DNA of 11,877 bases from Lachnospiraceae bacterium (GTDB lineage: Bacteria; Bacillota; Clostridia; Lachnospirales; Lachnospiraceae), in contig JAFUXY010000148.1 of the NCBI GenBank assembly GCA_017477005.1, positions 1-11,877 of the forward strand, written 5' to 3'. Position numbers and translations under genes: made by a program. The notes under the pieces were generated by a model. It was given only the letters and a program-made list of their open reading frames with translations. It did not search any database and was not told the origin of the DNA. Shown here in pieces: positions 1 through 11,877 of this stretch; within the stretch, counting starts at the first letter, position 1, and each line of letters opens with the position of its first letter.

Positions 1-501
1 AAAGAAGAGTGGCGGTTTGAAGCCGAGGAAGCGATGGCGCAGGCTGTGAAGGATCTGGTGCGTGGTGTGCGGCAGATTCGGACCGATATGGACGTGCCGC
101 CATCGAGAAAGGCGAAGATTTTTATTACCTCTGACAAGGAAGAAAAAAGGGAGACGTTTCGACAGATGGCGGATGCGTACCGCACGCTGGCCGGGGCTTC
201 GGAGATCATCGTAGCAGAGGATGCGTCCGGGGTGGATGATTCCGCTGTTTCGGTGGTGATCCCGGATGTGGTGGCGTATATTCCGCTTGAGGAGTTGGTG
301 GATCTCGAAAAGGAACGGGAGCGTCTGAATAAAGAAAAACAGCGTCTCGAAAAGGAGTTGGCACGTTCGAAGGGCATGCTTTCGAATGAGAGATTTCTTG
401 CAAAGGCGCCGGCTGAGAAGGTCGAAGAAGAGCGGCGGAAGCAAAAGGAATATGAACAGATGATGAACGACGTGTTGAAGCGGCTCGAGCAGTTCGAATG
501 A
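1..501 (+). CDS. valS: Valine--tRNA ligase, C-terminal part (5' end outside window)
   Basis: This is the last 166 codons of a cytoplasmic class I aminoacyl-tRNA synthetase that charges tRNA-Val. The frame is open from base 1, so the start lies upstream. The visible part covers the end of the anticodon-binding domain (IRTDMDVPPSRKAKI, near the first 40 codons) and the C-terminal coiled-coil tRNA-binding arm, from LVDLEKERERLNKEKQRLEK to the end. The segment SKGMLSNERFLAKAPAEKV is characteristic of the ValRS C-terminal arm. The gene ends TGA at 499-501, and the next small ORF starts 10 nt later behind an AAAGGAA site, so the two are probably co-transcribed. The catalytic HIGH and KMSKS motifs are not in the window. 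Identification is firm from the C-terminal signature; whether the rest is intact cannot be judged. Confidence 0.95.
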   Translation, partial: KEEWRFEAEEAMAQAVKDLVRGVRQIRTDMDVPPSRKAKIFITSDKEEKRETFRQMADAYRTLAGASEIIVAEDASGVDDSAVSVVIPDVVAYIPLEELVDLEKERERLNKEKQRLEKELARSKGMLSNERFLAKAPAEKVEEERRKQKEYEQMMNDVLKRLEQFE

Positions 502-511
502 AAGGAACGCG

Positions 512-646
512 ATGATCGATTTTGATGAAGAATTGAAAAAATTCAAACCGATTCCCGACACAGGAGAGGTGGCGGGCGCCATTTATGACAGGGATACGAC
601 GGATATGGTGGACATCCTCAAAGAAATGATGAAGGAGAAACAATGA
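512..646 (+). CDS. Small hypothetical protein, 44 aa, between valS and the TPR gene
   Basis: A short ORF of 44 codons starts with ATG at 512, five nt after a good Shine-Dalgarno AAAGGAA (501-507), and ends TGA at 644-646. Its stop overlaps the ATG of the next gene (ATGA at 643-646), the usual layout for translational coupling. The product begins MIDFDEELKKFKPIPDTGEV and ends DMVDILKEMMKEKQ. It is acidic in its first half, probably helical at its end, and has no membrane segment, cysteine motif or signal peptide. I do not recognise a family. The evidence that it is real is the ribosome site, the exact fit between its neighbours and the coupled stop/start, not homology. Confidence 0.7.
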   Translation: MIDFDEELKKFKPIPDTGEVAGAIYDRDTTDMVDILKEMMKEKQ

Positions 647-1611
647 TCTGTTTCAACTGTGGGAGCGATGTGGGCGAGGAGGAACGCTGCCCGTATTGCG
701 GGGCGAATCTGCGCGTCTACCGTCGGATTCTGTATGCGTCGGTCGCGGCCTACAACGAAGGTCTCGAGCGGGCGAGGATGCGGGATCTGACCGGGGCGCT
801 TGAAAGCCTCCACAAGAGCCTGCGTTTTGACAAATACAATACGACGGCGAGGAATCTGCTCGGTCTCGTGTATTATGAAATGGGCCAGTCGGCGCTCGCG
901 CTGCGGGAATGGGTGGTCTCCAAAAATTTCCAGCCCAAAAACAATCCTGTGGACAATTATTTGGATGAGGTGCAGAAGCCGGGGCTCTTGAACCGGATGG
1001 ATCAGATGACCCAGAAATTCAATCAGTCGTTGGCGTATTGCAAAAATCAGAGCACCGATCTCGCCAAGATACAACTGAAGCGAATCCTGCGCTCCAATCC
1101 CAAGATGATCGAGGCATACCAGCTTTTGGCGCTGGTGTTGATGCGGGAGGGAAAGTACGAGGATGCGCGGCGGAACCTTTTGGCGGCGGCGAAGATCGAT
1201 GTCAAAAATCCGATTACGATGGCGTACCTCGAAGAAACGCGTTCTAAGGCGAGACCCAGACGTCGAAACAAGCGGCGGACGGCGCCGGCTACGGATCGGA
1301 GCGCAGCCTTGGAAAGAGAAGCGGCGCTGCCTCTGCCAAGGAGCGGATTTTTTGAGATCTTAGACAGTAATGGCAGCGGCCTGATCAATATTTTAGTCGG
1401 CGGCGTTTTGGGGATTTTGGTGGCGATCTTTTTGATCGTGCCGACAATCCGGCAGAATGAGAACAACGATACTCGAAACGCCCTGGTGTCCGCCAACAAG
1501 GAGGCGGCGAATACTGCCAACACGGTCGCCGGACTCAAAAAGCAGGTCAAGGAACTGAAGCAGGAATTGAAGCAATACACCGGAAAGGGCGATCTGAAAA
1601 CCTCGTATTAA
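643..1611 (+). CDS. Zinc-ribbon/TPR membrane protein, N-terminal part ended by a premature TAA
   Basis: The start ATG at 643 has AAGGAG at 632-637 and overlaps the stop of the upstream small ORF. In order the protein shows a zinc ribbon (C3, C6, C16, C19), tetratricopeptide-like helices at roughly 25-200, a basic stretch near 205-215 (RPRRRNKRR), one membrane segment around residues 248-268 (INILVGGVLGILVAIFLIV), and a coiled coil around 275-315. The N-terminal part is probably cytoplasmic and the rest external, but topology is inferred. TAA at 1609-1611 stops it after 322 residues in mid-domain. The same frame continues open to 2496 with another TPR pair, so the original gene is 643-2496 (about 617 codons). 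TAA is one base from GAA (Glu). As read, the product has the zinc ribbon, TPRs and membrane anchor but no C-terminal half. A role as a protein-interaction scaffold is only a guess from the domains. Confidence 0.8.
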   Translation: MICFNCGSDVGEEERCPYCGANLRVYRRILYASVAAYNEGLERARMRDLTGALESLHKSLRFDKYNTTARNLLGLVYYEMGQSALALREWVVSKNFQPKNNPVDNYLDEVQKPGLLNRMDQMTQKFNQSLAYCKNQSTDLAKIQLKRILRSNPKMIEAYQLLALVLMREGKYEDARRNLLAAAKIDVKNPITMAYLEETRSKARPRRRNKRRTAPATDRSAALEREAALPLPRSGFFEILDSNGSGLINILVGGVLGILVAIFLIVPTIRQNENNDTRNALVSANKEAANTANTVAGLKKQVKELKQELKQYTGKGDLKTSY

Positions 1612-2496
1612 AAGCTGCTCGAAGCTGAGGCGGCCAAGGAGGACGACGATATCGAGACCGCCGGAGAAGCGATTTCGATTGTCAATGTTGAGCTGCTTGA
1701 TCCAATTGGGAAGGAACGCTTCGAGGCCGTGAGTACGGCGATCGGCGAGGAACTGGCCGAGGATGCCTACGAGGATGGATCGGCGGCGTTCCGTGCAAGA
1801 CGTTATGAGGACGCGATCAACTCCCTGTTGTCGGTGGTGGAGTTTGACCCGGAGTACAATACTGGCGCAGCGCTGTATTATCTGGCGCAGGCGTATGAAT
1901 ATACGGACAACGAGGCGGGGGCGGCGAGGTATTACGCCCAGTATGCCGAGCTGTATCCCAATACCAGCCGGGGCAATACGGCCAAGTCCAAGGCGGAGGA
2001 ATTCGGTCAGAATCTTTCCGAGGAATCGGAGGAAGAGGGCGAGGATGAGGATGCCGGGACCGGGACGACGCAGGGCGCAAGACCGGCGGCAGTGAGCGGA
2101 AATGGCACGCGGCCGAATACGCAGAACAATAGTAATACGACGGACAACGGGAATACAACGAACAGCACGACAAACGATGGCGGGACGAATACCGGGAACA
2201 CAACTGGAGGGACGACAAATTCCGACAATACAACGAGCGGTACGACAACGAATAACGGAGGCACGGCCACTGGAAATACAACCGGCGGAACCACTGCGAA
2301 TACAGGGAATACGACCGGCGATGCCGGGACGGCGGAACCGACGCAGAATACCGGGGCAGCAGAGGCCGCTCAGACTGATACGGGCGCGCAGACAACGGAA
2401 CCAGTGATCGAATCACCGGCGGCTACGCAGCCTGTGGAAGAGGCCTCGGAGGGACTTGGGATGGCTGTGGACGAGAATGGGAATGCCACGCCATGA
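1612..2496 (+). pseudogene. C-terminal part of the same TPR protein, separated by the in-frame TAA
   Basis: This is the direct in-frame continuation of the gene that starts at 643. It begins KLLEAEAAKEDDDIETAGEA immediately after the TAA and has no further stop until TGA at 2494-2496. Around 1741-2000 it encodes two or three TPR-like helices (DAYEDGSAAFRARRYEDAI, then ALYYLAQAYEYTDNEAGAAR). An acidic stretch and a Thr/Asn/Gly-rich low-complexity tail follow. The first in-frame start candidate is GTG at 1729; AAGGA at 1711-1715 lies rather far from it, and no in-frame ATG is nearby. Independent translation is therefore doubtful, though reinitiation cannot be excluded. Base composition matches the upstream half, so the interruption looks recent, or it could be a sequence error. 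The end overlaps the LysR start (ATGA at 2493-2496). Confidence 0.7.
2101..2322 (+). repeat. Low-complexity Thr/Asn/Gly-rich coding repeat
   Basis: An imperfect repetitive stretch inside the C-terminal part of the TPR protein encodes runs such as GNTTGGTTN, DNTTSGTTTN and TGNTTGGTT. The DNA shows recurrent aataca-ac and gg-ac-ac blocks with no fixed period. Such Thr/Asn/Gly-rich tails are common as extracellular linkers of anchored proteins and can change length by slippage. The opposite strand is open here only because the repeat has no stop codons in that frame. Confidence 0.75.
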
Positions 2497-3152
2497 CGAC
2501 GAAGCAAATGGAGTACATCCTGGAGCTGGCCAGGACACAGAATTTCAACAGGGCGGCGGAGAATTTGTTCATTACCCAGCCCGCTCTTACATATCAGATC
2601 AAAAAGGCGGAGGAAGAAATCGGTACTTCGCTTTTTTTTCGAACTGGAAAGGGCGCAGGGCTGACGGCGGCGGGAGAACGGTTTGTGGAGACGATTCGGC
2701 CACTGCTGTCGGAGTATTCGGAGGCGGTCGAGGAGGCGAGGACGTTGGACCCAGAGTACCGGGCGGCGATCCGGATTGCGCTGCCGGAGCGGGTCGCGAT
2801 CCTGCGGCTGCCAGAGGCAGTGGATGCGTTTGCCGAACAATATCCGAATATTCCGGTGATGCCGCGGCGGTTTTCGCAGGAAGCGTATCATGGGGAGGAG
2901 CTTCCGGAAGCGGATATGGTGTTTTTGCCCAAAGAAAAGCATATGCACCGGTACCGCGGCTGGCAGGAGGCGGCGACGCTGCATGCGCATCGTGGGGCGG
3001 AGGAACTGCCACGAACACAAGATATAGTGGCAGACCCGGAAAAACCCGTTATATGGGTACCATATCTTGCGACGCCGATCTTATTATCTTTGATGGTCAA
3101 AATGGACGAGAAACGTGAAATTATCCATAAATTTGTCCGGTTTTTTGGTTAA
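2493..3152 (+). CDS. LysR-type transcriptional regulator, short or truncated
   Basis: The ATG at 2493 overlaps the TGA of the upstream frame, and no strong ribosome site is visible, so translation is probably coupled. Residues 1-60 form a typical LysR winged helix-turn-helix: MTTKQMEYILELARTQNFNR, then AAENLFITQPALTYQIKKAE, then GTSLFFRTGKGAGLTAAGE. A linker helix runs to about residue 90. The effector-binding domain begins near 92 (AAIRIALPERVAILRLPEAV) but is much shorter than usual: 219 residues against roughly 290-300 for the family. The last 50 residues or so do not look like a LysR effector domain. The protein may bind DNA, but ligand sensing and tetramer formation are doubtful. The target is unknown; the divergently spaced arrangement usual for LysR genes is absent. 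Confidence 0.8.
   Translation: MTTKQMEYILELARTQNFNRAAENLFITQPALTYQIKKAEEEIGTSLFFRTGKGAGLTAAGERFVETIRPLLSEYSEAVEEARTLDPEYRAAIRIALPERVAILRLPEAVDAFAEQYPNIPVMPRRFSQEAYHGEELPEADMVFLPKEKHMHRYRGWQEAATLHAHRGAEELPRTQDIVADPEKPVIWVPYLATPILLSLMVKMDEKREIIHKFVRFFG
3015..3030 (+). promoter_or_regulatory. NrdR-box-like sequence inside the 3' end of the LysR gene
   Basis: The 16-mer ACACAAGATATAGTGG agrees at 14 of 16 positions with the first NrdR box upstream of nrdD (3222-3237), and 13 bases (CACAAGATATAGT) are identical. It has the half-palindromic form of NrdR sites. A weaker reverse-oriented match (11 of 16) lies at 3057-3072, 42 bp away, which is close to four helical turns. It sits in coding sequence about 400 bp before nrdD, so it may be a remnant or a remote operator. 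The match is seen directly; function is inferred. Confidence 0.35.
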
Positions 3153-3168
3153 AAGCGCCAAAAAATCG
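3138..3168 (+). terminator. Weak hairpin across the LysR stop codon
   Basis: An inverted repeat pairs CGGTTTTTTGG (3138-3148) with CCAAAAAATCG (3158-3168) through 11 pairs, one of them G-T, with a 9-nt loop that contains the TAA stop. No T-run follows on the + strand, so this is not a standard intrinsic terminator. It could slow or stabilise the end of the valS-LysR transcript. The stem is mostly A-T pairs and the call is weak. Confidence 0.3.
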
Positions 3169-3186
3169 TGGAATAGAAAAAATATG

Positions 3187-3215
3187 TTCCCATTTTTGGC
3201 AAATTTGTGTATGAT
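3187..3215 (+). promoter_or_regulatory. Putative sigma-A promoter of nrdD
   Basis: A -10 element TATGAT at 3210-3215 (5 of 6 to TATAAT) lies 17 nt after TTCCCA at 3187-3192 (4 of 6 to TTGACA). Transcription would start near 3222, placing the two NrdR boxes at about +1 to +47, a sensible position for repression. The -35 match is modest, so the exact promoter is an inference from spacing and operator position. Confidence 0.45.
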
Positions 3216-3221
3216 AGAGAA

Positions 3222-3237
3222 GCACAAGATATAGTAG
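3222..3237 (+). promoter_or_regulatory. NrdR box 1 upstream of nrdD
   Basis: GCACAAGATATAGTAG fits the known NrdR consensus (acaCwAtATaTwgtgt) and matches the second box at 12 of 16 positions. NrdR is the ATP/dATP-sensing repressor of ribonucleotide reductase genes in most bacteria. It binds pairs of such boxes placed on the same face of the DNA. The position before nrdD and the 31-bp offset to the second box support the call strongly. Confidence 0.85.
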
Positions 3238-3252
3238 AAAACATGATGAAAA

Positions 3253-3268
3253 ACACTATATATAGTAT
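3253..3268 (+). promoter_or_regulatory. NrdR box 2 upstream of nrdD
   Basis: ACACTATATATAGTAT is a near-ideal NrdR box with a palindromic core (ACTATATATAGT). Its start is 31 bp after that of box 1, about three helical turns, the arrangement typical for cooperative NrdR binding. It lies about 165 bp before the nrdD start codon. Confidence 0.88.
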
Positions 3269-3371
3269 GTGATGGAGAATTCAGTAAAATCAATGCGTGG
3301 TTGGAGTTGTATAGCTTAGATTTAAGGAATGTTTGAGAATCATCTGCGCGGATGGGTGTACAGGCAGGTGG

Positions 3372-3403
3372 CAGACGGACATTTCGTGGAGGCAAATCGT
3401 CTG
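3372..3403 (+). other. Hairpin in the nrdD leader, just before the ribosome site
   Basis: CAGACG (3372-3377) pairs with CGTCTG (3398-3403). Inside, ATTT (3381-3384) pairs with AAAT (3394-3397), leaving a 3-nt bulge and a 9-nt loop. The hairpin ends about 12 nt before the purine-rich ribosome site (AAGGGGGGAAA, near 3416-3426). It lies in a leader of about 200 nt, long for a simple repressed gene. It may be a folded leader or a chance pairing; no known riboswitch class is recognised. Confidence 0.3.
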
Positions 3404-3431
3404 GCATACGGAAAAAAGGGGGGAAACGACG

Positions 3432-5684
3432 ATGGATACAGAGACAATAGAAGTGAGAACCAATGTGATCAAGCGCAATGGCCGGGAAGTGGATTTCCAT
3501 GAGGACAAGATCATTGGCGCAATCGAAGCGGCCAATCATGAGGTCAGCGGCATCCACCAGATGAACCGCTACCAGATCCGCGCTGTGGCGGACAAGATCG
3601 CCAAACAGGTGGCGGATTATACCCATGCGGTACATGTCGAGGATATCCAGGATATGGTGGAGACGGGCATTATGGAGATGCGCTGCTATGAGGTGGCGCA
3701 GAAATATGTGCGTTATCGCTACAAGAGGGAGCTGTCCCGGAAATCCAATACGACGGACAATGGCATCCTGGCGCTGATTGACCAGTTGAATGAGGAAGTC
3801 AAGCAGGAAAATTCCAACAAGAATCCGGTGATCAATTCCACGCAGAGGGATTATATGGCGGGCGAGGTCTCAAAGGATCTGACCAAGCGCGTGCTGTTGC
3901 CGGAGGAAGTGACAAAGGCGCATGACGAGGGAATTATTCACTTCCATGACGCCGATTATTTCGCACAGAGGGAGCACAACTGCGATTTGATCAATCTCGA
4001 GGATATGCTTCAGAATGGCACGGTGATTTCGGAGGCGATGATCGAGAAACCGCACAGTTTCTTTACGGCGTGCAATGTGACGACGCAGATCGTGGCGCAG
4101 GTGGCCTCCAATCAGTATGGCGGGCAGAGCTTTTCGCTTGCGCATCTGGCGCCGTTTGTGGATGTGAGCCGCCAGAAAATCCGCCAGCAGGTGATTGAAG
4201 AGCGGACGGATTGCGGCGAGCCTTTGGACGATGAAATTATTGACAGGGTGACGGAGATGCGGCTTCGTACCGAGATCAAGAGCGGCATCCAGACGATTCA
4301 GTACCAGTTGATTACATTGATGACCTGCAACGGGCAGGCTCCGTTTGTGACGCTTTATATGTATCTCGATGAAGTGCCCGAGGGACAGCCAAGGGATGAC
4401 CTTGCAATGTGCATCGAGGAGGTCTTGAATCAGCGGATCCAGGGCGTGAAAAATGAAAAGGGCGTGTGGATTACGCCTGCGTTCCCGAAGCTGATCTATA
4501 CGCTCGATGAAGACAATATTACCGAAGGGTCCAAATATTACTATCTGACCGAGCTCGCGGCGAAATGCACGGCGAAGCGCATGGTGCCGGATTATATTTC
4601 TGCGAAGGTGATGCGTTCGCTCAAAGGGGGAGACCTCTATACCTGTATGGGCTGCCGCAGCTTCCTGACGCCGGATCGTTTCACGGATGCAGGCGTTGGG
4701 AACATCGAGCATCGGCAAAACTATCGCCCCGGCGAGCATCGGTATTATGGCCGGTTCAATCAGGGCGTGGTGACGCTCAATCTCGTAGACGTGGCCTGCA
4801 CCGCCGAGGGAGATATGGACAAGTTTTGGGGCATTTTGGATGAACGTCTCGAGCTTTGCCATCGGGCGCTCCGCTGCCGCCACGAGAGGCTGCTTGGCAC
4901 GGTGTCCGATGTGGCGCCGATCCTGTGGCAGCATGGTGCGCTTGCGCGTCTCGAGAAGGGACAGAAGATCGACCCGCTTTTGTACAATGGTTATTCGACG
5001 ATCAGTCTGGGTTATGCGGGGCTGTATGAAATGTGCCACCGGATGCTCGGCGTTTCGCATACCGATCCGATGGGCAAGGAGTTTGCCTTGAAGGTCATGC
5101 AGCGGATGAACGACAAATGCGCTGAGTGGAAGGCGGCGGAGAATATCGATTATTCGGTGTACGGCACGCCGCTCGAGTCGACTACCTACAAATTTGCAAA
5201 ATGCCTGCAGAAGCGCTTCGGGATCATCCCCGGCGTGACGGACAAGAATTATATTACCAATTCCTATCATGTGCATGTGACCGAGGAGATCGATGCGTTT
5301 GACAAGCTGTCGTTCGAGGCGGAGTTCCAAAAGCTGTCGCCGGGCGGTGCGATCAGCTATGTCGAGGTGCCGAATATGCAAAAGAACATCCCGGCGGTGC
5401 TGTCGGTGATGCGGTTTATCTACGACAATATTATGTATGCGGAGCTGAACACGAAGTCGGATTATTGCGAGATCTGTGGCTTCGACGGGGAGATTGAGAT
5501 TGTCGAGGACAAGAACAGCAAGTTGGTCTGGGAATGCCCGAACTGCGGCAACAGAGACCAAAGCAAGATGTCGGTGGCCCGCCGTACCTGCGGATATATC
5601 GGCACACAGTACTGGAATCAGGGTCGGACGCAGGAGATCAAGGATCGAGTGCTGCATACGTCAAGTTCTGTGGTCAGAAAATGA
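3432..5684 (+). CDS. nrdD: Anaerobic (class III) ribonucleoside-triphosphate reductase
   Basis: NrdD reduces ribonucleoside triphosphates to deoxy forms for DNA synthesis without oxygen, using a glycyl radical installed by the radical-SAM activase NrdG. ATG 3432 is chosen because of the strong purine ribosome site just upstream; an in-frame TTG at 3333 lacks one. The 750-residue protein, normal in length, has an ATP-cone at about 8-100 (allosteric control, starting near VIKRNGREVDF), then the ten-stranded barrel core. Visible key residues are C184 (HNCDLINLEDML), C405 and C408 (CMGCRSFL), a zinc site with C679, C682, C702 and C705, and the glycyl radical loop RRTCGYIG with Gly721 as the likely radical site. 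The gene looks intact and active. It is preceded by NrdR boxes and followed by a terminator. No nrdG lies next to it, although the end shows an ATGA overlap (5681-5684) of the kind used for coupling to a following gene. Confidence 0.97.
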   Translation: MDTETIEVRTNVIKRNGREVDFHEDKIIGAIEAANHEVSGIHQMNRYQIRAVADKIAKQVADYTHAVHVEDIQDMVETGIMEMRCYEVAQKYVRYRYKRELSRKSNTTDNGILALIDQLNEEVKQENSNKNPVINSTQRDYMAGEVSKDLTKRVLLPEEVTKAHDEGIIHFHDADYFAQREHNCDLINLEDMLQNGTVISEAMIEKPHSFFTACNVTTQIVAQVASNQYGGQSFSLAHLAPFVDVSRQKIRQQVIEERTDCGEPLDDEIIDRVTEMRLRTEIKSGIQTIQYQLITLMTCNGQAPFVTLYMYLDEVPEGQPRDDLAMCIEEVLNQRIQGVKNEKGVWITPAFPKLIYTLDEDNITEGSKYYYLTELAAKCTAKRMVPDYISAKVMRSLKGGDLYTCMGCRSFLTPDRFTDAGVGNIEHRQNYRPGEHRYYGRFNQGVVTLNLVDVACTAEGDMDKFWGILDERLELCHRALRCRHERLLGTVSDVAPILWQHGALARLEKGQKIDPLLYNGYSTISLGYAGLYEMCHRMLGVSHTDPMGKEFALKVMQRMNDKCAEWKAAENIDYSVYGTPLESTTYKFAKCLQKRFGIIPGVTDKNYITNSYHVHVTEEIDAFDKLSFEAEFQKLSPGGAISYVEVPNMQKNIPAVLSVMRFIYDNIMYAELNTKSDYCEICGFDGEIEIVEDKNSKLVWECPNCGNRDQSKMSVARRTCGYIGTQYWNQGRTQEIKDRVLHTSSSVVRK

Positions 5685-5706
5685 GAGAGAAAATGAATGC
5701 GATAGG

Positions 5707-5738
5707 ATGGCGGAAAGCGAATGGCTTTCCGCCATTTT
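5707..5738 (+). terminator. Intrinsic terminator after nrdD
   Basis: A perfect 12-bp inverted repeat, ATGGCGGAAAGC (5707-5718) and GCTTTCCGCCAT (5724-5735), encloses a 5-nt loop and is followed by TTT. The stem is GC-rich. The T-run is short but adjoins the stem's own AT end. It begins 22 nt after the nrdD stop and fits the end of a single-gene nrdD unit. Confidence 0.8.
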
Positions 5739-5792
5739 GCTATGCGTATTCGCTGTATGGGCTTGTATCCTGGGTGGAAGATAGCTTCCGTC

Positions 5793-5960
5793 TGGTAGAT
5801 TTGGTAGATTTATGCAGATTTGGTAGATTTATGCAGATTTGGTAGATTTGACAGATTTATGTAGATTTCGTAGATTTGGTAGATTTGAGTAGATTTCGTA
5901 GAATTTGTAGAATTATGTAGATTTGGTAGATTTGGGTAGATTTGACAGATTTGGTAGATT
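5793..5960 (+). repeat. Tandem array of about 18 units, 9-10 bp each (TnnnAGATT)
   Basis: Head-to-tail short units cover 168 bp. Seven are exactly TGGTAGATT (5793, 5802, 5821, 5840, 5877, 5924, 5952). The others are variants such as TATGCAGATT (5811, 5830), TGACAGATT (5849, 5943), TATGTAGATT, TCGTAGATT, TGAGTAGATT and TGGGTAGATT. A 19-bp block is exactly duplicated at 5802-5820 and 5821-5839. The array fades into degenerate units up to about 6006. Units near one helical turn would place AGATT on the same DNA face. It fills most of the 349-bp gap between nrdD and the ATPase gene; the rest is the terminator and about 55 bp with no clear feature (5739-5792). It is not CRISPR: there are no spacers and the units are too short. 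Function is unknown. Confidence 0.92.
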
Positions 5961-5971
5961 TGGATTATAAT
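5942..5971 (+). promoter_or_regulatory. Perfect sigma-A promoter at the end of the repeat array
   Basis: TTGACA at 5942-5947 and TATAAT at 5966-5971 are both perfect matches to the sigma-A consensus, separated by 18 nt. The -35 is made by the junction into a TGACAGATT variant unit. The -10 lies in the first degenerate segment after the array. Transcription would start near 5978, about 55 nt before the ATPase ATG. A further TTGACA occurs at 5848-5853 with only a weak -10 (TAGATT, 5871-5876). Confidence 0.75.
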
Positions 5972-6033
5972 GCCAGATATGGTAGACTTGACAGATCATT
6001 TTAGATACAGGATATTTGGCGGAGGGCGGAACG

Positions 6034-7188
6034 ATGTTTGTGAATCCATTTTCACCGATCTTTGGAGGCAAACCAGGCGTGTTCTTTGGACGTGACAGGA
6101 TTCTGAAGCTTTTTGATTTGGCAATGATTGATGCGGGAAGCGATGATCGTGCCTTGTTTATTACCGGGACACGCGGTTGCGGGAAAACGGCCCTTCTGGA
6201 ACAGCTTTCGATCCGGGCAGGCAAAAAAAAGAGAATGGTGATCGATTTGGGGCCGGAGAATACAGTCACACAGCTTGTGAATGAGCTTGTCGGTTTTGAT
6301 GAAATGACCAGAACCATTAGTCCGCAGGCCAATGTCAATGTGCTCGGTATAGGCGGAGGGATCAGCACGGGGGCAATTTCCAAGACCAGGCGCTTTGGCA
6401 GAGAAAATCTCCAAGCCTTGTTGCGAGAGGTCTGTTCGAAATCAAAACATGGCGTTCTTGTTACCATTGACGAGGTTCAAAAAGTGCCAATTGAAGACGT
6501 ATCCTCCATTTGCAATGCCTTTCAAATGGCATCTCGAAAAGGGTATGATATCATGCTGGCTGTTGCAGGACTTCCCTACGCTTATTCGAGCATTACACGG
6601 CATGAGGGCTGCACCTATTTGCGTCGGGCGTCGCATGAAGAGCTGGGGTTGTTCACCTGGGAGGAAACGGCCGATGCGTTTCTCAATGCCTTTTCGACGA
6701 TCAAAGGATTGACTATCAGCGATGCTTTGCTTGACAGGATCAATCAAATAAGTTTTGGACATCCATATTTGATGCAGCTTTTGGGATACCATCTGATTTT
6801 GCAGGTGAATGATCATGATCCGGGAAAGCAATATGAAGTCAAGGAGGAGGAAGTAGAGGAATCCATAAAAAACGCTTTATTCGCATATGAGCAGCGGGCA
6901 TTGAAACCTCTGCTGGAAGAGTTGCCAGACAATGAGACGAAATATTTGATAGAGATGTCGGAAAACCTGGACAGCGATCGTCTGGCCAAGACTTCCGATA
7001 TCGCTATTAGTCTGGGAGTGCCGCAGAATAAACTGAGCCGAGCGAGGGCCTATTTGATAGACCAAGGGTTCATTGCCGCGCCGGAGCACGGCAAGGTAAT
7101 GTTCTGTATTCCTTATCTTGCGGATTTTGTCAAAAAGGATGTGCAGGTGGCGAGTGTTGTGGAAGTAGCCAGGCAGCGCAAGGTATGA
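6034..7188 (+). CDS. AAA-type ATPase with C-terminal winged-helix-like domain
   Basis: ATG 6034 follows GGAGG (6021-6025) by 8 nt; an in-frame TTG at 6016 would lie before that site and is rejected. The 384-residue protein starts MFVNPFSPIFGGKPGVFFGR, the usual opening of stand-alone archaeal-type ATPases of the AAA_16/ATPase_2 kind. Walker A is GTRGCGKT (45-52) and Walker B is VLVTIDE (141-147). A Gly-rich loop LGIGGGISTG lies near 104-113 and a sensor-1-like segment LAVAGLPYAYSS near 175. Residues of about 320-375 (RLAKTSDIAISLGVPQNKLS) resemble a winged helix-turn-helix. It should bind and hydrolyse ATP and perhaps bind DNA; its substrate is unknown. Related ATPases occur in genome-maintenance and defence settings, but nothing here fixes the role. 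The upstream repeat array could be its own binding region (inference). DUF362 follows 31 nt later, probably in the same transcript. Confidence 0.85.
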   Translation: MFVNPFSPIFGGKPGVFFGRDRILKLFDLAMIDAGSDDRALFITGTRGCGKTALLEQLSIRAGKKKRMVIDLGPENTVTQLVNELVGFDEMTRTISPQANVNVLGIGGGISTGAISKTRRFGRENLQALLREVCSKSKHGVLVTIDEVQKVPIEDVSSICNAFQMASRKGYDIMLAVAGLPYAYSSITRHEGCTYLRRASHEELGLFTWEETADAFLNAFSTIKGLTISDALLDRINQISFGHPYLMQLLGYHLILQVNDHDPGKQYEVKEEEVEESIKNALFAYEQRALKPLLEELPDNETKYLIEMSENLDSDRLAKTSDIAISLGVPQNKLSRARAYLIDQGFIAAPEHGKVMFCIPYLADFVKKDVQVASVVEVARQRKV

Positions 7189-7219
7189 ATGGAAATGAGG
7201 CGACCACAAGAGGGGCGAT

Positions 7220-8287
7220 ATGAAAAAGATTTATGAGGTATTTGGGACGGACGCATTTTCTATGACGGTTTCATTGTTGGAGAGCGCGGAGGTTGAAAAA
7301 ATTATTCCCAAAAAGGATGCGGTAATAGCGCTGAAACCAAACCTGATTCACGACGATATTCCGGAGAACGGGGCGGTCACACATCCCGGCGTTGTGGCAG
7401 GGTGTGTGGATTACTTGAAGAAACGGGGATTCCACAATATCGAGGTGGTCGAAAGCTCGTGGGTCGGAGCGAACACACAGAGGTCATTTGTACGAAGCGG
7501 GATGAAGAAGGTGTGCGAGGATTACGGGATCCCGTTCTATGATTTGAAAAAGGACGCCACTGTTGTGGTAGAAACTCCGTTTCGCCCGATCCGGGTGTGC
7601 AAGAGGGCGTATGATGCGGATTTTCTGATGGATCTTCCTGTCTTGAAGGGGCATTGCCAGACGAGGATGACCTGCGCTCTCAAGAATTTGAAGGGCTGCA
7701 TTCCCGATCAGGAAAAGCGGCAGTTTCATTCAGATGGGTTGACAAAGCCGATCGCAGCTTTGGCGGCTGTATTGCACCCGGATTTTACGATTGTGGACAG
7801 TATTTGCGGGGATTTGAATTTTGAAGAGGGTGGCAATCCGGTGCAGACCAATCGGATGTACGCGGGATGTGACGCTGTGAATTTGGACGCCTATGGCTGC
7901 AGGCTGATGGGGCTTTCCATTTCTGACGTGGGTTATCTTCCGCTGGCCGCCCAATGGGGTGCGGGGGAACTATCGTTGGAGGACACGGAGATCATCCGGC
8001 TGAATGAGCCTGTGGATTCTAGGGAGTATCCGAAGCCGACCGGGAAGGTAGCCGCCCTTACGCGCAGGGTGCATCAAAATCAGGCGTGTTCGGCCTGCTA
8101 TGCGTCGCTGGTGCGGGCGTTGTATTTGTCGCAAGGAAAGCTGGCAGACAGGGGAGATATTTTTATCGGGCAGGGCTTCAAAGGAAAGGCGTTGGATGGA
8201 ATCGGGATTGGACGGTGCTGTGAAAATGCAACCGTTTGTGTGAAAGGCTGCCCTCCGACGGCGGAGGAGATTTTGAATTTATTGTAA
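7220..8287 (+). CDS. DUF362 domain-containing protein
   Basis: ATG 7220 follows AAGAGGGG (7208-7215). The 355-residue protein opens MKKIYEVFGTDAFSMTVSLL and has the DUF362 hallmarks ALKPNLIHD (N-terminal part), FLMDLPVLKGHCQTRMTCALK and NLKGCIPD in the middle, and HPDFTIVDSICGDLNFEEGG. Its C-terminal third carries clustered cysteines: C290 and C293 (ACSACYASL), then C333, C334, C340 and C344 (GRCCENATVCVKGCPP). These could bind an iron-sulfur cluster or other metal, although the spacing is not a classic ferredoxin CxxCxxC motif. DUF362 proteins are widespread in anaerobes and their reaction is not established. No signal peptide is seen, so it is probably cytoplasmic. It follows the ATPase closely and probably shares its promoter. 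Confidence 0.88.
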   Translation: MKKIYEVFGTDAFSMTVSLLESAEVEKIIPKKDAVIALKPNLIHDDIPENGAVTHPGVVAGCVDYLKKRGFHNIEVVESSWVGANTQRSFVRSGMKKVCEDYGIPFYDLKKDATVVVETPFRPIRVCKRAYDADFLMDLPVLKGHCQTRMTCALKNLKGCIPDQEKRQFHSDGLTKPIAALAAVLHPDFTIVDSICGDLNFEEGGNPVQTNRMYAGCDAVNLDAYGCRLMGLSISDVGYLPLAAQWGAGELSLEDTEIIRLNEPVDSREYPKPTGKVAALTRRVHQNQACSACYASLVRALYLSQGKLADRGDIFIGQGFKGKALDGIGIGRCCENATVCVKGCPPTAEEILNLL

Positions 8288-8377
8288 CCATTCGGTCACG
8301 AGCTGCGCACCTGCTACGTCCGGCGATAATTGTCGAACTAAGCGGAACTAGACGGCGGAGAGTGAGATGGAGATACT

Positions 8378-9262
8378 ATGGATGGGATTGTATACCAAAA
8401 CAAGGACATAGCGTCCAAGGTTTTTGCGGACAGATTCAAGGGGAAGGCCTTGCGGGTGTACGGTTTAGACGTGCCGGAGGTTGTGCAGGTTTTGCCGACA
8501 AATCTTCCTTCCATCGCAGCCAACGAGTTGAGGATAGACAATGTATTTTTGTTGGCGGACAGCACGCTGGCTATCGTGGATTATGAAAGCCAGTACAAGG
8601 AGAAAAACAAGCACAAATATATTGATTATGTCAACAAAGTGCTTGCGTTTTATGAAAATGAGTGGGGGAGACGTGTAGAGGTGCGGATGATCGTGATTTA
8701 CACGGCAGATGTCCACCGGGCAGAGAAGCATGATTACTATGATGCGGGATGCCTCAAATTCAATATCGAGTCGGCATATCTATCTGAAATTGACAAAGCA
8801 GAGGTTCAGAGGAGGCTTCAAGAAAAAGCGAAAAAGAAGGAAGTGTTTACTGACGAAGAGATGATGGAGTTCATACTTCTTCCGCTGGCCTATCCGGGAA
8901 AGGAAAAACAGAATACAATCATTGCGGACAATATGGATATGATTTCGGGGATGGACGATGAGGAGGCAAGAGTGTTTATGCTGTCCGGATTGGCAGTATT
9001 TTCAGACAAGGTGATCACGAAAGACAACGCTGAGAGGGTAAGGAGGTTGATCAAAATGACGAAGGTAGGGCAATTGTTTATAGATGAAATGGAATCTAAA
9101 TTAAACGAGAGGGAAGCGCAAGTGACAAAACGTGTAACTCAGCAGGTGACCCAGCAGGTAAATTCAAGTAACAGAGAGACTGTAATGAAGAATTTGCGTG
9201 AGCAGCATCCTGATTGGTCTGAAGAGAGAGCGCAAAAAGAGGTTCAGCTGCTTTTTGCATAA
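8378..9262 (+). CDS. Rpn-like PD-(D/E)XK nuclease/transposase-family protein
   Basis: ATG 8378 has GATGGAGAT just upstream. The 294-residue product has an N-terminal region like Rpn (YhgA-like recombination-promoting) proteins: KALRVYGLDVPEVVQVLP, then NELRIDNVFLLADSTLAIVDYESQY. Candidate catalytic residues are D54 and E70-x-Q72, fitting the D...ExQ variant of PD-(D/E)XK nucleases. A helical C-terminal half follows, then a short repeat VTKRVTQQVTQQV (about 249-261) and an end rich in charged helix (REQHPDWSEERAQKEVQLLF). Rpn proteins are DNA endonucleases linked to RecA-independent recombination and to mobile elements. Assignment rests on motif layout, not on a strong full-length match. It lies 90 nt after the DUF362 gene; that gap shows no clear promoter, so co-transcription is possible. 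Confidence 0.65.
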   Translation: MDGIVYQNKDIASKVFADRFKGKALRVYGLDVPEVVQVLPTNLPSIAANELRIDNVFLLADSTLAIVDYESQYKEKNKHKYIDYVNKVLAFYENEWGRRVEVRMIVIYTADVHRAEKHDYYDAGCLKFNIESAYLSEIDKAEVQRRLQEKAKKKEVFTDEEMMEFILLPLAYPGKEKQNTIIADNMDMISGMDDEEARVFMLSGLAVFSDKVITKDNAERVRRLIKMTKVGQLFIDEMESKLNEREAQVTKRVTQQVTQQVNSSNRETVMKNLREQHPDWSEERAQKEVQLLFA

Positions 9263-9275
9263 TTTTTCTCTTCTT

Positions 9276-9296
9276 CCCCAATTTTGGGGCTGTTTT
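9276..9296 (+). terminator. Weak intrinsic terminator after the Rpn-like gene
   Basis: CCCCA (9276-9280) pairs with TGGGG (9285-9289) around a 4-nt loop, and CTGTTTT follows. The stem is short, so termination is probably partial. It lies 14 nt after the Rpn-like stop codon and fits the end of the unit that starts at the ATPase promoter. Confidence 0.45.
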
Positions 9297-9397
9297 ATGA
9301 AGTATCTTTACAAGCATTCATTGTCAGTGCTGATTCCAGTTATGGAAAGGCTGTTGCGACACGTCGAATTAGGGTATGACTAGGGATGGTGTGTTGA

Positions 9398-10318
9398 ATG
9401 ATACAGGATATTGGATCAAGCCGATTAGATATTAGTTATGTAAATCAAAAACCGAATAAACAGAATAAATCGGATACGCTGCTTGTATTTAACGCTGAAG
9501 GTCATATTTTGGTCGCATCGCAAGGCGACAGGCTTCTGTTTCCGGTTGCAGATGGCGATATGGACAACGTAGAGACCGTGTACTTGTTTTCGGTGGATGG
9601 GCATCCGTATTACCTGCTGATGTCCGGTGAAACGGAACAGGACGGCTTCGCAGAACAGGACGGGTTCACGGATCAAAACGGATTTGCGGAACAGGACGGA
9701 TTCGCAGAACAGGACGGATTCAAAGAACAGGACGGCTTTGCGTATCAGGATATCAAAAAGCTGCGAGGAACCTGCTGCAATGTGGATATGTTGGTCGTGT
9801 TCACGGCGTACCACTTGTGGCGGTGGTATATGGACAACAGGCTGTGCGGAAGATGCGGTCACAAGCTCATTCACAAGAACGATGAGAGGGCTTTGGTCTG
9901 CGAAAATTGTTCGAACATAATATTCCCTCGTATCAATCCGGCGGTGATTGTTGGTGTGATCAAGGGAGAGAGCATAATGATTACCAGATATCGCAGCGGA
10001 TATGCCCACAATGCCCTTGTCGCAGGTTTTACGGAAATCGGAGAGACGCTGGAACAGACAGTAGCCAGAGAAGTGATGGAAGAAACCGGAATCAAGGTCA
10101 AGAACATCCATTACTACAAATCCCAGCCTTGGGGAATGGCACAGGATGTTTTGATGGGCTTCTTCTGTGAAGCGGATGGGGACGGCGAAATAAAAATGGA
10201 TGAGGGAGAGCTGAAATACGCGCAGTGGGTTCCAAGGGAGAAAGTGGAGCTTCAGCCGAATGACCTTAGCCTTACCAACGAGATGATGCGGATATTCAAG
10301 GATGGTTTTGATTTGTAG
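9398..10318 (+). CDS. nudC: NudC-like NAD(+) diphosphatase (Nudix hydrolase)
   Basis: NudC-type enzymes cleave NADH/NAD+ to NMN(H) and AMP and can remove NAD caps from RNA. The 306-residue protein has a divergent N-terminal domain (1-75), a hexapeptide repeat linker (79-118), a zinc ribbon with C150, C153, C168 and C171 (CGRCG and CENC), and a Nudix domain. The Nudix box GX5EX7REUXEEXGU is complete: G210, E216, R224, E225, E228, E229 and G231. Just after it comes SQPWGMAQDVLMGF (242-255), matching the NudC-specific SQPW motif but with GMA in place of the usual PFP, so substrate preference may differ. The start ATG 9398 has only a modest purine site (TAGGGATGG, 9381-9389). The 135-nt gap before it holds a weak hairpin and no strong promoter. 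Confidence 0.88.
   Translation: MIQDIGSSRLDISYVNQKPNKQNKSDTLLVFNAEGHILVASQGDRLLFPVADGDMDNVETVYLFSVDGHPYYLLMSGETEQDGFAEQDGFTDQNGFAEQDGFAEQDGFKEQDGFAYQDIKKLRGTCCNVDMLVVFTAYHLWRWYMDNRLCGRCGHKLIHKNDERALVCENCSNIIFPRINPAVIVGVIKGESIMITRYRSGYAHNALVAGFTEIGETLEQTVAREVMEETGIKVKNIHYYKSQPWGMAQDVLMGFFCEADGDGEIKMDEGELKYAQWVPREKVELQPNDLSLTNEMMRIFKDGFDL
9632..9739 (+). repeat. 18-bp coding repeat, six copies, in the NudC linker
   Basis: Six in-frame units encode TEQDGF, AEQDGF, TDQNGF, AEQDGF, AEQDGF and KEQDGF (residues 79-114), then a partial AYQD. The core DNA is gaacaggacgg plus ttc or ttt. The units keep frame and join two folded regions, so this is a length-variable acidic linker rather than damage. 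The family normally lacks it. Slippage in units of six codons would change linker length without breaking the protein. Confidence 0.9.
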
Positions 10319-10369
10319 GGGCTACATAGAGAAGTCAAAGAGGCTGGCAGAGATAGCAAAGGAGAGCGT

Positions 10370-10762
10370 ATGAAGCACAAAGTAAGAGTTACGGTTATCG
10401 ATAAGAAACTGTACCCGGAATTACAGGAGCAATACTGTATGGATCCAAAATCAGGGATGTGTCCTTGCTATAATGTGGGCGATGTCTTTGAATTCTACCG
10501 TGACGAGGAGAATGATCACTTTTGGCACGGAGGATTGGGTACTCTTGTATCTACGACCGCAGATCCTGATACAGTTGCTGGCGGTACCAGGATGCCGCAT
10601 TGTTCTGAAGCGTGGGATGCGATTAGCAGATACATTTACACAGGATTGCAGGGCGGCTCCATCATGAAGGGGTGGATGAAGGAAGAGAACACTATGATCT
10701 GCTGCTGTTCAGATGGAACGAGACCTGTGATATTTAAGGTGGAGCGTATTGATTACGAGTAA
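10370..10762 (+). CDS. TIGR04076 family protein
   Basis: The start ATG 10370 has AAGGAG at 10359-10364. The 130-residue protein matches the TIGR04076 pattern: MKHKVRVTVIDKKLYPELQE at the start, then SGMCPCYNVGDVFEF with a CPC pair, HCSEAWDAISRYIYTGLQGG in the middle, and WMKEENTMICCCSDGTRPVIFKVER at the end with a cysteine triplet. These small cytoplasmic proteins are common in anaerobes. Their function is unknown; the conserved cysteines suggest metal or redox chemistry, which is an inference. It begins 51 nt after nudC and is followed almost at once by a truncated nitroreductase. Confidence 0.85.
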   Translation: MKHKVRVTVIDKKLYPELQEQYCMDPKSGMCPCYNVGDVFEFYRDEENDHFWHGGLGTLVSTTADPDTVAGGTRMPHCSEAWDAISRYIYTGLQGGSIMKGWMKEENTMICCCSDGTRPVIFKVERIDYE

Positions 10763-10767
10763 AAAGA

Positions 10768-11172
10768 ATGGGAAAGCAGAGTCCGATCATCATTACTGTG
10801 ACGGATAAAAAACTGCGTGGGGAACTGGCAGAGGAGAACAGAAAAATTGGCGGATGGCAGGAGGGCTTTGATCCTTTTTATGGCGCGCCTGTTGTCCTGA
10901 TTGTACTGGCGAAGAAAGAAGTGCCGACTCATGTTTATGATGGATCGCTCGTGATAGGGAATCTCATGAATGCAGCAGAAAGCCTTGGCGTTGGAAGTAT
11001 CTGGATTCACAGAGCCAAAGAAGAGTTTGACTCCGACTTTGGAAAAGGCATACTGAAGCAGCTCGGTATTGACGATGATTATGAAGGAATCGGTCACTGT
11101 GCTCTTGGATATGCGGCAGAAGAGGCTAAAGGAGCAGCTCCGAGAAAAGATGATTATGTGTACTATATTTGA
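10768..11172 (+). pseudogene. Nitroreductase family protein lacking its N-terminal segment
   Basis: The frame of 134 codons encodes the middle and end of a nitroreductase-fold flavoprotein: KQSPIIITVTDKKLRGELAE at the start, then FDPFYGAPVVLIVLA, DGSLVIGNLMNAAESLGVGS, IWIHRAKEEF, and GIGHCALGYAAEE near the end. Full-length relatives begin about 35 residues earlier with an RRS-type FMN-binding stretch and a helix ending near YAPSG; that part is absent. An in-frame stop at 10750-10752 lies within the end of the TIGR04076 gene, so there is no room for it. No good ribosome site precedes ATG 10768. A deletion that joined the two genes is the simplest reading. FMN binding is probably lost, but a short reannotated product cannot be excluded. 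Confidence 0.75.
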
Positions 11173-11173
11173 G

Positions 11174-11260
11174 ATGTATGGCCGGAAAATCAACAGCATA
11201 GAGGATTTCCAGGCTCTTTCAGATATCGTCATGGAGCAAGTGCAGTGGGAGTGGGCGTAA
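11174..11260 (+). CDS. Possible 28-aa ORF or remnant between nitroreductase and primase
   Basis: ATG 11174 lies one base after the nitroreductase stop and reads MYGRKINSIEDFQALSDIVM, ending QVQWEWA with TAA at 11258-11260. No ribosome site is visible and I recognise no family. It could be a coupled small protein, the end of a lost gene, or chance; the frame is also open upstream, inside the nitroreductase. It is listed because it fills the gap almost exactly. Confidence 0.2.
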   Translation: MYGRKINSIEDFQALSDIVMEQVQWEWA

Positions 11261-11282
11261 GAGAGCGGATAGGAATGGGCAG

Positions 11283-11877
11283 ATGGAAAACAAAAGAACA
11301 GACGAAGTATCCGCTTTGCAGAAACGAATTAGGTTTCTTGAGGAAGAAAACCGGAGGCTGACTAAGTTGCTGGAAGCAGCCGGGATTGATTATGGTATCG
11401 AGCCGGAGAGAAAACCGTCAGAGCCTTTTGACCCAGACCAGGGCGCAAGAATCAAGCCCTACGAAGTGAAGGATAGTTACCCGAAACAGTTTTTTGATAT
11501 TTTCTGTACGGGACGAAGGGACGTTTTCGTCCTCCGGCATACCGGGCAGGATGGAAAAGTAGGATATTATCCGCAATGCCACAACAGATGGGACGAAAGA
11601 TGCCATAGAAAACGGAAAGATAAAGTCAAATGCAAGGATTGCGAGATTCAGTCATACAAATTCCTGGGGTATGGATATATAAAAAATCATATGATTGGAG
11701 CCAGTCCTGTTGGCAATGATGTTGTTGCAATATATCCTATGCTTCCGGGGAATATGTGCAAGTTTTTGGTATTCGATTTTGACAATCATGAAAAAGACGC
11801 GGAGCGAAATGATTTCGCAAATACCAATGATGATTGGAAAGAAGAAGTAAATGCTTTATGGGATGTCTGTGACGCGC
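11283..11877 (+). CDS. TOTE conflict system-type archaeo-eukaryotic primase protein, N-terminal part
   Basis: ATG 11283 has AGGA (11271-11274) at 8 nt. The first 198 codons are seen and the frame leaves the window open. Residues of about 8-33 form a coiled coil (ALQKRIRFLEEENRRLTKLL). From 66 on the protein resembles the primase domain of TOTE conflict proteins: PKQFFDIFCTGRRDVFVLRH, then GKVGYYPQCHNRWDERC with C99, C107, C117 and C120 as a likely zinc site, then IYPMLPGNMCKFLVFDFDNH, where D165 and D167 form the DxD metal motif of archaeo-eukaryotic primases. In this family the primase is normally fused to a helicase and further nuclease parts, none of which is visible here. Such systems are thought to act in conflicts with mobile DNA. 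DNA here is clearly more AT-rich than around valS, in line with transfer. Family recognition is from memory of the domain's pattern. Confidence 0.75.
   Translation, partial: MENKRTDEVSALQKRIRFLEEENRRLTKLLEAAGIDYGIEPERKPSEPFDPDQGARIKPYEVKDSYPKQFFDIFCTGRRDVFVLRHTGQDGKVGYYPQCHNRWDERCHRKRKDKVKCKDCEIQSYKFLGYGYIKNHMIGASPVGNDVVAIYPMLPGNMCKFLVFDFDNHEKDAERNDFANTNDDWKEEVNALWDVCDA

Follow-up and report, generated by a model that had tools for sequence, protein, structure and literature searches.

An AAA+ ATPase family of Lachnospiraceae and the short direct-repeat arrays at its own promoter-like sites

Most members of a family of AAA+ ATPases with a predicted C-terminal winged helix, as found in Lachnospiraceae, are encoded just downstream of an array of 9-10 bp direct repeats, which commonly lies at a promoter-like site of the ATPase gene itself. 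The stretch of DNA analyzed here (hereafter the window), 11,877 nucleotides from a draft genome of a Lachnospiraceae bacterium (2.6 Mb, 538 contigs, 76% complete), carries one such gene with an unusually long array. Judging from sequence comparisons, we consider it probable that the winged helix lets the ATPase assemble on the array before its gene and that the ATPase regulates the promoter of this gene.

The repeat array and its predicted promoter

The array (5796..6005, forward strand) consists of 22 units with a YAGA core, the first at 5796 and the last at 6002, spaced 9 or 10 bp apart save for a single gap of 19 bp where one register is missing. The original prediction had described about 18 repeats at 5793..5960, with an AGATT core and a spacing close to one helical turn. 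The repeats and a common core are borne out, but the array runs on for ~45 bp past that end, the core is better written YAGA, and the mean register, once the missing unit is counted, is 9.36 bp, near to but slightly below one helical turn (~10.5 bp). Tandem Repeats Finder reports one array at 5793-5963 (period 9, 18.3 copies, 77% matches, score 183). A chain statistic, based on a 7-mer with at most one mismatch at successive spacings of 8-11 or 17-21, gives 18 in the 250 bp before the ATPase gene, as against a maximum of 4 in 40 dinucleotide shuffles of that stretch, and the two measures together confirm that a short direct-repeat array exists. The predicted exact 19-bp duplication is also present and is longer than proposed: a tandem duplication of two units (5797..5849, forward strand), it is exact over 34 nt at an offset of 19, with copies starting at 5797 and 5816. 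The 3′ end of the array reaches 28 bp short of the ATPase start codon (6034). The highest chain elsewhere in the window, over 233 scanned intervals, is 7, inside the coding repeat of a gene for a NUDIX protein (18-bp repeats encoding EQDGFA, 9633-9750).

Between nrdD and the array lies a 12-bp perfect inverted repeat (5707..5735, forward strand), found by an inverted-repeat search, which is perhaps the nrdD terminator; a terminator scan of 5650-6100 reported no terminator, and Rfam gave no match in the window at gathering score.

Within the array there is a perfect (12/12) match to the sigma-70 consensus, TTGACA-N18-TATAAT, at 5942-5971 of the forward strand, which the original prediction had not mentioned. 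Its -35 hexamer (5942..5947) overlaps the start of the CAGA unit at 5946, and its -10 hexamer (5966..5971) falls in the sole missing register of the array. Of the 22 units, 18 precede the -10 hexamer, and 16 of these also precede the -35. Such matches recur in the ATPase family: as a consensus match only, of a kind favored by AT-rich arrays, a site of at least 10/12 precedes 63 of 98 members, as against 8 of 86 other ORFs. Consensus matches of at least 9/12 are found in 76 of the 84 array-bearing members; in 66 of these 76 the -35, the -10, or both lie within the array or at most 12 bp from its far end, again as consensus matches that AT-rich arrays favor. To the extent of such matches, the array overlaps the promoter of the putative binder's own gene, the arrangement of an autoregulated operator.

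The ATPase and its genomic setting

The gene downstream of the array (6034..7188, forward strand) encodes an AAA+ ATPase of 384 residues, for which Pfam, a structure model, and the neighboring genes indicate a C-terminal winged helix and no conserved partner gene. As originally predicted, then, the array adjoins an AAA ATPase with a winged-helix-like end: AAA_16 is matched above its cutoff (35.7 versus 32.6 bits), and the structure model (mean pLDDT 84.5) has a C-terminal winged helix. The related Pfam family ATPase_2 (PF01637) falls below its gathering score (29.6 versus 33.2 bits). In an alignment of 25 sequences, Walker A (residues 45-52; 6166..6189) has invariant G45, R47, G48, G50, K51, and T52; D146 is likewise invariant, and E147 is kept in at least 90%, so that the protein has the AAA+ core, with Walker A and B, of STAND and archaeal-type ATPases. 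The predicted AAA+ plus winged-helix fold resembles, on structure comparison of the model, archaeal PABY2304/SSO1545, including the C-terminal winged helix, and Orc2 of A. pernix; it is also the predicted domain arrangement of Orc1/Cdc6. The predicted recognition helix of the winged helix spans residues 331-343 (7024..7062), a placement resting on the model and on the correlation of unit similarity with the surrounding stretch described below.

A PADLOC defense search gave weak matches only for the ATPase (best mad8, 1.1e-4), which we do not take as membership; NCBIfam gave a weak match only, to ATPase_Sll1717 (23.1 versus a cutoff of 75), and a sequence search of solved structures found none significant (best E, 0.048). 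Members are often annotated merely as "ATP-binding protein," and they are present in 58 plasmid records.

The contig of the window is chromosomal in content (the end of a valyl-tRNA synthetase, NRDD). In a genome of the same genus (G005), nrdD is followed by a gene for a 178-residue radical-SAM-type protein (L219, 3887-4423; Pfam Fer4_12), NrdG-like by position. In the window (5684-6034) the array and the ATPase take the place of this gene after nrdD, and they may thus be an insertion there. Before nrdD, at 3215-3275, stand two sites that we take, by eye, to be NrdR-box-like. Elsewhere in the window, two TPR ORFs (643-1611, closed by a stop codon at 1609-1611, and 1729-2496) share a frame and are perhaps one interrupted gene, and the start of a TOTE conflict-system primase (AEP-TOTE, 87.3 bits) lies at the contig end (11283-11876).

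Flanks of 0.7-1.5 kb around 103 ATPase loci yielded 958 frames, among which the most recurrent family occurs in 4 loci. The ATPase gene stands alone, as far as these flanks reach, and a two- or multigene system was rejected, since no flanking family occurs in more than 4 of the 103 loci (958 frames).

Close orthologues and relatives in the same genome

Four orthologues from other genera (L200, L201, L202, L203) are 64-71% identical to the window ATPase, whereas among the other five genomes of its genus four have homologues of at most 30% identity and one has none; this pattern suggests that the gene moves between lineages. The arrays of the close orthologues are alike in kind but not base by base, and three of the four are far shorter. 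The chain is 8 in L203, where the units are ACAGAATTG-like, and 4 in both L202 and L200; L201 has no chain within 250 bp but has five YAGA units at -327 to -281, with a promoter match at -285 to -257. Since three of the four carry short arrays, the 22 units of the window are exceptional in its own clade. In four of the five (the window, L201, L202, and L203), a YAGA unit starts exactly 4 nt after the start of TTGACA; in L200 TTGACA is present without the YAGA unit 4 nt on.

In the source genome itself, the paralogue on C408 has no array. Among its other genes matching AAA_16 (E up to 1e-3, most below the curated cutoff), none of 15 scored, out of 16 matches with C228 set aside, has an array, and the highest chain is 3; an association of arrays with AAA genes in general was rejected on these grounds.

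Arrays precede the ATPase gene across the family

A profile built from 25 members gave 96 matches with E no higher than 1e-60, spread over 56 of the 397 genomes sampled from the same bacterial family; scoring was limited to five candidates per genome, and 55 further stretches were added to loci already in the set. An HMM yielded 133 family ORFs, or 115 after removal of identical proteins, with matches kept if they covered at least 250 model positions and started no later than position 40. Of these, 99 belong to the bacterial family, and setting aside one with only 138 bp upstream leaves 98, with start codons chosen by script.

Within 250 bp upstream, 93 of the 98 members have chains of at least 4, 84 of at least 5, 75 of at least 6, and 46 of at least 8. 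No chain of at least 5 occurs upstream of other ORFs (0/86), at -650 to -400 (0/93), downstream (0/94), or inside the gene (0/98), and shuffles of the same loci give 2 in 490. The co-occurrence of arrays with this ATPase, which the original prediction had put forward as one of its checks, is thus found family-wide (84 of 98 homologues as against 0 of 86 other ORFs). Fourteen members are without a chain of at least 5, three of them close orthologues of the window, and five are without one of at least 4.

The 75 arrays of at least 6 units have a median period of 9.71 bp (standard deviation, 0.19), a narrowness that is partly built in, because the chain statistic admits only 8-11 per unit (17-21 for two); their steps are mostly 10, then 19 and 9. 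The median distal end is at -110 and the median proximal end at -20 from the start codon. The arrays keep one orientation, with the forward comparison better in 2636 pairs and the reverse in 626, the pairs not being independent. Units differ between clades and also between paralogues of one genome (e.g., L277, L278, L280, and L291 of G372), with up to five copies scored per genome; TTGTGGA in L210 and AGTAAAA in L207 are two examples of such differing units.

The similarity of array units follows the winged helix. In a Mantel test of the 84 members with a chain of at least 5, it correlates with winged-helix identity (r = 0.40, reached by 0/2000 permutations) and with identity of the AAA part (r = 0.284, also 0/2000). 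Controlling for the AAA part leaves a partial correlation of 0.294 for the winged helix (0/2000 permutations), and controlling for the winged helix leaves -0.004 for the AAA part. Shared ancestry contributes to the relationship, which is itself moderate, and r falls to 0.19 for pairs below 45% identity. A sliding 40-residue analysis peaks at residues 301-340 of L041 (r = 0.41), whose numbering is used for all correlation sites; this stretch corresponds to 326-365 of the window ATPase and covers the predicted recognition helix and wing. Of the best 20 single sites, 7 lie in the winged-helix part, which holds 55 of the 334 sites tested, and 13 elsewhere. Five of these 7 are in the recognition helix (K308, S310, V311, Y312, and R315), aligned with K333-Y340 of the window ATPase; the single best site, F191, is outside the winged-helix part.

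Members outside the bacterial family

Four members from other families of the phylum have no array, with no chain of at least 5. In the first 12 members from plasmids or phages no chain exceeds 4, a length found in three of them. Twenty plasmid or phage members, mostly from Actinobacteria and some from Alphaproteobacteria, were compared over a 140-bp stretch around the start codon. Of the 20, 10 have a 6-mer in at least 4 units, as against 104 of 847 control windows, and 1 has it in at least 5, as against 26 of 847 (rank test, P = 1.5e-4), although the 20 are not independent because several are pairs of close relatives. The units just before the start codon include AGACTC (L245, L344), TTTCACC (L345, L346), and CTATAAAC (L238, L242), spaced 10-9-10 or 9-9-10, or 9-10-11 in L242; L350 has six GTACAC units before its start codon. 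By eye, the flanks of L239, a Bifidobacterium plasmid, agree with those of the viral-catalogue contig L183, whereas their arrays differ, which indicates that units change between close relatives.

Arrays away from the ATPase

TGGTAGATT does not serve as a general motif, as units differ by clade. Searches with the pattern TAGATTTN{2,3}TAGATTTN{2,3}TAGATTT matched at least 114 genome-contig stretches and 34 viral contigs. TAGATTT as a family-wide marker was rejected: among the matches listed, a clear family ATPase stands at 1 of the 148 loci, two further ATPase matches at about 2e-4 being left out of the count. On L183, a viral contig reached by this ATPase-blind pattern search, an array lies directly before a family ATPase (6.6e-82), 27.9% identical to that of the window. 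A two-unit pattern is matched in 5 of 97 other relatives, and a three-unit AGATTT pattern in 8 of 396 other genomes of the bacterial family. Several Bacteroidales contigs (L059, L074, L092, L114, L138, L148, L152, and others) carry dense 9-bp arrays with a CTAGA core and a variable remainder, and among the matches listed no clear family ATPase accompanies them. Scattered arrays with no link to the ATPase had been named as the outcome that would speak against the original prediction. TAGATTT arrays are indeed mostly unlinked, yet arrays follow the ATPase family-wide.

In the genome of the window, the motif recurs clearly only on contig C53, where a second array (L006, 1800-1895) is 83% identical to that of the window over 86 nt (E = 2.4e-15) and is read in frame as VDSVDLVDSVDLVDLTDLD inside an 825-residue ORF with an FtsA domain. 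This second array is either a coding repeat that shares its origin with the first or another site at which the ATPase binds.

A reverse search, from array to gene, used a TATAA-type pattern chosen on known arrays. Of 297 genomes, 21 contained matches, at 30 array loci in all; 19 of these loci were already known and are thus circular. The other 11 are new: a family ATPase follows the array at 2 of them and is absent at the remaining 9, within ~2 kb of flank on either side (for L392, 1.4 kb on one of the two). With the pattern reversed as a control there were 14 matches in 10 genomes, and the search lends slight support to the link from array to ATPase. The chains at the nine ATPase-free loci are 8 (L382, L390, L392), 6 (L384, L385), and 3-5 (L383, L386, L387, L391). 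By Pfam, the array-like site of 4-5 units on L387 (1998-2041) precedes a YccF-family gene, and that on L383 (1983-2027), also of 4-5 units, precedes a nucleotidyltransferase gene followed by a HEPN gene. The nine may be targets in trans, orphan arrays, or chance matches; chance is possible in view of the 14 matches of the reversed control in 10 genomes.

A proposed mechanism and its alternatives

Taking these observations together, we propose that the array serves as the cognate DNA-binding site of the ATPase whose gene follows it, with the C-terminal winged helix of one subunit reading each 9-10 bp unit. The Orc/STAND-like AAA+ parts would then assemble side by side into a filament along consecutive units, which would cover the promoter or alter its shape. 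With units recurring every 9.4-9.7 bp and a DNA turn of ~10.5 bp, successive subunits would follow a slowly turning path, perhaps like that of AAA+ helical filaments. Assembly of the filament would occlude RNA polymerase and so set the level of the ATPase itself, and the ATP state or a bound signal might govern whether the filament forms or is released. Because the -35 belongs to a unit and the -10 takes the place of one, the obvious first guess is repression by occlusion; activation is possible, as 16 of the 22 window units lie upstream of the -35. Four elements of this proposal, namely the ATPase as binder, one subunit per unit, the filament, and repression over activation, are what we infer. 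Of the layouts in which a protein polymerizes on repeats that the original prediction had listed (replication origin, partition site, autoregulated operator), the general kind is supported. The operator fits best of the three, as promoter-like sites overlap the arrays and the conserved partner gene that partition would call for is missing.

More speculatively, and with rather less conviction, we suggest that these loci might form a large and so far undescribed class of single-gene, self-addressed nucleoprotein switches, in which the winged helix and a private 9.7-bp array coevolve in each paralogue, which would let one genome hold several copies insulated from one another. The sensor would be the filament itself, gated by ATP or a ligand, and a few other genes would be its targets in trans; candidates are the nucleotidyltransferase-HEPN pair, the YccF family, and a lipoprotein-like gene.

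Arrays near other genes, such as those of the YccF family (L387) and the nucleotidyltransferase with its HEPN partner (L383), and the long ones at L382, L390, and L392, would also suit another host protein, a nucleoid or global regulator, that binds the array and has the ATPase gene as just one target. A common host regulator would not, however, yield units that differ among paralogues of one genome and track the ATPase winged helix, and no array stands before 15 other AAA_16 genes or 86 other ORFs; we consider this reading unlikely. Similarly improbable is that array and ATPase make up an Orc/iteron-like initiator-origin or partition module, relic or active, of a mobile element or plasmid. 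The predicted fold is close to archaeal Orc/Cdc6, members occur in plasmid records (58), and the distribution is patchy, with orthologues of 64-71% in other genera and none above 30% in the other genomes of the genus. Yet no neighbor is conserved in flanks of 0.7-1.5 kb, the arrays lie at promoter-like sites of the ATPase, and single genomes hold several copies (as many as 5, the limit of scoring).

The array often ends ~20 nt before the start codon (median proximal end 20, distal 110), so much of it may be transcribed in many members, and the repeats could act as RNA, in a 5′ leader that is bound by a protein or affects translation. We regard this as very unlikely, given that most of the 22 window units precede the promoter hexamers (18 for the -10, 16 for the -35), that the register of the units is locked to the -35 in four of five close orthologues, and that Rfam has no match in the window at gathering score. 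The exact 34-nt repeat at an offset of 19, the similar in-frame array in the FtsA-family gene on C53, and the short arrays in three of the four close orthologues would be expected of a neutral, functionless minisatellite grown by slippage; as the position, orientation, and unit of the array follow the ATPase across the family, this is scarcely credible. Self-binding and control of its own promoter by the ATPase remains the reading that we prefer.

Significance and comparison with known systems

On this reading, an ATPase family found in 56 of 397 sampled genomes of the bacterial family gains a concrete predicted DNA partner, and most of its genes adjoin a predicted binding array. The 84 natural pairs of winged helix and unit offer a data set for the recognition code of Orc/STAND-type ATPases, and they bear also on how a 9.7-bp repeat phases AAA+ assembly on 10.5-bp DNA. 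The family also marks a possible class of intracellular switches in anaerobic bacteria. On slender grounds, we take a lone Orc/STAND-like bacterial ATPase family with private arrays that track the winged helix to be new, because among the matches listed in our literature search arrays of this sort are connected with this ATPase family in neither a title nor the opening of an abstract.

The TAACTGA intergenic repeats of Beggiatoaceae are likewise short, direct, and placed immediately ahead of start codons; there, one heptamer occurs in 169 sets in one genome and a role in translation has been suggested; unlike here, the parts of that report available to us link them to no ATPase (PMC4679880). 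From the STAND ATPases PABY2304 and SSO1545 (Pfam ATPase_2), the window ATPase differs in scoring below the ATPase_2 cutoff (29.6 versus 33.2), and we know of no report of an upstream array for ATPases of that type. Orc proteins bind repeats; in contrast to archaeal Orc1/Cdc6 with their origin recognition boxes, the units here are many, 9-10 bp long, and direct, and they overlap the promoter of their own gene, with several paralogues per genome and no sign of an origin. An array adjoining an initiator-like gene, as in iteron plasmid replicons, is found here as well (84/98), whereas the conserved partner motor or adaptor gene that stands by the array in plasmid partition systems (ParM/ParR, TubZR, ParAB) has no counterpart in flanks of 0.7-1.5 kb (at most 4 of 103 loci). 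TnsC and MuB AAA+ filaments need no dedicated repeat array to bind DNA, and they work together with a transposase; by that description, the present family differs in having such an array.

Operator arrays to which the product of the neighboring gene binds are already known. In ParR/parC and in the heptads of the omega repressor, many short direct repeats about one helical turn apart lie in the promoter of the binder's own gene, and the binders are ribbon-helix-helix proteins with a partner motor gene. By that description, the arrays considered here likewise place short direct repeats in a predicted promoter, but the putative binder is a lone AAA+ ATPase.
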